A stretch of 64,000 nt of DNA, from the NCBI RefSeq assembly GCF_001974875.1, contig NZ_MTQD01000001.1, positions 434,001-498,000 on the forward strand, in the 5' to 3' direction. The position numbers and the translations under genes were made by a program. Every line of letters starts with the position of its first letter. Position 1 is the stretch's first letter. The notes beneath the pieces are model-generated. The model was not told where the DNA came from and made no database searches. It saw only the letters and a program-made list of their open reading frames with translations. The DNA comes from Pseudoalteromonas sp. EB27 (lineage in GTDB: Bacteria; Pseudomonadota; Gammaproteobacteria; Enterobacterales; Alteromonadaceae). Positions 1 to 64,000 of this stretch are shown piece by piece.

Positions 1-1
1 C

Positions 2-1780
2 CGCTCTAATGCACTTCAAAATCAGGCGACCAGTGCGCAATCTATCTACCAATTGGCGCAAAACCGCCAAGGTGCCGATAAAATACAATTACTTTATAGT
101 GCACGTGATGCTGCAATTAGTGAGCAAAACTGGCCTTTATTAGAGACAATTGGAAATGAGCTTGAATTAACAGCAAGTGTTGATCAAATTCAAAACCGTC
201 TTTATATTGCATTTGCACAAAAACAACAGAATAAAAATGATCAAGCCTTAGTGATTTTACAATCGCTAGACGGACAACTTACTCAACCTGAACATTTTGC
301 ATGGCATCAGTTTTTAACTGCCACTATTTACGCATCACAAAATTTTCCTAAAAAAGCAGCGCCCTACTTTTTTAGAGCCTCTGAAACAGCAGCAAAAAAT
401 AACATTGAAATCCCTCAACTGAATCAAAATCTGTGGGATAACTTAAAACAACTCTCTTCATATGCGCTTGAGCGCTTTAACCGTGGTTCGGTTATTCAGC
501 AAGGCTGGACTAACCTAGCGTTATATCATCAAGTATATGCAGGCAGCGGTGTAGAATTAGATCAAGCAATCAATAATTGGCGAAGACGCTATATTGGGCA
601 CCCCGCTTTTACTGTTTTACCTAAACAAGATGAAATGCTTACTGAGTTTGCACCTCTAAATATAGAACGCTTAGTTGTATTGTTTCCACAGTCAGGACCT
701 AACGAACGCTTAGGTGATGCTCTAAAAGCCGGCGTGTTAGCAGCACTTGATACTCAAAATATCAACGACACTATTTTTATTGATGAAAACTTAAGTACAG
801 AAGAAATTACAGCACAGCTTGAAGAAATAAAGCCTGATTTTGTAATTGGCCCTCTACTTAAAGCAAATATAGATAAACTAGCTAATGCGCAAACGCTTAT
901 CGATACGCCAGTACTACATTTGAACACCTTTGACGGTGAACGAATTTCACTTCAACATTATTACTTTGCACTAAATCCTGAGCACGAAGTAGAACAAGCC
1001 CTAGAGCACTTTTTAGCAATGGGTTACCAAAAGCCGATGCTACTAGCGCCTAATAACGCTAACGGACAACGTCTTGTTGATTATTTTAACTTACAGTGGC
1101 AACGCTATAGCGAAACTAAGCCGCAAATAGGCTTTTATAACGATAAAAAAGATATGCCAAATACGATTACTAGCTTGCTGGAAGTAGATAAATCAAAAGA
1201 GCGCATAAAAACGGTTAAGGCATTATTTAGACAAGAAGTAGAAAATGAAACGCGCTCACGCAGTGATATTGATGTTATTTATATTTTAGGTGATGCAATA
1301 GAAACACGCTTAATTAAACCTTATCTTGATGTAAACGTAAGTACTTTTGCAGATCGTATTCCACTTTACGCCAGCTCTAAAAGCCACAGTAAACAAATTG
1401 ATAGTACTGACAAAGGCGACTTAGACGGCCTATACTTCACTGAATTGCCGTGGATGCTCGATTCGCAAATTAAACAACATAATTTACGCCAGCAGTATGA
1501 TTCGTTATGGCCAGAACAAGTAGATATTAGCCAACGCTTATTTGCAATGGCATACGATGCAGTATCTGTATTACCTGATATTAGGCAGTTAAGCGTAATG
1601 CCAGGTAATCAATACAGTGGCCTAAGCGGTAAATTATCAGTTAATACTAGCGGTCATATAGAACGTATGCTCGACTGGGCTCAATACACAAATCGTCGTA
1701 TTAAATCTGTGCAATTAAAAACGCAGCGTCCTGTGCCATTGTTTATGCAATCAGCAAGTGAGATGCAAACTATAAATTAA
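2..1780 (+). CDS. lpoA: Penicillin-binding protein activator LpoA (5' truncated)
   Basis: Outer-membrane lipoprotein family that activates the bifunctional peptidoglycan synthase PBP1a. The reading frame is open from base 2 with no stop, so the gene begins upstream of the window; the signal peptide and lipobox are not seen. The visible 592 residues show an N-terminal helical TPR-like part (roughly the first 200) and a C-terminal periplasmic-binding-protein-like LppC domain. It is followed by yraN, diaA and dolP, the usual gammaproteobacterial order. Identification rests on overall resemblance plus this context. Confidence 0.9.
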   Translation, partial: RSNALQNQATSAQSIYQLAQNRQGADKIQLLYSARDAAISEQNWPLLETIGNELELTASVDQIQNRLYIAFAQKQQNKNDQALVILQSLDGQLTQPEHFAWHQFLTATIYASQNFPKKAAPYFFRASETAAKNNIEIPQLNQNLWDNLKQLSSYALERFNRGSVIQQGWTNLALYHQVYAGSGVELDQAINNWRRRYIGHPAFTVLPKQDEMLTEFAPLNIERLVVLFPQSGPNERLGDALKAGVLAALDTQNINDTIFIDENLSTEEITAQLEEIKPDFVIGPLLKANIDKLANAQTLIDTPVLHLNTFDGERISLQHYYFALNPEHEVEQALEHFLAMGYQKPMLLAPNNANGQRLVDYFNLQWQRYSETKPQIGFYNDKKDMPNTITSLLEVDKSKERIKTVKALFRQEVENETRSRSDIDVIYILGDAIETRLIKPYLDVNVSTFADRIPLYASSKSHSKQIDSTDKGDLDGLYFTELPWMLDSQIKQHNLRQQYDSLWPEQVDISQRLFAMAYDAVSVLPDIRQLSVMPGNQYSGLSGKLSVNTSGHIERMLDWAQYTNRRIKSVQLKTQRPVPLFMQSASEMQTIN

Positions 1781-1803
1781 ACTTAATTAAGTAAGGGGGC
1801 GAC

Positions 1804-2175
1804 ATGTCGTGGTTTAAAGAGCTGTGGCACAATAGTCGCGAAAAAGGCCAGTATTATGAGCTTGAAGCGCAAAAATACTTAGTTACTCAAGGGTTAACGC
1901 CTATTGAACGTAATTATTACTGCCCCTTTGGTGAGCTTGATGTCATTATGAAAGAAGGTAACACCCTTGTATTTGTTGAGGTTAAGTTTCGTAAAAATAA
2001 TGCTCGTGGCGGCGCTAACTATGCGCTTAGCCCACAAAAGCAAGCTCGATTAAAACGTAGTATTTATCATTACTTAGCAGCTAAAAATTTGACTAACCAA
2101 GCGCTAAGAATTGATTATGTAGCCATTACAGGAGAAGCATCTCCTAATATTAATTGGCTGAAAAATGTATTTTAA
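1804..2175 (+). CDS. yraN: YraN family (UPF0102) endonuclease-like protein
   Basis: 123 residues, normal for UPF0102. The motif FGELDVI followed by FVEVKFR matches the PD-(D/E)xK-type nuclease core of the family (D and the E-x-K pair). The cellular role is not well established. The ATG has a purine-rich GTAAGGGGG just upstream. It sits 23 bases after lpoA and 38 bases before diaA, so it is probably co-transcribed with both. Confidence 0.9.
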   Translation: MSWFKELWHNSREKGQYYELEAQKYLVTQGLTPIERNYYCPFGELDVIMKEGNTLVFVEVKFRKNNARGGANYALSPQKQARLKRSIYHYLAAKNLTNQALRIDYVAITGEASPNINWLKNVF

Positions 2176-2213
2176 ACACAAATACAAAGATAAAGATAAA
2201 TTATTGGTAGGCT

Positions 2214-2807
2214 ATGCAAGATACAATTAAAGAAATTTTTACAGAGAGCATTCAAGTTCAAATCGCTGCGGGTGAAGTACTACCGAGTGCGCTTGAGTCA
2301 GCTGCATTTACTATTGCACAAAGTCTGATCAACGGAAATAAACTCATTTGCTGCGGTACTGCAAATTGCCACATGCTCGCCCAGCATATGGCCGGTGTAT
2401 TGGTTAATCATTATGAAACCGAACGTCCTTGCTTACCTGCAATTGCTCTATCGCAAGAAAACGTTAACCTTGGACAAAGTACTCAGGTAGACGATCACGA
2501 TACATTTGCTCGTCAAGTCCGTGCTTTTGCCCAGCAAGGCGATTTATTGTTGGTACTGGCTATAAACGGTAACGAAAAGCATGTTATTTCTGCCGTTGAA
2601 GCTGCACTAACTAAAGATATGAAGGTCATAGTTATGGTTGGTGATGATGGTGGTGAGTTGGTTGGTCTACTTGGTCCTAATGATGTTGAAATTAGATCTC
2701 CATCTAAACGCCCTAGCCGCATTATCGAATCCCATTTAGTGAACTTACATTGTTTAAGCGAACTTGTTGATTTAACGCTTTTCCCTCAGGATGAAAATTA
2801 TGTTTAA
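2214..2807 (+). CDS. diaA: DnaA initiator-associating protein DiaA (SIS domain)
   Basis: 197-residue SIS-domain protein related to phosphoheptose isomerase GmhA. In E. coli DiaA binds DnaA and promotes ordered assembly at oriC. The identification rests on the SIS fold pattern (CCGTANC near the N-terminus, LLVLAINGN centrally) and on its position between yraN and dolP. A paralogous GmhA function is possible but fits the context less well. The last codons overlap the start of dolP. Confidence 0.88.
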   Translation: MQDTIKEIFTESIQVQIAAGEVLPSALESAAFTIAQSLINGNKLICCGTANCHMLAQHMAGVLVNHYETERPCLPAIALSQENVNLGQSTQVDDHDTFARQVRAFAQQGDLLLVLAINGNEKHVISAVEAALTKDMKVIVMVGDDGGELVGLLGPNDVEIRSPSKRPSRIIESHLVNLHCLSELVDLTLFPQDENYV

Positions 2808-3366
2808 ACGCTCTCTTATTGTTTTAGGTACTGTTGTATTACTTCAAGGCTGCGCCGCAGCTGTTGTTGCAGGTACAGCCAGTGCAGTAACTGCAGCGAA
2901 CGACCGCCGTACCATTGGTTCACAAATTGATGATAACAATATTGAAATAAAAGCCAGTATTGCACTTAGTGAAGTAGAACGTCTTGAAAAGTTCGCTAAT
3001 ATAAGCGCTGTAAGCGTTAATGGTATTGTTTTACTTGTTGGCCAAGTAGCAAATGAAGAAATGAGAAACGAAGCGCAGCGCACCATTGAAGGCGTTTCTG
3101 GCATTCGTAAAATACATAACCAAATTCGTATTGGTTCAAATATTGGCATTACTACACAAACTCACGACTCTTGGCTTACTTCTAAAGTAAAAGGCCAGCT
3201 TCTAACAGCAAAAGACATTAGTAGTAATAATATTAAAGTGGTTACAGAAAACGCTGAAGTATTTTTAATGGGTTTAGTATCTGACTCTGAGTCAACTCAA
3301 GCTGTAAATATTGCCCGTAATGTATCTGGCGTAGAGCGCGTAGTTAAAGTGTTTGAATACCTATAA
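2800..3366 (+). CDS. dolP: Division/outer-membrane stress lipoprotein DolP (YraP), two BON domains
   Basis: 188 residues from the chosen ATG at 2800. An in-frame ATG at 2791 also exists, but AGGA lies at a suitable distance before 2800. The N-terminus is a lipoprotein signal with lipobox LQGC (Cys18). Two BON domains follow, about residues 45-112 and 120-188, as in E. coli DolP, which binds anionic phospholipids and supports outer-membrane integrity at division sites. The start lies inside the diaA stop region, suggesting translational coupling. A strong terminator follows. Confidence 0.9.
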   Translation: MFKRSLIVLGTVVLLQGCAAAVVAGTASAVTAANDRRTIGSQIDDNNIEIKASIALSEVERLEKFANISAVSVNGIVLLVGQVANEEMRNEAQRTIEGVSGIRKIHNQIRIGSNIGITTQTHDSWLTSKVKGQLLTAKDISSNNIKVVTENAEVFLMGLVSDSESTQAVNIARNVSGVERVVKVFEYL

Positions 3367-3384
3367 ATACAAAATACAGACATA

Positions 3385-3413
3385 AAAAAACCGCTAATTA
3401 GCGGTTTTTTTTT
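3385..3413. terminator. Bidirectional terminator between dolP and sspB
   Basis: A perfect palindrome CCGCTAATTAGCGG (3391-3404) is flanked by an A-run on the left and a T-run on the right. It can therefore end transcripts from both convergent genes. Confidence 0.9.
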
Positions 3414-3425
3414 GGCATTTACTTA

Positions 3426-3863
3426 TTATTTAATAACGCGTAAATGAGAGCCTTTTTTCTTCTCAGGCTTTTCTGGTGATGTTTCATCAGTAAACTCAGC
3501 TGATGACTCAACACTTTCAAGCTCTGGCACAAAATCGTCTTCGTCCTCTAAAAACTCATCTGCGGTAAAGACTGTTCCTTCGCCATTTTCACGCGCGTAT
3601 ATTGCAAGCACAGCACCTAGAGGTACATACACTTGCATTGGCTGACCACCAAAGCGCGCATTGAAGCTAAGTTGGGTTAAGTCTAACGAAAACTGTGTGA
3701 CCGCTGATGGACTTATGTTTAAAACAATTTGTCCGTCTTGAACAAATTGTGTTGGCACTTGTACATTTGCAAATCCAGCGTCTACCACTAAATGCGGTGT
3801 ACACTCGTTATCGACTATCCAATCAAAAAAAGCACGTAATAAATAAGGACGATTAGGCGTCAT
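3426..3863 (-). CDS. sspB: ClpXP protease specificity-enhancing factor SspB
   Basis: 145 residues. The N-terminal substrate-binding domain starts with TPNRPYLLRAFFDWI and is followed by an acidic flexible linker. The C-terminal ClpX-binding tail ends LRVIK, the family hallmark. SspB delivers ssrA-tagged proteins to ClpXP. Its ATG shares one base with the sspA stop (TAATG), so the two genes are translationally coupled as in E. coli. Confidence 0.95.
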   Translation of the reverse strand: MTPNRPYLLRAFFDWIVDNECTPHLVVDAGFANVQVPTQFVQDGQIVLNISPSAVTQFSLDLTQLSFNARFGGQPMQVYVPLGAVLAIYARENGEGTVFTADEFLEDEDDFVPELESVESSAEFTDETSPEKPEKKKGSHLRVIK

Positions 3864-4489
3864 TATAAACGGATCTCACGCTCAGCTTCAGTTAAAGAGG
3901 CTTGGAATGACTCACGTTCAAATAAACGGATCATGTACTCTTTAAGCTCTTTAGAACCTGCACCATTAAGCTCAATACCAAACTCTGGTAAACGCCACAA
4001 TAGTGGAGCTAAATAACAATCTACTAAGCTAAACTCTTCACTCATAAAGTAAGGTGCTTCGCTAAAAATAGGTGCTACAGCAAGTAATGCTTCTGTTAGC
4101 TCTTTACGAGCTTGAGCCGCATCTGATGTGTTGTTACTGATTTTGTCAGCTAGGCTGTACCAGTCAGTATCAATACGATGCATCATTAAACGGCTACGAC
4201 CACGCATTACCGGGTAAACAGGCATTAGTGGAGGATGAGGAAAACGTTCATCAAGGTATTCCATGATGATGTTTGCCTGATATAAACCAAGCTCACGGTC
4301 AATCAGTGTTGGCACTGTACCGTAAGGGTTAATTTCGTGAAGTGCTTCTGGCAAGTTATCTTTTTCAGCCAAATGAATATCTACACTTACACCTTTTTCC
4401 GCAAGTACAATACGTACTTGGTGGCTATACATACAGTTAGCACCAGAAAAAAGGGTCATTACAGGGCGCTTATTGGCAGCTACGGCCAT
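3863..4489 (-). CDS. sspA: Stringent starvation protein A (GST-fold, RNA polymerase-associated)
   Basis: 208 residues with a glutathione-S-transferase fold: an N-terminal thioredoxin-like part (residues 9-85, including NPYGTVPTL) and a helical C-terminal part. SspA binds RNA polymerase and alters transcription under stress and starvation. The ATG is preceded by a strong GGAGG. It forms a two-gene operon with sspB, downstream of petC on the same strand but separated from it by a terminator. Confidence 0.95.
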   Translation of the reverse strand: MAVAANKRPVMTLFSGANCMYSHQVRIVLAEKGVSVDIHLAEKDNLPEALHEINPYGTVPTLIDRELGLYQANIIMEYLDERFPHPPLMPVYPVMRGRSRLMMHRIDTDWYSLADKISNNTSDAAQARKELTEALLAVAPIFSEAPYFMSEEFSLVDCYLAPLLWRLPEFGIELNGAGSKELKEYMIRLFERESFQASLTEAEREIRL

Positions 4490-4518
4490 GCCTATACCTC
4501 CATTAAATAACTAAAACA

Positions 4519-4546
4519 GCAAAAGGGGCTTAAGCCCCTATTGCAA
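4519..4546 (-). terminator. Terminator after petC
   Basis: AGGGGCTTAAGCCCCT (4524-4539) is a perfect palindrome. On the minus strand it is followed by a short T-rich stretch. It separates petABC from sspAB. Confidence 0.7.
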
Positions 4547-4569
4547 AATTACCTTTAAAAATGTTCAAC

Positions 4570-5319
4570 CTAATGAACATCTCTCCAGTATTCTTTCTTA
4601 AGCATAAATGCCAAGATAAACAGGATGATTAAAAATCCTATTACCTTAATACCTAGCGCTTCCGATTCAAGACGTGAAGGTTCACCCACGTATTCAAGGA
4701 AGTTCGTTAAATCACGAGCAGCTTGGTCGTATTCATCTACACTTAATTCGCCCGTACCATCTGTTTCAGTAGCAATAACTTTGGTCACTGTGTGTCCATG
4801 TTCTTCTACTTCTTTAGTAATAGGCGTTGGTAAACCTTGTAGTTCTTGAAGAACGTGAGGCATACCTACTAATGGGAAAACAATATTGTTAACCCCAAAC
4901 GGGCGAGATTCATCTTTATAAAACGATTTTAAGTACGTGTAAATATAATCTGGTGATTTTACACGCGCAATTAGCGTTAAATCCGGCGGAGCCGCACCAA
5001 ACCATTTTGCTGCATCGTCTTTTGTAATCGCGTTAGTAATATGGCTACCTACTTTAGAACCGTCAAAAATCAACTGTTCTAAACCAACTTCTGTTGGGAT
5101 ACCTATATCACGAAAAGTGCGTTCATAACGTTGATACTGCATTTGGTGACAACCAAGACAGTAGTTCATGAACAACTTTGCACCGCGCTGTAAAGATGCT
5201 TGATCAGTAAGGTCGTTATTGGCCTCCATTAAAGGAACCGACGGACCCGCTGCCATAACCATGTTAGGTAACAAGTTTACTGATAAAGCAAATAAACCAA
5301 TAAGTAGCTTCTTCATCAT
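4570..5319 (-). CDS. petC: Ubiquinol-cytochrome c reductase, cytochrome c1 subunit
   Basis: 249 residues. There is an N-terminal signal sequence (about 1-23), the haem c attachment motif CLGCH at 54-58, a likely axial Met in LVGMPHV, and a C-terminal membrane anchor (about 222-242). It carries electrons from the Rieske protein to soluble cytochrome c on the periplasmic side of complex III. Its start overlaps the petB stop by ATGA, so it is the last gene of a coupled petA-petB-petC operon. Confidence 0.96.
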   Translation of the reverse strand: MMKKLLIGLFALSVNLLPNMVMAAGPSVPLMEANNDLTDQASLQRGAKLFMNYCLGCHQMQYQRYERTFRDIGIPTEVGLEQLIFDGSKVGSHITNAITKDDAAKWFGAAPPDLTLIARVKSPDYIYTYLKSFYKDESRPFGVNNIVFPLVGMPHVLQELQGLPTPITKEVEEHGHTVTKVIATETDGTGELSVDEYDQAARDLTNFLEYVGEPSRLESEALGIKVIGFLIILFILAFMLKKEYWRDVH

Positions 5320-6581
5320 TTCGTTAACCTCTCTGGCAATGGCTTAGTTTTTTCGTTCTTACTGTATACAAATAACAGTACGAAGAACATAAAGTAAGTC
5401 ACAGTACAGATTTGAGAAATAATCGTTTTCAGATCAGTTTGAGGAGTTGCACCCACCCAACCTAAAAGAACGAAAGTAACAACAAAACCTGCAATGTTCC
5501 ATTTATGGAAACCACAACGGTAACGAACCGATTTAACTCTACCACGGTCTACCCAAGGTAGTAACGCAAGTACCACAATTGATGCACCCATCGCCGCAAC
5601 ACCGATTAACTTATCAGGGATTGCACGTAAGATTGCATAGAATGGCGTAAAGTACCAAACCGGGAAAATATGCTCAGGTGTTTTAAGTGGGTTAGCTGCC
5701 TCGAAGTTTGGACCTTCTAAAAAGAAGCCATTCATCGCAGGCATAAAGAACACAACCCAACAAAACAATATTAAGAAACCAACCACACCCACAATATCTT
5801 TAACTGTGTAGTAAGGGTGGAACGGTATCGCATCAACAATATCTTTCTTGTCAGTGTAATACTCGTGAAATTTAAATTTAGGCTTATCTTCTTCAGCTAC
5901 TGAGCCTTTCTTACGTTTAATCTCAATACCTTCAGGGTTGTTTGAACCCACTTCGTGTAGAGCAACAATGTGTAAGAAAACTAAGATTACAATAACCAGT
6001 GGTAGTGCAATTACATGTAATGCAAAGAAGCGGTTAAGCGTTGCACCAGATATAACGTAGTCACCACGTATCCAAAGTGTTAAGTCATCACCAATAACCG
6101 GAATAGCCCCGAATAAAGAGATGATTACCTGTGCGCCCCAGAACGACATTTGCCCCCATGGTAATAAATACCCCATGAATGCTTCAGCCATTAGCGCTAA
6201 GAAAATAAACATACCAAATAACCACAGTAACTCACGTGGTTTTTGATAAGAACCGTAGATCATGCCACGGAACATATGCATATATACAACGATGAAAAAC
6301 GCCGATGCACCTGTTGAGTGCAAATAACGTAATAACCAGCCATATTCTACATCACGCATGATGTACTCTACCGAGGCGAATGCGCCCTCAGCAGATGGAA
6401 CAAAGTTCATCGTTAACCAAATACCTGTAAGGATTTGGTTTACTAGTACTAACATGGCTAGAGAGCCAAAAAAGTACCAGAAGTTAAAGTTTTTAGGTGC
6501 TGGATACTGTGCAATGTGCATGTTCCAAACACGTGTCATTGGGATTCGGTCGTCTATCCAACCAATAATCTTACCAAACAT
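5316..6581 (-). CDS. petB: Ubiquinol-cytochrome c reductase, cytochrome b subunit
   Basis: 421 residues, the full-length fused cytochrome b of proteobacterial bc1 complexes, with about eight hydrophobic helices. Haem-ligand histidine regions are visible (RYLHSTGAS, YMHMFRG, FALHVIALP) and the Qo-site motif appears as PEHIFPVWYF, a PEWY-like variant. It lies in the inner membrane and oxidises and reduces quinone at two sites. Start and stop overlap petA and petC. Confidence 0.96.
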   Translation of the reverse strand: MFGKIIGWIDDRIPMTRVWNMHIAQYPAPKNFNFWYFFGSLAMLVLVNQILTGIWLTMNFVPSAEGAFASVEYIMRDVEYGWLLRYLHSTGASAFFIVVYMHMFRGMIYGSYQKPRELLWLFGMFIFLALMAEAFMGYLLPWGQMSFWGAQVIISLFGAIPVIGDDLTLWIRGDYVISGATLNRFFALHVIALPLVIVILVFLHIVALHEVGSNNPEGIEIKRKKGSVAEEDKPKFKFHEYYTDKKDIVDAIPFHPYYTVKDIVGVVGFLILFCWVVFFMPAMNGFFLEGPNFEAANPLKTPEHIFPVWYFTPFYAILRAIPDKLIGVAAMGASIVVLALLPWVDRGRVKSVRYRCGFHKWNIAGFVVTFVLLGWVGATPQTDLKTIISQICTVTYFMFFVLLFVYSKNEKTKPLPERLTK

Positions 6582-7171
6582 TAGGCTACCCCTCTTTCTT
6601 CGCCCACTAAAATAGTGGTTTCATCTAGAAAAGTATAAGGTGGTATTTCTAAGTTTAATGGTGCAGGTACCGATTGAAATACACGGCCAGCCATATCAAA
6701 TTTAGAACCGTGGCACGGGCAGTAGAAACCGTCATCAGTCCCTTCTACTTTTTCACCAAAGTTACCTTGTAAAAAGCCTGGCGAACATCCTAAATGCGTA
6801 CAAATACCTACAGCCAGAAAGATTTCTGGACGTAATGAACGGTAATCATTTGTTGATGATTCTAATTGTTGTGGCTCTTGCGATTGTGGATCACGAAGTT
6901 GACCTTCATGTTCTTTCATCTGCTCAAGCATTTTTGGGGTACGTGATACAACCCATACAGGTTTACCACGCCACTCGACACGTATTAATTGTCCCGGTTC
7001 AAGTTTGCTGATATCTACTTCTACAGGCGCACCCGCAGATTTAGCTCGCTCACTTGGATTCCAAGACGCAATAAAAGGAACAGCAGCCCCAGCCGCACCA
7101 ACACCACCTACAACAGAGGTAGCTATGGTTAAAAAGCGACGTCGGCCATTGTCTACAGGCGCATTGCTCAT
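6581..7171 (-). CDS. petA: Ubiquinol-cytochrome c reductase, Rieske iron-sulfur subunit
   Basis: 196 residues. A twin-arginine signal/anchor (RRRF at 10-13 followed by a hydrophobic stretch) precedes the Rieske domain, whose 2Fe-2S ligands lie in CTHLGC (124-129) and CPCH (151-154). The start is supported by GGAGATAAG upstream. First gene of the bc1 operon; a long non-coding leader precedes it (see 7172-7704). Confidence 0.96.
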   Translation of the reverse strand: MSNAPVDNGRRRFLTIATSVVGGVGAAGAAVPFIASWNPSERAKSAGAPVEVDISKLEPGQLIRVEWRGKPVWVVSRTPKMLEQMKEHEGQLRDPQSQEPQQLESSTNDYRSLRPEIFLAVGICTHLGCSPGFLQGNFGEKVEGTDDGFYCPCHGSKFDMAGRVFQSVPAPLNLEIPPYTFLDETTILVGEERGVA

Positions 7172-7704
7172 CCACTTATCTCCACTATGATTCTCAACAC
7201 TTGCTATATTGAGAACATCAGTTACAGCAGGTTAATTATTCGAAATTTTTAAAATAGAAGCGATCATAATTAAAACCCTTGATTAAAACAAGGTTATTCA
7301 AAGCCCCATGCTCGAATAAACCTGACTTGATCAAAAATTTGATTAAGCTAGCTCGAGAATAAAGCCGAACGACTATAATAACGCTTCTGTAAAAACAATA
7401 TACTGACCAAGATCAACATCACTAAGAGGAAACAGTAAAAACTGTACATAGTGTTGTTAAACCGCTCATTTTACTTACCGGACAATTGTAGCAAAAAATT
7501 CCACCAATTAACTGATGGATTTAAACTAATTACGATAATTATTTAACTTTTTTGCAGCTATCTGAGTATTTTTTAACTTTCGTTCGATTAATACGCAGTT
7601 ATTAATAAATTTGATCATCATTAATTGCTGCAATCACCTTGTATGGCAGTCGCAATAAACAAATTTATAGTAAATTGAAAATGTAAACATTTTGATTTGA
7701 AAAC
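7172..7704 (-). promoter_or_regulatory. Long non-coding upstream region of petABC with dyad symmetries
   Basis: About 530 bases without a credible gene. It holds a 22-base near-perfect palindrome at 7326-7347 (arms CTTGATCAAA/TTTGATTAAG), a second imperfect dyad around 7276-7297 (AACCCTTG...CAAGGTT), and TTCTCAA/TTGAGAA arms at about 7191-7215 close to the petA start. A TACAAT -10-like box on the minus strand lies near 7490. Which of these are promoter, operator or leader hairpins cannot be decided from sequence alone. Confidence 0.45.
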
Positions 7705-7732
7705 AAAAAACCCAGCATAAGCTGGGTTTTTG
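7705..7732 (-). terminator. Terminator after rpsI
   Basis: CCCAGC-ATAA-GCTGGG (7711-7726) has A/T runs on both sides. On the minus strand it ends in a T-run directly downstream of rpsI. Confidence 0.88.
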
Positions 7733-7752
7733 AATTCTTGATAACGTATAGA

Positions 7753-8142
7753 TTAACGTTTTGAGAACTGTGGACGCTTACGCGCTTTCTTAAGACCCAC
7801 TTTCTTACGTTCAACTTTACGTGCATCACGTGTAACAAAACCTGCTTTACGAAGTTGTGGACGTAATGATTCGTCAAACTCCATAAGTGCACGAGTGATA
7901 CCGTGACGGATAGCACCAGCTTGACCAGTTGTACCACCACCGGCAACGGTGATGTAAAGGTCAAATTTTTCAGTCATATCAACTAGCTCAAGAGCTTGAT
8001 GAACAACCATGCGTGCTGTTTCGCGACCAAAATACTCTTCAAGAGAGCGTTTGTTGATTACGATGTTACCAGTGCCTGGGCGTAAGAATACGCGAGCACT
8101 TGAACTTTTACGACGACCTGTACCGTAGTATTGATTTGCCAT
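7753..8142 (-). CDS. rpsI: 30S ribosomal protein S9 (uS9)
   Basis: 129 residues, the usual size. It begins [17 protein letters not shown] and ends in the basic tail [11 protein letters not shown], whose terminal Lys-Arg reaches the P-site tRNA in other bacteria. It lies 11 bases after rplM and is co-transcribed with it, the universal bacterial arrangement. Confidence 0.98.
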
Positions 8143-8153
8143 GATGGTGCTCC

Positions 8154-8582
8154 TTAAATGTCTAGAACCTGAGGCTGTTGTGCAGCATGGTTGTGCTCAG
8201 TACCTGTGTAAACTTTAAGTTTACGGTACATAGCGCGGCCTAAAGGACCACGTGGCAACATGCCCTTAACAGCCTTCTCGATGATCATTTCAGGCTTTGC
8301 AGCTTGAAGTTTATCAAAAGTAGTAGACTTAAGACCACCTGGAAAACCAGAGTGTGAATAGTACACTTTGTTTTTGAATTTGTTACCAGTTACAGTAACT
8401 TTTTCAGCGTTGATAACGATGATGTAATCACCAGTATCTACGTGCGGTGTATATTCAACTTTATGCTTACCGCGTAGGCGATGAGCGATTTCAGTAGCGA
8501 TGCGACCTAAAGTTTTACCTTCAGCGTCAACTACGTACCAGTCACGTTTTACTGTTTCTGGTTTAGCAACAAACGTTTTCAT
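8154..8582 (-). CDS. rplM: 50S ribosomal protein L13 (uL13)
   Basis: 142 residues, with start [20 protein letters not shown] and typical [16 protein letters not shown] and [11 protein letters not shown] segments. An early assembly protein of the large subunit. First gene of the rplM-rpsI operon; its leader carries a perfect 20-base palindrome (8618-8637). Confidence 0.98.
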
Positions 8583-8760
8583 TTATAAAAATCCAATGTT
8601 TTTCAATTAAAACCACAAGTAGTTAATATTAACTACTGCTCTAAGTTTGCTATAACCCCTTCGAGTTTTAGACTTTTGCGCCGCTCACAAGTGGCTAGAC
8701 TATATGAGGGCATAGAACGCAACGTGGCAGACGCGGGAGTATACCAGCACTTAAAACACA
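8583..8760 (-). promoter_or_regulatory. rplM-rpsI promoter and structured leader
   Basis: On the minus strand a TATACT -10 box (8738-8743) is followed by a GC-rich discriminator, typical of stringently controlled ribosomal promoters; the -35 is weak. The predicted leader of about 150 bases contains AGTAGTTAATATTAACTACT (8618-8637), a perfect palindrome 35 bases before the rplM start. In E. coli this operon is autoregulated by L13 through its leader; a similar role here is inference. Confidence 0.5.
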
Positions 8761-8867
8761 TTGCTACTCGCCGGTTGTTTTTTCCACAAGAAATTTCATA
8801 AATAAGAAGTACTATATACATACCTCTTATTTTTAATGGCTAACCTATTACACTTTTGCCTACTTTT

Positions 8868-9956
8868 TTAGACCAAATGCTCTCTAGCTAAATACTCTAA
8901 AGATTGCATTTCTTGCAAACGGCTTATACAGCGCTTAAATTCAAAGTTTAAATTACCTTGAGTATAAAGTTCGGTAATAGGTTTTTCAGCCGATATAATT
9001 AAAGTTACGTGACGCTCATAAAATTCATCCACTAAAGCAATAAAACGTCTAGCGGCATCATCATTAGTCTGCCCAAGCTGTTTAACGTTAGAAATAATAA
9101 CCGTATTATATAGGCGGCTAATTTCCATGTAATCGACTTGACTACGAGGCGTTTCGCATAATTCACTAAACTCAAACATCACAACGCATTTAGCTACTTT
9201 TCGCGTTTTGATTTTTCGCCCTTCTATTTCTATCGGCTCATCTAATTGTCCAGGCTCTGGTGATAACTTGTCGAAGTATTCAAATAGGTTTTTATCTGCA
9301 TCTTCATCTAACGGACTATGAAAAATTTCGGCTTGCTCTAAGGTACGTAATCGATAATCAATACCTGAATCTACATTAACTATCTCTGTATTAAGCTTAA
9401 CCAGTTCTATAGCAGGAACAAAGCGTGCACGCTGCAGGCCATTTCTGTAAAGCTCATCAGGCACTATATTAGAGGTAGCAACAAGTACTATACCCCGTGC
9501 AAATAGCGCTTCCATTAACCCACCTAGCAGCATGGCATCGGTAATGTCTTGAACAAAAAACTCATCAAAGCATATTATGTCTGTTTCTGCTTTGAAAATG
9601 TCGGCTATTTTTTCTAATGGATTAGCCGTATTATTTAATTTCTTAAGCTCATTATGCACTCGGTGCATAAACCGATGAAAATGCACGCGCATTTTACGCG
9701 TGCCCGGTAGTGATTCGTAAAAAGTGTCAACTAAATAAGTTTTACCACGCCCTACTCCACCCCAAAAGTACAAACCTTTTATAGGCGCTGGTTCATCTTT
9801 GCTGAATAACTTAGCAAAAAAACCTTTTGGTGCAGGCTTTGCCTGAGTTAAGTCATCGTACAGACGTTGTAAATGGCGCACAGCATTTTCTTGTGCTGCG
9901 TCGTGTACAAAGTCATCTCGCTTCAAGTCTTGTTGGTATGTTTGCCAAGGAGTCAT
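8868..9956 (-). CDS. zapE: Cell division protein ZapE (AFG1-like ATPase)
   Basis: 362 residues, close to E. coli ZapE throughout. Walker A GGVGRGKT at 66-73, Walker B ICFDEFFV, a sensor-like ATSN, and the conserved tail SRLQEMQS..YL.REH. ZapE interacts with FtsZ and modulates Z-ring stability. It is divergent from zapG, so two cell-envelope/division genes share one upstream region. The start has only a weak ribosome site. Confidence 0.93.
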   Translation of the reverse strand: MTPWQTYQQDLKRDDFVHDAAQENAVRHLQRLYDDLTQAKPAPKGFFAKLFSKDEPAPIKGLYFWGGVGRGKTYLVDTFYESLPGTRKMRVHFHRFMHRVHNELKKLNNTANPLEKIADIFKAETDIICFDEFFVQDITDAMLLGGLMEALFARGIVLVATSNIVPDELYRNGLQRARFVPAIELVKLNTEIVNVDSGIDYRLRTLEQAEIFHSPLDEDADKNLFEYFDKLSPEPGQLDEPIEIEGRKIKTRKVAKCVVMFEFSELCETPRSQVDYMEISRLYNTVIISNVKQLGQTNDDAARRFIALVDEFYERHVTLIISAEKPITELYTQGNLNFEFKRCISRLQEMQSLEYLAREHLV

Positions 9957-10091
9957 ATCTATTTACAGTTAAAACACAGTTTAATTTGCAAAGTATATTA
10001 ACACGCATCATAACTCGGGGTATATTACACTTAGTATGATTTATAATTGAATCAAGCATTCGTTAGTTATTTTCCCAAAGGGGTAGTTTTT

Positions 10092-10535
10092 ATGGGCACA
10101 GTTATGTGGGTAGGTTTGGTTGTTATTGTTGCTGTAGTAGCATTTTTTATTGGTGCATTTGTTACTAAAAAACAGTTCAAACAAGATGAATTAAAAGAAC
10201 AGGCTGAGCAAGCTGAAAACGCATTAGAGCAGTATCGCCAAGATGTCGCTGATCATTTAGCAAATACGGGTAAGCTCGTAAATAAAATGAAAGAAAACTA
10301 TGACCAATTGCTTAGTCACGTTGAAGAAACAAACCAGCTTCTTCTAGAAGATAGAAATAAAGTACCAGCGGAACCATTCTTTTCTAAAGAAACCACTGAG
10401 CAATTGCAGGCGTCTTTAAAAGAACGTAGTTCAGATCGCTCATCTGCTGCAGCGCAACCCGCTGATTATGTATCAGGTGAATCTGGTTTATTTGCTGGTC
10501 AAAATAAAGTTTCAGAACATTCTAAAGCATCTTGA
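10092..10535 (+). CDS. zapG: Z-ring associated protein ZapG (YhcB/DUF1043)
   Basis: 147 residues from the ATG at 10092, chosen because AAAGGGG sits 8 bases upstream. The open frame extends further 5' only with poor start codons. One N-terminal membrane helix (about residues 4-24) is followed by a coiled coil (30-95) and a low-complexity tail, the DUF1043 layout. In E. coli it links division and envelope synthesis. Neighbours zapE, degQ and degS match the E. coli locus. Confidence 0.9.
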   Translation: MGTVMWVGLVVIVAVVAFFIGAFVTKKQFKQDELKEQAEQAENALEQYRQDVADHLANTGKLVNKMKENYDQLLSHVEETNQLLLEDRNKVPAEPFFSKETTEQLQASLKERSSDRSSAAAQPADYVSGESGLFAGQNKVSEHSKAS

Positions 10536-10597
10536 TGAACTTTTTTTAGACCCCATAGTCTTTAGATATAACAGCTTTGTTGTTTTATCTAAACAAA

Positions 10598-10637
10598 CCA
10601 AAAAGGGCTGCTGTAAAGTAGCCCTTTTTGGTTTTTG
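10598..10637 (+). terminator. Terminator after zapG
   Basis: A 12-bp stem (CCAAAAAGGGCT paired with AGCCCTTTTTGG) with a 10-base loop is followed by T-rich sequence. It lies between zapG and degQ. Confidence 0.85.
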
Positions 10638-10666
10638 CTTTATCTTAAGTGGAGTTATCCCTGACT

Positions 10667-12019
10667 ATGAAAATGAAATTATCACTTATCAGCGCAGCTA
10701 TTCTATCTACAAGCTTATTAATGAGTCCTGTAGCGTCTTATGCAAAAATGCCAATTGCAGTAAATGGTCAACTACTACCTACTCTTGCTCCCATGCTAGA
10801 GCAAATATCTCCTGGTGTTGTAAGTATCCAAGTTTCAGGCTCTAAAGAAGTACGCCGCCGCGCAGATCCACTCGAATACTTTTTTGGACAACAGCAGCCC
10901 CGCAGTCAAAAACGCCAATTTAGTGGTTTAGGCTCAGGGGTAATTATTAATGCCGATGAAGGCTATGTGGTAACTAACAATCATGTTATTCAAGATGCCG
11001 AAAAAATGGTAGTTACTCTCGAAGATGGCCGTGAATTTGAAGCAACTAAGATTGGTACTGATACAGAATCTGATATCGCTCTTTTACAAATAGACGCTGA
11101 TGACTTAACTGAAATAAAACTCGCAAACTCAGATAGTTTACGAGTGGGTGACTTTGCGGTTGCGATTGGTAATCCATTTGGACTTAGCCATACAGTAACA
11201 TCAGGTATTGTTAGTGCACTTGGCCGTAGTGGTTTAAACATTGAAGGTTACGAAGATTTCATTCAAACCGATGCTGCTATTAACCAAGGTAACTCTGGCG
11301 GTGCATTAGTTAACTTAAATGGTGAGTTGATTGGTATTAATACTGCTATTTTAGGTGCTTCTGGCGGCAACGTGGGTATTGGGTTTGCCATTCCATCTAA
11401 TATGATGAAAAATCTAGTTGATCAAATTATTGAACATGGTGAAGTACGTCGAGGCTCGCTAGGTATTTCTGGTCGCCCACTTGATGCAGGACTTGCAAAA
11501 GCACAGCAACTTGATGTCAAACAAGGTGCTTATGTAATGCAAGTAATGGACGACACTGCCGCAAGTAAAGCAGGTATTGAAGCTGGTGATGTTATTGTTA
11601 GCATTAACGGGGGAGATATTAGCGGGTTCCACGAACTTCGCAGCAAAATAGCGACCTTGGGTGAAGGCCGCGAGATAAAATTAGGCATTTACCGCGATGG
11701 TAAAATTAAAACAGTAAAAGTAACCCTTGATGGTGCATCAGGTGTTACAGCGACCGGTGAAGAGCTCCATCCCGCATTCCAAGGCGCGACGCTTGAAAAC
11801 GTGCAAAAAAATAGCAATAAAGGTGTTGAGATTACTTCTGTAGATCCTCGCTCACCTTCTGCCCGTGTTGGCCTTGAAGAGGGTGATATTATTATGCAAG
11901 TGAATCGTCAACGAGTTGAAACGATTCGCGACATGAATAAAATCATCGACAGTACAAAAGGTAATATAGTACTTGGCGTGCAACGTGGTCGTGAGTCCAT
12001 ATTTATTTTAATTCAGTAA
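10667..12019 (+). CDS. degQ: Periplasmic serine endoprotease DegQ/DegP (Do family)
   Basis: 450 residues from the ATG at 10667. A signal peptide ends near SYA (about 26). The trypsin-like domain has triad residues in TNNHVIQD (His), ESDIALLQ (Asp) and GNSGGALV (Ser), followed by two PDZ domains (about 260-350 and 370-450). It degrades or refolds misfolded periplasmic proteins. Its pairing with degS indicates DegQ, although in species with one Do protease it may do both jobs. GGAG lies 12 bases from the start, unusually far. Confidence 0.93.
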   Translation: MKMKLSLISAAILSTSLLMSPVASYAKMPIAVNGQLLPTLAPMLEQISPGVVSIQVSGSKEVRRRADPLEYFFGQQQPRSQKRQFSGLGSGVIINADEGYVVTNNHVIQDAEKMVVTLEDGREFEATKIGTDTESDIALLQIDADDLTEIKLANSDSLRVGDFAVAIGNPFGLSHTVTSGIVSALGRSGLNIEGYEDFIQTDAAINQGNSGGALVNLNGELIGINTAILGASGGNVGIGFAIPSNMMKNLVDQIIEHGEVRRGSLGISGRPLDAGLAKAQQLDVKQGAYVMQVMDDTAASKAGIEAGDVIVSINGGDISGFHELRSKIATLGEGREIKLGIYRDGKIKTVKVTLDGASGVTATGEELHPAFQGATLENVQKNSNKGVEITSVDPRSPSARVGLEEGDIIMQVNRQRVETIRDMNKIIDSTKGNIVLGVQRGRESIFILIQ

Positions 12020-12041
12020 TAAATCACACTATTAATGTAAT

Positions 12042-12078
12042 AAAAATAACAGTGGCACTTGCCGCTGTTATTTTTTTT
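12042..12078 (+). terminator. Terminator after degQ
   Basis: AAAAATAACAG (12042-12052) pairs with CTGTTATTTTT (12064-12074), with GGC/GCC continuing inside the stem. A T-run follows, separating degQ from degS. Confidence 0.85.
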
Positions 12079-12121
12079 ATGTCATCATAAAGAGATTGCT
12101 CACTTACATAATAAGAAAATC

Positions 12122-13204
12122 GTGCTGAAACTAATAAAATTTATTCTTCCCCCTTTATTTGCAGGCCTAAGTATTGCTTTTTTAGTGGTTTTTTTCAGCC
12201 CTAATATGCGAGCGGCCTTACTTCCAAATGTTCCCCTACCAAGCGCTATGAGTGCGGGTCACCTGAGTTTTTCTGATGCAGTTAAACGAGCAGCTCCTTC
12301 TGTGGTTACTATTTTTTCAGAAAGCATTTCCAAAGAACCCCGTTATAAAAGAAAAAACACAGTACAAGAGCTAGGCTCTGGCGTCATCATGTCGCAAGAC
12401 GGTTATATTCTTACTAACTACCATGTTGTTAATAACGCAGATCAAATTATGGTTATTCTAACCGATGGTCGACGCTTCTTTGATGTGCAGCTAATTGGTT
12501 TTGATACCATTACTGATTTAGCCTTACTTAAAATAAATGCAGATCACCTTCCGGTCATTCCTGTCGATGATAGCTATGTATCGAGCGTAGGCGATGTGGT
12601 ACTTGCTATAGGTAACCCGCTTAATTTAGGTCAAACAATCACGCAAGGCATCATTAGCGCAACGGGTAAGCAAAAGATTACAGACAGTCCGTACAATAAC
12701 TTATTACAAATGGATGCGGCTATTAACGTGGGCAACTCTGGCGGCGCATTAGTTAACTCCAATGGTGATTTAGTCGGTATTACCTCTGCGCAGTTTAAAA
12801 CGCGTGAGAATCTGAATATTCAAGGAATATTCTTTGCGGTGCCTTACTCGCTTGCTAAAAAAGTAATGGGAAAACTCATTCGTCATGGTCGTGTTGTACG
12901 TGGCTATCTAGGCTTCGAAGGCACAGCAGTAGATAGTACCGGTAAAGAAGTAAACGACAGCCTAACTCCCGTTACGGGCATGCGAATTACTAATTTAGAC
13001 CCTTTGGGTCCAGCATGGCAAGCGGGCATTGAAGAGCAAGATATCGTTATTAAAATTGCAGGCCTCTCGGTAGCAAACCCACAAAAAGTGCTGGAAGAAA
13101 TAGGTAATACAGAGCCAGGTAAAGAAATAGAGTTTGAGCTTTACAGAGATGGGAAAATAGAAAAAATCATGGTGGTGGTAGCTGAGCTTGAAACAAAGCT
13201 TTAA
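12122..13204 (+). CDS. degS: Outer-membrane-stress sensor serine protease DegS
   Basis: 360 residues from the GTG at 12122, which puts the single N-terminal membrane anchor (KLIKFILPPLF onward) at the protein start as in known DegS. The protease domain has His in TNYHVVNN, Asp in ITDLALLK and Ser in GNSGGALV, followed by a single PDZ domain (about 270-355). DegS cleaves anti-sigma factor RseA when unfolded porin C-termini bind its PDZ, releasing sigma-E. The ribosome site is weak, so the exact start is uncertain. Confidence 0.92.
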   Translation: MLKLIKFILPPLFAGLSIAFLVVFFSPNMRAALLPNVPLPSAMSAGHLSFSDAVKRAAPSVVTIFSESISKEPRYKRKNTVQELGSGVIMSQDGYILTNYHVVNNADQIMVILTDGRRFFDVQLIGFDTITDLALLKINADHLPVIPVDDSYVSSVGDVVLAIGNPLNLGQTITQGIISATGKQKITDSPYNNLLQMDAAINVGNSGGALVNSNGDLVGITSAQFKTRENLNIQGIFFAVPYSLAKKVMGKLIRHGRVVRGYLGFEGTAVDSTGKEVNDSLTPVTGMRITNLDPLGPAWQAGIEEQDIVIKIAGLSVANPQKVLEEIGNTEPGKEIEFELYRDGKIEKIMVVVAELETKL

Positions 13205-13237
13205 TAAAGAATAATACCAACCTGCATAAATCGTCAA

Positions 13238-13277
13238 TAAAAAAGTCGGATAGCAATTCGCATATCCGACCTTTTTT
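13238..13277. terminator. Bidirectional terminator between degS and murA
   Basis: GTCGGATA (13245-13252) pairs with TATCCGAC (13263-13270). It is flanked by an A-run and a T-run, between convergent genes. Confidence 0.9.
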
Positions 13278-13306
13278 CAAAATTGTGTAATTAGTTAAGT
13301 ATCTAC

Positions 13307-14575
<1,269 letters not shown>

Positions 14576-14579
14576 CTAT

Positions 14580-14837
14580 TTATTGCGGTAAAATAAATTT
14601 TTGTTCACGCTTCCACTCTACGGGAGTAAATGCACGAATAGATACTGCGTGAATTGTGCCATCTGAAATTGTATTCATTAATGGACCATAGACTAGCTGC
14701 TGCTTTTTAACTCGGCTTAAACCGTCAAAGCATTCGCCTACTGCAACAACTTCATAATGGCTACCATTGGCTTTTACATGTACTTCAGCTAATTGAAGTT
14801 CTTCGCGTAATAATGTTTCGACTTGGCTAGTTTCCAT
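14580..14837 (-). CDS. ibaG: BolA-like acid-stress protein IbaG
   Basis: 85 residues from ATG 14837; a GTG at 14846 overlapping the mlaB stop is the alternative. BolA fold with [11 protein letters not shown] and the conserved RVKKQQ..YGPL segment and a His in the C-terminal IHAVSI region. The family works with monothiol glutaredoxins in Fe-S handling. Lies between mlaB and murA, the conserved location. Confidence 0.92.
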
Positions 14838-14842
14838 AACTC

Positions 14843-15136
14843 TCACTCAAATAGGGTTGTAACCTGACCCAATTGCATTAAATTTTGCAATTGCTCAGGT
14901 AGGTTTTGCAATTCAAGGCGAATGCCTTGCTGCTTTAATTCTGCAAAAGAGTGAATTAACCAAGCTAAGCCCGCTGTGTCAACCCTAGATACTCCACTTA
15001 GGTCGAAATAGATGATTTTATGCTTAGTTAATAACTTGTTGTTCAGAAGCTGTTCATCGCCAATTGAATTTCGAGTAAGCTCACCGCTTACTCGAAAATG
15101 TTGTCCATCAACTTGGCTTATTGCCAATTTAGTCAT
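14843..15136 (-). CDS. mlaB: STAS-domain lipid transport protein MlaB
   Basis: 97-residue STAS domain. It carries the [16 protein letters not shown] core, including the Thr/Ser position known to matter for MlaB function. It is the cytoplasmic subunit that stabilises the MlaFEDB ABC complex. Overlaps mlaC by 8 bases; last mla gene before ibaG. Confidence 0.93.
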
Positions 15137-15809
15137 TCGAGTTACTGCCTCTAAACTGAACTGGTAGCTGACTCTTTTGCTCTAAAAGGTTACTTACATT
15201 ATCAATACCTTGCTGGCGCAAAATACCTTGTAGTTCACTTTGTTTTGCATCTAGTAAACTAATACCTTCAGCAATCATATCGTACGCGCGCCATTCACCG
15301 TCGCGGTCTTCGCGTACTTTAAAATCGATTCTGATATCAGGTTTACCGTCTTCAATAATTTTAGTCTTAACAACAACTACGTCTTTGCCTTTAAATGCTT
15401 GCTCGGCACCAAACTCAACTTTCTGGTTTGTATATTGAGTGAATACACCTGCATAAGTAGCAACTAAATACTCTCTAAACACACCAATAAAGCGTTGAAT
15501 TTCTTTAATTGCTTTAGCTTTTTCAGCTTCGTCGGTAATTGCACGGACTTTAGATACTTCACTACCTAGTACGCGAAGTGCTGCATATTTGTAGTCGATA
15601 TAAGGCATTAATTCTTCTTCAACGATTACGCGAAGATGCTCTTGATCTTTAACAATTAATGGCTGATCTTTTTTAATACGTGCAAATGTATTATCGGCAA
15701 CTTGGCGTACCATTTTATTTGGATCGACCAATTTAACATCTGCTGCACTTACGCTTTGAGTTAGCGTCATTGTGCCAATTGCTACAATAGCTAAAAACTT
15801 TTTCAACAT
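15129..15809 (-). CDS. mlaC: Periplasmic phospholipid-binding protein MlaC
   Basis: 226 residues with a cleavable signal peptide (cleavage after SVSA near 22) and the MlaC/Ttg2D fold. It shuttles phospholipids between the outer-membrane MlaA complex and MlaFEDB in the inner membrane. Located 5 bases after mlaD in a compact operon. MlaA is not in this window. Confidence 0.94.
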   Translation of the reverse strand: MLKKFLAIVAIGTMTLTQSVSAADVKLVDPNKMVRQVADNTFARIKKDQPLIVKDQEHLRVIVEEELMPYIDYKYAALRVLGSEVSKVRAITDEAEKAKAIKEIQRFIGVFREYLVATYAGVFTQYTNQKVEFGAEQAFKGKDVVVVKTKIIEDGKPDIRIDFKVREDRDGEWRAYDMIAEGISLLDAKQSELQGILRQQGIDNVSNLLEQKSQLPVQFRGSNSND

Positions 15810-15814
15810 AATAA

Positions 15815-16363
15815 TTACTCACTACCTTGGTTGAATAAAAACTGCCCGATTAATTCTTCAAGTACAATGGCAGACTTAGTATCAGTAATTGAATCACCAT
15901 CACCTAGTGCTTTACTTTCCACACCAAACAAATCGTCAATTGCTTCATCTTGCTTGTTTTCAGTCACTGTTTCGCCTAAGCAACGTTGTTTAGCCGAATC
16001 TGGAGAAATGACAGGGTGAATACCTAAATACTGCTCACCTAAAATACCCGACGTTAAAATAGAGATTGAGCTTGTGTCTGAAAAACGACATAAATACTGT
16101 GCATCAATGGTCATGTTTACCACTGGTAAAAACTCTTGTGGGTGAACATAAATTGATTCAACTCGACCAATTACAACACCACCTACTTTTACCGGCGCAC
16201 GCGCTTTTAACGAGCCAATGTTTTCAAACTTGGCATTAAGCGTATATGTTTCGCCAGAGCCACTAATACCTGAGTTGGCAACTTTAAGTGCAAGCATCGC
16301 AAACGCTAAAATGCCAAGTGCTACAAAAAAACCAACTAAAATTTCTAATTTCCGTGAATTCAT
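15815..16363 (-). CDS. mlaD: Inner-membrane MCE-domain lipid transport protein MlaD
   Basis: 182 residues. One N-terminal membrane helix (about 7-27) is followed by an MCE domain (about 38-120, with GSLKARAPVKVGGVVIGRV) that forms the hexameric lipid tunnel in known homologues. The C-terminal tail is acidic. Between mlaE and mlaC. Confidence 0.95.
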   Translation of the reverse strand: MNSRKLEILVGFFVALGILAFAMLALKVANSGISGSGETYTLNAKFENIGSLKARAPVKVGGVVIGRVESIYVHPQEFLPVVNMTIDAQYLCRFSDTSSISILTSGILGEQYLGIHPVISPDSAKQRCLGETVTENKQDEAIDDLFGVESKALGDGDSITDTKSAIVLEELIGQFLFNQGSE

Positions 16364-16376
16364 TATCTATACCCTA

Positions 16377-17156
16377 TTAGCTGGTAAACATTACCGCTGT
16401 CAAAATAAAGTCAAAACCTAAAACTGCTAATGACGAATGAACAACCGTTTCGGTGGTTGCTTTGCTGATCCCTTCGGAGGTCGGCACACAGTCATATCCT
16501 TTATAAAGCGCAATCCAGGTCACCACTATGGCGAATACAAAACTCTTAATAATACCGTTTAGTATGTCTTGCTGAAACGACACTTGTGATTGCATGATTG
16601 ACCAAAAACTACCTGTATCAACCCCCAGCCAATCTACACCCACTAAATGAGCGCCTATAATTGCTACGGCTGAAAATATCAAGGCAAGCAATGGCATGCT
16701 TATAAAACCCGCCCAAAAGCGTGGTGCAATAATACGTTTTAGCGGATCGATTGCCATCATCTCAAGTGATGAAAGCTGCTCTGTTGCTTTCATTAAGCCA
16801 ATTTCAGCAGTCAATGCGCTGCCTGCGCGTCCTGCAAACAGTAATGCAGTAACAACCGGGCCCAGTTCTCGCAATAAACTCAGTGCCACTAACGGCCCTA
16901 AACTATCCTCAGCGCCATAACCAACTAATACGGTGTAACCTTGTAAAGCCAATACCATGCCGATAAACAAGCCCGACACCATAATAATCAGTAACGATTG
17001 CGAACCCACCATATAAAGCTGGCGAACAAGTAACGGTGTGCCTTTTTTAAAATTAGGAACATGCGCTAATGCACTAAACAGCATATAAGCTGAACGACCG
17101 AGAGCCGCAAAGCGTCCTAGCGTTTTATGCCCTAGCTTTTGAAATAAATCCAACAT
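16377..17156 (-). CDS. mlaE: ABC lipid transporter permease MlaE
   Basis: 259 residues, about five to six hydrophobic helices, MlaE/YrbE permease family. Conserved segments are [13 protein letters not shown] and the [10 protein letters not shown] coupling region. It is the membrane subunit of the MlaFEDB complex. Shares one base with the end of mlaF, implying coupled translation. Confidence 0.95.
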
Positions 17157-17983
17157 TATGCTTTTTCTCCAAGCAGCTCGTCTGCATAAGCTTGAGCCGG
17201 AAAATGAAATGGAACCGGACCATCCGACAAGCCTTTTAAAAACTGTTGAACTAAAGGAGATTCGTGATTACGCATTTCATCTGGGGTACCACAACCAATT
17301 ACCCCTTGATCAGCGATAATTATAACGTGATCGGCAATACTCATTACCTCTGTCACATCGTGCGTCACAATTAAAGACGATAAACCTAATACCTCGTTAA
17401 GCGACTTAATTAGCTTAACCAATACGCCCATCGAAATAGGATCTTGTCCTGCAAATGGCTCATCGTACATGATTAGCTCTGGATCAAGTGCTATAGCGCG
17501 CGCAAGTGCAGCACGTCTTGCCATACCGCCTGATAACTCAGAGGGCATTAAATCTTTAGCGCCACGTAGCCCAACCGCTTGCAGCTTCATTAATACAACT
17601 AATCGAATAAGGTCTTCACTTAGCTTTGTGTGCTCTCTTATAGGAAACGCAATATTGTCAAATACCGACATATCAGTAAACAGCGCACCACTTTGAAAAA
17701 GCATGCTCATTTTAGTACGTGCTTCGTATAACTCTTTACGAGACATTTTAGGAATGCTGCCACCTTCAAATAAAATATCACCTGAATCGGGTTTAAGCTG
17801 ACCACCAATTAAACGCAACATAGTGGTTTTGCCAATTCCGCTTGGCCCCATGATCGCAGTAATTTTACCTTTAGGAACGCTAAAACTCATATTTTTATAT
17901 ATAGTTCTATTGCCTCTCGAAAAGCTAACATCCTTGACTTCTACTATTGATTGCGACAAGTCGCTCTCCATAAAAATGTTCAC
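17156..17983 (-). CDS. mlaF: ABC lipid transporter ATP-binding protein MlaF
   Basis: 275 residues from GTG 17983; an ATG at 17971 is the alternative, but AGG lies at a better distance from the GTG. Walker A GPSGIGKT, signature LSGGMARR and Walker [13 protein letters not shown] are present. It powers phospholipid trafficking that keeps outer-membrane lipid asymmetry. First gene of mlaFEDCB, divergent from caxA. Confidence 0.95.
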
Positions 17984-18226
17984 TAGTGCACCTATTTTAA
18001 AGCTTTTTTGTCAAAGATGGAAAAAACAATTCGTAAGATTTTGTAATACATCCGTGAAAAGGATTATAAGACTCGCTCAAAACAGCTTAACCCCGGCTTA
18101 AATTTTTAAATTAGCTGTTTAAAAGCAGCATTGTTACGTAGTTGACCTTACTCTTTTATTTATACTTTCATCTTGGCTTTTGTTACTATTCGCGCCATCC
18201 GTATTTTGTATAACTGGCTTAACACA

Positions 18227-19195
18227 ATGGTTACCTCGTTTGTTATTTTAATTCTTGGTTTTGCAGCTCTTGTTTGGAGTGCAGACAGGTTTGTTTATGG
18301 CGCTGCGGCTCTTGCTAAAAACTTTGGTGTACCTACACTTATTGTTGGTTTAACCGTGGTAGCTATGGGCTCTTCAGCGCCCGAAATGATGGTTTCAGCC
18401 TCTGCAGCTCTGGCTAACAAAACCGACACAGCCGTTGGTAATGCTGTTGGCTCTAACATTACAAACATTTTACTTGTGTTAGGTATCACAGCTTTATTTC
18501 GCCCTCTTTCAGTTTCATCTAGTACGTTAAAACGCGAAATGCCATTGGTAATGCTAGTATCTCTTGCTACTTGGTATGTCTTTTCGGATAACTACTTTTC
18601 ATTTAATGAAGGTGTTGCACTTTTAGTTGGCTTTATCGTGTTCATCGGTGGGTTAATTATTGTATCTATGCGTGCAAAAAACCAAGATGACCCATTTGTC
18701 TCAGAAGCCTGCGACGACGTCCCTAACGATGTACCTACAAAAAAAGCGATATTTTGGTTAGTTATAGGCATGATACTCCTACCTGTTAGCTCTCATTTTT
18801 TAATAGGTTCAGCCGTAGACATTGCAAAATACTTCGGCTTAAGCGACTTAGTCATTGGCTTAACAATTATTGCCATTGGTACTAGCTTGCCAGAGCTTGC
18901 AGCTTCGGTAGCTGGTGTACTTAAAAATGAAGATGATTTAGCACTAGGTAATATTGTTGGCTCAAATATATTTAATATTCTAGCGGTATTACCACTTGCA
19001 GGTATCATTAACCCTTCTGCCATTGACCCATCATTAGTAAGTCGAGACGTATTGATTATGATTGGTGCAACACTTGCTCTTATTATTATGTCATTGAACT
19101 TTAGAGGCACCCAACGTATCAATAGAGTAGAAGGCGGCTTATTGCTAATAGCGTTTTTGGGTTACCAAGGGTATATTTTTAGTCAAGTAGGGTAA
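18227..19195 (+). CDS. Sodium/calcium exchanger-family protein CaxA (YrbG)
   Basis: 322 residues from ATG 18227; the frame extends upstream, but homologues begin here with a hydrophobic helix. Two inverted Na_Ca_ex repeats each carry an alpha motif: GSSAPEM..GSNITNILL near the N-terminus and GTSLPELA..GNIVGSNIFNI in the second half. About ten membrane helices. It is inferred to be a cation antiporter. Upstream of kdsD and opposite the mla operon, as in E. coli yrbG. Confidence 0.88.
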   Translation: MVTSFVILILGFAALVWSADRFVYGAAALAKNFGVPTLIVGLTVVAMGSSAPEMMVSASAALANKTDTAVGNAVGSNITNILLVLGITALFRPLSVSSSTLKREMPLVMLVSLATWYVFSDNYFSFNEGVALLVGFIVFIGGLIIVSMRAKNQDDPFVSEACDDVPNDVPTKKAIFWLVIGMILLPVSSHFLIGSAVDIAKYFGLSDLVIGLTIIAIGTSLPELAASVAGVLKNEDDLALGNIVGSNIFNILAVLPLAGIINPSAIDPSLVSRDVLIMIGATLALIIMSLNFRGTQRINRVEGGLLLIAFLGYQGYIFSQVG

Positions 19196-20170
19196 ATGAT
19201 GGCAACGCTAAATTTTATTGAACAAGGTCTTCGCGTTTTAGATGTTGAGCGCCAAGCACTTAGTGATATTGCACAATATGTAGATGAGAATTTTAATAAC
19301 GCGTGCCAATTAATGTACGACTGCGAAGGCCGTATTATTGTCATTGGCATGGGTAAATCAGGTCATATTGGCAATAAAATTGCGGCCACTCTTGCGAGTA
19401 CTGGCAGCCCTGCATTTTTTGTTCACCCTGGTGAAGCAAGTCATGGTGATTTAGGTATGATCACTAAAAATGACGTGGTTATGCTTATTTCTAATTCAGG
19501 AGAGACCAGCGAAGTTTTAAATATCATTCCGGTTTTAAAACGACTTGGTGCCAAAATGATATCGATGACTGGCAATACGCAATCAACCATGGCGACCCTT
19601 GCTAATGTACATGTGTGTATTAAAGTAGAAAAAGAAGCCTGTTCATTGGGTCTAGCTCCTACATCAAGCACCACTGCAACGCTTGCGATGGGCGATGCCA
19701 TGGCAGTTGCACTATTAGAAGCCCGCGGCTTTACAGCTGATGACTTCGCGCTATCTCACCCAGGTGGTAGTTTAGGCAAGCGCTTACTGCTTACTTTAAA
19801 AGATGTTATGCACGGTGGCGCAAATACACCTATTATTAGCGTTTCACAAACAATTAAAGACGCCCTTATTGAAATGTCCGCCAAAGGTTTAGGCATGACA
19901 GCCATTGTTGATGAAAATCAGCAGCTCGTGGGATTATTTACCGATGGCGATTTACGTCGTATTTTAGAGCAAAGAATTGATATTCATACAACACAAATAG
20001 ATGTTGTTATGACTAAGTCATGTACTACGGCTACACAAGATATTTTAGCCGCTGAAGCGCTTAATATTATGGAACACAAACGTATAAATGGCTTAATCGT
20101 CGTCAATGAGAAAAACCAACCTATTGGCGCATTAAACATGCAAGACCTATTAAAAGCAGGAGTGTTATAA
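19196..20170 (+). CDS. kdsD: D-arabinose 5-phosphate isomerase KdsD
   Basis: 324 residues: SIS domain (about 35-185, with GMGKSGHIGNKIA) and two CBS domains (about 205-324). It converts ribulose 5-phosphate to arabinose 5-phosphate, the first step of Kdo synthesis for LPS. Starts at overlapping ATGATG immediately after the caxA stop with AGGG upstream. The pairing with kdsC supports KdsD rather than the paralogue GutQ. Confidence 0.95.
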   Translation: MMATLNFIEQGLRVLDVERQALSDIAQYVDENFNNACQLMYDCEGRIIVIGMGKSGHIGNKIAATLASTGSPAFFVHPGEASHGDLGMITKNDVVMLISNSGETSEVLNIIPVLKRLGAKMISMTGNTQSTMATLANVHVCIKVEKEACSLGLAPTSSTTATLAMGDAMAVALLEARGFTADDFALSHPGGSLGKRLLLTLKDVMHGGANTPIISVSQTIKDALIEMSAKGLGMTAIVDENQQLVGLFTDGDLRRILEQRIDIHTTQIDVVMTKSCTTATQDILAAEALNIMEHKRINGLIVVNEKNQPIGALNMQDLLKAGVL

Positions 20171-20722
20171 ATGCAATTTGAAGAACTCTATCAACCGCTG
20201 AGCGATGATGCAAAAGCACGCGCTAAAAAAGTAAAGCTACTTATATGCGATATTGATGGTGTATTTTCTGATGGCCGTATTTATCTTGGTAATCAAGGTG
20301 AAGAGCTAAAAGCATTTAATACAAAAGATGGTTTTGGCATTAAAGCGCTTATAAACAGTGGCTTTGAAGTGGCTGTAATTACTGGTCGTCATTCACAAAT
20401 AGTACAACAACGTATGAGCAGCTTAACCGTACAGCATATTTATCAAGGTCAAGAAAATAAGCTCATTGCCTATCAAGAATTAAAAGACAAACTCAACCTT
20501 AGCGATGAACAAATTGCTTATATCGGTGATGATGGCCCTGACATGCCCGTTATGGAATTAGTCGGCTTTGCTGTTGCAGTAAATGATGCCCATCCACTTA
20601 TTAAACGTTTATCACACTATGTAACGCAAATGCCTGGCGGCTTTGGTGCAGTAAGAGAGCTCACCGACTTACTTATGCTTGAAAATGGTAAAGCGTTGAC
20701 TACACAAGGCACTAGTTCATGA
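20171..20722 (+). CDS. kdsC: 3-deoxy-D-manno-octulosonate 8-phosphate phosphatase KdsC
   Basis: 183-residue HAD-superfamily phosphatase without a large cap domain. The nucleophile motif ICDIDGVFSDG supplies the D-x-D, with ITGRHS and GDDGPDMP as later HAD motifs. It releases Kdo from Kdo-8-P. Immediately follows kdsD and overlaps lptC by 4 bases (ATGA). Confidence 0.95.
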   Translation: MQFEELYQPLSDDAKARAKKVKLLICDIDGVFSDGRIYLGNQGEELKAFNTKDGFGIKALINSGFEVAVITGRHSQIVQQRMSSLTVQHIYQGQENKLIAYQELKDKLNLSDEQIAYIGDDGPDMPVMELVGFAVAVNDAHPLIKRLSHYVTQMPGGFGAVRELTDLLMLENGKALTTQGTSS

Positions 20723-21273
20723 ATGCAGCGCGCATAATATTAAGCGTTTTATTCATTAGCTGTATGGTTTGGCTTTGGTACCCTTATTTTACACAACCAA
20801 ATATTTTGCCTCAGACTGAGCCTGAAGTTATTGCCAAGCCTGATTACATAGCCATTGAACTCAAACAAACAGCCTATGACGAACAAGGTACAATCAGCCA
20901 CAAAGTAACTGCGGCTAAAATGGAATTATATCAGCAATTAGGTTTCACGTTTTTTGAAAAACCCATTTTTACTTTATATAACGAAAAGCAAACGTGGCAA
21001 ATAAATGCAGACGAAGCAACATTATACGAAGACAAACAATTAATTTTAGAAGGTAACGTGGTTGCCAAAAACTTAACCGATAACGCCATGATAGACAAAA
21101 TCAATGCTGATAATATTCAGGTAGATATAAAGCTATTAACAATGCGCTCGGAACAACCCGTTATCATCACTGGACCCAATTTAAAAATCACCGGCAAAGG
21201 CCTAGAAGCCGACTTAAAAACCGAAGTGATAAAACTAATTAACCATACGCGAACCATATATTATGACCAATAA
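20719..21273 (+). CDS. lptC: LPS export periplasmic-bridge protein LptC
   Basis: 184 residues. An N-terminal membrane anchor (about 5-23) is followed by a periplasmic beta-jellyroll LptC domain. It passes LPS from LptBFG to LptA. Sequence divergence is typical; identification rests on size, topology and position between kdsC and lptA, which it overlaps by 11 bases. Confidence 0.93.
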   Translation: MNAARIILSVLFISCMVWLWYPYFTQPNILPQTEPEVIAKPDYIAIELKQTAYDEQGTISHKVTAAKMELYQQLGFTFFEKPIFTLYNEKQTWQINADEATLYEDKQLILEGNVVAKNLTDNAMIDKINADNIQVDIKLLTMRSEQPVIITGPNLKITGKGLEADLKTEVIKLINHTRTIYYDQ

Positions 21274-21808
21274 AATATTAAAATCACTTATTATTCCTAC
21301 ACTTATACTAGCATTTAATAGCAGTGCTGCAGAGCCAAATACACAGCCTGCTGCAAATCAAATATCAATAAGCGCCGATAAGCAAGAAGGTCAATTAAAA
21401 GCTAATGTCGGGATTTTTGAGAAAAACGTTGAAATTATTCACGGTAACCGCCGTATTACAGCCGACCGTCTCGAAGTACATAAACGCGATGAACTTGGTG
21501 ATAATAAGCAATTATTAATTGCTACTGGTAGCCCTGCCTACTTTGAAGAGAAGCAATCAGACGGCACGACTATGAGCGCCAGTGCTGACGAAGTACGTTA
21601 CGATGTATCTAAGCGTTTTTTAACGCTTGTTGGTAATGCACAGGTATCGCAAGCAGGACAAAAAATAAATGCTAAAAGCATTACCTATGACATTGAGCAG
21701 CAGCTAATCAGTGCCGAAAAAGATGAAAACTCAACTGACCGCGTTCATACAATTTTAGTACCTATTGAAACTAAAAAAAGTAAAAAAAGCGACAAAGGTC
21801 AACCATGA
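21263..21808 (+). CDS. lptA: LPS transport periplasmic protein LptA
   Basis: 181 residues. The signal peptide ends near SSAA (about 23) and is followed by the OstA/LptA beta-jellyroll domain and a lysine-rich tail. It forms the periplasmic bridge carrying LPS to LptDE. Overlaps both lptC and lptB, so the lpt genes are tightly coupled. Confidence 0.94.
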
Positions 21809-22530
21809 GCACATTAAAAGCAGAACTATTAGCAAAGAGCTATAAAGGCCGTGAAGTTGTAAAAAACGTTGGCCTTGAAGTAAAAGCTGGCAGTATTGTT
21901 GGCTTACTTGGCCCTAACGGCGCAGGCAAAACAACCACGTTTTATATGATTGTAGGTCTTGTGCCCAGCGATAAAGGTAAAATATTGATAGATGATAACG
22001 ATATTACTCTTTTACCTATGCATAGTCGTGCTAGATTAGGCATAGGCTACTTACCGCAAGAGTCTTCAATTTTCAGAAAGCTAACTGTTTATCAAAACTT
22101 AATGGCTATTTTAGAAACGCGCAAAGAGTTAAATAAACAAGCTAGAGAAGACACTCTCGATAAATTGTTAGATGAATTTAGCATACAACACATTCGTGAT
22201 AGCCAAGGTATGGCATTATCAGGTGGCGAACGTCGTCGAGTTGAAATAGCACGTGCGCTAGCAGCAGATCCTAAATTTATATTACTGGATGAACCGTTCG
22301 CTGGTGTTGATCCAATTTCAGTATTAGATATAAAGAAAATAATAGAACATCTTAAAAATCGTGGGATTGGAGTATTAATTACCGACCATAACGTAAGAGA
22401 AACCCTTGATGTTTGTGAAAAAGCCTACATTGTTTCTCATGGGGAGCTGATTGCATCAGGTACTCCAGAACACGTATTAAATGATAAAACAGTACGCGAT
22501 GTTTACTTAGGCGAGCAATTTAGGCTGTAA
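21805..22530 (+). CDS. lptB: LPS export ABC transporter ATP-binding protein LptB
   Basis: 241 residues. Walker A GPNGAGKT (36-43), signature LSGGERRR, Walker [12 protein letters not shown] and the H-switch in [10 protein letters not shown] are all intact. It energises LPS extraction with LptFG, which are not in this window. Overlaps lptA by 4 bases; rpoN follows after 69 bases. Confidence 0.97.
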
Positions 22531-22599
22531 CATTTACGCCATGTCTTAAAGCATCTGCTAGTATTAATTATAACAACATAAAAGGATTGTTAGAGATAC

Positions 22600-24099
22600 A
22601 TGAGGCAATCACTACAGCTGCGCATGGGCCAGCAACTTACAATGACTCCACAGCTGCAACAAGCTATTCGTTTGTTGCAACTCAGTACATTGGATCTCCA
22701 GCAAGAAATACAAGAAGCTCTCGACAGCAACCCGCTATTAGAGGTTGAAGAACAAGACTACTCAGAAGATGCTGCTGGCAAAAACGAGCAAAAAGCTGAT
22801 ACCGATGACATAACTGTTAGCGCATCTGCCGATGATGCTCCAAGCGAATACGAACAAGATAGTGGTGAAGCACTTGCGAAAGACACGCTAAGTGACGACA
22901 TGGCTATGGATGTTAGCTGGGATGAGTACATGAGTGCTGCTCCTGCAGCATCATCGGGTCCAATGCCTGAAGATGAATCAATTTATCAAGGTGCCTCTAC
23001 AGAGACGCTCCATGAGTATTTAATGTGGCAGTTACAATTAACGCCATTTAGCCCTACAGACGAAGCTATTGCTATTGCTATTGTGGAAGCCGTTGATGAT
23101 TCAGGTATTTTAACGCTTAGTTGTGAAGAAATTTTAGAAAGCTTTAATCAAGAAAATGAAGATGATAACGAAGTCGAACTTGATGAAATTGAAGCTGTAT
23201 TAAAACGCATCCAACTGTTTGATCCTGTCGGTATTGCTGCACGTAGTTTACAAGAGTGTTTGTGTATTCAGCTTAATCAGTTTGATAAAGAAACACCTTA
23301 CATTAATGAAACAAAAATGATTTTAACCGAGCATATTGATTTATTAGCTGCTCGTGACTATCGTACATTAATGAAGAAAACCAAGCTCAAAGAAGAAGAG
23401 CTTAAAGAAGTAATGACATTAATCCATACTCTTAGTCCTAAGCCTGCAGATACTATTGTAAGAGAAGAATCTGAGTATGTTATTCCAGACGTGTCAGTTA
23501 AAAAAATTAAAGGCCGCTGGGTTGTTGAGTTAAACCCAGACAGCATGCCTAAAATTCGTGTTAATAGCCAATACGCTGCAATGTCTCGCACTGTGAAATC
23601 GAGTGGTGACAGCCAGTTTATTCGCTCGCATTTACAAGAAGCTAAATGGTTTATTAAAAGCTTAGAAAGTAGAAACGACACACTTTTAAAAGTAACTAAT
23701 TGTATTGTTAAGCAACAACAAGGCTTTTTTGAACACGGCCCTGAAGCAATGAAACCAATGGTTTTAAATGATGTTGCTGAAATGGTAGAAATGCACGAAT
23801 CAACAATTTCGCGCGTAACAACTCAAAAGTATATGCATACACCCCGTGGTATATTTGAGCTCAAATACTTTTTCTCAAGCCATGTAAGCACCGAAAACGG
23901 TGGTGAATGTTCATCTACAGCAATTCGTGCACTTATCCGCAAATTAATCGCTGCAGAAAACTCAGCAAAACCATTGAGTGATAGCAAAATAGCGGATATA
24001 TTGGCTGAGCAAGGAATTAAAGTAGCAAGACGTACAATCGCAAAATACCGCGAATCTCTGGCTATTCCACCGTCAAATCAACGTAAAAGCTTGATCTAA
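22600..24099 (+). CDS. rpoN: RNA polymerase sigma-54 factor RpoN
   Basis: 499 residues. The Gln/Leu-rich region I ([20 protein letters not shown]) contacts activators and -12 DNA. An acidic region II, a core-binding region III and the C-terminal RpoN box [10 protein letters not shown], which reads the -24 element, follow. Located in the classic lptB-rpoN-hpf-ptsN-rapZ-ptsO block. A sigma-54-like promoter candidate occurs in this window before pspA (38207-38224). Confidence 0.97.
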
Positions 24100-24125
24100 G
24101 ACGCAAAAAAAAGAGGGTAATGCTT

Positions 24126-24413
24126 ATGCAACTAAACTTAACTGGTCGTCACGTAGAATTAACCGATTCACTAAGAGACTATATTAATACCAAATTTGCG
24201 AAGCTAGAAAGACACTCTGATCATATTAATAATGTTCATGTCATTCTCGATGTAGAAAAATTAAATCAAAAAGCAGAAGCCACAATACATGTAAGTGGTG
24301 CTGAGCTATTTGCCTCTACGGAACATCAAGATATGTATGCCGCCATTGACTCGTTGATCGACAAGCTCGATCGACAAGTAATTAAACACAAAGAGAAGCT
24401 TGCTCGACACTAA
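24126..24413 (+). CDS. hpf: Ribosome hibernation-promoting factor HPF
   Basis: 95 residues from ATG 24126, chosen over 24120 because GAGGG sits 9 bases upstream and homologues start MQLN. Short-form HPF/YfiA fold with the family segment HQDMYAAIDSLIDKL. It binds the 30S decoding region during stationary phase and promotes 100S dimers. Directly after rpoN. Confidence 0.94.
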   Translation: MQLNLTGRHVELTDSLRDYINTKFAKLERHSDHINNVHVILDVEKLNQKAEATIHVSGAELFASTEHQDMYAAIDSLIDKLDRQVIKHKEKLARH

Positions 24414-24414
24414 T

Positions 24415-24870
24415 ATGATGAAATTAAGCTCACTTATATGCCAGGACTGCAGCAAAGCTGCGGTCCTTTTTAATAGCAAAAAAAGAATTTTAGAGTTCAT
24501 TAGCGAACTTGCTCACGACAAACTTCCGTATTTACCGCAACAGGATATCCTTACTGCTTTAATGAGTAGAGAGAAACTGGGTAGTACAGGTATTGGCCGT
24601 GGCATTGCCATTCCTCATGGTCGAATGAGCGGTGCAGAAGAGCCTTTAGCTTTAGTACTCGTTAGCGAAACTCCAATAAATTTTGATGCAATAGATAATC
24701 GTCCTGTTGATATTTTTGTCGCACTCATCGTACCAGATGGCGATAACCAACAGCACTTAAAGACTCTCGCAACCATTGCTGATAAACTAAACAACAAAGA
24801 TTTTTGTAAACAGTTACGCTGTGCAAAATCAGATGCTGAGCTTTACCAAGTTATTGTCGATCAATCATAG
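24415..24870 (+). CDS. ptsN: Nitrogen-regulatory PTS enzyme IIA (PtsN)
   Basis: 151 residues from ATG 24415 (a second ATG follows at once). EIIA-Ntr fold; the phosphorylatable His is in GIAIPHGR (His68). In the nitrogen PTS it receives phosphate from NPr and controls potassium, phosphate and envelope functions. Only one base lies between the hpf stop and this start. EI-Ntr (ptsP) is not in the window. Confidence 0.94.
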   Translation: MMKLSSLICQDCSKAAVLFNSKKRILEFISELAHDKLPYLPQQDILTALMSREKLGSTGIGRGIAIPHGRMSGAEEPLALVLVSETPINFDAIDNRPVDIFVALIVPDGDNQQHLKTLATIADKLNNKDFCKQLRCAKSDAELYQVIVDQS

Positions 24871-24888
24871 TTTTATAAAGGGTGTTAA

Positions 24889-25734
24889 ATGGAGTTAATT
24901 ATCATAAGCGGCCGTTCTGGTTCTGGAAAGTCGGTTGCTTTACGCGTTGTAGAAGATTTAGGCTATTATTGCGTAGATAATATTCCAGTTAACTTGCTTC
25001 CTTCATTAGTTCGCAGTGTGTCTGATAGCTACGATAAAATTGCTGTTAGCATTGATGTGCGAAACATCCCTAAAGAGCAAGATGAATTTAACGATATTCT
25101 TGAATACTTACCAGGCTTTGCAAATCCTACGTTATTTTATTTAGATAGCGACGATCAAACGTTGATAAAACGCTTTTCAGAAACGCGCAGGTTACACCCA
25201 CTATCAATTGACTCGCTGCCTCTTGATTTAGCCATCAAAAAAGAAAAAGAATTACTTGATGTACTAATCACCCGCGCCGACTTTATGATAGACACAACTG
25301 ATTTAAGCGTTCACCAACTTGCAGAATCTATTCGTGAAAAGATTTTAGGTAAAAAAGATAAGCAACTAATTGTCACGTTTGAATCGTTTGGTTTTAAACA
25401 CGGTATACCAAAAGAAGCAGACTATGTATTTGATGCGCGTTTTTTACCAAATCCACATTGGGAACCTGAATTAAAACCTTTAAATGGGTTAGATCAACCC
25501 GTTAAAGATTATTTGGCCAATCACAGCATAGTGCAAAAATTCACATGGCAAATTCAAACATTTGTACAAACGTGGTTACCGCACTTAGAGCGAAATAACC
25601 GCAGTTATTTAACCATAGCTATCGGATGTACAGGCGGACAACATCGCTCTGTATATTTAGCGCAAACTATCGGTGAAAGTTTTGCAATGACACATCCCAA
25701 TGTAAAAATTCGCCATCGTGAACAAGAAAAATAA
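24889..25734 (+). CDS. rapZ: RNase adapter protein RapZ
   Basis: 281 residues: P-loop NTPase N-domain with Walker A GRSGSGKS (8-15) and a C-terminal domain with conserved IGCTGGQHRSVY. In E. coli it delivers the sRNA GlmZ to RNase E and senses glucosamine-6-phosphate. The sRNA itself is not visible here. Between ptsN and ptsO as usual. Confidence 0.95.
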   Translation: MELIIISGRSGSGKSVALRVVEDLGYYCVDNIPVNLLPSLVRSVSDSYDKIAVSIDVRNIPKEQDEFNDILEYLPGFANPTLFYLDSDDQTLIKRFSETRRLHPLSIDSLPLDLAIKKEKELLDVLITRADFMIDTTDLSVHQLAESIREKILGKKDKQLIVTFESFGFKHGIPKEADYVFDARFLPNPHWEPELKPLNGLDQPVKDYLANHSIVQKFTWQIQTFVQTWLPHLERNNRSYLTIAIGCTGGQHRSVYLAQTIGESFAMTHPNVKIRHREQEK

Positions 25735-25776
25735 TAGAGCTGAATAATCACCTGTTCAGCTTAGGTAGAGTAAGTT

Positions 25777-26049
25777 ATGCACTGTGAAGACACTTTTTTA
25801 ATAAAAAACAAATTAGGCTTACACGCTAGAGCAGCTACTGTGCTTGCGCAGTTAGCAGTACAATTTGATGCGACAATCACATTATTTCAAGATGATAAAG
25901 AAGCCGCGGGCGATAGCGTACTTGCACTAATGTTACTTGAAAGTAGCCAAGGCAAAGAAGTAAAAGTTGTATGCAAAGGCCCCGATTCTGAGCAAGCTTT
26001 ACATGCTGTTGGAGAGTTAATAGCACAACGTTTTAATGAGCAAGAATAA
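25777..26049 (+). CDS. ptsO: Phosphocarrier protein NPr (HPr-like)
   Basis: 90-residue HPr-fold protein with the phosphorylated His in LGLHARAAT (His16). It relays phosphate from EI-Ntr to PtsN. Last gene of the rpoN cluster; 125 AT-rich bases separate it from mgtE. Confidence 0.94.
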   Translation: MHCEDTFLIKNKLGLHARAATVLAQLAVQFDATITLFQDDKEAAGDSVLALMLLESSQGKEVKVVCKGPDSEQALHAVGELIAQRFNEQE

Positions 26050-26174
26050 ACAGTTATAAAAATAATGCTCGCATTACTAACGCCTCAACTAAAACAGATA
26101 TATAAATACGGTTAGTGACGCCAGTTAACTCACCTCTCCCCATAAAGTAATATAAAAATTTATAAAGGACGCCA

Positions 26175-27533
26175 ATGCCTGAAGCTTTTGAACAAGATTA
26201 CCCACTACAGCAACTAAAACAGGTGACTAAGTCACTCAATAGTGGTCAATTTGTTCAAGTTAGGCGCATGCTCGCAAAAACAGCTCCTTGTGATACCGCA
26301 TTATTATTAGAATCATCCCCCCATAAAATTCGCCGACTCCTCTGGCAGTTGGTTGATCCTGATGTGCAAGGCGATGTTCTTGAAGAACTATCAGAAGATG
26401 TTCGTTTAGGCATTATTGCCCAGATGGAACCTAAGCACATTGCAGCCGCAACAGAGGATATGGGCCACGATGACTTAGGTGAGGTATTACGTAGTCTGCC
26501 AGACACCGTTTATAAAGACGTTGTTAGCGCGATGGACATTCAAGACCGTGAACGTGCAACACAAGCACTTTCGTATCAAGAGCGTTCTGCTGGCGCGCTA
26601 ATGAACACCGATACGGTGACCATTCGCCCCGACGTTACGCTTGATGTTGTACTTAGGTATATTAGGCTACGCGGCGAGTTACCAGAAGGTACCGATGACT
26701 TGTATGTTGTTGATAAGCATAACTGCTTTATAGGCGCTTTATCACTCAGTACATTATTAACTAACCCGCCAGAAAAAATTGTTCGCGATTTAATGGATGA
26801 AGATTGTGAGTCTATCCCAATCTCTATGGATGAAAGTGAAGTCGCGCAATTATTTGAACGTCATAATTGGATATCGGCCCCCGTAGTTGATGATAATGAT
26901 CAGCTCCTTGGTCGTGTGACTATCGATGACATCGTTGACGTAATAAGAGAAGATGCGGAGCATAGCTTACTAAGTTTAGCCGGTCTTGATGATGAAGAAG
27001 ATACCTTTGCACCAGTACTAAAAAGCTCTAAAAAACGCTCAGTTTGGTTAGGTGTCAACTTACTAACGGCACTTGCAGCTGCTTTTGTAGCTAGCTTTTT
27101 TGAAGGCACTTTAGATGTTTTACCTATTTTAGCTGTACTTAACGGTATTGTCCCTTCTATGGGTGGTGTTGCAGGTAGCCAATCATTGACGCTTGTTATT
27201 CGTGGTATTGCGGTAGGTCATATAAATCAAACAAACCAACGTTTCTTGATGATGAAAGAGCTTGCTATTGGCGCGTTAAACGGGGTTTTGTGGTCGTTGT
27301 TAATAGCAGGTGTTATTGCCCTATGGCAGTGGGACTTTATGCTTGGTGGCGTACTCGCCTTCGCTATGTTTATGAACTTAGTGGTGGCAGGTGTTGCTGG
27401 TGCGAGTATCCCTATTATTCTTAAAAGAATGAATATAGATCCAGCACTTGCAGGGAGTGTAGTGCTAACCACGGTGACAGATATTGTGGGTATATTCGCC
27501 TTTTTAGGTACTGCTACTTGGTTGCTGGTTTAA
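26175..27533 (+). CDS. mgtE: Magnesium transporter MgtE
   Basis: 452 residues in standard MgtE order: superhelical N domain (about 30-135), CBS pair (about 140-260) and a five-helix membrane domain (about 285-452) with the conserved PSMGGVAGSQ and VVLTTVTDIVGI, where an Asp lines the pore. Imports Mg2+ (possibly Co2+) with CBS-controlled gating. GGACGCC precedes the ATG. No M-box riboswitch is recognisable upstream. Confidence 0.94.
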   Translation: MPEAFEQDYPLQQLKQVTKSLNSGQFVQVRRMLAKTAPCDTALLLESSPHKIRRLLWQLVDPDVQGDVLEELSEDVRLGIIAQMEPKHIAAATEDMGHDDLGEVLRSLPDTVYKDVVSAMDIQDRERATQALSYQERSAGALMNTDTVTIRPDVTLDVVLRYIRLRGELPEGTDDLYVVDKHNCFIGALSLSTLLTNPPEKIVRDLMDEDCESIPISMDESEVAQLFERHNWISAPVVDDNDQLLGRVTIDDIVDVIREDAEHSLLSLAGLDDEEDTFAPVLKSSKKRSVWLGVNLLTALAAAFVASFFEGTLDVLPILAVLNGIVPSMGGVAGSQSLTLVIRGIAVGHINQTNQRFLMMKELAIGALNGVLWSLLIAGVIALWQWDFMLGGVLAFAMFMNLVVAGVAGASIPIILKRMNIDPALAGSVVLTTVTDIVGIFAFLGTATWLLV

Positions 27534-27589
27534 ATTAGAAACTTTTGCAAATAACTAAAGTAAAAAACACTTAGGGTAAAGCTGCAGCT

Positions 27590-28141
27590 ATGACAACGGA
27601 TACCAAAAATAAAAAAGACACACCTAAAAAAACGCCAAAACAAAAAGGGCTATCAATATTAAAAAGTGTATTGATATATGGCTCTATATTTTTCGTAATT
27701 TATAACGCTGTTAATTGGTGGAGGCAACCGGTCATGCCTGCAAATCCTCAATTACAATTAATAGACTATAAAGGGCAAAACATTGATTTATCAGCAATGA
27801 GCCAAGATAAACCAACGCTTGTGTACTTTTGGGGAACTTGGTGCCCTATTTGTAGTATTACCTCCCCTGCCATAAACGAACTCGCAAACGAGAATAACTA
27901 CCCTGTCGTGAGCATCGCAATAAAATCAGGTTCTGATAAAGAACTACATGATTATCTAAATGATCACGGCTACAATTTTGCCACTGTCAACGATCAACAC
28001 GGTGAGATATTTGCCGACTGGCAAGGACAAGTCACGCCATCCTATATAATCTTAAAAGATAATAAAATGAAGCAAGGGCTAACAGGAATTCAACCGTTAT
28101 GGTCACTTAAATTACGTTTATGGTTATCATCAACGTTTTAA
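27590..28141 (+). CDS. Membrane-anchored thioredoxin-like protein (ScsD/TlpA-like)
   Basis: 183 residues. A basic Lys-rich N-terminus precedes one membrane helix (about 24-42) and a periplasmic thioredoxin-like domain with active site WCPIC (Cys85, Cys88). The family reduces or isomerises disulfides, sometimes linked to copper tolerance (Scs) or cytochrome c maturation. No partner DsbD/ScsB is adjacent, so the partner is unknown. Confidence 0.75.
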   Translation: MTTDTKNKKDTPKKTPKQKGLSILKSVLIYGSIFFVIYNAVNWWRQPVMPANPQLQLIDYKGQNIDLSAMSQDKPTLVYFWGTWCPICSITSPAINELANENNYPVVSIAIKSGSDKELHDYLNDHGYNFATVNDQHGEIFADWQGQVTPSYIILKDNKMKQGLTGIQPLWSLKLRLWLSSTF

Positions 28142-28329
28142 AAAACTAACTAGAAGTATATTGGCTCTAAATACGCCAATCTTAAGGGGAGTTTCTGAAA
28201 GTTCGCTCTTTATTACCTACAATAATATAGCCAATAAAGAGCAAGGTTTACTTAATTTACGTACTAACGAGGCTTAAAAATCCTTAGCGTAATTAAACTA
28301 ATTACGCTAGATATTAGTAGATTAGATTA
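28142..28329. terminator. Hairpins between the thioredoxin-like gene and ygiQ
   Basis: Two dyads lie between these convergent genes. GCTCTTTATT (28205-28214) pairs with AATAAAGAGC (28233-28242). TAGCGTAATTA-AAC-TAATTACGCTA follows at about 28283-28307. On the minus strand the second is followed by GGATTTTTAAG, so it probably terminates ygiQ transcripts. Confidence 0.55.
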
Positions 28330-30507
28330 CTAACGTGTACTTTGACGATTACCGCCTACTTTTGGTTTAGTGTTTGCTTTTTTAAATTGGCTAAAACCGG
28401 TATGTCGCGTTAGTGCCGGACGTCCGCCTTTACTGCGACCTTTACCTGCTTTTTCATCACGCCCTTCTTCAGGCACTAAACAGTTAGGCCCTTTACCAAT
28501 TAAATTAGCTTTACCCATTTTACGCAGTGCTTCGCGTATCATCGGCCAACCTGCTGCATCATGGTAGCGTAAAATTGCTTTATGTAATCTACGTTGGCGA
28601 GCACCTTTAGGTACTGGAACAACTTCTGTATTGTTTTTTATATTACGTAAAGAGTTCATCTCTGTATGGTAAATAGTCGTTGCATTAGCCATCGGTGACG
28701 GGTAAAAATTTTGTACCTGATCAAGCTTAAAGTCGTTTAATTTAAGCCATAAAGCCATGTTTACCATGTCTTCGTCTTTTGTACCTGGATGAGCTGATAT
28801 AAAGTAAGGAATTAAATACTGCTTTTTACCTGCTTCTTTAGAGTACTTATCAAATAATTCTTTAAATTGATCATACGCGCCCATACCTGGTTTCATCATT
28901 TTTGATAATGGACCATCCTCTGTATGCTCCGGCGCTATTTTTAAGTAGCCGCCCACATGATGCGTTACTAATTCTTTAACGTAACGAGGGTCGCGTACAG
29001 CTAGGTCATAACGTACACCAGAAGCAATCAAAACCTTTTTAATACCCTTAACTTCACGTGCTTTTTTATATAAGTCTATTGTTGGCGTATGGTCGGTATC
29101 CATGTGCTTACAAATCTCAGGGTACACACATGATAAGCGTCTACAGGTACTTTCTGCTTTTTTACTCGTACAACGCAGTTTATACATATTTGCCGTTGGG
29201 CCACCTAAATCAGAAATCACACCAGTAAAGCCAGGTACTTTATCTCTAATCTGTTCAATTTCTTCAATAATAGATTCTTGCGAACGACTTTGAATAATAC
29301 GCCCTTCATGCTCCGTAATTGAGCAAAACGAACAACCACCAAAACAACCGCGCATAATATTTACCGATGTTTTTATCATGTCGTAAGCAGGAATTTTAGA
29401 GTCGCCGTAACTTGGGTGAGGAATTCGCTGATACGGTAAACCAAACACAGCGTCCATCTCATGTGTTTCTAATGGGTATGCAGGCGGGTTTACCCAAATA
29501 GAGCGATCGCCGTGTCGCTGAAACAGCGCTCTTGCACAACCAGGGTTTGTTTCTTGATGTAAAATACGCGAAGCGTGGGCGTATAGAGGTTTGTTAACAC
29601 TTACTTGCTCATAAGCAGGTAACTTAACGTAAGTTTTTTCCCACGGTTTAGGTCGCGCAGGCTGAACCATGATTGGTTTTGCAGCTTCCGCCTTTAAATC
29701 AATACCCGCTTGTTTAAATTCAGATTTGCTACAGCCAACATCATCAGCGCCGTATGGATTTGGAATAGGATCAATTTTACCAATTTTATCTATAGCGGTA
29801 GAGTCACTGCCACGCCAACCTGGTAAAGGTTCTTTTCTAATAACAGCCGTGCCGCGAATATCTTGAATAGTATCCATTGTTTCGCCTGCGGCAATACGAT
29901 GCGCAACTTCAACTAACGGACGCTCTGCGTTACCGTAAATTAAAATATCAGCTTTAGCATCAAACAAAATACTACGACGAACTTTTTCTTGCCAATAGTC
30001 GTAATGAGCAATACGACGAAGACTCGCTTCAATACCACCAATAACAATTGGTATTCCTTTGTATGCTTCACGACATTTTTGCGAGTAAATCATTACGGCG
30101 CGATCGGGACGTTTACCACCTACGTTATCTGGCGTGTAAGCATCATCGTGGCGCATACGCTTTTCAGCTGTATAGCGATTTATCATCGAATCCATGTTGC
30201 CAGCTGTTACACCAAAAAATAAATTCGGTCTGCCTAGCTCCATAAATGCATCTTTAGAGTCCCAAGCGGGCTGGGCAATAATACCCACTCTAAAGCCTTG
30301 CGCTTCAAGTACACGGCCAATTACCGCCATACCAAAGCTAGGATGATCAACGTACGCGTCACCACTAATTATTATTATGTCGCAGCTATCCCAGCCAAGT
30401 GCATCCATTTCTTCACGTGTAGTTGGTAAAAATGGCGCGGTGCCATAACATTCAGCCCAATATTTAGGGTATGAAAATAAGGCGCGCTTAGCTTTGAGTG
30501 TGCTCAT
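28330..30507 (-). CDS. YgiQ family radical SAM protein (UPF0313)
   Basis: 725 residues. UPF0313 N-terminal region, then a radical SAM core with Cys388, Cys392 and Cys395 in CFGGCSFC, which bind the 4Fe-4S cluster, and a basic C-terminal tail. The substrate is not known. A single gene between its own terminator and the upstream regulator gene; the start [14 protein letters not shown] is conserved in the family. Confidence 0.88.
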
Positions 30508-30638
30508 AATTGTGGCCGTAGAATAACAAAAGGCGCGAATTATACCCTACTAAATTGTTTATATATACAAAGTAGTCAAAGCATATCGCACCTTAAATTC
30601 TAAATCGTTCATTAGCTTAAATAATAAATTAATCTTTT

Positions 30639-32828
30639 TTAGCGTTTATTTATAAATTCTATTAATTCATTCTCAGGCATGGGTTTAGCATACATAAACC
30701 CTTGTACCTCATCACACCCTAAATTCTTTAAGAACTGGGCTTGCGCTTGTGTTTCGACCCCTTCAGCAATCGTTTTTAAACCCAACTTAGCGCCAAGTGA
30801 TATAACTAAAGCAGCAATAGCACCTGTATCATCGTTTGGTAAACCCTTTATAAATGCGCGGTCTATCTTTAATCTATCCAGTGGTAAACTTTGAATATAG
30901 CTTAACGACGAAAAACCAGTGCCAAAGTCATCAATAGCAACTTCCAACCCTAGTTCTTTAAGCTCTCTTAGAGTATTAATAACAGTTTCTAGCTCATCCA
31001 TTACTACGCTCTCGGTAACTTCTAATTCTATGTTCTTTGGCTTAACACCATATTTTAACAATGTATTTTTAACAGTTTGTGCATAGCCTTTTACTTTAAA
31101 CTGCGGAACAGACACATTAACCGCAATACAAATTTCTGTACCCATATTTTCTAGGCGCTTTTGCTGTTGGCAAGCTTGCTCTAATACCCACTGCCCTATA
31201 TCGACAATTAAGCCCGCATCCTCTGCAAGTGGTACAAATACAGCTGGTGATATATACACGCCATCACCTGTCGGCCAGCGTAATAATGCTTCACACCCAA
31301 TTAGCGACAAATCATCTAGTGCAAGTTGGGGTTGATACCATACCTCTAACTTATTCCGAGCAAAGTCATGACGTAGCTGCCTAATAATACCTAAACGCCA
31401 AGCCATTTTATCTTGCATATCAATACTGTAATAAACGCCTTCTTTATGCTTTGCTTTTTTAGCTTGATTAAGTGCGATATAAGCAACTTTCAGTGTATCA
31501 ATACCACTACTTTGAAAGTCTTGTTGTTGGCATAAGCCCACTCTAAAGTCGATAGGCAGTAAATGTTCTTCTGCGTAAAATGGAATACCTAGTTGCTCAT
31601 TCAATTTTTTTAAGTCAAATTCGTCTTGGCGAATAATAAACCCAAAAACATCAGCGCCAATACGTGAAAGTAATTTAGCTGATTGGTAATTTTCTTTTAG
31701 CCTTTGAACAATACCAATTAATACTTTATTACCGACCTCTTGCCCTAAGCCATTATTAATATCTGCAAAGTTAACTACATCAAGTAATACAAATACATAA
31801 TCATTCACGTGGGGCTTTTGATAATGCACTACCCGTTCAATAAAGTTAGTACGATTTGAAATACCAGTAAGCACATCTTTATAAGCTGCATCTCTTAACT
31901 TTACAAATAGCCTTATGTTATCAAGTGCTACACTTACATTAGTTAAGAAAATTTCAGCAAATTGAAGCTGTGCTTGTAAGGGAGTGTGTTCGCACTCTAT
32001 ATATAAAGCCGCTTTTCGATGTTTGCTTTTCAATATAAATGTTGAACTTGAATCTATATGTTGGTGCTTTGACAAAGCAAAACATGACTCAACTTGTTCA
32101 AATACTCTGCTATCAACATTAATTAATTTTTCACCAAAATAGCCTTCGTAATGCCCACAACCACCTAATACTTGAATAAAGTCATCGCCATCCAACTTGC
32201 TACAAACAAGCCCTCTAGGTGCGCACTTTAAAATAACACTCATATGCTTGATGACTTCTTTGCATAATTGCTTAATATCAGTAAGTCCTAAAATAGACTT
32301 TGATGCTGAAACAATCGTGTTCATCGCATCACTTTGATATTCAAGCTGGCATACCTGCTCGTATGAGCGAATAGCCGTTATAAGCGAAGTTAATAACTTA
32401 GAGCGAGTAAGCTCTGTTTTCGTTTTATAATCATTTATGTCGTATTCTCGTATTACTTTTTCTTCTGGTGTATTGCCTGCTTGCCCTGTTCTTAAAATAA
32501 TTCTTACATGTTGATTATTTAATTCGTCACGCACTCTTTTTACAACCTGCAAACCGGCATCGTCAGTTTCCATAACAACATCTAAAAAAATAACCGAAAT
32601 ATTTTTATTTTTAGCTAACACTTCTATTGCTTCTGCACCCGAATAAGCATCGTGAAATCGCAAACCAGCCCCTAAAAACTCAACTCCAGACAAAGCTAAT
32701 TTTGTTACAGAATGAATCTCAGGTTCGTCATCAACAATTAAAATATCCCAAAACTTAGTCTGCTCAACAACAGCATCGTCTTCAAAATCTTGTTCAAAAA
32801 ATAAAAAATCGTTTTGATCTGACGACAT
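30639..32828 (-). CDS. Response regulator with DUF3369, degenerate GGDEF and EAL domains (c-di-GMP phosphodiesterase)
   Basis: 729 residues. Receiver domain (about 28-145: VDDEP, phospho-acceptor in VIFLDVVM, Lys in YKTKTE), a DUF3369-like sensor region (about 150-300), GGDEF-like domain (about 315-470) and EAL domain (about 485-725). The GGDEF signature is replaced by GADVF, so cyclase activity is unlikely. The EAL motifs are intact: CEALLRW, AVNVS, EVTES, IDDFGTG, LKIDRAF, AEGVET, VQGFMYAKP. Predicted outcome is phosphorylation-controlled c-di-GMP hydrolysis. No adjacent histidine kinase. Confidence 0.88.
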   Translation of the reverse strand: MSSDQNDFLFFEQDFEDDAVVEQTKFWDILIVDDEPEIHSVTKLALSGVEFLGAGLRFHDAYSGAEAIEVLAKNKNISVIFLDVVMETDDAGLQVVKRVRDELNNQHVRIILRTGQAGNTPEEKVIREYDINDYKTKTELTRSKLLTSLITAIRSYEQVCQLEYQSDAMNTIVSASKSILGLTDIKQLCKEVIKHMSVILKCAPRGLVCSKLDGDDFIQVLGGCGHYEGYFGEKLINVDSRVFEQVESCFALSKHQHIDSSSTFILKSKHRKAALYIECEHTPLQAQLQFAEIFLTNVSVALDNIRLFVKLRDAAYKDVLTGISNRTNFIERVVHYQKPHVNDYVFVLLDVVNFADINNGLGQEVGNKVLIGIVQRLKENYQSAKLLSRIGADVFGFIIRQDEFDLKKLNEQLGIPFYAEEHLLPIDFRVGLCQQQDFQSSGIDTLKVAYIALNQAKKAKHKEGVYYSIDMQDKMAWRLGIIRQLRHDFARNKLEVWYQPQLALDDLSLIGCEALLRWPTGDGVYISPAVFVPLAEDAGLIVDIGQWVLEQACQQQKRLENMGTEICIAVNVSVPQFKVKGYAQTVKNTLLKYGVKPKNIELEVTESVVMDELETVINTLRELKELGLEVAIDDFGTGFSSLSYIQSLPLDRLKIDRAFIKGLPNDDTGAIAALVISLGAKLGLKTIAEGVETQAQAQFLKNLGCDEVQGFMYAKPMPENELIEFINKR

Positions 32829-32939
32829 TCGCTCTCCTAAGTAGCAATCTATAAATTATTTTTGGTTTATAGTCTAATTCATACTATAGTCGATTAATAA
32901 AAAGTTGTTGTATTTCAACTTGAAAAACTAATAAAAGGT

Positions 32940-33521
32940 GTGCTTATTAAACCATTAAAAATATTAATCAAATGCGTGCTGTTATTACTATTGGTATTGG
33001 CACTGGTAGGGCTAATACTGCCTCAAAGTTATAGTGTAAATAAAACAATCGAAATTAATGCCAATCTTAAAGTAATAAAGCCGCTTATCACCGACTTTAG
33101 CCAATGGCAAAAATGGTCTCCATGGGAAAAAGTAGACCCCAGCATACGTTTTACTTTGGGCGAACCCAGTTCTGGCCTAGGAGCTCATCAGTCTTGGAAA
33201 GGAAAATGGGGGTATGGTGAAATGATCATAACTTCGGTAAGCCAAAATAAAGTCAGCTTCAACATACTTTTAAATGCTGAACATATTATCAGAGGCACTT
33301 TTAACCTTAGCGAGCAAAACGGTATAGTTACGTTAATATGTAATATTAAAGGTCAAACAACGGCTCCTTTAATATCTGGTTACACTGCAATTTTAAGCGA
33401 GTACGTACTCAGTAATACAGTTTCACTGGGGTTAAATAACCTTCAAACTGTTGCACAGCTTAGTGATCCACAAAGGATAATGCACAGTCATGACAGTCAA
33501 AACAGCACAGGCGAGAATTAA
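32940..33521 (+). CDS. Membrane-anchored SRPBCC (polyketide cyclase-like) protein
   Basis: 193 residues with an N-terminal hydrophobic helix (about 9-28) and a START/SRPBCC-type lipid- or ligand-binding domain (about 32-180, with FSQWQKWSPWEK). Function unknown. The start is uncertain: GTG 32940 has AAAAGG almost touching it. It overlaps the following gene by 32 bases, suggesting coupled expression. Confidence 0.65.
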   Translation: MLIKPLKILIKCVLLLLLVLALVGLILPQSYSVNKTIEINANLKVIKPLITDFSQWQKWSPWEKVDPSIRFTLGEPSSGLGAHQSWKGKWGYGEMIITSVSQNKVSFNILLNAEHIIRGTFNLSEQNGIVTLICNIKGQTTAPLISGYTAILSEYVLSNTVSLGLNNLQTVAQLSDPQRIMHSHDSQNSTGEN

Positions 33522-34377
33522 TCTAGCCAACATCATTGAATCCTTACTTGGTTACCCTATAACAAAAGTAGGAAGTAACGGTGTACTACCTACTAACGAG
33601 CAGAGTTACGATATTAAGGGCCAAATTAAGCCGCTTTATCATATCAATAGTGAAAACTCTGTTTTAGCTCGCGCTCAAAAACGCCAAGATTTATTACTTA
33701 TTAAACAACAACAAAATATAGAATCAATTTTAGCAATGGCTATGGGATTTTGCCCTGATGTAGCAAGTAGTAAACAGCCCGATGTTGACTGGGTAGAACA
33801 CTTTATAGCTCTGTGTGAAGATACTTCTAATTCGTCAATGCAAATTTTATGGGCAAAAATTTTAACGGGAGAAACCCTTAATCCTGGTACGTTTTCAATT
33901 AAAAGCCTACAAACTTTAAAACATATGACACAGCGAGAAGCAGACTCTTTGCAAAAATGTGTGTCGCTCTCAGGCTATAACGAAAAAGACGACAGCCACT
34001 TTATATTACTCGGCTTTTACAAAAAACCGTCCTTGTTTGATTTGCTACGAAAAGGCAATAAAGTATCTCTAAATTTAGGAAAAACGGGTATTAGCTTTCC
34101 TGATATTTTAACGCTCATGGATCTTAATTTACTGTATAGAAAAGAAATTGAATCTGCAGTGCTTAAAGCGGGGCAAGAGCTTACCCTTTCATTTTTATCG
34201 CAAAAAGTAACGTTAAAGGCAAAGAGTAGTGATTTGGTATTAAGCTATTACAAATTTACGCAAACAGGTGATGAGCTTTCTAAACTCATTAATTTCCCTG
34301 TCAATAAGGTCTATAAGCAGTTGATTAATAATGCGCTAGAGGGAGAGTTTGATTTAGCGTGGCACGCAATAAAATAA
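33490..34377 (+). CDS. TIGR03899 family conserved protein
   Basis: 295 residues, soluble, resembling the TIGR03899 group of uncharacterised gammaproteobacterial proteins (the segment EHFIALCEDTSNSSMQILWA is typical). ATG 33490 has AAAGGA about 10 bases upstream and starts inside the preceding SRPBCC gene. No catalytic motif recognised. The C-terminal codons form one arm of a hairpin (34356-34388) that may end transcription. Confidence 0.6.
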   Translation: MTVKTAQARINLANIIESLLGYPITKVGSNGVLPTNEQSYDIKGQIKPLYHINSENSVLARAQKRQDLLLIKQQQNIESILAMAMGFCPDVASSKQPDVDWVEHFIALCEDTSNSSMQILWAKILTGETLNPGTFSIKSLQTLKHMTQREADSLQKCVSLSGYNEKDDSHFILLGFYKKPSLFDLLRKGNKVSLNLGKTGISFPDILTLMDLNLLYRKEIESAVLKAGQELTLSFLSQKVTLKAKSSDLVLSYYKFTQTGDELSKLINFPVNKVYKQLINNALEGEFDLAWHAIK

Positions 34378-34410
34378 AATGCCACGCTTTGTTTAATTAG
34401 AAAATACTAA

Positions 34411-35181
34411 TTAAAAATGAACCTGAATACCCGCAAATGGGCCAGATGCATCAATATCAGTAGTAATATCATCTACATCATCAAGTTCTAATACCATAGA
34501 GCGGTAACCGGCTTTAACAGCAACATCTACTGCTAGGTTATCAATAAGTTCCCACGCTACGCCTACTTGGTAATCTTGTACTTTGCTATCGTCAATAGCC
34601 AAAAAGCTACCTTCAAAAAATACACTTAAACCAGTAAATGGTAAGCCAGCTTCGGCACGGCCGTATGCAAGAGGAACAAAACCGGAGAAGTCTTTGGTTT
34701 CGGTAAAGTTAGTACCACCATTTTGGGTAGTGCCACTTACAACAATATCACCGTCAAACTGTTTAGCATTTAAACCTAGGTCTATTGAAATTAAGTCATT
34801 ATCAAAAATTTCATAATAAAAAATATAATCAATATGCGTTAAATCACTTACCGTATTTACAGTAGAACCAACAACATAATCAGAACCATTAAAGCTAAAT
34901 GTATCTGTAAGCAGCGCTGAACCATTTAGCTCAAGCTCTGTATACTTTAATTTGATATTTGGTACTAACGGCACTGGGTGCTCAAGTGCCGCGTAGTAAC
35001 TTACAAAAGTCTCATCTTCAAAATCAAAATCTTGAGATGCATTATTTTTGTAAGAAAATTGGCCATCGTTATCTGACTTCCATCCATCAACACCTACATA
35101 TAAACCTAATAGGGTGTCAGCTTGCGCCGCTGGTGCTAAACATGCCATTGAAAGGGCTGCTGCTAAACAATACTTTTTCAT
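34411..35181 (-). CDS. TIGR04219 family outer-membrane beta-barrel protein
   Basis: 256 residues. Signal peptide cleaved after AAQA (about 21), then alternating beta strands ending in GIQVHF with a terminal aromatic residue, as in outer-membrane barrels. Internal segments such as FDNDLISIDLGLNAK and GLPFTGLSVFFEG match the TIGR04219 pattern. Function unknown. Starts only 3 bases after the DUF2333 gene, so probably co-transcribed. Confidence 0.82.
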   Translation of the reverse strand: MKKYCLAAALSMACLAPAAQADTLLGLYVGVDGWKSDNDGQFSYKNNASQDFDFEDETFVSYYAALEHPVPLVPNIKLKYTELELNGSALLTDTFSFNGSDYVVGSTVNTVSDLTHIDYIFYYEIFDNDLISIDLGLNAKQFDGDIVVSGTTQNGGTNFTETKDFSGFVPLAYGRAEAGLPFTGLSVFFEGSFLAIDDSKVQDYQVGVAWELIDNLAVDVAVKAGYRSMVLELDDVDDITTDIDASGPFAGIQVHF

Positions 35182-35184
35182 TTT

Positions 35185-36171
35185 TTATCCTTGAGCTAGT
35201 AGTTCGCTAAGTTCGATTAAAGCCGCATTGGCTCTAGAAATATAATTTGCCATAACTAAAGAGTGGTTAGCAACATAGCCAAAACCATTCCCGTTTAAAA
35301 TAAGTGGGCTCCATACTGTTTCTTGAGTTGCCTCAAGTTCACGTATGATTTGTTGTAAGCTTACACGTGCATTTTTCTTTTCAAGTACATCATTAAAGTC
35401 ATACTCTATCGCTTGTAAAAAGTGTAGTAACGCCCAAGTAGCACCGCGCGACTCGTAAAACACGTCGTCGATTTCTAACCACGGCGTTCTTACTTGTTGC
35501 TGCAGTGGAGCAAGGGTTGCTTGTTTATTAGATGAATTACCTGCTAAATCGGTATTCACTTTTTCTTGGCCTACACTGGCACTTAAACGCTGACTTAAAC
35601 TACCTAAACGTTTTTCAGCTTCTTTAAGCCAACTACGTAAGTTATCTGCTCGTGCGTAAAATTGGCTATCGCGCTCATGCTCGTTAGCAATTTGTCCTCG
35701 ATATACCATTAAGTAGTCAATACCTTTTTGGTACTCACCTTCAGCACTTGGCCATGCCCATGCTTCAGAGCTTATATTAAACTGTGGCTGCGCCTTTTTA
35801 AGTGCTTCATGTTCAGTAGACTGTGATTGTGAACGACTAAAATCTTTTCGCATAGAAAGCGATAAATCACGTACCATTTCTAGCGCGCCATATTCCCACG
35901 CTGGCATATCATCCATAATAATACTTGGCGGTATTACATCATTTGATAAGTAGCCACCCGGTTTATCGAGTAAGGTATTGGCTACTGTAATCAATGTAGA
36001 AGTAGTTACATAACCCGTTACTATTTTTTCATTACGAAGCTGCGCTTGCTCTTTGGCGTTTGCAACAACGTCAAAACGTGAAGGTTCAGTGCTCCAATAA
36101 ACAGCAATTGCGTAAAAAATGATAAGCAGTAAAACAACTATTCCTGCTATTTTTCCTTTATGTTGCGACAT
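35185..36171 (-). CDS. DUF2333 family membrane-anchored protein
   Basis: 328 residues. One N-terminal helix (about 8-27) is followed by a largely helical periplasmic domain containing a region (about 185-225) rich in charged and polar residues. Matches the DUF2333 family of gammaproteobacteria, function unknown. AGGAG precedes the ATG. Flanked by the PCu(A)C gene (8 bases upstream) and the beta-barrel gene; the three may form one envelope operon. Confidence 0.78.
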   Translation of the reverse strand: MSQHKGKIAGIVVLLLIIFYAIAVYWSTEPSRFDVVANAKEQAQLRNEKIVTGYVTTSTLITVANTLLDKPGGYLSNDVIPPSIIMDDMPAWEYGALEMVRDLSLSMRKDFSRSQSQSTEHEALKKAQPQFNISSEAWAWPSAEGEYQKGIDYLMVYRGQIANEHERDSQFYARADNLRSWLKEAEKRLGSLSQRLSASVGQEKVNTDLAGNSSNKQATLAPLQQQVRTPWLEIDDVFYESRGATWALLHFLQAIEYDFNDVLEKKNARVSLQQIIRELEATQETVWSPLILNGNGFGYVANHSLVMANYISRANAALIELSELLAQG

Positions 36172-36179
36172 GTGTACTC

Positions 36180-36692
36180 CTAATGGTGAGCGTGTTGAGT
36201 AGAAGGTTTCGACTGTTTAGTTTGAGCTTCAAGCGACACGACTTGAGCATTAGTAAACAAGCGATTACCGTCACTAAAATATAGCGTGAGTTTACGTTCT
36301 TGCCCTACTTTTAATGGCTCTTGTGGTTCAAATACCATTAAATGATAACCGCCAGGTTGAAAACTGACACTTTCATGCGCTTTAATTTCAACTGATTTAA
36401 CTTGTTGCATTTTCATCATGCCGTCTACATGTGAGTGCTCGTGTATTTCAACACGGCCCAAGCCATCAAGCGTTGCCTTAGTTAAAGTTGCTGCTGTTCC
36501 GCCGTGATTAATAAGCGTTAAGTAACCTACAGTTGAATTACTGCCAGGTAAAAACTCTCTAACTTGCGCGTTAACTACTTCGAGTACAGCCACATCTGAA
36601 GCATGTTCGTGTCCTGAGTGCGCCGCCAACGATGACGAAAAAAAACTAAATAGTAATGCAGAAGCCATCGAAAAACATAGTTTCGTCATCAT
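36180..36692 (-). CDS. PCu(A)C family periplasmic copper chaperone
   Basis: 170 residues. Signal peptide to about SLA (23). His-rich segments at both ends (HSGHEH near the mature N-terminus, HAHH at the C-terminus) and the PCu(A)C copper-site pattern EIHEHSH..GMMKM..GGYHLMVF. The family delivers Cu(I) to the CuA/CuB sites of cytochrome oxidase. No oxidase gene is nearby. Start at either of two adjacent Met codons. Confidence 0.87.
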   Translation of the reverse strand: MMTKLCFSMASALLFSFFSSSLAAHSGHEHASDVAVLEVVNAQVREFLPGSNSTVGYLTLINHGGTAATLTKATLDGLGRVEIHEHSHVDGMMKMQQVKSVEIKAHESVSFQPGGYHLMVFEPQEPLKVGQERKLTLYFSDGNRLFTNAQVVSLEAQTKQSKPSTQHAHH

Positions 36693-36768
36693 TCTTATCC
36701 TTATGAAAACTTTAAATTACAGGCTAAATTTAACATAGTTAACCTATAATAGTCAGTCAAATTAAGGA

Positions 36769-37095
36769 TTAAGAGGCTACTTTTTTGTTATCGGCAACAA
36801 GCCAACACAACACTGCAACAAATAGTAACGGCCATGCAATCATTATAGATCCGAATAAAAGCGCTAAAACAGTCCCTGCTAACGCCACTACACCCGCACC
36901 TACTAATCCCATAGTAATTAAAGCTACTACCGCAACTACAGTAACAATTGCGGCCAAAGCGCCTACAAGCTCTAGCCCTGCCCAGCTGATATCAGCAATC
37001 CATAACGGTAACTGCCAAGAGTCAACATGCACAAACGCTATTAAATCAGTAAACAGTAATAAATAGATAATTACACATACTGCCAAAGCTTTCAT
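36769..37095 (-). CDS. Small hydrophobic membrane protein of unknown function, downstream of pspC
   Basis: 108 residues, strongly hydrophobic with about three membrane helices (about 4-22, 36-65 and 68-102), Ala/Val/Leu/Gly-rich, no soluble domain. AGGAG lies 9 bases upstream of the ATG, so it is likely translated. It follows pspA-pspC on the same strand but is separated from pspC by a MITE-like element. A role in the phage-shock response is suggested by position only. Confidence 0.6.
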   Translation of the reverse strand: MKALAVCVIIYLLLFTDLIAFVHVDSWQLPLWIADISWAGLELVGALAAIVTVVAVVALITMGLVGAGVVALAGTVLALLFGSIMIAWPLLFVAVLCWLVADNKKVAS

Positions 37096-37107
37096 AGTAA
37101 TTCTCCT

Positions 37108-37268
37108 TATACCAACCGGCTTATATACGGGGTTTATTTAACGATAAGCAAATTGCGCTATAACTAGGCAAAAGTTTTTATATCTAGTTGTTATACATAT
37201 AAATTTTAACAACGTTATAGAGTGATTTAATTCGTTAAATTGTTCAAATATTTATGCCTATTGGTATT
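37108..37268. repeat. MITE-like element with terminal inverted repeats
   Basis: About 160 bases, AT-rich, without coding capacity. The left end reads TTATACCAACCGGCTTATAT; the right end on the opposite strand reads TTAATACCAATAGGCATAAA. The ends share ATACCAA and about 13 of 18 following positions. A related ATACCAACCTGCATAAAT occurs alone near 13214. It lies between pspC and the 108-residue membrane protein. Confidence 0.55.
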
Positions 37269-37473
37269 AATACTCTTTATTTTCAAGGCAGCAATGCGCA
37301 ATAAAATAACCAAGAGCAACTGCAAACGGAAAGCTTAAAAATAATAAAATAGTTACTAAGCGCGTTGCCCACACCGGAAAATCTAATCGATGCGCCAAAC
37401 CACTACATACACCTGATATTTTTTTATTTAACGTATCTTTATACCAACCACGTTGGCGATTAAAGCTATTCAT
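37267..37473 (-). CDS. PspC domain protein
   Basis: 68 residues. The N-terminal motif WYKDTLNKKISGVCSGLAHR is the PspC-domain hallmark and is followed by one membrane helix (about 39-60). In E. coli PspC senses envelope stress and recruits PspA. It lies 10 bases after pspA. Its stop overlaps the edge of the MITE-like element, so the extreme C-terminus may derive from it. No PspB is seen. Confidence 0.85.
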   Translation of the reverse strand: MNSFNRQRGWYKDTLNKKISGVCSGLAHRLDFPVWATRLVTILLFLSFPFAVALGYFIAHCCLENKEY

Positions 37474-37483
37474 AATCTTCTCC

Positions 37484-38164
37484 TTAAGCAGTCTGTTTTA
37501 AATCAGTTTTTAAAATTGTTTTCAACTGAGCTAGCTCAGCATCTATTTTTTCATTTTTAACTAAGGCTTCAATTTGTGCAGCTGTCGTATTTGCAGAGTC
37601 GGTTAACTCATACGCTTCTATTTGGGCTTCAATACTTTCTACACGTTGCTCAACTTGCTCAAACCGAGATAATGCATTAGCTACTTTGTCGCTTTGTAAC
37701 GTTGTACTTATCTTTTTTCTTGCAGCTGCTACATCATGGCGTTTAACTAATTGTGCTTGCTTCGTTTTAGCTTCTACTATTTTTTGCTGCAGGCGCTCAC
37801 AATCAACTTTAATTTTTGCGATAGACTCTTGCAAAGTTTCTAACTGAGTTTGCTTATTTACAATGCTTTCACTAACACGTTGCTTTTCAAGTAAAGCAGA
37901 TTTAGCAAGGTTATCACTGCCTTTTTCAACCGCATGTTCAGCCTTAACTTGCCAAGCTGCTAATTCTGTTTTTTTAGTATCAATTTGACGATTAATTATT
38001 TTTTCTTCACACAATAAAGCAGCAGCTGTACTACGACACTCATTCAACGCATCTTGCATGTCGTTAAGCATTAGGTTTAAAAGTTTTTCAGGGTCTTCTG
38101 CTTTATCAAGCATAGCCACAATGTTTGATTGAATAACGTCATTTACGCGGTTAAATATTCCCAT
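37484..38164 (-). CDS. pspA: Phage shock protein A (PspA/IM30)
   Basis: 226 residues from ATG 38164, with AGGAG just upstream; an in-frame start at 38200 lacks support. Begins MGIFNRVNDVIQSNI (amphipathic helix) and then forms a long coiled coil to about 190, the ESCRT-III-like PspA fold. It stabilises the inner membrane under stress and restrains the sigma-54 activator PspF in E. coli. A sigma-54-like promoter lies 43 bases upstream; pspF is not in the window. Confidence 0.92.
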   Translation of the reverse strand: MGIFNRVNDVIQSNIVAMLDKAEDPEKLLNLMLNDMQDALNECRSTAAALLCEEKIINRQIDTKKTELAAWQVKAEHAVEKGSDNLAKSALLEKQRVSESIVNKQTQLETLQESIAKIKVDCERLQQKIVEAKTKQAQLVKRHDVAAARKKISTTLQSDKVANALSRFEQVEQRVESIEAQIEAYELTDSANTTAAQIEALVKNEKIDAELAQLKTILKTDLKQTA

Positions 38165-38206
38165 GGTATTCTCCTGTTGATTTTTAATTAATTTCAACAA
38201 GAAGAT

Positions 38207-38224
38207 TCCAAGAGTTGTGCCAAG
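38207..38224 (-). promoter_or_regulatory. Sigma-54-like -24/-12 promoter of pspA
   Basis: Minus strand reads TTGGCAC-AACTC-TTGGA. The -24 element TGGCAC is perfect, the spacer is five bases, and the -12 element is TTGGA instead of TTGC(A/T). Expected transcription start is about 30 bases before the pspA ATG. The C-to-G change at the -12 dinucleotide weakens the match. Confidence 0.6.
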
Positions 38225-38358
38225 TCCATCAAAATAAAAATAAAATATTTAAAATCAAGGTAATAAACAATAAGACATCTAAATCTTAGTGACTTCAAGC
38301 TGAACAGGATAGAGTGTAATTGGCCAATAAATTATGATTTTGACTAATTTTTAGGATC

Positions 38359-38386
38359 AAAAAAGCCACTCGAAAGTAGCTTAAAT
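38359..38386 (-). terminator. Terminator after dusA
   Basis: AAGCCACT (38363-38370) pairs with AGTAGCTT (38375-38382) around a CGAA loop, with one mismatch. On the minus strand a run of six T follows. Confidence 0.65.
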
Positions 38387-38408
38387 TTAGAATTTTTAAG
38401 GCTTAGCT

Positions 38409-39383
38409 TTATTCTGGTACAAAGCTTAATGCTTTATCCATTACCGATAAATCAGCTTGCTTCCCGTGACCACTTTCAGAAAGGTGACGCCTAAAGCCTC
38501 GTGCACCAGGCTGCCCCTGAAAAATACCGAGCATGTGACGTGCAATATGCCAAAAATTAGCCCCCAAACGCATTTCTTCTTCAATGTAGCTGTACATTGA
38601 GCGCACTACGTCGTGGCGTGATTGTGTGTTTGCAGCATCACCATAAATTTTCTCATCAACGTCATTGAGCATAAATGGGTTACTGTAAGCTTCACGCCCA
38701 ATCATTACACCATCGATATGTTGTAAATGTTCTAGGCTCTGCTCAATTGTTTTAACACCGCCATTTAAGCTTAAATCGAGTTGCGGATAATCTTTTTTAA
38801 GTTGATAAACACGTGGGTAATCAAGCGGTGGAACTTCACGATTTTCTTTTGGGCTTAAACCATTCAGCCATGCTTTACGAGCATGAATAATAAAGTCATC
38901 ACACCCTACTTTATGGGACGCTTCAATTAGCGCACATAAAAACTCATACGAATCTTGCTCATCAATGCCAATGCGCGTTTTAACGGTAACAGGAATGTTT
39001 ACTTCGCTTTTCATTGCTGCAACACAGTCCGCTACTAATTGAGGTTCAGCCATTAAACATGCGCCAAATCGACCATTTTGAACTCTGTCTGACGGGCAAC
39101 CTACATTTAAATTTATTTCGTCATAACCACGCTCACCGGCTAACTTTGCACATTGCGCAAGCGCTTTAGGATCAGAGCCACCAAGCTGCAACGCCACTGG
39201 GCCTTCGTGTTTATTAAAATGTAAGTAGTCGCCTCGACCAAATAAGATAGCCCCTGTGGTTATCATTTCAGTATAAAGCACAGTATGTTTAGTCATTTTG
39301 CGATGAAAAGTACGACAATGGCGATCAGTCCAATCCAACATTGGTGCCACAGAAAAGCGTCTATCCAAAGTACATTTATTCAA
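38409..39383 (-). CDS. dusA: tRNA-dihydrouridine(20/20a) synthase DusA
   Basis: 324 residues if started at TTG 39383, which has GAGG 6 bases upstream; a GTG at 39416 would add 11 residues but lacks a ribosome site. FMN-dependent TIM barrel. Conserved [30 protein letters not shown] with the catalytic Cys, and [14 protein letters not shown] typical of DusA. It reduces uridine 20/20a in the tRNA D-loop. Confidence 0.93.
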
Positions 39384-39464
39384 AGCAAACCTCAGGGTAT
39401 TAAAGTTATTAAGCACAGCTTAAAAGGCGCTGCATTTTACACAAAAGCCTAACGGGCATCAATG

Positions 39465-40085
39465 TTAAGAGAACACCTGCAAGCCAAAATAATGGGCTAT
39501 GCCATTTAAAATATTGGTAACCGCAACCGAACTTAAAATAAGCCCCATAATTCTACTTATTATACTTGCACCACTGTCACCAATTAATTTATGTACATGC
39601 GTTGCAAGCAATAACAAAACCAGTACAACCGCTAATACAGCAAGCATCATTGAAGACGTTAGTAACTGCTCAACCCAGGTATACTCTTCATTACGAGTCA
39701 TTAATACGGCGCCTAACATAGCGCCCGGGCTCGCAATAGATGGAATCGCTAACGGAAAAATAGCGGTTTCAGTACTATCGCGCACACTTTTAATTTCGGC
39801 TTCAGGTTTACTTTCACCAAATATCATTGAAAGCGCAAAAATAAGTAATATGATTCCGCCGGCTATTTGAAAAGCCGAAAGTGGGATTTCAATTGCGTTA
39901 AGTAATTGCTCACCTGCAAGTACAAAAAATAAGAGCACTAATGCAGATACGCCTACCGCTTTAAATATAACTTTACGTTTAAATTTCTCATCATCACCAC
40001 GTGTGACTGCAATAAATACAGGGACAGTGCCAATGGGGTCAATAACCGCAAAAAAGAAAATAAATATAGCCAATAGTTCGTGCAT
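39465..40085 (-). CDS. MarC family integral membrane protein (UPF0056)
   Basis: 206 residues from ATG 40085, supported by AGGAAA 7 bases upstream; the longer open frame to 40211 lacks a site. Six membrane helices, with FAVIDPIGTVPVFIAVT in helix 1 and PLAIPSIASPGAML centrally, both MarC hallmarks. The family was once linked to multiple antibiotic resistance, but its true function is unclear. Divergent from the Zur-type regulator. Confidence 0.85.
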   Translation of the reverse strand: MHELLAIFIFFFAVIDPIGTVPVFIAVTRGDDEKFKRKVIFKAVGVSALVLLFFVLAGEQLLNAIEIPLSAFQIAGGIILLIFALSMIFGESKPEAEIKSVRDSTETAIFPLAIPSIASPGAMLGAVLMTRNEEYTWVEQLLTSSMMLAVLAVVLVLLLLATHVHKLIGDSGASIISRIMGLILSSVAVTNILNGIAHYFGLQVFS

Positions 40086-40177
40086 TACTGGGTTTCCTAG
40101 GTAAAAAGCGCTTAATAAAAACGCTGCAACTACAACACAGTATGTTAGTATACCACGGTAGCATAAGGATAAGAGTA

Positions 40178-40618
40178 ATGATGAATATAGAATCACTCGT
40201 AAGTAAAGCAAAACAAGTTTGTGACAACCGTGGTGCGCGTTTTACGCCTATCCGCGAGAAAGTATTTCGTCTATTAGCCAGTGCACAAGGTGGTGTTGGT
40301 GCATACGATTTGCTTGAGCAATTAAAAGTAACTGAAACAGGTGCTAAACCTGCAACTATTTATCGTGCATTAGACTTTTTAGCTGAACTAGGTTTTATTC
40401 ATAAAATTGAAAGCACAAATGCATTTATGCTGTGCCATCATTTTGATCATATTCATCCTGTACAGTTATTAATTTGCGATACCTGTGGATTTGTTAAAGA
40501 GTTGCACTCGACCGTTATCTCTCATGAGTTAAATAATTTAGCCGCTGAAGGTGGCTTCGTTGTTTCTGGACAAACAATCGAAGCACATGGCAAATGTGAG
40601 TCTTGTAGAGCATCATAA
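40178..40618 (+). CDS. zur: Fur-family transcriptional regulator, Zur-type
   Basis: 146 residues from ATG 40178 (AGGATAAGAG upstream). Winged-helix DNA-binding half (RGARFTPIREKVF, KPATIYRALDFL), then the metal-binding dimerisation half with CHHFDHIHP and two Cys pairs, CDTC and CESC, for structural zinc. Zur represses zinc uptake genes. Zur rather than Fur is inferred from the sequence type. No zinc transporter is adjacent. Confidence 0.8.
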   Translation: MMNIESLVSKAKQVCDNRGARFTPIREKVFRLLASAQGGVGAYDLLEQLKVTETGAKPATIYRALDFLAELGFIHKIESTNAFMLCHHFDHIHPVQLLICDTCGFVKELHSTVISHELNNLAAEGGFVVSGQTIEAHGKCESCRAS

Positions 40619-40693
40619 TCCCCCAAAATTATCCTTAGTGGCTATACTCATACTATATAGCCATTTATTAGCCCCAATTTAAGAGTACCCACT

Positions 40694-41161
40694 ATGAATG
40701 TAGAGTTCATCAATCCGTTTTTATCATCTTTAATTAATGTTTTGAGCACTATGGCTCAAACTCAATTAAAACCGGGTAAACCTCGCATTAAAACTGATGA
40801 GATTGCCTGTGGTGATGTATCAGGTTTGATTGGTATGGTTGGCCCGCAAACTCGCGGATCATTTTCAATTACGTTTGATGAAGGGCTAGCATTAACCATT
40901 ATGGAACGTATGCTTGGCGAAAGGCCAGATACTATAGATGAAGAAGTAACTGACATGGTTGGCGAGATAACCAACATGGTAACCGGCGGTGCTAAAAACT
41001 TACTAGGTGAGAAAGGCTTCGACTTTGATATGGCAACGCCTATTGTGGTATCGGGTAAGGGTCATACAATTACTCATAAAAGCCAAGGTAAAAAGATTAT
41101 CATGCCATTTAGCTGTGACGCTGGTAATGCAAACATTGAAGTTAGCTTCGATAAACTATGA
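40694..41161 (+). CDS. CheX-like chemotaxis phosphatase
   Basis: 155 residues covering a full CheX/CheC-type domain. The phosphatase signature E-x-x-N is seen in [13 protein letters not shown], where Glu and Asn would contact phospho-CheY. No chemotaxis or flagellar genes adjoin it, so it is a stand-alone member of the family. Its stop overlaps the yjbQ start by 4 bases. Confidence 0.8.
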
Positions 41162-41586
41162 GTTGGCAGCAAAAGCAAATTACATTAAAACCTCGCCCGC
41201 GAGGTTTTCATATAATTGATGACGAAATATTGTCTCAACTTCCTGAACTGGCAAATTACAAAATAGGCTTGTTACATTTATTTATTCAGCATACCTCAGC
41301 AAGTCTTACCATAAACGAGAATGCAGACCCCACTGTTCGTATGGACATGGAAAGCCATTTCAATAAATTTGTTCCTGAACGTCAACCTTATTATCGTCAC
41401 GATTATGAAGGTGATGACGACATGCCCGCACATATTAAAACCAGTACGTTAGGCTGTGAGTTAAGTATTCCTATTTCAAATGGTTATTTAGCGTTAGGTA
41501 CATGGCAAGGTGTTTACTTGGGGGAGCATCGTGACTCTGGTGGCTCAAGGCGAATTATAGCGACTATTCAAGGGGAGCTGTTTTAA
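41158..41586 (+). CDS. YjbQ family protein (UPF0047)
   Basis: 142 residues, complete UPF0047 fold with conserved [27 protein letters not shown] and [14 protein letters not shown]. Its role is unsettled; a weak thiamin-phosphate-synthase-like activity has been reported for family members. Translationally coupled to the CheX-like gene through ATGA. No thiamine link is implied by location. Confidence 0.87.
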
Positions 41587-41809
41587 CACAAGCTTCTCGG
41601 TTTAAAATGTTAACCTCTGTTTTTTTTCAGTCATACCCTCATAGATTCAAAATACGCCACTCTATAGACGTAAATCTTAGGCGCGCGAAGTAATAATTTC
41701 TAATAATCAAAACTTCAATGCTGAATATTACACATAGAATATAGTAGATGAGAGATATTTTAAATTATGATTTTTTAATACAGAAAATTTTGAAAGGATA
41801 TAAAATGAT
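41587..41809. other. Non-coding spacer between yjbQ and the tRNA cluster
   Basis: AT-rich, no credible ORF. GGTTTAA..TTAACC followed by eight T (about 41599-41627) could be a weak yjbQ terminator. Nothing else recognised. Confidence 0.4.
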
Positions 41810-41885
41810 TGGAGCGGTACACGAGGCTCGAACTCGTGACCTCGACCTTGGCAAGGTCGCGCTCTACCAACTGAGCTAGTACCGC
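41810..41885 (-). tRNA. tRNA-Gly(GCC), copy 3 in transcription order
   Basis: 76 bases including encoded CCA. The minus strand has acceptor arm GCGGTAC/GTACCGC with discriminator T, D-arm AGCTCAGTTGGTAGAGC, anticodon stem-loop CGACC-TTGCCAA-GGTCG (anticodon GCC) and T-arm with GTTCGAG. Identical to the next two copies. Confidence 0.97.
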
Positions 41886-41928
41886 ATTATATTTTCATTC
41901 AACACTACAATTTCTTTTGGTTAGAAAT

Positions 41929-42004
41929 TGGAGCGGTACACGAGGCTCGAACTCGTGACCTCGACCTTGGCAAGGTCGCGCTCTACCAACTGAGCTAGTA
42001 CCGC
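41929..42004 (-). tRNA. tRNA-Gly(GCC), copy 2
   Basis: 76 bases, same sequence as the flanking copies: anticodon GCC, CCA encoded, discriminator T as expected for glycine tRNAs. Separated from both neighbours by 43-base spacers that share CACTACAATTTCTTTTGG. Confidence 0.97.
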
Positions 42005-42047
42005 ATTTTACTTCTTTTAATCACTACAATTTCTTTTGGTTAGAAAT

Positions 42048-42123
42048 TGGAGCGGTACACGAGGCTCGAACTCGTGACCTCGACCTTGGCAAGGTCGCGC
42101 TCTACCAACTGAGCTAGTACCGC
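42048..42123 (-). tRNA. tRNA-Gly(GCC), copy 1
   Basis: 76 bases, promoter-proximal copy of the three-gene array, which recalls the E. coli glyVXY cluster. Same cloverleaf and anticodon GCC as the other copies. A good promoter lies about 90 bases upstream (42210-42237). Confidence 0.97.
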
Positions 42124-42209
42124 ATTTTAATTATGGATATAAAATGACCACAATAAAAACAACTCAAACACACTAACCCCGCGTGGGTTATCGTCTTGAG
42201 CGGGGCAGG

Positions 42210-42237
42210 ATTCTACAATAATCCGATGTGTTTGCAA
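42210..42237 (-). promoter_or_regulatory. Promoter of the tRNA-Gly cluster
   Basis: Minus strand TTGCAA (42232-42237), 16-base spacer, TAGAAT (42210-42215), then a GC-rich discriminator CCTGCCCCGC typical of stringently regulated stable-RNA promoters. The leader has short GC-rich complementary segments. Confidence 0.7.
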
Positions 42238-42244
42238 GTGTTTT

Positions 42245-42790
42245 TTACAAATTAAAGAAATTTTCTCTATAGACTTTTAATTCCATAATCGAATCTTTAA
42301 TATCATCCAGAGCAAGATGCGAGCCTTTTTTGTTCACTTTTGCAAGAACTTCTGGTTTCCAGCGACGTGCTAATTCTTTAATAGTACTTACGTCAAGATT
42401 TCGGTAATGGAAAAAATCTTCAAGCTCGCGCATATATTTATTCATAAAGCGGCGATCTTGCCCAATTGAATTACCACACATTGGTGATACACCCGCAGGC
42501 ACCCACTGTTTTAAAAAATCTAAAGTTTGTGCAACGGCATACTCTTCATCGAAAGTACTTGCTTTACAGCGCGCTGTTAAACCTGACTTTCCATGCTGAG
42601 TAGTACACCACTCGTCCATACCATTTAGTAATTCATCACTTTGATGAATAGCGATAGTTGGCCCTTCGGCTAATATATTCAAGTCTGCGTCAGTGACAAC
42701 CGTCGCAATTTCGAGTATTTTATCGGTCTCTGGTTCGAGCCCTGTCATTTCAAGATCGAGCCAAATTAAATTTGATTTATTAATAGTCAT
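42245..42790 (-). CDS. orn: Oligoribonuclease Orn
   Basis: 181 residues. DEDDh 3'-5' exonuclease: [12 protein letters not shown] supplies the first Asp and Glu, [11 protein letters not shown] a later Asp, and GSHLALDDI the His/Asp. It degrades 2-5 nt RNAs, including pGpG from c-di-GMP breakdown, which links it functionally to the EAL protein at 30639. Divergent from rsgA, a common arrangement. Confidence 0.97.
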
Positions 42791-42911
42791 AATTACCTAA
42801 GCGGTGCTTTCCTTTAGATCCAACGCATTTCGATATATCATATTAGCATCAACCGTCGAGCTAAAGCTTTTTTTAGGAAAAGCGACATTTAACTAAGGTT
42901 ATAGGCCTCCA

Positions 42912-43970
42912 GTGGCAAAACAAAAAAAATTAAGTAAAGGCCAATCGCGTCAGATCAAGGCCAATCACCAAAAGCGCATTAATAGCGCAGACTCAAGACC
43001 GGCTAAAAAAGGGGCGCAAGAATGGCAAACCGATAACTTAGGTCAGGTCGAGAGCGCAATTGTGATCAGTCGTTTTGGCCAGCACGCCGATGTAGAAACT
43101 GAAAATGGCGATGTACTTCGCTGTAATATACGCCGTACCGTGTCTAATTTAGTATGTGGTGATGAAGTATTGTTTCGCCGTGCCAAAGTAAGTGAAGGCG
43201 ATTTAGCCGGTGTAATTGAAGCCACGCAAGAGCGTCGTTCGCAACTTACCCGCCCTGACTTTTACGACGGTGTAAAAGTTATTGCAGCCAACATTGACCA
43301 AATATTGATGGTGTCGGCAGTATTACCCGAGTTTACCCCTAGTATTATCGACCGTTATTTAATAGCCTGTGAAGATATGGGTATTGAGCCAATTTTAGTG
43401 CTCAATAAAACCGATTTAATTGACGAAGCAGGCCTTAGCGAAATACAAAAAGTTCTCGATATCTATCGTAAACTTGATTACCAAGTACTCCTTGTTAGTA
43501 ATATATCAGGCGATGGTATTGATAAATTAAAAGAAGTACTTGTTGATAAAAATAATATTTTTGTTGGCCAAAGTGGTGTGGGGAAATCAACCCTCGTTAA
43601 TACTGTATTGCCTAACGCTGAAATATTAACTAAAGAAGTATCTGAAAACAGCGGCTTAGGCCAGCACACAACAACAGTTTCGCGACTACACCATTTACCA
43701 AGTGGCGGTAACCTAATCGACTCGCCAGGAATTCGTGAATTTGGATTATGGCATTTAGATGTTGAGCGTGTAACGTGGTGTTTTAAAGAGTTTAGAGAAT
43801 TTATAGGCGGGTGCCGCTTTAGAGACTGTAAACATTTAAACGATCCGGGTTGCATAGTTAAAGAAGCTGTAGCCGATGGCAGAATTTCTCAATTGCGCTT
43901 TGACAGCTACCACCGAATTTTAGAAACAATGGCCGATGGCCGTGCAGGCGCCCGTGCGCCTCGCGTATAA
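42912..43970 (+). CDS. rsgA: Ribosome small subunit-dependent GTPase RsgA
   Basis: 352 residues from GTG 42912. OB-fold N-domain, then a circularly permuted GTPase with G4 NKTD (165-168) before G1 GQSGVGKST (219-227) and G3 DSPG (270-273). Zinc-binding C-domain Cys301, Cys306, His308 and Cys314. It checks late 30S assembly. The psd gene follows after 15 bases. Confidence 0.97.
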   Translation: MAKQKKLSKGQSRQIKANHQKRINSADSRPAKKGAQEWQTDNLGQVESAIVISRFGQHADVETENGDVLRCNIRRTVSNLVCGDEVLFRRAKVSEGDLAGVIEATQERRSQLTRPDFYDGVKVIAANIDQILMVSAVLPEFTPSIIDRYLIACEDMGIEPILVLNKTDLIDEAGLSEIQKVLDIYRKLDYQVLLVSNISGDGIDKLKEVLVDKNNIFVGQSGVGKSTLVNTVLPNAEILTKEVSENSGLGQHTTTVSRLHHLPSGGNLIDSPGIREFGLWHLDVERVTWCFKEFREFIGGCRFRDCKHLNDPGCIVKEAVADGRISQLRFDSYHRILETMADGRAGARAPRV

Positions 43971-43985
43971 TTTAGGATAAATACT

Positions 43986-44852
43986 GTGAGTTTAGACAAA
44001 TTTAAAATCGCAATGCAGTACGCAATGCCAAAACATTTTATTTCACGCGTAGTAGGTAAATTAGCTGCTGCAAAAGCGGGCGCTTTAACAACTACTTTAA
44101 TTAAACTATTTATTAAGCAATACAAAGTAGACATGAGCGAAGCGCAATACCCAGATCCGGCTCATTATAAAAGCTTTAATGAATTTTTTACTCGTCCTTT
44201 AAAAGACGGCATGCGCCCAATGGTAGAAGATAGCAATATCATCACTCAGCCAGTGGATGGCGCAATCAGCCAGCTAGGCGATATTGTTGACGGACAGCTA
44301 ATACAAGCTAAAGGTCACGATTACAGCTTACAAGCGCTACTAGGCGGCTCACAAGATGACACAACACCATTTTTAGGCGGTAAGTTTGCCACTATTTATT
44401 TAGCGCCTAAAGATTACCACCGTATTCATATGCCAATTGATGGCACCCTAAGCAAAATGGTTTACGTGCCAGGAGACTTATTTTCAGTAAATCCACTTAC
44501 AGCGCAAAACGTGCCTAACTTGTTTGCACGTAACGAACGTGTGGTAGCAATTTTTGAAACTGAAATTGGTCCGCTTGCAATGGTACTTGTTGGCGCAACA
44601 ATTGTAGCCAGCATAGAAACTATTTGGGCCGGTACTGTCACGCCACCAGCAGGTAGCGATGTATTTAGTTGGAAATACCCAACCACTGGCGATAATGCCA
44701 TCACGCTTAAAAAGGGTGAAGAAATGGGCCGCTTTAAATTAGGCTCTACTGTGGTACTTGCATGGGGTGCTGATAAAGCGGAAATACTGGACGATCAATT
44801 ACCTGAAGTGGTTACTCGCTTAGGTACTGCGTTTGCAAAAATTAACGACTAA
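43986..44852 (+). CDS. psd: Phosphatidylserine decarboxylase proenzyme Psd
   Basis: 288 residues from GTG 43986. Inner-membrane enzyme making phosphatidylethanolamine. The self-cleavage motif LGST is at 252-255, where Ser254 becomes the pyruvoyl group; conserved VDGAISQLG and [10 protein letters not shown] are present. Followed by a strong terminator. Confidence 0.96.
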
Positions 44853-44874
44853 AGTCAATCGTTAATTAGAAATC

Positions 44875-44906
44875 AAAAAACCGCGTTTATTTAAACGCGG
44901 TTTTTT
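44875..44906 (+). terminator. Terminator after psd
   Basis: A-run plus CCGCGTTTA pairs with TAAACGCGG plus T-run; 15-bp stem with a two-base centre, strong in both directions. Confidence 0.9.
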
Positions 44907-44911
44907 AATTT

Positions 44912-45031
44912 TGTAGACCTAGAGCTTGCTCACGTTAAAAGCGTCAGCTTTTGGTTTATATTTAATTGCAGGCTGCACCGTTTATATTTTTATGGACTTC
45001 GTCCATCACGCCAGCAAGCTGTGCGTCTACA
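44912..45031. repeat. Inverted-repeat element, copy A
   Basis: 120 bases. The left end TGTAGACCTAGAGCTTGCTC is complementary, with mismatches, to the right end CAGCAAGCTGTGCGTCTACA. An inner hairpin GGACTTCGTCC is visible. Same family as 55170-55296 and 55335-55461. No ORF. Confidence 0.7.
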
Positions 45032-45057
45032 ATTTTGGTGCAGAAGTTTTGATGTGT

Positions 45058-45103
45058 TGTAGACGTAGAGCTTGCTCACGTTAAAAGCGTCAGTTTTTGG
45101 TTT
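45058..45103. repeat. Inverted-repeat element, partial copy B (left end)
   Basis: TGTAGACGTAGAGCTTGCTC followed by ACGTTAAAAGCGTCAG repeats the left part of copy A closely, but the right end is missing. Confidence 0.65.
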
Positions 45104-45145
45104 CTTAACGCCACATGTAATAACAGGCACAAGCCCCTCAAAAAC

Positions 45146-45895
45146 CTATTTACCACACTCTTTACACTCTAAATCTTTAATCACTTTAAAGTGCTGTTGT
45201 TTTAAAGTAAGCGCATGAAAGGTTATAAACACACCCCCCTCTGCATGCCCCAGCAATAAATTGAGCGTAAGTTGCGCCTGCATAGAGCCTAATACACCAA
45301 GTAGCGGGCTGATAACCCCTGCGTTACTGCAATTTATAACGGGTGTAGCTTCGCTTTGTGGAAAAACACAGCCATAACACGGGCTATTACTTTGCCTAAA
45401 GTCAAAGCCCATTAACTGCCCTTTAGTTGCGAGTGCAGCACCAGAAATTAACGGTGTTTTATTAGTAATACAATAACGATTAACACTATAGCGAGTACTA
45501 AAGTTATCAGAGCAATCAAGTACTATGTCAGCCCCTTTTAGCATGTAGGCTGCATTATTCTCATCTAACTTTTGGCAATGCGTTACTATTTCTATTTGAT
45601 TATTCAGGCTCGCTAATACTTTACCCGCTGCGGCGACCTTGTTTTGCCCTAAGTGGTTTATTTTATAAAGCACTTGGCGCTGTAAATTTGAAAGTTCTAC
45701 CTCATCATCGTCAATTAAAATAAGCGTTCCAATACCCGCCGCAGCTAAATACAAAAGTACTGGGCTACCTAACCCGCCTGCCCCAACAACCGCAACCGTT
45801 GAAGTTTTAAGCGTTAATTGCCCTTCAAGCCCCACTTCTTCAAGCAATAAATGGCGGCTGTATCGTAGGGTTTCTTTATCGCTTAGCTCATTCAC
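45146..45895 (-). CDS. thiF: ThiF/MoeB-type sulfur-carrier adenylyltransferase
   Basis: 249 residues, E1-like fold: nucleotide loop GAGGLGSPV, DDDEVELSNLQRQ, and zinc Cys pairs CYGC (central) and CKEC at the C-terminus. It adenylates the C-terminal glycine of ThiS in thiazole synthesis; MoeB-like activity on MoaD cannot be excluded. Last gene of the thi operon, 50 bases after thiDE. Confidence 0.88.
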   Translation of the reverse strand: MNELSDKETLRYSRHLLLEEVGLEGQLTLKTSTVAVVGAGGLGSPVLLYLAAAGIGTLILIDDDEVELSNLQRQVLYKINHLGQNKVAAAGKVLASLNNQIEIVTHCQKLDENNAAYMLKGADIVLDCSDNFSTRYSVNRYCITNKTPLISGAALATKGQLMGFDFRQSNSPCYGCVFPQSEATPVINCSNAGVISPLLGVLGSMQAQLTLNLLLGHAEGGVFITFHALTLKQQHFKVIKDLECKECGK

Positions 45896-45945
45896 TTTTA
45901 CTGACCATATTAAGATTAGCCTTGTTAGTATTACCCTTGTTAGTA

Positions 45946-47481
45946 TTAATGTGCACTGCTTATGGCCACTTTCAGAGCGCTTATAGCCTCTACGTAATTA
46001 TCAGCCTCTGTTATCGCTCGCACTACGGCAACACTGCCTACGCAGGTTTTAGCTACCTGCTCAGCACGGCTTAAATCTATACCGCCTATTGCTACTGTTG
46101 GGTAACTTTGCATAAGTGGTACAAACTTAATCAGCTTTTCAAGACCTTGTATTTGACCTGTCATGTCTTTTGTTGTGGTTGGGTAAATAGCGCCAAATGC
46201 CATGTAACTAGGGCGATAATTATGCGCACGCAGCATTTCATAAAAACCATGAGTCGAAAGCCCAAGCCTTAACCCAGCCACTTTAATAGCGGCTAAATTA
46301 GCAATGTCTAAATCCTCTTGCCCTAAATGCACACCATATGCACCGTGCTTAATAGCTAACTGCCAGTAGTCGTTTATAAATACCTGTGCGTTGTATTGCT
46401 TGCCCAGCTCAACAGCTTGCTTAATGAGCCCATCAAGCTCATCTTGGGTTTTATTCTTAACGCGCAGCTGAGCTGTTTTAATGCCTTGTTGTAAGCACTT
46501 TTCTAGCCAATCGGTACTATCTACAACTGCATATAAGCCAAGCGATTTACTTTCGCACGTTGCAAAATCAGCAGCCATATTAAAATCAAGTGGCACATCA
46601 AAATCGAGTTCATCGCCAAGCCAGCTACCTGGCTCAATTACTTGTGGGTAGTCAGCTAAATTAGTGGGGAATGAAGTCTGAGCAACCGGTCCAATTCCCT
46701 CGCCGTAGCGTACAGACTGTTTTAACCCTTGGTTTATATATGCTTTAGCTAAAATAAAGGCATCTTTTAATGGGTAATCTTTAGCTAAACACGCAGCAAT
46801 TACCGAAGCCATGCTACATCCGGTGCCGTGGTTATGCGGTGTTTGTATTTTTTGATTACCAAGCCAATACTCTTCACCATCTTGCGTAAAATTATTTACA
46901 CAATAATCAATACAATAGCCGCTTGGGTAATCCCAATGCCCGCCTTTAATAACAACGGCTTTTGCACCCCAGCTTAATAGCTTATTAGCCGCTTCTTTTA
47001 TTGCCGCAGGGCCAATTAAATACACACCGGTTAATAACTGTGTTTCGTGGGTGTTTGGGGTTATTACATCCACCAGCGGCAGTAAACATTCTTTAATTGC
47101 GCTTACCGTATCTTCTTCTGTTAGTAAGTCACCGCTTGAGGCAATCGCAACAGGGTCATATACAATAACGGGAGGCACTGGCCACTTAGCTTTATAGTGA
47201 CTTATATGTTCGCTGATCAACTGAATTTGCTGCACGTTGGCTAACATACCAATTTTAATCACTTTGGCTTTCATGTCTTTTTCAAGCGCTAGTAACTGCG
47301 ATTCAATAATATCGGTAGACACTGCATTAATAGCCTCTACGCCTAAACTATTTTGTGCAGTAAGCGCCGTAATTGCCGTGCAGCCATGCACGCCAAAACT
47401 TTGCATTGCTTTTATATCAGCTTGAATACCTGCACCGCCGCCAGAGTCAGAGCCGGCAATTGTCCATACTACGTTATTCAT
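45946..47481 (-). CDS. thiDE: Fused HMP(-P) kinase / thiamine-phosphate synthase (ThiD-ThiE)
   Basis: 511 residues. ThiD part (about 1-265): GSDSGGGAGIQADIK substrate loop and NHGTGCSMAS anion hole. ThiE part (about 310-511): TAQLRVKNK, INDYWQLA, GVHLGQEDL, FGAIYPTTTK and VAIGGI phosphate-site motifs. It makes HMP-PP and couples it to thiazole phosphate. Both halves look intact, so this is a real bifunctional fusion, not a frameshift. Confidence 0.93.
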   Translation of the reverse strand: MNNVVWTIAGSDSGGGAGIQADIKAMQSFGVHGCTAITALTAQNSLGVEAINAVSTDIIESQLLALEKDMKAKVIKIGMLANVQQIQLISEHISHYKAKWPVPPVIVYDPVAIASSGDLLTEEDTVSAIKECLLPLVDVITPNTHETQLLTGVYLIGPAAIKEAANKLLSWGAKAVVIKGGHWDYPSGYCIDYCVNNFTQDGEEYWLGNQKIQTPHNHGTGCSMASVIAACLAKDYPLKDAFILAKAYINQGLKQSVRYGEGIGPVAQTSFPTNLADYPQVIEPGSWLGDELDFDVPLDFNMAADFATCESKSLGLYAVVDSTDWLEKCLQQGIKTAQLRVKNKTQDELDGLIKQAVELGKQYNAQVFINDYWQLAIKHGAYGVHLGQEDLDIANLAAIKVAGLRLGLSTHGFYEMLRAHNYRPSYMAFGAIYPTTTKDMTGQIQGLEKLIKFVPLMQSYPTVAIGGIDLSRAEQVAKTCVGSVAVVRAITEADNYVEAISALKVAISSAH

Positions 47482-47491
47482 ATTTTTTTCC

Positions 47492-48283
47492 TTACTGCTG
47501 ATGCCAAAATGGCATCCCCATTGTAGGGGTTGATGGGGCTGCTACGTCTTTTTCCGGCATCGCTTTTGCTTTGTATGCAAAGCGCCCCGCTTCAACTGCG
47601 GCTTTAAATGCGCGGCTCATAGTAATTGGGCAACCCGCCCCTGCAATGGCTGAATTTAATAATACCGCATCATACCCCATTTCGAGTGCTTGGCAGGCAT
47701 GCGATGGTAAACCTAAACCTGCATCTACTATTAATGTGGTATCGGGTAAGCGCTCTCGAATAGTTTTTAAATTATAGCTATTTAACAAGCCTTTGCCTGT
47801 ACCTATTGGTGCTCCCCACGGCATAAGAACCTCACACCCTAGCTCATTTAAACGCTGGCAAAGTACTAAGTCATCGGTGCAATAAGGCAGTACCTTAAAG
47901 CCATCCTTAATCAATATTTTTGTCGCTTCAAGTAGCGCAAAAGGGTCTGGCTGTAAATTGTAATCATCGCCAATCAGCTCTAGCTTTATCCAATCGGTGG
48001 CAAATACCTCTCGGCACATTTTTGCAAGCGTTATGGCCTCTTTAACACTGTGGCACCCTGCGGTATTAGGCAGTATTTTTAAACCGGTGTTTTTTATTAA
48101 CTGCCAAAAGTCATCACCTGCCGCTGCACTTTGTTGGCGCCTAAGCGACACGGTTACAATTTCAGCTCCAGAGGCGACTATTGATTGGGTCATAATATCG
48201 GGCGACGGATAAAGCGCAGAGCCTATTAACAAACGACTCTTAATTTGCTCTCCATAAATAGTTAAACAGCCTTTAGTTTGCAT
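47492..48283 (-). CDS. thiG: Thiazole synthase ThiG
   Basis: 263 residues, TIM barrel. It forms the thiazole ring from deoxyxylulose phosphate, dehydroglycine and ThiS thiocarboxylate. Segments [32 protein letters not shown] and [11 protein letters not shown] are typical. Five bases after thiS. Confidence 0.95.
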
Positions 48284-48288
48284 GAGCT

Positions 48289-48483
48289 TTATCCGCCTTG
48301 AATGGGTGACAGCAACTCAACACTGTCGCCTTCATTAAGTACATAGTTACTGTGCTGACTTTGTGGAATAAATTCGCTATTAACAGCAACAGCAAAAGGC
48401 GCGGCTGCACCAAAACTTTGAAGTACCTCAACGAGCGCTTTGTTATTAACATTAAGTAGCTCGCCATTAATTGTAATGTTCAT
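48289..48483 (-). CDS. thiS: Sulfur carrier protein ThiS
   Basis: 64-residue beta-grasp protein ending in the required Gly-Gly (63-64) for thiocarboxylate formation. Lies between thiO and thiG on the minus strand. An overlapping frame at the same place is not coding. Confidence 0.94.
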
Positions 48484-48490
48484 TTTATTC

Positions 48491-49501
48491 TCACTCTATT
48501 CGTGAAACTGCTTGTGCCACTAATGCCGGCGCCAACATATAACCATGTCGATATAAGCCGTTAATGCTAATTACATTACCAACTTTTGATACTTCTGGGC
48601 GGTTATCGCTAAATGCGGGGCGTAATCCGGTTTGAATATTAAGTAGTCGTGCTTCGGCAAACCCGCTATGTACGGTATAAGCGGCTGAAAGTAATTCAAG
48701 GGTTGAGCGCACTGTTGCCGCGCCGCTGTCTTGAGATTCGATTTCGGTCGCACCAATTACATATTCATTATTGGGTTTAGGCGCTATATAAATTGGATAA
48801 CGCGGGTGCATTAAACGCACGGGCCTGATTAAACTTACCTCTGGTGCGTATAACCTTGCTACTTCGCCGCGCACACCTCTAAGCGGTTTATCAACTTGAG
48901 TATTTTTAGCACCAAGCCCACGGCAATCAATAATGTAATCGAATGGTCGATTGTTTATTTTGTTGTCGCTAATGGTTACGCGCTGGTTAAACACAAACTT
49001 TACTTTGCGTTTGTTGAGCTGTGCAAAGCTGGCTTTATAAAATGCTTGGTTATCTATTTGCCCCTCGCAGGGTAAAAATAAGCCTTGATTAAAGCGCCCT
49101 GCAAGTTCAGGTTCAAGCTTTGTAATTTGTTGAGCATTTATATGTTCGGCAGTGTGATCAGCTAGCGGTTTTATACGCTGTGCAAAGCTTTGTAAATCGC
49201 CTTTGTCCTGTTGGTGCGCAATGACCAAAGTTCCTTGCTGCTGAAAAAAAACGTCACTTTCAAGTTCAGCAATAATACCCGGCCAGCGCTTCATTGAATC
49301 AAGGCCCATTAATGCTAAGTCAGCCTCGCATAATACCGACTCAGCCAGCGGTGCCAGCATAGCTGCAGCCACTTTACCTGCGCTATTTTGTGTATGCTCA
49401 TCGTCAGCTTCAAACACCGTTACATGATGCAACTTACTTAGCTCAAGGGCAGCTAAGCGCCCTGCTAAACCAAAACCCACCACAGCAATGTTATAAAACA
49501 T
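48491..49501 (-). CDS. thiO: Glycine oxidase ThiO (FAD-dependent)
   Basis: 336 residues, D-amino-acid-oxidase family. N-terminal FAD motif VVGFGLAGRLAALEL and the C-terminal GLYRHGYMLAP segment. It oxidises glycine to dehydroglycine for ThiG, the oxygen-dependent alternative to ThiH. Its presence and the absence of thiH fit an aerobic marine lifestyle. Confidence 0.92.
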   Translation of the reverse strand: MFYNIAVVGFGLAGRLAALELSKLHHVTVFEADDEHTQNSAGKVAAAMLAPLAESVLCEADLALMGLDSMKRWPGIIAELESDVFFQQQGTLVIAHQQDKGDLQSFAQRIKPLADHTAEHINAQQITKLEPELAGRFNQGLFLPCEGQIDNQAFYKASFAQLNKRKVKFVFNQRVTISDNKINNRPFDYIIDCRGLGAKNTQVDKPLRGVRGEVARLYAPEVSLIRPVRLMHPRYPIYIAPKPNNEYVIGATEIESQDSGAATVRSTLELLSAAYTVHSGFAEARLLNIQTGLRPAFSDNRPEVSKVGNVISINGLYRHGYMLAPALVAQAVSRIE

Positions 49502-49523
49502 AAAACCTCCAAAGCAGTTATTA

Positions 49524-49587
49524 GTAGGTGCGAATTCACTCGCACTTCTTCAACTTTTAAAGAAGCGAGGTATAAAACCTCACCTAC
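49524..49587. repeat. Nested inverted repeat between thiC and thiO
   Basis: Outer arms GTAGGTG...CACCTAC and inner arms CTTCTT...AAGAAG give a nested 64-base hairpin in the 105-base thiC-thiO gap. It looks like a REP-type palindromic element. It may affect thiC versus downstream gene levels; that is inference. Confidence 0.6.
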
Positions 49588-49606
49588 GTCTGCATCTAAC
49601 TTTTAG

Positions 49607-51574
<1,968 letters not shown>

Positions 51575-51679
51575 TTAAGGGTTGTCTTGTCAGATATTCC
51601 GAGGAATAGAGAAAGATCGTAAAGTAGCGTACATGCTACTTTGCAGCCTAAAAAAACAAAATCACTTTATTGTGCGCAT

Positions 51680-51701
51680 AAAAAAAGACGCACAAGCGTC
51701 C
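51680..51701 (-). terminator. Riboswitch-linked intrinsic terminator
   Basis: Minus strand AGGACGC-TTGT-GCGTCTT followed by a T-run, 7-bp stem with one G-U pair, directly 3' of the TPP aptamer and 120 bases before thiC. A second hairpin, AAAGTAGC/GCTACTTT, lies at 51621-51642. Confidence 0.75.
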
Positions 51702-51710
51702 TGATTTAGG

Positions 51711-51811
51711 CAGCTTGTTCCCTACGCAGGTATTAACCTGATCAGGTTCACGGATCCCGCTTTCGCGATCTCAGCCACAAACTAATTAATTAGCTTTGGC
51801 ACTCCGACAAG
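51711..51811 (-). promoter_or_regulatory. TPP riboswitch (THI element) upstream of thiC
   Basis: The minus strand contains the conserved GGCTGAGATCGCGAAAGCGG, GATCCGTGAACCTGATCAGG and TAATACCTGCGTAGGGAACA segments of the TPP aptamer, closed by a CTTGTCGG-containing stem. Followed at once by an intrinsic terminator, so control is probably transcriptional: TPP binding favours termination. Confidence 0.96.
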
Positions 51812-51883
51812 TATTGATATATAAATTCTGTTCATTGATTTGAAGGTATTACCCAACAAATCTGCACTGAGTGTACGTCAGTT

Positions 51884-51911
51884 AAAAACTGCCCGCAAGG
51901 GGCTGTTTTTC
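51884..51911 (-). terminator. Terminator after the META-domain gene
   Basis: AAAAACTGCCC pairs with GGGCTGTTTTT around GCAAG with one mismatch. It insulates the thi riboswitch from upstream transcription. Confidence 0.7.
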
Positions 51912-51923
51912 AAAAACTTAAAA

Positions 51924-52322
51924 TTATTTAGGGATAAACACAAATGTTTGCTCGCCTTGCATGACTAATTGCTGGTCTTGCATTTTAAGCTCGGCACCTT
52001 GCTTTAAGGCTTGTAATAACTGCTGCTCAAACTCATCAAGGTCTTCGCCGCACGACTTGCGCGTCATTCCTAATTTACTTACGGTAAGGTTACTTTCTTC
52101 AAGCGAGCCCTCACCAAAAAATTTGTTACAGCCAGCAAAACCGTTTACTTGCAGTGCTTCAATAAAGCTCATTGATGCATTAAACGAAGGTGGAATTGCT
52201 AAACCATCAACACGTGATAATTGCCATTGGGTGTATTTAAGCTGCTCACTGGTAACCGTCCCTGTTGATGCGCAACCAACACATAAACCGACTATAAGCA
52301 TCGGTATTGCTGCTAATTTCAT
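51924..52322 (-). CDS. META-domain (HslJ-like) lipoprotein
   Basis: 132 residues. Lipoprotein signal with lipobox LCVGC (Cys17), then a META domain (about 28-132) with the typical FAGCNKFFG and TRKSCGEDLDEFE. The family includes HslJ, linked to novobiocin tolerance and heat induction; the exact role is unknown. Single gene on the minus strand with its own terminator. Confidence 0.85.
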   Translation of the reverse strand: MKLAAIPMLIVGLCVGCASTGTVTSEQLKYTQWQLSRVDGLAIPPSFNASMSFIEALQVNGFAGCNKFFGEGSLEESNLTVSKLGMTRKSCGEDLDEFEQQLLQALKQGAELKMQDQQLVMQGEQTFVFIPK

Positions 52323-52448
52323 GCTACTACTAACTAATTGTCTAATTAATATAATTGTAACAATATTTATGCCCTTTATCCGTTAAAAATGCATGTTTTA
52401 AATGTAAATTTTTGTTCTATGATAGTTTAAAAGTTATACAATTAAGCA

Positions 52449-52847
52449 CTAAGTTGTAGTTTTGAATACGTTATCTATTTGCTCTGGTAAAAACGGCCTA
52501 CCTTTTTCATTAACGGACGTTCCTATAACCAGTGCATTGAGCATTACTTTTTCATCGCTTTTACGTATAACCGTTTGCTTAAACGCAAATTTTAAACGAC
52601 TAATACGCTGCGGCTCTACAGCCACATAAAATTCATCCCCAGGTAATAGTGAATGTTTATAGTCCATTTCGCTGCGCATCACGACTAGGTTAATTTTATC
52701 TTTCGCTAATTGAGCAAAATCAATACCGTGTGCGGACAAAAATTCATGGCGAGCATGCTCTAAATAATTAAAATAAACACTGTTATTTACGATACCTTGT
52801 AAGTCACATTCGTAATCACGTACTTTGAAGTCAACTTTAAAGGTCAT
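52449..52847 (-). CDS. Acyl-CoA thioesterase (hotdog fold, YbgC/4HBT-like)
   Basis: 132 residues. Single hotdog domain with the 4HBT-type active-site region YECDLQGIVNNSVYFNYLEHAR; the usual catalytic Asp position of YbgC-like enzymes is taken by D-LQG. Substrate not predictable. No Tol-Pal genes nearby, so it is not the classic tol-linked ybgC. Confidence 0.8.
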   Translation of the reverse strand: MTFKVDFKVRDYECDLQGIVNNSVYFNYLEHARHEFLSAHGIDFAQLAKDKINLVVMRSEMDYKHSLLPGDEFYVAVEPQRISRLKFAFKQTVIRKSDEKVMLNALVIGTSVNEKGRPFLPEQIDNVFKTTT

Positions 52848-52949
52848 ATTAGTAATCCTGATTATTTAACGTATAATTGCCGCGTTTATAGCACATGTGT
52901 TTAAATAATTGCTACCATACGAGTCCCTAAAATGGAGTTAAGTAACCCA

Positions 52950-55070
52950 ATGAACTTACGTTTGTCTTTAATTACTGCCGCACTTTTACCGCTGCTTGGT
53001 GCACCAATTGCAGCTAACGCTGATGATAGCGACCTAGAAAGAATTGTTGTAACCGGCGATTTTCAGCGCGAAAGCATTCAAACTTTAAGCGCGAGTGCGA
53101 GCTTATTCAGCGAAGATGAAATTAATCAACGTGGTGCAAATTACTTAGACGAAATGTTAGGCAGTGCCGCCAATGTAAATTTTGCATCTGGTGCGTCGCG
53201 TGGTCGTTACATCCAAATTCGTGGCGTGGGACTTCGCTCACAATTTGTAGACCCTATTAATCCATCTGTAGGCTTAGTAATTGATGGCATTAACTATTCT
53301 GGTCTTGGTGGCAGCTCATTATTATTTGATATAGACCAAGTAGAAATTTATCGTGGCCCACAAGGTACACGCTTTGGCGCAGACGGTATGGCCGGTATGA
53401 TCCAAATGGGTTCAGCTAAAGCCACGAGCGATCCAAGTTTAAAATTACAAGTAGGTGCTGGCACATACAACACACGTGAAGCAGGCATTGCAGCAAGTAC
53501 AGGCTTAACAGATGATACTAGCGCACGCATTAGCTACTTTCGCAGAAAGTCAGACGGTTACGTAGATAACTTGTATTTAAATGACGAAACACAAAATCAA
53601 GACGAACAAGTAGCCCGCTTTAAAATAAACAGTCAGCTTACAAAGCATTTAAATACTGAGTTAAACCTTCACTATATTGATATAAACAACGGTTACGATG
53701 CATTTACGCTTGATAACAGCCGCAATAGTGTTGCCGATGAGCCAGGGCAAGATAATCAAGAAAGCTACGCAATCGGTGTTAATAATACTTACACTGGTTT
53801 TGATTTATTTGATGTAAATCTAAACCTATCGGCTATTGATACCGAATTACTTTACAGCTTTGATGAAGACTGGGTATGTAACGATACAAGTGAACCACAG
53901 TTATGCGCTGCTGGCTTACATCCTGATGGATACAGCTATGAAGACGCTTACTATCGCGATCGTGATGATAGAGCAGCTGAATTACAGCTCAGTGGAAAAT
54001 TAAAAAATTGGGTCTTGGGGGCATATTACCAAGTGCGTGATGTAGACCTTGACCGTCAACGTAGAAAATTTTCTGAATACCAAACCTTTAATTCTCGATA
54101 TGAAGTAAGTAATACTGCGATTTATGGCCAAGTAGAGACATCAATTGGTCCAAAAACTACATTAATTACTGGTTTACGTGTAGAGCAATACCAAGGTGAC
54201 TACACCGATAGCAATGGCTTTATAGAAGATACTGACGATGTAATGGTTGGCGGTAAAATTGCGCTAGAGTATCAGGTAATTGATCGTACGATGATCTACA
54301 CCAGCATTACGCGTGGCTACAAAGCTGGCGGTATTAATTCAGAAGCACTGGCTAAAGCAAAAGATGAAGGCTTAAACCTAAGCGCTGATTTTCTCCAGCA
54401 GCACACCAGCTTCGACCCTGAATATTTATGGAGTGGCGAATTTGGTGTTAAAGGTTCATCGCTTGATGACAAATTTACACTTCGCTTAGCCGCATTTTAC
54501 ATGCATCGTGACAACATGCAGTTAAAAGGATGGTTAATAGAAGATCAACAATTTACCAGCTATGTTGATAACGCAAGTTCTGGCAGCAATTACGGACTAG
54601 AAGTTGAAGGAAGTTACCAACTAACCGATAACCTGTTTTTAACAGGTAGTGCTGGTTACTTAAATACTGAAATAGACGATTTTGTTGCTAGATCTAATAT
54701 CTATCAAGCCCCTTTAAATCAAGACGGTCGTGAGCAAGCACAGTCACCTAAATATCAATATGCTTTTACTGCTCGCTATAACTTTACAAGTGAGCTTTAC
54801 GGTATGATTGGTGTTGAAGGTAAGGACGACTACTACTTCTCTGATAGCCACAACTCACAAGCACCAAGCAGCAACTTAGTTAATTTAAGCTTTGGCTACG
54901 AAGCAGACATGTGGGCAGTTCGCGCATGGGCTCGTAACGTGTTTGATGAAACGCTCCCTACACGTGGCTTTGAGTTTGGTAACGATCCGCAAGATGGTTA
55001 TGCAACGCATACTTACACACAATTAGGTGAGCCTCGCGTAGCAGGTGTTACGTTTACGCTTAATCTGTAA
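52950..55070 (+). CDS. TonB-dependent outer-membrane receptor, substrate unknown
   Basis: 706 residues from ATG 52950 (an in-frame ATG at 52932 is the alternative). Signal peptide to about AANA, TonB-box-like ERIVVTGDF, plug domain with YIQIRGVG, VGLVIDGIN, VEIYRGPQGT, then a beta barrel ending VTFTLNL. No ferric-siderophore signature, no Fur box and no transport partner next to it. A strong terminator follows. Confidence 0.88.
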   Translation: MNLRLSLITAALLPLLGAPIAANADDSDLERIVVTGDFQRESIQTLSASASLFSEDEINQRGANYLDEMLGSAANVNFASGASRGRYIQIRGVGLRSQFVDPINPSVGLVIDGINYSGLGGSSLLFDIDQVEIYRGPQGTRFGADGMAGMIQMGSAKATSDPSLKLQVGAGTYNTREAGIAASTGLTDDTSARISYFRRKSDGYVDNLYLNDETQNQDEQVARFKINSQLTKHLNTELNLHYIDINNGYDAFTLDNSRNSVADEPGQDNQESYAIGVNNTYTGFDLFDVNLNLSAIDTELLYSFDEDWVCNDTSEPQLCAAGLHPDGYSYEDAYYRDRDDRAAELQLSGKLKNWVLGAYYQVRDVDLDRQRRKFSEYQTFNSRYEVSNTAIYGQVETSIGPKTTLITGLRVEQYQGDYTDSNGFIEDTDDVMVGGKIALEYQVIDRTMIYTSITRGYKAGGINSEALAKAKDEGLNLSADFLQQHTSFDPEYLWSGEFGVKGSSLDDKFTLRLAAFYMHRDNMQLKGWLIEDQQFTSYVDNASSGSNYGLEVEGSYQLTDNLFLTGSAGYLNTEIDDFVARSNIYQAPLNQDGREQAQSPKYQYAFTARYNFTSELYGMIGVEGKDDYYFSDSHNSQAPSSNLVNLSFGYEADMWAVRAWARNVFDETLPTRGFEFGNDPQDGYATHTYTQLGEPRVAGVTFTLNL

Positions 55071-55113
55071 AACACAGCCGTTGGCTTTCAAATGAAAGCT
55101 ACAGCAAGCAATA

Positions 55114-55148
55114 AAAAACACCGCGTTTAAATTAAACGCGGTGTTTTT
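55114..55148 (+). terminator. Terminator after the TonB-dependent receptor
   Basis: AAAAACACCGCGTTTAA pairs perfectly with TTAAACGCGGTGTTTTT; 17-bp stem ending in a T-run. Confidence 0.92.
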
Positions 55149-55169
55149 ATATAAGAAGTAAAAATTTGT

Positions 55170-55296
55170 TGTAGACGTAGAGCTTGCTCACGTGAGAAGC
55201 GAAGCTTCTGATTACTTTAAGTTAAGCATAAACGACATATAATCGAACAACTTTTTAAAGCTTCGCTTTAACGCGTCAGCAAGCTGCACGCCTACA
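55170..55296. repeat. Inverted-repeat element, copy C
   Basis: 127 bases. Ends TGTAGACGTAGAGCTTGCTC and CAGCAAGCTGCACGCCTACA are imperfect inverted repeats; inner arms AAGCGAAGCTT and AAGCTTCGCTT are also complementary. By eye it differs from copy D at only about 8 positions. No ORF. Confidence 0.8.
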
Positions 55297-55334
55297 GGGT
55301 ATTTAAAACACCGAGTTCAATTTTATGGCTGTGT

Positions 55335-55461
55335 TGTAGACGTAGAGCTTGCTCACGTGAGAAGCGCAGCTTCTAATTACTTTACACTAAGCATAAACGA
55401 CATATAATCGAACAGCTTTTTAAAGCTTCGCTTTAACGCGCCAGCAAGGTGCACGCCTACA
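55335..55461. repeat. Inverted-repeat element, copy D
   Basis: 127 bases in direct orientation to copy C, 38 bases after it, so the 400-base gap between the receptor gene and epmA is almost entirely terminator plus two copies of one element. It is preceded by ACCGAGTTCAATTTTATGGC, a sequence also seen before partial copy E. Confidence 0.8.
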
Positions 55462-55470
55462 GGCTAAGCA

Positions 55471-56445
55471 TCACGCTCTTTGCACATCAAACGCAATTAC
55501 GTCTTTAATTTTCTCTTTGTTTGTTGCGAGCATTACCAACCTATCAATCCCCAAAGCCACCCCTGCGCACTGTGGTAATCCATGCTCCAGCGCTTTAATT
55601 AAACGCGTATCCATTGGCACTTGCTTTAAACCGTTTTCAGCGCGGTATGCGTTATCTTCATTAAAACGTTTAGCTTGCTCACTGGCATTTGTGAGTTCGT
55701 TAAAGCCGTTAGCCAATTCCATATTTTTGTAATAAAGCTCAAAGCGCCCTGCTACGCGTGTATCGTGTTCACAAATTTGTGCAAGTGCCGCTTGAGAAGC
55801 TGGAAAATGATAAACAAAACACGGTTTTTCTTGTCCTATTGTTGGCTCCACTTTCATACAAAACAATAATTGCAGTAAGGTATCTTTATGCGTTTCATTT
55901 TGGGCTATATCAGCAAACCCCTGCTTACACGCTAGTTGCTTTAATTGCTCTATGCTTGCGGTTAACGGGTCGAGGCCGAGTGCTTTTTCAAACGCTTGCT
56001 GATAAGTAAGTCTAGTTGCAGGCTCGACACCTAAAACAAGTTGCATTAACTCATCCATTTCATCCATAAGTGCAAATTCATCAAAGCCTGGGCGATACCA
56101 TTCCAGCATAGTAAATTCAGGATTGTGATGACTACCCGCTTCTTCATTTCTAAATGCTTTACAAAGCTGAAAAATAGCGCCTGAGCCTGCTGCTAACAAG
56201 CGTTTCATGGCAAACTCTGGAGATGTTTGTAAAAATAAAGGAAGCCCACCAGCATGCCCTGGACCTACAAATGTGGTATTAAAACTAGCTAAGTGCACAT
56301 CGGTTACACTGGCAGCACTTAAGCTTGGCGTTTCTACTTCTAAAACATCACGTGCATAAAAAAATTCACGAATGCGACGTAATATCGCTGCGCGTTGTTT
56401 TAGTGTTTCAATGCTTGCGCTTGGGGCCCAAAGATCTGCTGACAT
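55471..56445 (-). CDS. epmA: EF-P lysine ligase EpmA (GenX/PoxA)
   Basis: 324 residues, class II lysyl-tRNA-synthetase catalytic core without the anticodon-binding domain. Motif 2 region [20 protein letters not shown] and motif 3 [12 protein letters not shown] are intact. It attaches (R)-beta-lysine to Lys34 of EF-P. GGAGAAAAT precedes the ATG. Downstream of efp on the same strand. Confidence 0.95.
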
Positions 56446-56458
56446 ATTTTCTCCAAAA

Positions 56459-56484
56459 AAAATCCCAGCGTAAGCTGGGATTTT
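56459..56484 (-). terminator. Terminator between efp and epmA
   Basis: AAAATCCCAGC-GTAA-GCTGGGATTTT, 11-bp perfect stem. It lies right after efp, so epmA depends on read-through or its own promoter. Confidence 0.85.
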
Positions 56485-56501
56485 ATAAACAATGTTAAAG
56501 C

Positions 56502-57068
56502 TTACTTAACACGGCTTACGTATTCACCGTTACGGGTGTCTACTTTAATTACTTCGCCAATTTGTACGAACAATGGAACTCGTACTACAGCACCTGTGCT
56601 AAGCGTTGCTGGTTTACCACCAGTACCCGCTGTATCGCCTTTAAGGCCAGGATCTGTTTCAGTGATCTCAAGCTCAACAAAGTTAGGTGGTGTAACAGCA
56701 ATAGGGCTGCCATTCCATAATGTAATTGTGCATAAATCATTTTCAACTAACCATTTTACTGAATCGCCTAGTGCTTTTTCGTCAGCAGCAATTTGCTCAA
56801 ATGTTTCGTTGTTCATGAAATGCCAAAATTCGCCATCTGTATATAGATACGCTAAATCAGTATCCATTACATCAGCACCTTCAACTGATTCACCCGATTT
56901 AAAGGTTTTTTCAAGCACCTTACCAGAGATAAGTTTACGGATACGAACACGGTTAAACGCCTGGCCTTTACCAGGTTTTACCATTTCATTTTCTAAGATA
57001 CTGCAAGGCTCGCCGTCCATCATAATTTTTAGGCCGCCCTTGAACTCGTTGGTGCTATAATTCGCCAT
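56502..57068 (-). CDS. efp: Elongation factor P
   Basis: 188 residues, three-domain EF-P. The modification site is Lys34 in KPGKGQAF, matching EpmA/EpmB-type beta-lysylation. It relieves ribosome stalling at polyproline. The EpmA and EpmB genes flank it on both sides; the hydroxylase EpmC is not in the window. Confidence 0.97.
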
Positions 57069-57103
57069 CGTTTCCTCTATTTATATTTTTTCGAGTAATC
57101 TAC

Positions 57104-58123
57104 ATGCCAATGATACAAAGAAATGAAGCAAATTTGCATAAAAACTGGCAAAAAGAATTAGCAAATGTAGTTACCTGCCCAAAAACCTTGCTTGAAATGG
57201 TCGGTTTATCGAGCCAAGTCCATGAAAACGACCTAAAAGCCCGTAGTTTATTTCCGGTACGCGTGCCTATCCCTTTTATAAAAAAAATACGCAAAGGCGA
57301 TCCAAACGATCCTCTTTTGCTACAAGTTATGCCACGCCATCAAGAATTTTTGACTAAATCGGGTTTTAATAAAGATCCCCTGCTCGAGCAAGATAACGAC
57401 CAGCCAGGCCTTTTACATAAGTATAAATCACGTGTTTTAGTGATGTTTAAAACCGGCTGTGCTGTAAATTGCCGTTACTGCTTTAGAAGGCATTTTCCGT
57501 ATCAAGAAAATCAGCTCAATAAAAAAAGCCTGCTAGAAACATTGAGCTACATAAAATCAGATGCCAATATAAACGAAGTGATTTTAAGTGGTGGCGATCC
57601 ACTCATGGCCAAAGACGATGCAATAAGCTGGTTTTTAGATGAACTTGAGCAATTACCACAAATAAAACGAATGCGAATTCATAGCCGTTTACCAGTAGTT
57701 ATACCTGCGCGAGTGACCGATGAGTTATGTGAACGATTAGCAAAATCGCCATTAAAAATTATTTTTATTAATCACATAAACCACGCAAACGAAATAGACG
57801 CTGATTTTAAAGCCGCTATGCAAAAGCTTAAACAAGCAAACGTAACGCTTCTAAACCAAGCTGTAATTTTAAAAGATGTGAATGATACGCTCGATGCACA
57901 AATAAATTTAAGCGAAGCGTTATTTGACGCAGACGTATTACCGTATTATTTGTATTTGCTAGATAAAGTTGAAGGGGCCAGCCACTTTGATATTAATGAA
58001 GCGCAAGCAATTGAAATAATGGCAGAGCTATTAAAAGCTCTGCCTGGATTTTTAGTGCCTAAATTAGTAAGAGAAATCGGTGGTCAAAAAAGTAAAACAC
58101 CTATCGACCTTAAGCTAATTTAA
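57104..58123 (+). CDS. epmB: EF-P beta-lysylation protein EpmB (lysine 2,3-aminomutase)
   Basis: 339 residues. Radical SAM Cys119, Cys123 and Cys126 in CAVNCRYC, then FRRHFPY; conserved EVILSGGDPL and RIHSRLPVVIP, typical of lysine 2,3-aminomutases, plus PLP-binding features. It makes (R)-beta-lysine for EpmA. Divergent from efp, with 35 bases between the starts. Confidence 0.94.
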   Translation: MPMIQRNEANLHKNWQKELANVVTCPKTLLEMVGLSSQVHENDLKARSLFPVRVPIPFIKKIRKGDPNDPLLLQVMPRHQEFLTKSGFNKDPLLEQDNDQPGLLHKYKSRVLVMFKTGCAVNCRYCFRRHFPYQENQLNKKSLLETLSYIKSDANINEVILSGGDPLMAKDDAISWFLDELEQLPQIKRMRIHSRLPVVIPARVTDELCERLAKSPLKIIFINHINHANEIDADFKAAMQKLKQANVTLLNQAVILKDVNDTLDAQINLSEALFDADVLPYYLYLLDKVEGASHFDINEAQAIEIMAELLKALPGFLVPKLVREIGGQKSKTPIDLKLI

Positions 58124-58131
58124 AACAGCAT

Positions 58132-58341
58132 TTAAACATATATATTCACGTTGTTACCCAGTGATGCAGTCGCCGATTTAGCCGGCGTTTGCGCACTTGA
58201 CGATTGCGCTGCACCTTCAATAAGTGCAAGCGCCGCAGCGCCATCAGCTAATTGCTGTTTTTTAGACAAAGCAGCAGTGTAAAGCTCGCTGCCTTGGCCT
58301 GAACCAGACATAGCTGGTAAATTTCCACCTGATATATTCAT
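58132..58341 (-). CDS. Small YjfB-like protein (putative motility protein family)
   Basis: 69 residues, Ala/Ser/Gln-rich, with the pattern LYTAALSKKQQLADGAAALALIEGAAQ and C-terminal LGNNVNIYV resembling YjfB-like small proteins. No signal or membrane segment. Function unknown; family assignment is by pattern only. Convergent with epmB. Confidence 0.5.
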   Translation of the reverse strand: MNISGGNLPAMSGSGQGSELYTAALSKKQQLADGAAALALIEGAAQSSSAQTPAKSATASLGNNVNIYV

Positions 58342-58423
58342 AATTATAAGCCTTAATCAACCTGACTTTTAAATGTAATCCACGTATTATGTCGGCCATG
58401 CAGCACAAAGCTTTAGGAAAACC

Positions 58424-58714
58424 ATGGATTCTATTATTGAACAACTCAACACTAACTTAAAAATTGTTTATCGTCAGGCACTTGATGCCGATAAAAAATT
58501 AGACGAATTACAACAACAAGGCCATGGCAAATTTAAAGCCTTATTTACTGCCGATTCAGGCTTTAATTTTGAAGCAAAACGCTTTAAGCCTTATGTTCTT
58601 GATGTAGCCGCTGACGTAGAAAGCTTATCTAACGATGGTTTTGATGAAGAAAAGCTTAAAACAACCGTTATTAAGTTACAGCAAATACTAACGCTGTTAG
58701 CTACTTTTAAGTAA
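58424..58714 (+). CDS. Small helical protein, possibly PriC-like
   Basis: 96 residues, helical, acidic. The pattern of F and RF..Y residues followed by L-rich helices resembles the N-terminal half of primosomal replication protein PriC, but it is much shorter than E. coli PriC. It may be a reduced PriC or an unrelated small protein. A terminator follows. Confidence 0.45.
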   Translation: MDSIIEQLNTNLKIVYRQALDADKKLDELQQQGHGKFKALFTADSGFNFEAKRFKPYVLDVAADVESLSNDGFDEEKLKTTVIKLQQILTLLATFK

Positions 58715-58727
58715 TATAATCAGCTTA

Positions 58728-58757
58728 AAAAAATGCCGCTATTTAGCGGCATTACTA
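58728..58757. terminator. Bidirectional terminator after the PriC-like gene
   Basis: AATGCCGCT-ATTT-AGCGGCATT (about 58732-58753), with an A-run to the left and a T-rich flank to the right, between convergent genes. Confidence 0.82.
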
Positions 58758-58764
58758 TTTTAAG

Positions 58765-59256
58765 TTAATCTAAACTTGGTAATATTTGTTCACCAAACCA
58801 CTCTGTTAGTAAGCGTTTTTCGTAATAGAATGATTCGTCGCGGCCCATTTTAATTTTATCCATAAAGCCCATATCTTTAAGCTCCACATCAGTATCTTTA
58901 CTTAGCACTGTACCGTCTTTATCGGTTAACGAATAATCTAGCTTAATGCGTGGAAAATAAATGGGTTTCACTACACGAATTTCATCCATACCGCCATAAC
59001 GCACATCACCCGCTAAATCTAAATCAGTAAACTCTACGTTTAATTTATAATCTTTTGGCAATTGTTCGGCTAGCTTAGCCATATGCTTTTCGAAACTTGC
59101 TGCCACACTTTTGTGATATGAGCTCTTAGTTTGATTTGACGCTCGCACATCACGATAATCATTAAAGTCATGCCATTTAACAACAGACTCGCCCGCATGG
59201 GCAAGTGCAGGCAATGCGATACACATTGTTGCTGCTATTTTTTTAACTAAATTCAT
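58765..59256 (-). CDS. DUF3016 family exported protein
   Basis: 163 residues from ATG 59256, supported by GGAG 6 bases upstream. Signal peptide cleaved after AHA (about 21). The mature part (KWHDFNDYRDVR, EFTDLDLAGDVRYGG, LLTEWF) matches DUF3016. Periplasmic, function unknown. Single gene. Confidence 0.8.
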   Translation of the reverse strand: MNLVKKIAATMCIALPALAHAGESVVKWHDFNDYRDVRASNQTKSSYHKSVAASFEKHMAKLAEQLPKDYKLNVEFTDLDLAGDVRYGGMDEIRVVKPIYFPRIKLDYSLTDKDGTVLSKDTDVELKDMGFMDKIKMGRDESFYYEKRLLTEWFGEQILPSLD

Positions 59257-59537
59257 ATCTTTCTCCAAAGAGGTAGACCAATCACAAAGGTGTAGATTGG
59301 AATAAACCTAGCATTAGCTATTACTAGACCCAGTTTAGCACTTGTTTATTAACTATAACTTAATCTTACGTATAAAGTGTTACTTATAGCGAGCAAAATG
59401 TAATCAAAATTATTAATATTAATTCATATAAATATCATGATTTACTGTAAATAATAAAAGTCACAGATAAAGCATGTAAACCATCTCAATTTATGGTGAA
59501 ATTAGCTTAATTGATAAAAGGTACCCACGGAGCTTTC
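59257..59537. promoter_or_regulatory. AT-rich divergent spacer upstream of galE
   Basis: About 280 bases with no credible ORF and very high A+T, expected to contain the promoters of galE and the DUF3016 gene. No operator or hairpin recognised. Confidence 0.35.
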
Positions 59538-60554
59538 ATGACTATTTTAGTAACCGGTGGCGCAGGCTATATTGGCTCGCACACTGTTTTAGAACTTTTA
59601 CAGCAAGGTAACGATGTTGTTGTTATTGATAATTTAAGTAACTCATCACAAGAATCACTTGCGCGCGTAAAGAATATTACAGGCAAAGAAGCCACTTTTT
59701 ACCAAGGCGATATTCTCGATAAACCCTTTTTAGATTCAGTATTTGCAAAACACACAGTTGATAGTGTTATACATTTTGCAGGTTTAAAATCAGTGGGCGA
59801 GTCGGTTGCAAAGCCTGTTGAGTACTATCAAAACAATGTGCAAGGTACGCTTACGCTTGTTGATGCAATGCGCGACGCAGGCGTATTTAAGTTAGTGTTT
59901 AGCTCGTCAGCCACGGTATACGGCGACCCTGCAAGCTTACCAATTAAAGAAGACTTCCCTGTAGGTGGTACTACTAACCCTTACGGCACATCTAAGTTAA
60001 TGGTTGAGATGATGCTACAAGATATCGCTAAATCAGATGAGCGCTTTGCGTTTGCTATTTTGCGTTACTTTAACCCAGTCGGTGCACATGAGTCGGGCTT
60101 AATTGGTGAAGATCCTAATGGTATCCCAAATAACCTTTTACCGTTTATCGCACAAGTAGCGGTAGGTAAATTAAAGCAACTCGCTGTATTTGGTGATGAC
60201 TACGACACAGTTGATGGCACAGGCGTGCGCGACTACATCCACGTTGTAGATTTAGCTATTGGCCATTTAAAAGCGCTTAATAAAATTGCCAGCAGCACGG
60301 GGGCATTAGTTTATAACCTAGGTACTGGTAACGGGTATTCTGTACTACAAATGGTTAATGCATTTATTAAAGCAAGCGATCAGGCTGTGCCCTATCAGGT
60401 TTCACCTCGCCGCCCTGGTGATATTGCAGCGTGTTATGCCGCACCAGAAAAAGCACTTAATGAACTTGGCTGGGAAGCAGTACGCGGTATTGATGAAATG
60501 ATGCAAGATACGTGGCGTTGGCAGTCAAATAACCCAAATGGTTATAAAGGTTAA
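59538..60554 (+). CDS. galE: UDP-glucose 4-epimerase GalE
   Basis: 338 residues from ATG 59538 with GGAG 6 bases upstream; the frame extends to 59511 without support. Short-chain dehydrogenase fold: NAD loop GGAGYIG (7-13), catalytic SSSATVYG and the YxxxK in NPYGTSK. It interconverts UDP-glucose and UDP-galactose for polysaccharides. Not within a gal operon or O-antigen cluster here. Confidence 0.95.
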
Positions 60555-60644
60555 TTAAAACAAGCTTCGCCCTTAAAATAAGTGCGCGGTATCGAGCCGC
60601 GCATACCGAGTATCTTAAATACCGAATTCAATTTGTGGCTGCGT

Positions 60645-60690
60645 CGTAGGAGTAGAGCTTGCTCACGCGAAAAGCGCAGCTTTTAATTAC
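60645..60690. repeat. Inverted-repeat element, partial copy E (left end)
   Basis: CGTAGGAGTAGAGCTTGCTC followed by ACGCGAAAAGCGCAGC repeats the left half of copies C and D, and is preceded by ACCGAATTCAATTT as before copy D. The right end is absent. Confidence 0.6.
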
Positions 60691-60734
60691 TTATATTTAA
60701 TTACTCATATCTAATATCTAACAAAAAATATTTT

Positions 60735-61415
60735 TTATGTCTGTGCCCACTGTCTTAGCAAGTTATGATAAACCCCCGTCAACTGAATAATCTCTGGGCT
60801 ATCTTCTACTTTGCTGCGCAAACTTTGAATCGACATATCTAAATCAAATAACAAACCACGTTTTTCGTCGCTGTTTACCATGCTCTGTAACCAAAAGAAT
60901 GAGGCTAATCTACGCCCACTCGTTACAGGCATTACACGATGTAAACTCGTTGAAGGGTACAACACCATGCTGCCTGCGGGCAGCTTTACGTTATGTGAGC
61001 CATAAGTGTCTTCAATAACAAGTTCACCGCCCTCATAATCTTCGGGGTCATTAATAAATAACGTCATTGATACATCTGTACGGATTTTTACTGGCGTACC
61101 CGGCACTTGTCTAATTGCATTATCTACGTGCACACCAAACGATTGCCCGCCTTGGTAACAGTTAAATAACGGAGGGAAAATTTTTGCAGGAAGCGCCGCC
61201 GACATAAACAAATTACTGCGCGCAAGTGCTGCCATTATAATGTCGCCAAGCTCTTGGCATTCAGGGCTATTTTCAGGTAGCTGTAAGTTATTTTTTGCTT
61301 TGGTTGATTGATGCCCTGCGGTAATACTGCCATCGGCCCACTGGGCTTTAAGCAAAACCTCATGACAATAAGCCACTTCTTCTTTCGTTAATAGCTCTGG
61401 AATTTTAACTAGCAT
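60735..61415 (-). CDS. PKHD-type Fe(II)/2-oxoglutarate dioxygenase (PiuC/YbiX-like)
   Basis: 226 residues. 2OG-Fe(II) core with metal ligands His and Asp in GVHVDNAI and a distal His in STSLHRVMPV, plus the 2OG-binding Arg in TSGRR. PiuC/YbiX proteins are regularly encoded next to catecholate siderophore receptors and iron-regulated; here the receptor gene lies just upstream on the same strand. Substrate unknown. Confidence 0.9.
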   Translation of the reverse strand: MLVKIPELLTKEEVAYCHEVLLKAQWADGSITAGHQSTKAKNNLQLPENSPECQELGDIIMAALARSNLFMSAALPAKIFPPLFNCYQGGQSFGVHVDNAIRQVPGTPVKIRTDVSMTLFINDPEDYEGGELVIEDTYGSHNVKLPAGSMVLYPSTSLHRVMPVTSGRRLASFFWLQSMVNSDEKRGLLFDLDMSIQSLRSKVEDSPEIIQLTGVYHNLLRQWAQT

Positions 61416-61446
61416 GTGCGCCCTCTCACATTTTCATCAAATAATT

Positions 61447-61472
61447 AAGGGCAGAGTTAACTCTGCCCTTTT
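61447..61472 (-). terminator. Palindrome between the siderophore receptor and the dioxygenase gene
   Basis: AAGGGCAGAGTT and AACTCTGCCCTT form a perfect 24-base palindrome. On the minus strand only a weak T-rich tail follows, so it may attenuate rather than stop transcription. Confidence 0.6.
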
Positions 61473-61492
61473 ATGCCGTACTTATTTTACTC

Positions 61493-63673
61493 TTAGAAAG
61501 AATAGCTCGCTGTTAAGCTAAACTTACGGCCGTCACCTGGTACAAAGTGTCCACCACCTAGCTGATCAACGTAATCTTTATCACCTAAGTTTTCACCATT
61601 AAACTGCAGGCTCAAATCTTTTGATATGTCATATGCAACCATCAGGTCAAAAATAGTATAACCTGGCGCACGAGAACGTGTTGACGTAGTGCCGTTGTAA
61701 CGCTCACCTACATATTGCGCACCTAAACCAAACGATAACTTATCCGACATATCGTATGTAGTCCAAACACTTGCGCTATTTTTAGGTGTACGTGCAAGCT
61801 CGTTACCAATTTGAGTTGCGTCGTCGCCTAATGCTTTAGTTACTTCGCTATCTTGGTAAGTGTATGAAGCAATTACAGTCCACTCTTTAGTAATTAAGCC
61901 TGTTGCTGAAAGCTCTAAACCTTGTACGCGCTGTTCACCACCGAGTATTTCATCACTTGAGCTATCTGCAAATGGGTCATCAGTACGGGCATTGGTTTTT
62001 TCAGTACGGAAAAGTGCAGCATTAGTTTGCAGGCGACCATCCATTAGGCTCCATTTAGTTCCTAATTCATAACTGCGGCTTTCTTCTGCGTCTAAATCAG
62101 CTGCATTTGAACGCGTAGATACCGTTAGGCTTTCCGCTGATGGATTGAATGAATTACCTGCGCCTAAATATACACTGCCATTTTCTGCTGGTTTATAAAC
62201 TACAGCTGCATTCCAGCTAAATAAATCGTCACTTGTAGAAATTAAAGCGCTTGGGTCATTGTAATCGTTATGGTAATCCGTAGTGAAGCTATCAAAGCGA
62301 ATTCCGCCCGTAACTTCCCATTGCTTGTTAAGCGTTACTGTATCAAATGCATAAATAGCTTGGTTTTTAGCTTTAGCTTCAATGCTTGTACCGTCACGGC
62401 CGTACACACCCGTAAATGCAATTGTTGCGTCAGGGTTGTATAAGTCGTTACGTATTTCATCTTCAATTAGGTTGTCTGGAGTTGTAGCGACTAATGCGTG
62501 ACGTGTAAACGTTTCGTTTGCAAGTTCAACACCCACTACAACATCATGAGTAAAGCCAGCAAACTCATAGTTACCAATTAAATCAACTTGAAGTGCAGCA
62601 AGTGAATTTTCTGTATCACGTGTTTTTTCATCTGCAAAGGTAATATCAGTGTCGGTTGTAACCGAGAAATAACGCGGTGCAGTTGTTACTGATTCACGCT
62701 TAACTTTACCTAAACGACCTTGCACACGTAAGGTCGTATTTTGAGAAAAATCATACTCATAACGAGCTGTTGTTGAGTAGGCTTCAATATCTTCGTAATC
62801 ACGGTAAATATTACCGTAAAAGTTATCAAAATCAACAGGAGAAGGTGAGCGCGCACTATCTGCAAGTTCAGCTACAGGCGTATCACTGTAAACCCAAGGA
62901 ATGCCGTAATCTGGTAAATTATCTTGGCGTTGATACTCTAGGTTTAAATCAAAACGGCTGTTTGTACCAAGTCCTGTTGCAAATGCAAACGCAACAGCAT
63001 TTGTTTCATTTTCAACATGGTCGCGACCTGCAACATCACCTTTATCAGTAAGAAGGTTTATACGTAGCGCGCTTGTATCGTTTACTTGAATGTTAGTATC
63101 AAAACGACCACGGTAATCGTTTTCTGTACCTAAACGTAGCGAAACGTCGTTAAAGTTGTCTAACTTCGCCTTTTTACTTTCTAAATTAACACTACCACCT
63201 GTTGCACCACGACCAGAAACTGCTGAGCCTGGGCCTTTTGCAACTTCAACGGCTTCAATGTTGTAAATATCACGTGTGTAACCTGCAACATCGCGAATAC
63301 CATCAACAAAAATATCATTTGTAGCACTAAAACCACGAATCGACATGCTATCGCCAGTAGGTGAGCCACCCTCACCTGCAGCTAAAGAAATACCTGAAAC
63401 ATTACGTAAAGCATCACGTAGGCTATCTACGTTTCTATCTTTCATTACCGCTTGGTTAATTACCGTTACAGTTTTAGCTGTATCGAGTAGCGGTTGAGTG
63501 TATTTATGCGACGTTGATTTTTCTACAACATAGCTAGACTCAGTTTTAGTTTCTGCTTTGGTTACCGATAGTTCTTGAACATCCTGTGCACTTGCCCAAG
63601 TTGAAAGCGTAGCTGTAACAACTGCTGCAATTGGCTTCACGTACGCATTTCCTTTATTCGATGGCTTACTCAT
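61493..63673 (-). CDS. TonB-dependent catecholate siderophore receptor (Fiu/PiuA-like)
   Basis: 726 residues from ATG 63673 with GGAG upstream. Signal peptide ends near WASA, TonB box ELSVT, plug domain with SMSIRGFSA, IFVDGIRD and VEVAKGPGSA, then a barrel ending FSLTASYSF with a terminal Phe. Fiu-type receptors take up catecholate iron complexes. A Fur box lies about 100 bases upstream, and a PiuC-like gene follows. Confidence 0.9.
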   Translation of the reverse strand: MSKPSNKGNAYVKPIAAVVTATLSTWASAQDVQELSVTKAETKTESSYVVEKSTSHKYTQPLLDTAKTVTVINQAVMKDRNVDSLRDALRNVSGISLAAGEGGSPTGDSMSIRGFSATNDIFVDGIRDVAGYTRDIYNIEAVEVAKGPGSAVSGRGATGGSVNLESKKAKLDNFNDVSLRLGTENDYRGRFDTNIQVNDTSALRINLLTDKGDVAGRDHVENETNAVAFAFATGLGTNSRFDLNLEYQRQDNLPDYGIPWVYSDTPVAELADSARSPSPVDFDNFYGNIYRDYEDIEAYSTTARYEYDFSQNTTLRVQGRLGKVKRESVTTAPRYFSVTTDTDITFADEKTRDTENSLAALQVDLIGNYEFAGFTHDVVVGVELANETFTRHALVATTPDNLIEDEIRNDLYNPDATIAFTGVYGRDGTSIEAKAKNQAIYAFDTVTLNKQWEVTGGIRFDSFTTDYHNDYNDPSALISTSDDLFSWNAAVVYKPAENGSVYLGAGNSFNPSAESLTVSTRSNAADLDAEESRSYELGTKWSLMDGRLQTNAALFRTEKTNARTDDPFADSSSDEILGGEQRVQGLELSATGLITKEWTVIASYTYQDSEVTKALGDDATQIGNELARTPKNSASVWTTYDMSDKLSFGLGAQYVGERYNGTTSTRSRAPGYTIFDLMVAYDISKDLSLQFNGENLGDKDYVDQLGGGHFVPGDGRKFSLTASYSF

Positions 63674-63771
63674 GGTTACTCCGTAGTTTTTATTAAGCAC
63701 TTAACTATTGTTAATTTAAGGTACATATTTAATTTCGGCGAAATCCTACCACTCAAATAACGCAATGTAAA

Positions 63772-63786
63772 CGATAACTGTTATCA
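63772..63786. promoter_or_regulatory. Fur box between the siderophore receptor and the next gene
   Basis: CGATAAC-T-GTTATCA matches the Fur 7-1-7 inverted repeat (TGATAAT-n-ATTATCA) at 11 of 14 arm positions and is perfectly symmetrical in six of seven pairs. Placed between divergent genes, it may control both. Confidence 0.75.
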
Positions 63787-63890
63787 ATTGCATTGTTATG
63801 TGAATTCCTATATTGTATACACACTCAAAAATTAACAGTAATTACGTCCTTGTAATTACTTGTCGTAACTTTCAGGATTGTTGTTAAGTA

Positions 63891-64000
63891 ATGCGAAGCT
63901 TAATTAAACCAATTAGCGTAGTTATCGCGCTTTGTAGCACCATGGCAGTAAAAGCCGACACTGTTAGTGAGCTAGAACAACTCGTTAATAAATGGCTACA
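63891..64000 (+). CDS. Exported protein of unknown function (3' truncated)
   Basis: ATG 63891 opens a frame running off the window. The 36 visible residues form a signal peptide (hydrophobic SVVIALCSTMAV, likely cleaved after VKA) and a helical start SELEQLVNKW. Divergent from the siderophore receptor and sharing its Fur box region, so possibly iron-regulated. Too short to classify. Confidence 0.6.
   Translation, partial: MRSLIKPISVVIALCSTMAVKADTVSELEQLVNKWL

Follow-up and report, generated by a model that had tools for sequence, protein, structure and literature searches.

Tandem REPINs between a TonB receptor gene and epmA in Pseudoalteromonas sp. EB27: a RAYT-linked repeat family and the probable local history of its copies

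Results

Structure of the two tandem copies

In the window, that is, the whole stretch of 64,000 nucleotides analysed, a TonB receptor gene and epmA converge on a gap that holds a terminator-like hairpin and two imperfect inverted repeats, copies C and D. The features of the gap are as follows (window positions).

55114 to 55148, listed by the scan on the minus strand: intrinsic-terminator-like hairpin of 16 base pairs after the TonB receptor gene
55170 to 55296, plus strand: copy C, REPIN of family 1, 127 bases, from sequence comparison with D
55171 to 55192, plus strand: left REP of C with GTAG tag and bulged hairpin, pattern match with 0 mismatches; this hairpin type also flanks the transposase gene RAYT1
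55195 to 55209, plus strand: inner hairpin in the left arm of C, AGAAGCGAAGCTTCT, from the hairpin scan; the counterpart in D is at 55360 to 55374
55274 to 55295, minus strand: right REP of C, inverted and of another subtype than the left REP, pattern match with 0 mismatches
55297 to 55334, plus strand: C-D spacer, 38 bases, which together with one REPIN makes a tandem unit of 165 bases
55335 to 55461, plus strand: copy D, REPIN of family 1, 127 bases, from sequence comparison with C
55336 to 55357, plus strand: left REP of D, pattern match with 0 mismatches
55439 to 55460, minus strand: right REP of D, pattern match with 2 mismatches

An earlier note on this DNA had described C and D at this place, with about 8 differences in 127 bases and 38 bases between them, and the description proved exact to the base. 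The alignment is gapless, with mismatches at positions 33, 41, 51-53, 81, 107, and 115; by our own reading, 33, 107, and 115 fall in the REPs or the inner hairpin, and 41, 51-53, and 81 in the middle part. The ungapped direct repeat is longer than the copies themselves, by 3 bases on the left and by 5 on the right. Each copy is built in the order GTAG, bulged hairpin, inner hairpin, loop, inner hairpin, hairpin, CTAC, and in C the left REP is of the subtype TAGAGCTTGCTCACG and the right REP of the subtype TGCAGCTTGCTGACG. A GTAG (GTA/GG) tag with an imperfect palindrome is present, as is an inverted pair of REPs that forms one hairpin. The full copies are REPIN/BIME doublets of two inverted REPs each.

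The folding potential ascribed to the repeats was confirmed for the whole copies as RNA. Copy C folds at -47.3 kcal/mol (z -6.6), with 0 of 200 shuffles as good, and copy D at -37.0 kcal/mol (z -3.3), with 1 of 200 as good. The DNA folds are -27.9 (z -5.1) for C and -21.0 (z -2.7) for D, and the doublet folds strongly on both strands. The single 23-base REP arms of C, folded as DNA, are at shuffle level (z -0.64 and 0.23), so the strength of the fold belongs to the doublet.

Distribution in the window and in the genome

Further copies of family 1 and one REPIN of a second family lie elsewhere in the window.

44912 to 45031, plus strand: copy A, REPIN of family 1, after psd, found by pattern and alignment
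45058 to 45106, plus strand: left-half copy B, adjoining copy A, found by pattern and alignment
49524 to 49587, strand not assigned: family-2 REPIN, downstream of thiC; family 2 is the one found around RAYT2
60646 to 60715, plus strand: left-half copy E with GTAG, after galE, found by pattern and alignment

Copies A, B, and E are as the earlier note had them, and the family-2 REPIN was absent from its list. According to our own coordinate conversion, a family-2 REP lies at about the matching place downstream of thiC in the genomes G032 and G010. Other elements of this part of the window are a TPP riboswitch before thiC (51702 to 51816, minus strand) and three tRNA genes with equal scores and a spacing of 119 bases (41813 to 42123, minus strand).

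With up to 3 mismatches, the REP consensus was found at 8 places in the window, compared with a mean of 0.03 in 100 shuffles. The local score to copy C was 88 for the gap of A and 76 for the gap of E, against maxima of 46 and 51, respectively, in 500 shuffles, and the 5' flank of E resembles the C-D spacer (score 42 versus a maximum of 25 in 300 shuffles). The three window gaps with family 1 are intergenic and all convergent: psd and a gene of the MoeB-ThiF type, the TonB receptor gene and epmA, and galE and a gene for a Fe2+-dependent dioxygenase.

A genome-wide search, which the earlier note had proposed as a check, revealed a dispersed family. The 127-base query gave 72 matches at E≤10 in the whole genome (4.5 Mb), of which 30 had E values no higher than 1.2e-5; apart from C and D themselves, a single match was full-length (70%). 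The exact REP pattern was matched 42 times in the EB27 genome (G000), and 35 of 108 genomes of the genus had any match, compared with 1 match of the reversed pattern across the same 108 genomes. None of the 25 family-1 clusters in the stretches read from the EB27 genome lies inside a complete open reading frame of at least 100 aa, a count that considers complete frames and not those cut by the end of a stretch. The placement of all copies between genes, as originally described, is consistent with this count, and the copies are dispersed and extragenic in the manner of REPINs and BIMEs. Among the 22 clusters with both neighbours visible, 14 lie between convergent, 6 between tandem, and 2 between divergent genes.

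Window positions 43-62.3 kb and nine syntenic stretches were scanned, with strict settings, for HH doublets formed by any GTAG hairpin. Such doublets occurred in three gaps, plus one chance-like pair in G031, with 0 in 10 Markov controls; the scan found none in 7 of the 9 relatives' stretches and misses weak or damaged arms, such as those in G007, G010, and copy A.

Two further ideas about placement were considered. A REPIN stands close after an intrinsic terminator at psd and at the TonB receptor gene, but only 2-3 of 23 clusters in the EB27 genome show this arrangement by eye, so terminator targeting as a general rule was dropped. By eye, a hairpin like that at 55114 to 55148 is present in near relatives both with and without a REPIN. 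Families 1 and 2 share one gap in the EB27 genome with the strict family-2 pattern and three with a looser pattern, which may detect another hairpin class; since the number of gaps was assumed, this co-location was not used as evidence.

In addition, two REP-like units 481 bases apart were noticed at G000:C11:371381 and 371862 (locus L019), and the pair appears to be vertically conserved, because the listings for G061 and G008 include pairs with equal spacing.

RAYT1 and the repeats around it

A related REP-associated tyrosine transposase (RAYT), which the earlier note had suggested looking for, is encoded in the genome and is flanked on both sides by the C/D-type repeat.

C36:130154-130612 (L006:4152-4613, minus strand): RAYT1, 153 aa, uninterrupted frame, profile match, with arrays of C/D-type REPs around the gene

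Three proteins of the EB27 genome pass the NCBIfam REP_Tyr_transpos cut-off of 80 bits, with 120.1 (RAYT1), 135.4, and, barely, 82.3 bits. RAYT1 also has the Y1 transposase domain (PF01797, 40 bits, threshold 23). Its HLH and a Tyr, which we take to be the catalytic residue, align with E. coli TnpA-REP 4er8. RAYT1 is present in one copy, the other two proteins above the cut-off being a relative of 42% identity and a longer, more distant one. RAYT2 lies on the contig of the window and is flanked by a different REP, GTAGGTGAGGTTTTATACCTCGC, which defines family 2; this hairpin occurs 17 times in the EB27 genome and, with at most 1 mismatch, in 9 of the 108 genomes of the genus.

The link between RAYT1 and family 1 extends to other genomes. 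Thirty loci with RAYT1 or a related gene were compared; every one of them has one or more GTAG hairpins near that gene, and the hairpin sequence follows the RAYT clade (a single-hairpin scan run without a random control). Ten loci, including that of EB27, carry a RAYT at least 60% identical to RAYT1; the C/D hairpin is on at least one side in 10/10 and on both sides in 8/10, in a scan that needs an intact GTAG. These ten genomes have 10-141 exact family-1 REPs each, compared with any such REP in 25 of the 98 others (Mann-Whitney p 1.9e-9, kinship ignored). The same ABC-F gene is near RAYT1 in 8 of the 10 loci, EB27 included. Among 14 named loci, this ABC-F neighbour was seen in five, all with at least 65% identity (L082-L086), and in 0/9 with at most 60%. 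RAYT1 thus has the character of a single-copy, non-spreading gene at a conserved locus.

Family-1 REPs are also frequent in some genomes of another kind: 12 of the 98 genomes without a RAYT1 of at least 60% identity, including G007 and G010, have at least 10 of them, and several of the 12 carry related RAYTs of 50-54% identity. G007 and G010 have 31 and 20 exact REPs and do not belong to the 62 genomes in which a RAYT was matched at E 1e-10. The REPs in such genomes read as relics or as elements that may be served by related RAYTs, and REPs may outlive their transposase, because these two genomes are rich in REPs and have no RAYT match at this threshold. Taken together, the idea of mobile repeats tied to a RAYT holds, because of the 42 exact REPs and the flanking of RAYT1 by this very repeat.

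The repeats could in principle belong to an unrelated class, such as the attC sites of integrons, CRISPR, or a classical MITE that depends on a DDE transposase of its own, since they are imperfect inverted repeats of ~100-140 bases with a nearly regular tandem spacing. However, the C/D site has no Rfam match at gathering thresholds, the copies bear GTAG tags and are associated with RAYT1, and other GTAG hairpins adjoin other RAYTs. This explanation is hardly credible.

An IS110-family (RNA-guided) transposase gene lies at L006:5004-5987 (G000:C36:131006-131986), positioned at the GTAG of one REP of the array around RAYT1, and is the only close copy in the genome. By eye, a matching IS110 junction, GTAG followed by ATACCATCTCTC, is seen in the psd gap of G061 (L208), and a right-end IS110 scar is kept in the psd gap of G067 (L207). 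IS110 elements that target REPs are already known (PMC11208160, in the part available).

The TonB receptor-epmA gap in related genomes

The comparison covered 31 gaps closed by both the TonB receptor gene and epmA (17, including that of EB27, plus 14); 13 of 30 loci have no epmA and were left out, as was G068, whose gap runs off the locus. At up to 3 mismatches, the family-1 pattern marks 11 of the 31 gaps as holding one or more REPs of this family or of a closely similar type (G022 and G123 by a single match); its chance rate is 4 matches in 1000 shuffles of the EB27 gap. Family 2 is in 6 (in G025 by a single match), both families are in 2, and neither is in 16. The copy numbers in the gap, from the sequences read, are as follows.

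Family 1: G000 (EB27) 2, G007 1, G032 5, G118 7, G061 3, G069 1, G081 1 decayed
Family 2: G031 9, G067 2, G010 1, G061 1, G069 1

The two families occur together in G061 and G069. By eye, a decayed left half is apparently kept in G021 and G022, and other GTAG-like hairpins are in the gap of G025, G005, and G006. In genomes of the same order, 23 of 24 had no match to a flank query and one matched the terminator hairpin alone.

In G010, G031, G061, and G067, the REPIN that comes first after the terminator belongs to family 2, and the sequence from there to the end of epmA includes a short stretch resembling a family-1 right end, e.g. GCGCCTACAGGC in G031 (both by eye). Family 2 may have replaced the first family-1 copy or landed in it; we infer this with reserve, because the remnant was read by eye and is only ~8-12 bases long. 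Inspection of the TonB receptor-epmA site by eye revealed neither a target-site duplication nor an excision; the divergence of the empty sites is too great for junctions to be located.

The distribution bears on whether the repeats are fixed regulatory structures of these genes, i.e. bidirectional terminators or mRNA 3'-end stabilisers under selection. The convergent setting of the three window gaps and of 14 of the 22 clusters would fit such a role, as would the strong folds of the doublet on both strands and the presence of family 1, family 2, or both in 15 of the 31 closed gaps. However, in the 16 gaps with neither family the two genes remain neighbours all the same, the gap already has a perfect terminator hairpin beside the receptor gene, and close species differ in the copy number and in the family. 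We consider a selected regulatory role unlikely.

Repeats of other kinds were also noticed in the gaps. Short GTTGTCA tandem repeats (CAGTTGTCAGTTGT...) lie between stop codon and terminator in several relatives (L028, L197, L199, L200, and L167). Another palindromic repeat of ~120-130 bases, CTTCTCTAAAGCGCAGCG ... CACAAAGAGAAG, was seen by eye in gaps of L207, L162, L167, L164, and L219; in the psd gap of G067 several stand in tandem and in part separate the halves of a REPIN.

Age of the C-D pair

The kinship of copies at the same site was compared in 36 of 73 doublets, those from G000, G032, and G007 minus one G007 doublet at the galE site. Among them, C and D are closest to each other (0.94) and then to the same-site copy of G007 (0.88), while they reach 0.77 at most with other copies of their own genome. 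The listed same-site copies of G032 score 0.75-0.79 with C and D, and the EB27 copies at RAYT1 0.76-0.77; one G032 copy reaches 0.78-0.79 with C and D, yet also 0.76-0.78 with five G000 copies listed from other sites. Because these scores hardly exceed those of copies within the genome, G032 taken by itself would leave same-site kinship undecided. For copy A, the copies in the same gap of G032 are the closest (0.89-0.94), the next best being 0.72. Overall, same-site pairs between genomes average 0.78 (n=67) and different-site pairs 0.71 (n=272), a difference that block permutation reaches in 87 of 2000 cases and that is therefore modest.

The sister species G118 has an array of seven copies in the gap, in which the 38-base spacer occurs six times with 3, 0, 2, 1, 1, and 1 differences, one of them identical to the C-D spacer (38/38). 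The steps between the spacers are 150, 165, 165, 165, and 166. The repeated unit of G032 can be aligned as far as window position 55491-55492, which is 21-22 bases into the coding end of epmA. With at most 4 mismatches, the 22-base piece of this coding end occurs 5 times in G032, 4 times in G061, and 2 times in G069, compared with once each in G000, G010, G031, G067, and G118; G007 has no match. The arrays of G032, G061, and G069 thus grew by tandem duplication of DNA that included host sequence, because a transposing REPIN is not expected to copy a piece of epmA. In G000 and G118, where the spacer is of another kind, duplication is suggested by the regular period.

The earlier note had read the high identity in tandem as a sign of recent amplification, and this part of it was not supported, since C and D are closer to the same-site copy of G007 than to any other copy in their own genome and G118 shares their spacer and period. 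On the same grounds, the insertion looks old and shared, with a tandem number that varies, and C and D appear to belong to an older array, one that expands and contracts by tandem duplication. A rival account is that C and D are two recent, independent insertions of adjoining REPINs. Their 94% identity, the tandem layout, and the frame of RAYT1 without stops in the EB27 genome are in its favour; the same-site kinship with G007, the spacer shared with the seven-copy array of G118, and the inclusion of the epmA end in the duplicated DNA of G032, G061, and G069 all speak against it. We regard two such recent insertions as very improbable.

Discussion

Our results indicate that copies C and D are, with high probability, two REPINs of one family, of which RAYT1 would have placed one long ago and whose number at this site would since have changed locally, through duplication and deletion in tandem. 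As an HUH tyrosine transposase, RAYT1 would have acted on single-stranded REP hairpins through the GTAG tag, and one REPIN would thereby have been set after the terminator of the receptor gene. Tandem duplication or deletion, by slippage or recombination between copies, would then have fixed the copy number, leaving two units of 165 bases in EB27 and seven copies in the sister species. We infer the placement by a RAYT by analogy with known systems. Located between two convergent genes, the hairpins are most likely passive 3'-end structures at best. The finding needs no new mechanism.

A more speculative idea, which we hold possible but rather doubtful, is that the gap serves as a recycled docking site for REPINs of two RAYT systems, and perhaps, in more distant species, of a third hairpin family, so that the position and not the sequence persists. 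If so, it would be a preferred single-stranded target, or a place where an array of hairpins is useful.

The gap is valuable as a record of the arrival, multiplication, and loss of REPINs at a single site. It separates two natural processes, namely rare placement, presumably by a RAYT system, and the local expansion and loss of tandem copies, in which host DNA is duplicated along with the repeat. With 0, 1, 2, 3, 5, 7, or 9 copies of either family at one orthologous gap of close species, and with two families that are each found around a separate RAYT, rates and replacement become measurable in strain collections.

The kind of element is well known. In the open-licence literature searched, by titles and abstract openings, no description of REPINs in Pseudoalteromonas was found, and neither this family nor the history of the gap was found described in the parts of that literature that were available. 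According to the sections available, REPINs frequently occur in tandem, where local amplification or deletion is possible, and RAYTs are single-copy genes passed on vertically (PMC8049555). The repeats are similar to the REPINs of Pseudomonas fluorescens SBW25, which, as far as the accessible text describes them, are doublets of inverted REPs that form a hairpin, have a cluster beside each RAYT, and occur in ordered tandem clusters of near-identical REPINs with flanking sequence included (PMC3116915). In contrast to the SBW25 elements so described, those of EB27 have left and right REPs of distinct subtypes and arms with a further inner hairpin, belong to another sequence family and genus, and are far fewer.

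The turnover of REP classes between related strains of Pseudomonas and Stenotrophomonas (orthoswitch) is a further parallel; the part of that report at hand states that new REP variants may partly replace old ones and that proliferation would cease after loss of the RAYT (PMC3686654). Unlike the cases in that part, two REP families with separate RAYTs here share one orthologous gap, across or within species. The members of the GTAG REP superfamily are likewise, in the portion available, dimers with GTAG outside, including heterodimers, with structured spacers and clusters reiterated with flanking DNA (PMC3733652); the main text of that paper has 0 occurrences of Pseudoalteromonas.

RAYT group 2 (E. 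coli type) is recognised by a C-terminal extension together with a bulged cognate REP; what was observed on this point is a bulge in the REP stem of the RAYT1-linked family. RAYT1 itself differs from E. coli TnpA-REP, to which it is weakly similar (phmmer E 5e-5, residues 56-141). The E. coli BIMEs and TnpA-REP, as described in the available sections, share with the present system the GTAG tag, the bulged imperfect palindrome, two inverse REP types, tandem copies, and REPs that flank the RAYT (PMC8266576; PMC2817692). In E. coli, TnpA-REP binds and cleaves single-stranded REP, and both the GTAG and the bulge are required, according to the same part of the former source (PMC8266576).
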